Source of the DNA: Thiomargarita sp.
GTDB taxonomy: Bacteria; Pseudomonadota; Gammaproteobacteria; Beggiatoales; Beggiatoaceae
DNA: 5,756 nt
Direction: 5' to 3'
Assembly (NCBI GenBank): GCA_030618965.1
Contig: JAUXCJ010000099.1
Location: 1-5,756 of the forward strand
The notes under the pieces are model-generated. The model did no database searches. It was given only the letters and a program-made list of their open reading frames with translations, and was not told the origin of the DNA. Both the position numbers and the translations under genes were made by a program. This document shows positions 1-5,756 of the stretch, piece by piece. Positions within the stretch are counted from its first letter, which is position 1, and each line of letters starts with the position of its first letter.

Positions 1-2856
1 ATCATTTGCTTGTTTTGGTGAGTTAAAATGCTTTGTATAATAATACTCATTTACTTTTTTTTCTAGCCACACAGCGCGTTCTAAAAACGTCCAATCTTTA
101 TCTGTGATTAACTTTTTAAACATATTATATATATTAAGCAAATAATCCCTTCCGCCGCCGTAAATAGATAATACACAATGCCCCATTTCAGGCTGTACAA
201 TATCTAATAGTTGTAGTTGCCAGGTTTGATGAGCCTTTTGCCAATCTTGCAAATTATTAGCTGTTATTGGTGTATTCATGCCAATAAAGGCTAAAGAACT
301 ATCAATTTCTATGTTTTCAATCTGTTGCAATAGCGTTTTGCCATTTTCCAACAATTGATGTAGTTTACCATATTCATGCGTTGTGCTAGGATTTTGCCAA
401 AATTTATTCTTCATTCTACGGCTATCGCGTTCTAAAATGTCCCATTTACTCCATAATTGGTTCATGGTAGGGCCATCATTAATTTGTTGTGCGAAACGCC
501 GTGCAGTGGTTGTGGCACTTGTGATTTCTCTTAAAGTCCATTTACTATCAGCCAAAGTTTGATCGGCACGCGCTTTTTGAGTTTCAATCACTGTTTTAAA
601 GTTTAGTCCATTTTCGCCTTGACTAATAATCACTTTCATTTTTGCTGAAAACGGATAACGGTTTAAAGTTGTTGTTAGCGGAATCACGATTTCTTCATGT
701 AAGCAACGTTGTAACTGGCGAGCTCCATAGTGGCTATCTTTGCTAAGATTAGCGAGATAGTCGATAACTGAGTCTTCAATTTGCAGAAATACATCCCGTG
801 TCCGCAAACCATCCCGCTGTTTGATTTTATCAAGTTCGCGGCGGACAATGGGACGCAAAACGTTTAAGGAAAGTGCATTAAATGGTATCACTTGATCCAA
901 GCGATTGAATAGCTCTGGACGAAAAAAGTGTTGTACGGCTTGCAGATAGTGCTGATGCAGTGCTTGAGAACTATTATCTTTTTCATGGAATCCGGGGCTA
1001 CGCTGCTGGCTAACACCTGCACCAATATTAGAAGTCATAATAATCACGCTGCTACAAAAATCGGCAACTTGTCCGCGTGCATCGGTTAAACGCCCTTCAC
1101 CCATCAATTGCAATAATAAATCATAAAAGGCAAAATGGGCTTTTTCTAACTCATCAAATAAAACCACAGAAAACGGTTGTTGCCTTACTTTGTCGGTTAA
1201 TAAGCCTTGCCCTGCCGAAGAGGCATCGCCTGTTAAACGTAATACTGCAATTTCATCGGAAAATTCGCTCATATCAAAGCGAATCAGGCGTTGACTGTCG
1301 CCAAACATGAACTCAGCAAGGGCTTTAGCTAATTCAGTTTTGCCAACACCAGTTGGGCCAACAAATAATAGAGATGCAAGCGGCTTGCCCGGACGAGTTA
1401 GGCGAGTTTTGACAGAGGCTAACAAATCAACAATAATATCAATGGCTTCATCTTGTCCAAACAGGCGTGATTTAAAAAATTGTTGCGTTTCATTAAGTTT
1501 AAAGCTAGAACGGCTATCTACTAAAAAACGCGGCATCCCTGATTCTTCGCTAAATCTTGTTATTACGGCTTGAGAATCCAACGCAGTTTTTTTTATATTA
1601 TCTTGATTTAAAAGTGATTCTAAAAAATGCACGGTTTTACCAGGAAAACCAGAATACAAACTATAACGGTGTTGCAACCTCAAGGTTTCCTCAATGGCCT
1701 CTTTTGGAATAGCTTGTTTAGGATGAGAAACATGCAGACGGCGGCTGACTATATTTGACTGTTGTGCAAGGGGGGGCGCATCTAAGCGTAACACTTGAAA
1801 TAGATTACTATAACCAGGTGCTCGTGTTTCAATCGTTGCAAGTTCTTCATCGCTGCATTCCGTGATGAGGCGTACACTGCCCATAGCTAAATGTTCGCGC
1901 ATAAATTCAGCCATACTAATAGAATTACCCACATACGCGCCCACTTCAAAGAGCTGTGCAAGATTACGCACATAGAGAATATCGCCGCGTTTCCTCAGTT
2001 CTTCTAAAACTTTCCCCAACGATTCTTCCCAGCCAGCTTCAATCGTGAGCTTTTGCAACATACGCGCCGCTGTGGTTTCCCAAAATTTTACCGCAGCTAA
2101 ACCTCGCTTTGCAGACACACGAACTAATTCTTCTACTAATGCAGTTTTGCCAACTCCAGCACGTCCAACCAATAAGAGATTGCGATTATATTTTCCCGTC
2201 AAAGCGCGTAGCATTTGTTCAAGTTCACTTTCACGCCCAAAACAACGACATTGTGGCTGACGTTTTAATGCTTGTGCTATCTCTGGCAACCATTGTTGCT
2301 CGCGTTCATCATCCAAATTATCCAGTTCTGACAAACTATGAAAACGTGCATCTGTCAGTTCTTGTTTGACAGTTATTTCTTGATACCACTGAGTGCTGAT
2401 TAAACGTCGCACAGAGCTAAAACGTTTTTTACGAGTAAACTCCAGTTCAATAGCGCGTTGCAATACAAATATTAGTTCTTCTGGGGTGTCAGCATAAGCT
2501 TCAATGCCCAAAACTGGCAAAAATCCCAAACAATCTTGATTAGGCAATTGTGTATAAAAATAGTCAAACTCCAGTGTTAAGTCTGGATATAATGGACGTT
2601 TACGGAATGCTTGAAGGGAAAAGCTCAACTTTTCAGTTTGTAAGGAAAAGCTAGGGGGAGTATGACGAAGTATTTCTAAATAATCCCCTTGCTTGATGTA
2701 ACTTGCTTCTAACCGCTTAATTAGGGATTTTGTCAGTGTGGAAGAGGATTGATTAACAGTGATAGCTTCTGGAATAAGTAGCGGAGAAACTAGATTAATT
2801 TTTTCACTAAATGCTAACTGAACTGTAAAAATTGGAAGGGAAAATAGGTTAGCCAT
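1..2856 (-). CDS. ClpA/B-like AAA+ ATPase with C-terminal release-factor-like (PCRF) region, 3' end beyond window
   Basis: Seen: an uninterrupted frame of 952 codons from ATG 2856, with no stop before the left edge. Residues 1-195 are an unrecognised domain without Clp_N repeats. D1 (about 195-440) starts at FGRESEL and has Walker A GRAGVGKT (231-238), but its Walker B reads ILYVRNL (293-299, Asp-Glu replaced by Arg-Asn) and its arginine finger is lost (N351, L352). There is no room for a ClpB middle coiled coil. D2 (about 455-750) is intact: GQDEA (467-471), Walker A GPTGVGKT (500-507), Walker B VVLFDELEK (564-572), sensor 1 TSN (608-610), arginine finger R652 and sensor 2 GAR (711-713). Both pore loops lack the usual tyrosine. 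Residues about 797-930 resemble the PCRF domain of RF2 (FWQNP at 819-823; LSIYGGG at 896-902). Inferred role: an ATP-driven remodeller, possibly ribosome-associated; the true substrate is unknown. An in-frame TAA four codons upstream fixes the ATG, which has no clear Shine-Dalgarno. It lies 43 bases after the POR beta gene and may be co-transcribed with it. Confidence 0.88.
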   Translation of the reverse strand, partial: MANLFSLPIFTVQLAFSEKINLVSPLLIPEAITVNQSSSTLTKSLIKRLEASYIKQGDYLEILRHTPPSFSLQTEKLSFSLQAFRKRPLYPDLTLEFDYFYTQLPNQDCLGFLPVLGIEAYADTPEELIFVLQRAIELEFTRKKRFSSVRRLISTQWYQEITVKQELTDARFHSLSELDNLDDEREQQWLPEIAQALKRQPQCRCFGRESELEQMLRALTGKYNRNLLLVGRAGVGKTALVEELVRVSAKRGLAAVKFWETTAARMLQKLTIEAGWEESLGKVLEELRKRGDILYVRNLAQLFEVGAYVGNSISMAEFMREHLAMGSVRLITECSDEELATIETRAPGYSNLFQVLRLDAPPLAQQSNIVSRRLHVSHPKQAIPKEAIEETLRLQHRYSLYSGFPGKTVHFLESLLNQDNIKKTALDSQAVITRFSEESGMPRFLVDSRSSFKLNETQQFFKSRLFGQDEAIDIIVDLLASVKTRLTRPGKPLASLLFVGPTGVGKTELAKALAEFMFGDSQRLIRFDMSEFSDEIAVLRLTGDASSAGQGLLTDKVRQQPFSVVLFDELEKAHFAFYDLLLQLMGEGRLTDARGQVADFCSSVIIMTSNIGAGVSQQRSPGFHEKDNSSQALHQHYLQAVQHFFRPELFNRLDQVIPFNALSLNVLRPIVRRELDKIKQRDGLRTRDVFLQIEDSVIDYLANLSKDSHYGARQLQRCLHEEIVIPLTTTLNRYPFSAKMKVIISQGENGLNFKTVIETQKARADQTLADSKWTLREITSATTTARRFAQQINDGPTMNQLWSKWDILERDSRRMKNKFWQNPSTTHEYGKLHQLLENGKTLLQQIENIEIDSSLAFIGMNTPITANNLQDWQKAHQTWQLQLLDIVQPEMGHCVLSIYGGGRDYLLNIYNMFKKLITDKDWTFLERAVWLEKKVNEYYYTKHFNSPKQAND

Positions 2857-2899
2857 GACAATTTTGTTTTATAACGCAAGGTTTAAAGGATTAACTTTT

Positions 2900-3886
2900 T
2901 TATGCCCAACGTATCCCCCCACGCCGCACCGTGTCCATCCCTTTACTATCGAAAGCATCTTTTCCTTCTCCGCGTAAATTATAAACTTCAATATTATGAT
3001 TGGCTATCGCTTGAATGTGTTCTAACTCTTCTTTAGCCCGTAAATCATCCAAAAATAAATGGCGAAAACGTTGTTGTATTTTCATATAGTCTGTCACAGG
3101 GGGTATGTGACGCAAAGGCATTACACTGGCTAATCCACCTCTTTCTAATTCAATGATTGGAAATAAGCCTGTTTGTACGGCAAGTCTTGCCACTGCAATG
3201 CTTTGATCGCCTTCATATCCCCACCCTAGCGGACAAGGGGAATGAATTTGTAGGAATGTTGGGCCATCAATTGCCATAGCTCTTCTAATTTTTTTTCTAA
3301 TATCAGATGGATATGCGACAGATGTAGTCGCAGCGTAAGGAATGTGATGGGCAGCAACAATGGAAACAATGTCTTTTTTCAAGTGACGTTTACCCATACG
3401 CTCTTTACCAGGCGGTGATGTTGTTGTCATCGCAGCATGGGGGGTAGAACTCGAACGTTGAATACCAGTATTCATATAGGCTTCATTGTCAAAACAAACA
3501 TATAAAACATTGTGTCCACGTTCTAGCATACCTGAGAGAGCTTGAAAGCCAATATCAAAAGTGCCTCCATCGCCCCCAAATGCCAAGACTTTAGTTGATT
3601 TACCTTGAGCTTTTAAGGCAGCTTCCATACCTGCCGCTATTGCGCCAGTGTTTTCAAATAAGGAATGTACCCAAGGAATTCGCCAAGCAGATTCTGGCCA
3701 AGGTGTGGTAAAAATTTCTAAACAGCCTGTTGCATTAGCGACCATAACATCAGGGCCAGCTGCTTCTATGACTAAACGAGCTGCTAAGGCTTCACCGCAG
3801 CCCAAGCAGGCGCGATGTCCTGATTCTAGCCCCCTAAAACGGGGTTGTTTGTTGCGAAGTTCAGAAATGGGAATAATTGTTGTCAT
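2900..3886 (-). CDS. porB: Pyruvate:ferredoxin oxidoreductase, beta subunit
   Basis: This is the TPP- and [4Fe-4S]-binding subunit of POR, a cytoplasmic enzyme that oxidatively decarboxylates pyruvate with CoA and passes electrons to ferredoxin. The 328-residue length is normal for the family. Cluster ligands are visible: C27 and C30 in GHRACLGCGE, C55 in NATGCLE and C218 in SPCPLGW. The TPP/Mg site is the GGDGGTFDIG stretch (104-113) followed by FDNEAYMNTG (132-141). The ACLGCG, NTGIQRS and CPLGWGYEG signatures favour a pyruvate enzyme over a 2-oxoglutarate enzyme, though substrate cannot be proved from the sequence. ATG 3886 is preceded by a modest AGGT ribosome site at 3895-3898, eight bases upstream. 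It follows the alpha gene by 21 bases, so the two are surely co-transcribed. The last residues (RRGGIRWA) end at a TAA, and the AAA+ gene begins 43 bases further on. Confidence 0.95.
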   Translation of the reverse strand: MTTIIPISELRNKQPRFRGLESGHRACLGCGEALAARLVIEAAGPDVMVANATGCLEIFTTPWPESAWRIPWVHSLFENTGAIAAGMEAALKAQGKSTKVLAFGGDGGTFDIGFQALSGMLERGHNVLYVCFDNEAYMNTGIQRSSSTPHAAMTTTSPPGKERMGKRHLKKDIVSIVAAHHIPYAATTSVAYPSDIRKKIRRAMAIDGPTFLQIHSPCPLGWGYEGDQSIAVARLAVQTGLFPIIELERGGLASVMPLRHIPPVTDYMKIQQRFRHLFLDDLRAKEELEHIQAIANHNIEVYNLRGEGKDAFDSKGMDTVRRGGIRWA

Positions 3887-3907
3887 GTTATTTAACCTAG
3901 CATGTAA

Positions 3908-5080
3908 TTATCTATCTTCTACAGGTAATTTTTTCATATCAACATCAATAATTCTAAAGCGTCTATCACCAGGATTATTCAAGACAGAAAGCAATTTAGG
4001 TAGAATCTCTAATGGAATGTCACGTCCACCTAAGCCAGCCGCAAAATTATGTACACGGGGAGGTTTGGCTAATTCGGATAAGGCTGCTAACACTTCTAAA
4101 CCGACAATACCGCCACTGCCAGGTGATAAAGCTCGTTCTAACACGATAACGTCATCTAATCCTTGACAGGCAGCTTTCAAAGCATCACTTGGGAAAGGTC
4201 GGAATGAGCGTAAGCCAATCAGTTTGACTGGTTGCCCTGATGGTATTTCTTTTAATGCTTCTCTTAAAGTGCCTAATACTGAACCAATCGTCAAAATAGC
4301 AATCTTGCTTTGTTTTAGACCTTCTACCGATAATAAACCACCAGATTGGCGACCAGTGATAACTGACCAATCTTTATCGGTAGACACAATTTCAGCCTGA
4401 GCATTCAATAGTGCTTGATGGTGCGAATGTCGGGCTTCTGGATAAAAATCTGGGGAAACTAGGGTTCCAAGGCTTATGGGATTACTCGGTTCTAAACTAC
4501 GAGAAAATTTATAGGGCGGTAAAAAGGCATCGATTTGCTTTTGTGTTGGAATATCAATACCTTCCAATGTATGAGTCAGCGTGAAGCCATCCATACAAAC
4601 CATCACAGGTAATTCGGTGCGTTCGGCAATCCGAAAAGCTTGAATAGTAGTATCAACAGCTTCTTGATTATCAGTGCAATAAAGTTGAATCCAGCCCGCA
4701 TCACGCACCGCCATTGAATCTTGTTGGTCATTCCAAATTGATAGGGGACTAGAAACGGCGCGGTTAGCACAAGTCATTACAATGGGAACACGCATTCCAG
4801 CAATATTAAATAAGACTTCTGCCATCAGCAAAATGCCTTGTGACGCGCTGGCTGTATAAGCACGAGAACCAGCCAAGGCTGCACCTAAAACAACTGAAGC
4901 AGCTGAAAATTCACTTTCAACACTGATAAACTCGCATTGCAATTGGCCATCAGCTACCAATTTAGAAATATTTTCTACAATATGCGTTTGCGGAGTAATC
5001 GGATAAGCCGCAATAACTTGGGGACGGCATAAGGCTACCGCTTGGGCGATTGCTTGTGAGCCTTCAAGTGCTTGGAGCAT
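3908..5080 (-). CDS. porA: Pyruvate:ferredoxin oxidoreductase, alpha subunit
   Basis: This catalytic subunit completes the TPP pocket of POR with the beta subunit and binds pyruvate. From ATG 5080 it has 390 residues, typical for the family. Visible motifs are YPITPQT (26-32, substrate loop), SVESEF (53-58, with E55 as the likely TPP-activating glutamate; the family usually has His where F58 stands), TASASQG (76-82), and NR (106-107) followed by SIWNDQQDSM and RDAGWIQ, the pyruvate-type signature with R107 as the likely carboxylate contact. The second domain follows, with GSVLGT and GLRSFRPFP. The start was chosen at ATG 5080 rather than the in-frame TTG at 5086, because a strong AAGGAGG site (5087-5093) sits six bases before the ATG and would abut the TTG. 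It overlaps the end of the gamma gene by 17 bases, which suggests translational coupling. A pyruvate substrate is well supported by homology but is not proven. Confidence 0.95.
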   Translation of the reverse strand: MLQALEGSQAIAQAVALCRPQVIAAYPITPQTHIVENISKLVADGQLQCEFISVESEFSAASVVLGAALAGSRAYTASASQGILLMAEVLFNIAGMRVPIVMTCANRAVSSPLSIWNDQQDSMAVRDAGWIQLYCTDNQEAVDTTIQAFRIAERTELPVMVCMDGFTLTHTLEGIDIPTQKQIDAFLPPYKFSRSLEPSNPISLGTLVSPDFYPEARHSHHQALLNAQAEIVSTDKDWSVITGRQSGGLLSVEGLKQSKIAILTIGSVLGTLREALKEIPSGQPVKLIGLRSFRPFPSDALKAACQGLDDVIVLERALSPGSGGIVGLEVLAALSELAKPPRVHNFAAGLGGRDIPLEILPKLLSVLNNPGDRRFRIIDVDMKKLPVEDR

Positions 5081-5645
5081 GAACAACCTCCTTTTCTTTC
5101 CACAAACCTGCGGGAACTTTTGTAGCAGCTTCTTTAATTAATTTTAAATTGTTTTCTAAAATCTTGCCTTTAAAACGTTTTTGGAGAACATTACTTAAAG
5201 ATTCTTGTGACAGCAGTTCTGTTAAGCTAAAAAATGCGGCAAGTAGGGCGGTATTAGGTACTGGGCGGCCTAAAAATTGTTTGGCTAAGGCCATTGCAGG
5301 TAACGCAATGGCAGTTTTTCCCAATTGTTGACTCAGTTCTGCGCTGCTTAAACTAGAATTGACTAATATTTTACCATCGGGTAATAAGCCGTCTGTCACC
5401 CCTGGTACGTGTAACAAGGCTTGATCTTGAATAATTAAAAATGCGGGATGAAGGACTTGACAACGCCGTTGAATGGGACTGTCGTCGATACGCACGAAGG
5501 CCATAACTGGTGCTCCCCGTCGTTCCGCCCCAAAATTAGGAAAAGCTTGACCATAACGCCCTTCTTCAAAAGCAGCCATTGCTAGTAAATAAGCAGCAAC
5601 TACATTGCCTTGCCCACCACGACCATGTATGCGTATTTCTATCAT
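5064..5645 (-). CDS. porG: Pyruvate:ferredoxin oxidoreductase, gamma subunit
   Basis: This is the gamma subunit of the 2-oxoacid:ferredoxin oxidoreductase family, the domain thought to hold or shield CoA and stabilise the complex. The 193-residue length is normal. It opens with the family signature IRIHGRGGQGNVVAAYLLA (4-22), followed by GQAFPNFGAERRGAPVMAFVRID (positions 32-54, key residues F35, G39, E41, R42, R43, G44, P46). The usual mid-domain pattern follows: a hydrophobic LIIQD segment, then the LPDGKILVNSS strand (108-118). ATG 5645 is the start: the family signature begins three codons in, and no strong Shine-Dalgarno is seen, so initiation may be weak or depend on an AT-rich leader. 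It is the first gene of the POR operon, directly downstream of a 5S rRNA gene and its terminator. No delta (ferredoxin-like) gene lies between it and alpha. Confidence 0.94.
   Translation of the reverse strand: MIEIRIHGRGGQGNVVAAYLLAMAAFEEGRYGQAFPNFGAERRGAPVMAFVRIDDSPIQRRCQVLHPAFLIIQDQALLHVPGVTDGLLPDGKILVNSSLSSAELSQQLGKTAIALPAMALAKQFLGRPVPNTALLAAFFSLTELLSQESLSNVLQKRFKGKILENNLKLIKEAATKVPAGLWKEKEVVHAPST
5087..5093 (-). promoter_or_regulatory. Strong ribosome binding site of the POR alpha gene
   Basis: The minus strand reads AAGGAGG, a near-perfect anti-16S match, then six bases (TTGTTC) and ATG at 5080. It lies inside the end of the gamma coding region and decides the alpha start: the in-frame TTG at 5086 would touch the site and is too close to be used. 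It is much stronger than the sites before gamma, beta or the AAA+ gene, so alpha may be the best initiated gene of the set. Confidence 0.88.
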
Positions 5646-5668
5646 AATACTTTTGTATCTTAATAAAA

Positions 5669-5674
5669 ATTATA
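5669..5674 (-). promoter_or_regulatory. Possible second -10 box for the POR operon
   Basis: A perfect TATAAT lies on the minus strand just after the terminator T-tract and 23 bases before the gamma start codon. A start about seven bases downstream would leave a leader of only some 17 bases. No good -35 is found at 16-18 bases (the best, CTTACG, matches three of six), so this is weaker than the upstream promoter. In AT-rich DNA it could be chance. Confidence 0.3.
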
Positions 5675-5680
5675 GGCAAT

Positions 5681-5716
5681 AAAAAACCCCCGTAAGTATT
5701 ATAACCTACGGGGGTT
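5681..5716 (-). terminator. Rho-independent terminator of the rRNA operon
   Basis: On the minus strand, AACCCCCGTAGGT pairs with ACTTACGGGGGTT as a 13-bp stem (5704-5716 with 5685-5697, one G-U pair) around a six-base loop TATAAT (5698-5703). A run of six T follows (two of them within the stem). The GC-rich core and T-tract are classic for intrinsic termination. It stands about a dozen bases after the 5S rRNA end and insulates the POR operon from rRNA transcription. The plus strand lacks a comparable T-run, so it is read as one-directional. Confidence 0.92.
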
Positions 5717-5727
5717 CGGTATATCAA
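5698..5727 (-). promoter_or_regulatory. Sigma70-like promoter embedded in the rRNA terminator
   Basis: The minus strand shows TTGATA (5722-5727, five of six to TTGACA), an 18-base spacer and TATAAT (5698-5703, six of six). The -35 begins directly after the predicted 5S end and the -10 is the terminator loop. RNA started here, near 5691, would carry only the 3' arm of the hairpin and so could not terminate at it. This is the best candidate promoter for the POR genes, with a leader of about 45 bases. The sites are seen; their activity is inferred. Confidence 0.6.
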
Positions 5728-5756
5728 ATTCCTGGCAGTGTCCTACTTTCACATGG
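5728..5756 (-). rRNA. rrf: 5S ribosomal RNA, 3' end only
   Basis: The minus strand at the right edge reads CCATGTGAAAGTAGGACACT followed by GCCAGG, matching the conserved 3' portion of bacterial 5S rRNA (loop E to helix I; E. coli ends with GTAGGGAACTGCCAGGCAT). Only about 29 bases lie in the window. The 3' boundary near 5728 is set by analogy with the E. coli end. The terminator just downstream supports this being the last gene of an rRNA operon. Confidence 0.9.

Follow-up and report, generated by a model that had tools for sequence, protein, structure and literature searches.

The window, a 5,756-nucleotide stretch that makes up an entire contig (G000:C326), carries at one end a gene, here called CP3, whose product joins a Clp-type AAA+ ATPase to a conserved C-terminal extension. 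Structure prediction and profile–profile comparison indicate that this extension is related to bacterial release factors (RFs). CP3 has two sister families, CP1 and CP2, and we favor, at a probability of about 40%, a reading in which CP3 joins CP1 and CP2 as sister subunits of a mixed ring, which would use an RF2-derived arm on ribosomes and spend ATP on remodelling or clearing those that have stalled.

The window gene and its Clp motor

CP3 is read from the complement of 2856..1, with an ATG start at 2856 and 952 codons without a stop, and is cut off at base 1, where the contig ends; full-length relatives have approximately 1,085 residues. The open frame reported in an initial annotation of this DNA is real, and the motifs that it placed at residues 817–823 (NKFWQNP), 832–846 (LHQLLENGKTLLQQI) and 895–904 (VLSIYGGGRD) were all found at those positions. 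Residues 735–952 matched 26 proteins (E ≤1.1e-38, 43–84% identity), 25 of which span 1,019–1,142 aa and one 842 aa (P0015); Candidatus Parabeggiatoa and Candidatus Marithrix are among the organisms named. The CP3 extension is a conserved module, and its conservation across 26 proteins ruled out a chance ORF or an artefact.

Table 1. Features of the window (residue numbers refer to the CP3 protein)
Feature	Positions	Strand	Basis or state
CP3, encoding a Clp-type AAA+ ATPase whose C-terminal extension is RF-like	1..2856	-	952 codons; Pfam, NCBIfam, homologues
N-terminal region, residues 1-200	2257..2856	-	Residues 1-178 free of the 25 Pfam families listed
D1 AAA module, residues ~201-430	1567..2256	-	Pfam and alignment
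D1 Walker A, GRAGVGKT	2143-2166		Kept
D1 pore motif, KYRG	2023-2052		Tyrosine gone
D1 Walker B, ILYVRNL	1960-1980		Acidic pair gone
D2 AAA module and D2-small, residues ~431-755	592..1566	-	Pfam and alignment
D2 Walker A	1336-1359		Kept
D2 pore loop, GYVG	1189-1239		Deleted
D2 Walker B, FDELEKAH	within 1135-1167		Kept
SPGFH	985-999		At the ClpA-type ClpP-docking IGF/IGL place
D2 Arg finger	895-927		Kept
D2 sensor 2	706-729		Kept
RF domain-1-like helical part, residues ~763-892 (predicted)	181..570	-	AF2 model, profile alignment
NKFWQNP, within the RF domain-1-like part	388-408	-	Profile-aligned with the RF2 VWND block
Start of RF domain-2-like part (codon-recognition superdomain), residues ~893-952 (predicted)	1..180	-	Model
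VLSIYGGGRD, in the RF domain-2-like part	145-174	-	Remainder of domain beyond contig end
Spacer between CP3 start and porB-like gene	2857-2899		43 bases
PorB-like 2-oxoacid:ferredoxin oxidoreductase beta subunit, neighbor outside the system	2900..3886	-	Pfam, NCBIfam
PorA-like alpha subunit, neighbor outside the system	3908..5086	-	Pfam, NCBIfam
PorC-like gamma subunit, neighbor outside the system	5064..5645	-	Pfam, NCBIfam
Inverted repeat, terminator-like, then letters resembling a 5S rRNA gene end	5678-5756		CCCCCGTA...TACGGGGG

Two AAA+ modules and the D2-small domain of Clp/Hsp100 proteins were found up to approximately residue 755 (Pfam AAA_2, 3.6e-45; ClpB_D2-small, 1.4e-10; AAA_16 in the D1 region, 1e-11). 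Among the listed matches of the 952-aa protein, which comprised 25 of 53 families in Pfam and 25 of 69 in NCBIfam, no Pfam family covered residues 1–178. The best NCBIfam model was ClpA over residues 179–729, and the scores fell far below the equivalog cut-offs of ClpA (319.8 of 993 bits), ClpB (293 of 1232) and ClpV (253 of 885). PADLOC matches to DolB and PDC-M37B covered only the D2 ATPase core, and no defence assignment was made.

When six CP1, six CP2 and six CP3 proteins were aligned with five ClpA proteins, the Walker A and B motifs, Arg finger and sensor 2 of D2 were present in 18/18; in the larger set of CP2 and CP3, D2 Walker A was found in 65/65 and the Walker B pattern in 64/65. 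D2 thus looks catalytically intact. The acidic pair of D1 Walker B was broken in all 18 aligned proteins, with the Asp remaining in CP2 and the glutamate lost. The D1 pore tyrosine was seen in CP1 only (KYLG/RYLG) and was absent from the 12 aligned CP2 and CP3; a loose D1 pore pattern matched 2/37 CP2, at positions defined by the pattern only. The GYVG pore loop of D2 was deleted in 18/18 aligned proteins, and the motif occurred in 0/65 CP2 and CP3, which argues that these are not ordinary threading unfoldases and makes less likely the pulling of nascent chains through the pore, a form of the nascent-chain handling that the initial annotation had suggested next to ATP-dependent ribosome rescue. 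At the ClpP-docking place, PGF was found in all 10 CP3 printed (of 28), LGF or VGF in all nine CP2 printed (of 37), and ISF, ITF, IGF or LGF in the six CP1. By eye, the two outgroup CP3 (L033 5573-8722, minus strand; L090 2977-6204, plus strand) have IGF there; set against the PGF of the window-type proteins printed, this raises the possibility that the window's family has lost ClpP docking.

The release-factor-like extension

The initial annotation had described a Clp ATPase fused to an RF-like region of PCRF type; the fusion agrees with a predicted fold that matches RF2, and the PCRF profile gave no match. With an AlphaFold2 (AF2) model of a window-type CP3 orthologue as the Foldseek query, the top 44 PDB rows were all termination or rescue-factor chains, and with a model of the sister family CP2 the top 42 rows were such chains exclusively. 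Domains 1, 2 and 4 follow one another in both models as they do in RFs, and the structural matches skip the GGQ domain; the alpha/beta domain 2/4 of CP2 also matches alone, over ~130 residues at 2.4–3.4 Å. Helical domain 1 and the codon-recognition superdomain 2/4 were found as a predicted fold only (AF2, Foldseek/VIA), and the VIA structure search also returned unrelated rows; some RF rows had no title that named them as such. The window contains domain 1 and only the first ~60 residues of domain 2, the rest of the extension beyond base 1 being read from orthologues; the RF-like part begins near residue 770, and not at residue 797 as first proposed. As modelled, the extension comprises RF domains 1 and 2/4 and lacks both domain 3 and the SPF codon-reading motif, and this RF2-like structural assignment is stronger in CP2 than in window-type CP3.

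Among the matches listed, residues 753–952 of the window protein gave no PCRF (PF03462) or RF-1 match in Pfam or NCBIfam, nor did the extensions of 7 CP2 and 12 CP3 proteins in Pfam. PCRF as a Pfam-detectable domain was therefore dropped, and the RF likeness derives from fold prediction and profile–profile comparison. Sequence searches against the PDB for an RF match were discarded as well, since CP2 gave zero rows and CP3 gave 12 (11 somatostatin receptor, one nitroreductase; best E 0.17).

Profile–profile comparison with hhalign aligned CP2 to RF1/RF2 from which domain 3 had been excised at E 3.3e-6 (probability 88; reversed-sequence controls, E 0.2–0.4); with domain 3 retained, the best match extended over only 18 columns (E 1.2e-4). 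In hhalign slices compared after the fold match was known, an RF2-type segment at the end of CP2 matched the C-terminus of RF2 at E 3e-7 (probability 93). An IRxY-like word was present in 37/37 CP2 and an exact DLRTG in 29/37, the 37 including two partial proteins; the outgroup CP2 of genomes G138 and G036 also keep IRxY/DLRTG, that of G138 being 21–26% identical to the others. RF1 has a different C-terminal ending (IRTYNFP...TDHRIN) and scored lower against CP2 (E 0.008; 0.03 with broader RF sets). The RF2-type segment, the distinct RF1 ending and the lower RF1 scores point to RF2 as the source of the module. In the CP2 of the window genome (L043 2098-3135), a Pro/Gly-rich insert (PPPSPLPAGGGLRGRAQQ) precedes the IRxY segment; it is absent from six other aligned CP2 extensions.

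The CP3 extension matched that of CP2 at E 1.3e-4 (reversed, ~0.4), and its direct matches to RFs were weak (E 0.006 and 0.007; 0.03–0.08 with broader RF sets). In the same post hoc slice test, the best-scoring CP3 slices for RF2 domain 1, domain 2 and the C-terminus were in every case the collinear ones (E 0.006, 0.009 and 0.018, respectively). The first of these aligned WQNP with VWND, recovering the similarity of NKFWQNP to the RF2 VWNEP block that had been noticed from the letters. CP2 slices did not recover RF2 domain 1 (best E 0.2), and the C-termini of CP3 and CP2 did not match each other (E 0.24). Reversed-sequence controls were at noise level in both profile comparisons, and the ExGxH of RF domain 2 is retained in the CP2 and CP3 alignment rows printed.

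The alignments comprised 25/26 extension relatives (A1; partial P0015 omitted), 22/26 relatives plus 11 loci (A3), and 33/35 CP2 matches plus 7 loci (A4); the hhalign sets held 23/26 CP3 and 32/35 CP2, the omitted ones lacking the motif. In the broader RF sets, RF1 and RF2 labels were given by a motif rule and 7/43 RF1-labelled sequences were skipped; one genome's RF1 was entered twice, and the CP3 row of G782 was a single residue. Locus L152 was left out of the analyses.

Neither model has an insertion of the size of domain 3 between the strands of domain 2, and the GGQ domain (PF00472), which the initial annotation had listed among the things to look for, is absent. The letters GGQ occur in the last 300 residues of 1/28 CP3 (the 28 including the 842-aa P0015) and 1/37 CP2, in both cases in unrelated places, and SPF occurs there in 0/28 and 0/37. 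The letters P[AVE]T were found in the last 300 residues of 17/28 CP3 and 3/37 CP2, and none lay in the aligned codon-reading loop among the 12 CP2 and 11 CP3 rows printed (the pattern used missed five CP3). After ExGxH, the hairpin of domain 2 is ~6–8 residues shorter in these rows than its RF2 counterpart. With such losses, the RF-derived module should be unable to hydrolyze peptidyl-tRNA in the manner of an RF or to recognize stop codons through the known loop.

To the left of the window, 21/28 CP3 proteins (e.g., P0001, P0003 and P0006) have an acidic tail whose last letters are [IVL]PF, closely like the C-terminal DDDIPF tip of single-stranded-DNA-binding protein (SSB). The tail is missing from P0016, from the Marithrix-like P0023–P0026, and from the G036 and G138 proteins.

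Three paralogues and their proposed action

CP1 (~755 aa) has no extension, and CP2 and CP3 carry the RF-like one. In a tree of the D2 module (27 sequences), CP1, CP2 and CP3 cluster apart from ClpA, ClpB and ClpC (UFBoot 100), and each forms a group of its own (UFBoot 99–100); the node joining CP1 and CP3 reached only 72. The genes are adjacent, in the order CP3-CP2-CP1, in G036 and G138, which belong to families other than the window's. Among the 42 genomes of the window's family, CP1 was found in 14, CP2 in 13 and CP3 in 15, with all three in 13 and none in 27; here the genes are mostly scattered, yet co-occur. The exceptions are G782, which has CP1 and CP3 (850 contigs), and G001, which has only a CP3 remnant. 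In even samples at wider ranks the CP genes are rare: the CP2 extension was matched in 8/369 genomes of the class at E ≤1, of which three were convincing (the window genome, G036 and G138), and in 4/398 genomes of the phylum at E ≤0.1, where the window's own was the sole convincing one; in the order of G138, the 1/2 genomes with the extension was G138 itself. A Lentisphaerae match (L002) was rejected as an ordinary ClpC-type protein. Viral contigs contained no relative, a search of viral structures returned no hit at E 0.001, and no match covering 80% of CP2 was present among plasmids (0/2283 records). An ordinary RF above the PF03462 cut-off is also encoded by 12/13 CP-bearing genomes, with none above it in G002.

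Common descent, shared occurrence across genomes and the operon arrangement suggest that CP1, CP2 and CP3 may assemble into a single heteromeric ring. The RF-derived arms of CP2 and CP3 would then dock on ribosomes, probably in a codon-independent manner, given the shortened reading loop. ATP hydrolysis by D2 could lever, pull or evict at the ribosome without threading through a GYVG pore; levering or eviction is more likely than threading because the GYVG loop is absent. Peptide release, if needed, would be provided by RF1/RF2 or another factor.

The strongest rival, only slightly less probable than the favored reading, is that the RF-derived module now serves as a protein–protein scaffold, to assemble the ring or recruit substrates, and has ceased to contact the ribosome. 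Loss of the GGQ domain and SPF, extreme divergence from RFs to the point of no Pfam match, the restriction of the module to CP2 and CP3 with none on aligned CP1, and the SSB-like tail on most CP3 would all be expected of a scaffold. However, the domain 1-2-4 order kept in both models goes beyond what a bare scaffold needs, and the persistence of the IRxY-like word and of DLRTG in CP2, the outgroups included, also argues against it.

An extended form of the ribosome-directed reading seems rather unlikely as a whole. It holds that the three proteins form a single machine analogous to Pelota/ABCE1 or Vms1/Cdc48, in which stop-blind, non-cleaving RF2-derived arms would plug the A site, ATP would evict or split stalled ribosomes without threading, and most window-type proteins would be tied to SSB-binding partners by the SSB-like ...DDIPF tail. 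If this were true, the tail could link ribosome clearance with replication or repair.

It is less probable still that the proteins are ClpA-like threading unfoldases, brought to ribosomes by the RF arm and extracting nascent chains, possibly with ClpP. ClpA as the best NCBIfam match, the intact D2 ATPase motifs, the aromatic D1 pore loop kept by CP1 and the IGF of two outgroup CP3 would suit such an activity; it is opposed by the uniform loss of the D2 GYVG loop, by the lack of a D1 pore tyrosine in the aligned CP2 and CP3, and by the PGF at the docking place of the CP3 printed. That the likeness to RFs arose by coincidence in modelling, from a generic helical bundle and an alpha/beta domain, is very improbable in view of the separate alignments of two paralogous families that both lead to termination or rescue-factor chains only in their top rows, the match of domain 2/4 on its own, the E value of the CP2 RF2-type segment, and reversed-sequence controls at noise.

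Compared with known systems, CP2 and CP3 share with RF2 (prfB) the predicted fold and order of domains 1 and 2/4, the ExGxH in printed rows and, in CP2, IRxY...DLRTG; they differ from it in lacking the GGQ domain 3 and SPF, in the shorter loop, and in the fusion behind a Clp ATPase. With ClpA/ClpB-type Hsp100 proteins, the CP proteins share the D1-D2-D2-small order and intact D2 ATPase motifs, but they have lost the glutamate of the D1 Walker B motif and the GYVG loop of D2, form a separate tree group and have a new C-terminal extension. PrfH (RFH) and ArfB are likewise RF-derived and act outside normal termination, and PrfH chains are also among the fold matches; according to a review of release factor evolution (PMC6514570), both keep the catalytic glutamine, whereas CP2 and CP3 lack the domain that bears it. 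The same review describes the link of Vms1 to Cdc48 and of aeRF-1 to ABCE1, and its main text contains 0 occurrences of "Clp" or "PCRF". In the open-access literature searched, most subscription papers and preprints lying outside it, we found no description of an AAA+ unfoldase with a release-factor module. Vms1/ANKZF1 with Cdc48 in eukaryotic RQC, and Pelota/Dom34 with ABCE1, resemble the proposed CP ring in their way of working only, as a pairing of an RF-superfamily protein with an ATPase at the ribosome; they have the unrelated archaeo-eukaryotic RF fold, separate polypeptides and other ATPases. By defining tests of the RF2 and Clp functional classes the CP system belongs to neither, and its parts are of known kinds. 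It represents a release factor reused after loss of catalysis and of the codon-reading motif, and a Clp family that retains the D2 ATPase while losing the main D2 pore loop. If the arm docks on ribosomes, the ring would give bacteria a new means of exerting ATP-driven force at the A site.

Neighboring genes and other observations

The shared strand and short spacing (Table 1) suggest that CP3 and the porB-like gene may be co-transcribed in the window; the neighbors at the other loci listed differ from these. In G001, a member of the window's genus, the CP3 remnant (L123 ~6107-7012; G001:C482) is interrupted by stops and occupies a gap of ~0.9 kb next to the same por genes; searches of that genome recovered neither CP1 nor CP2. 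Rfam gave no match across the window at gathering thresholds, and the letters that follow the terminator-like repeat at the contig end resemble, by eye, a 5S rRNA gene end.

PF00472 matches of ArfB size, in open frames of 147–193 aa, occurred in 4/42 genomes of the family, none with CP genes, and are too few to interpret. Additional divergent PF00472 (RF-1) matches in frames of 281–358 aa were seen in three large genomes of one genus (G019:C363:37697-38029, G782:C17:27357-27686, G783:C517:802-1128 and G783:C655:1346-1669), the one in G019 lying ~1.9 kb before RF2. G030 and G013 have similar genes of ~151 aa immediately upstream of CP3 and in the same orientation (L041 6412-6864 and L128 2190-2642).
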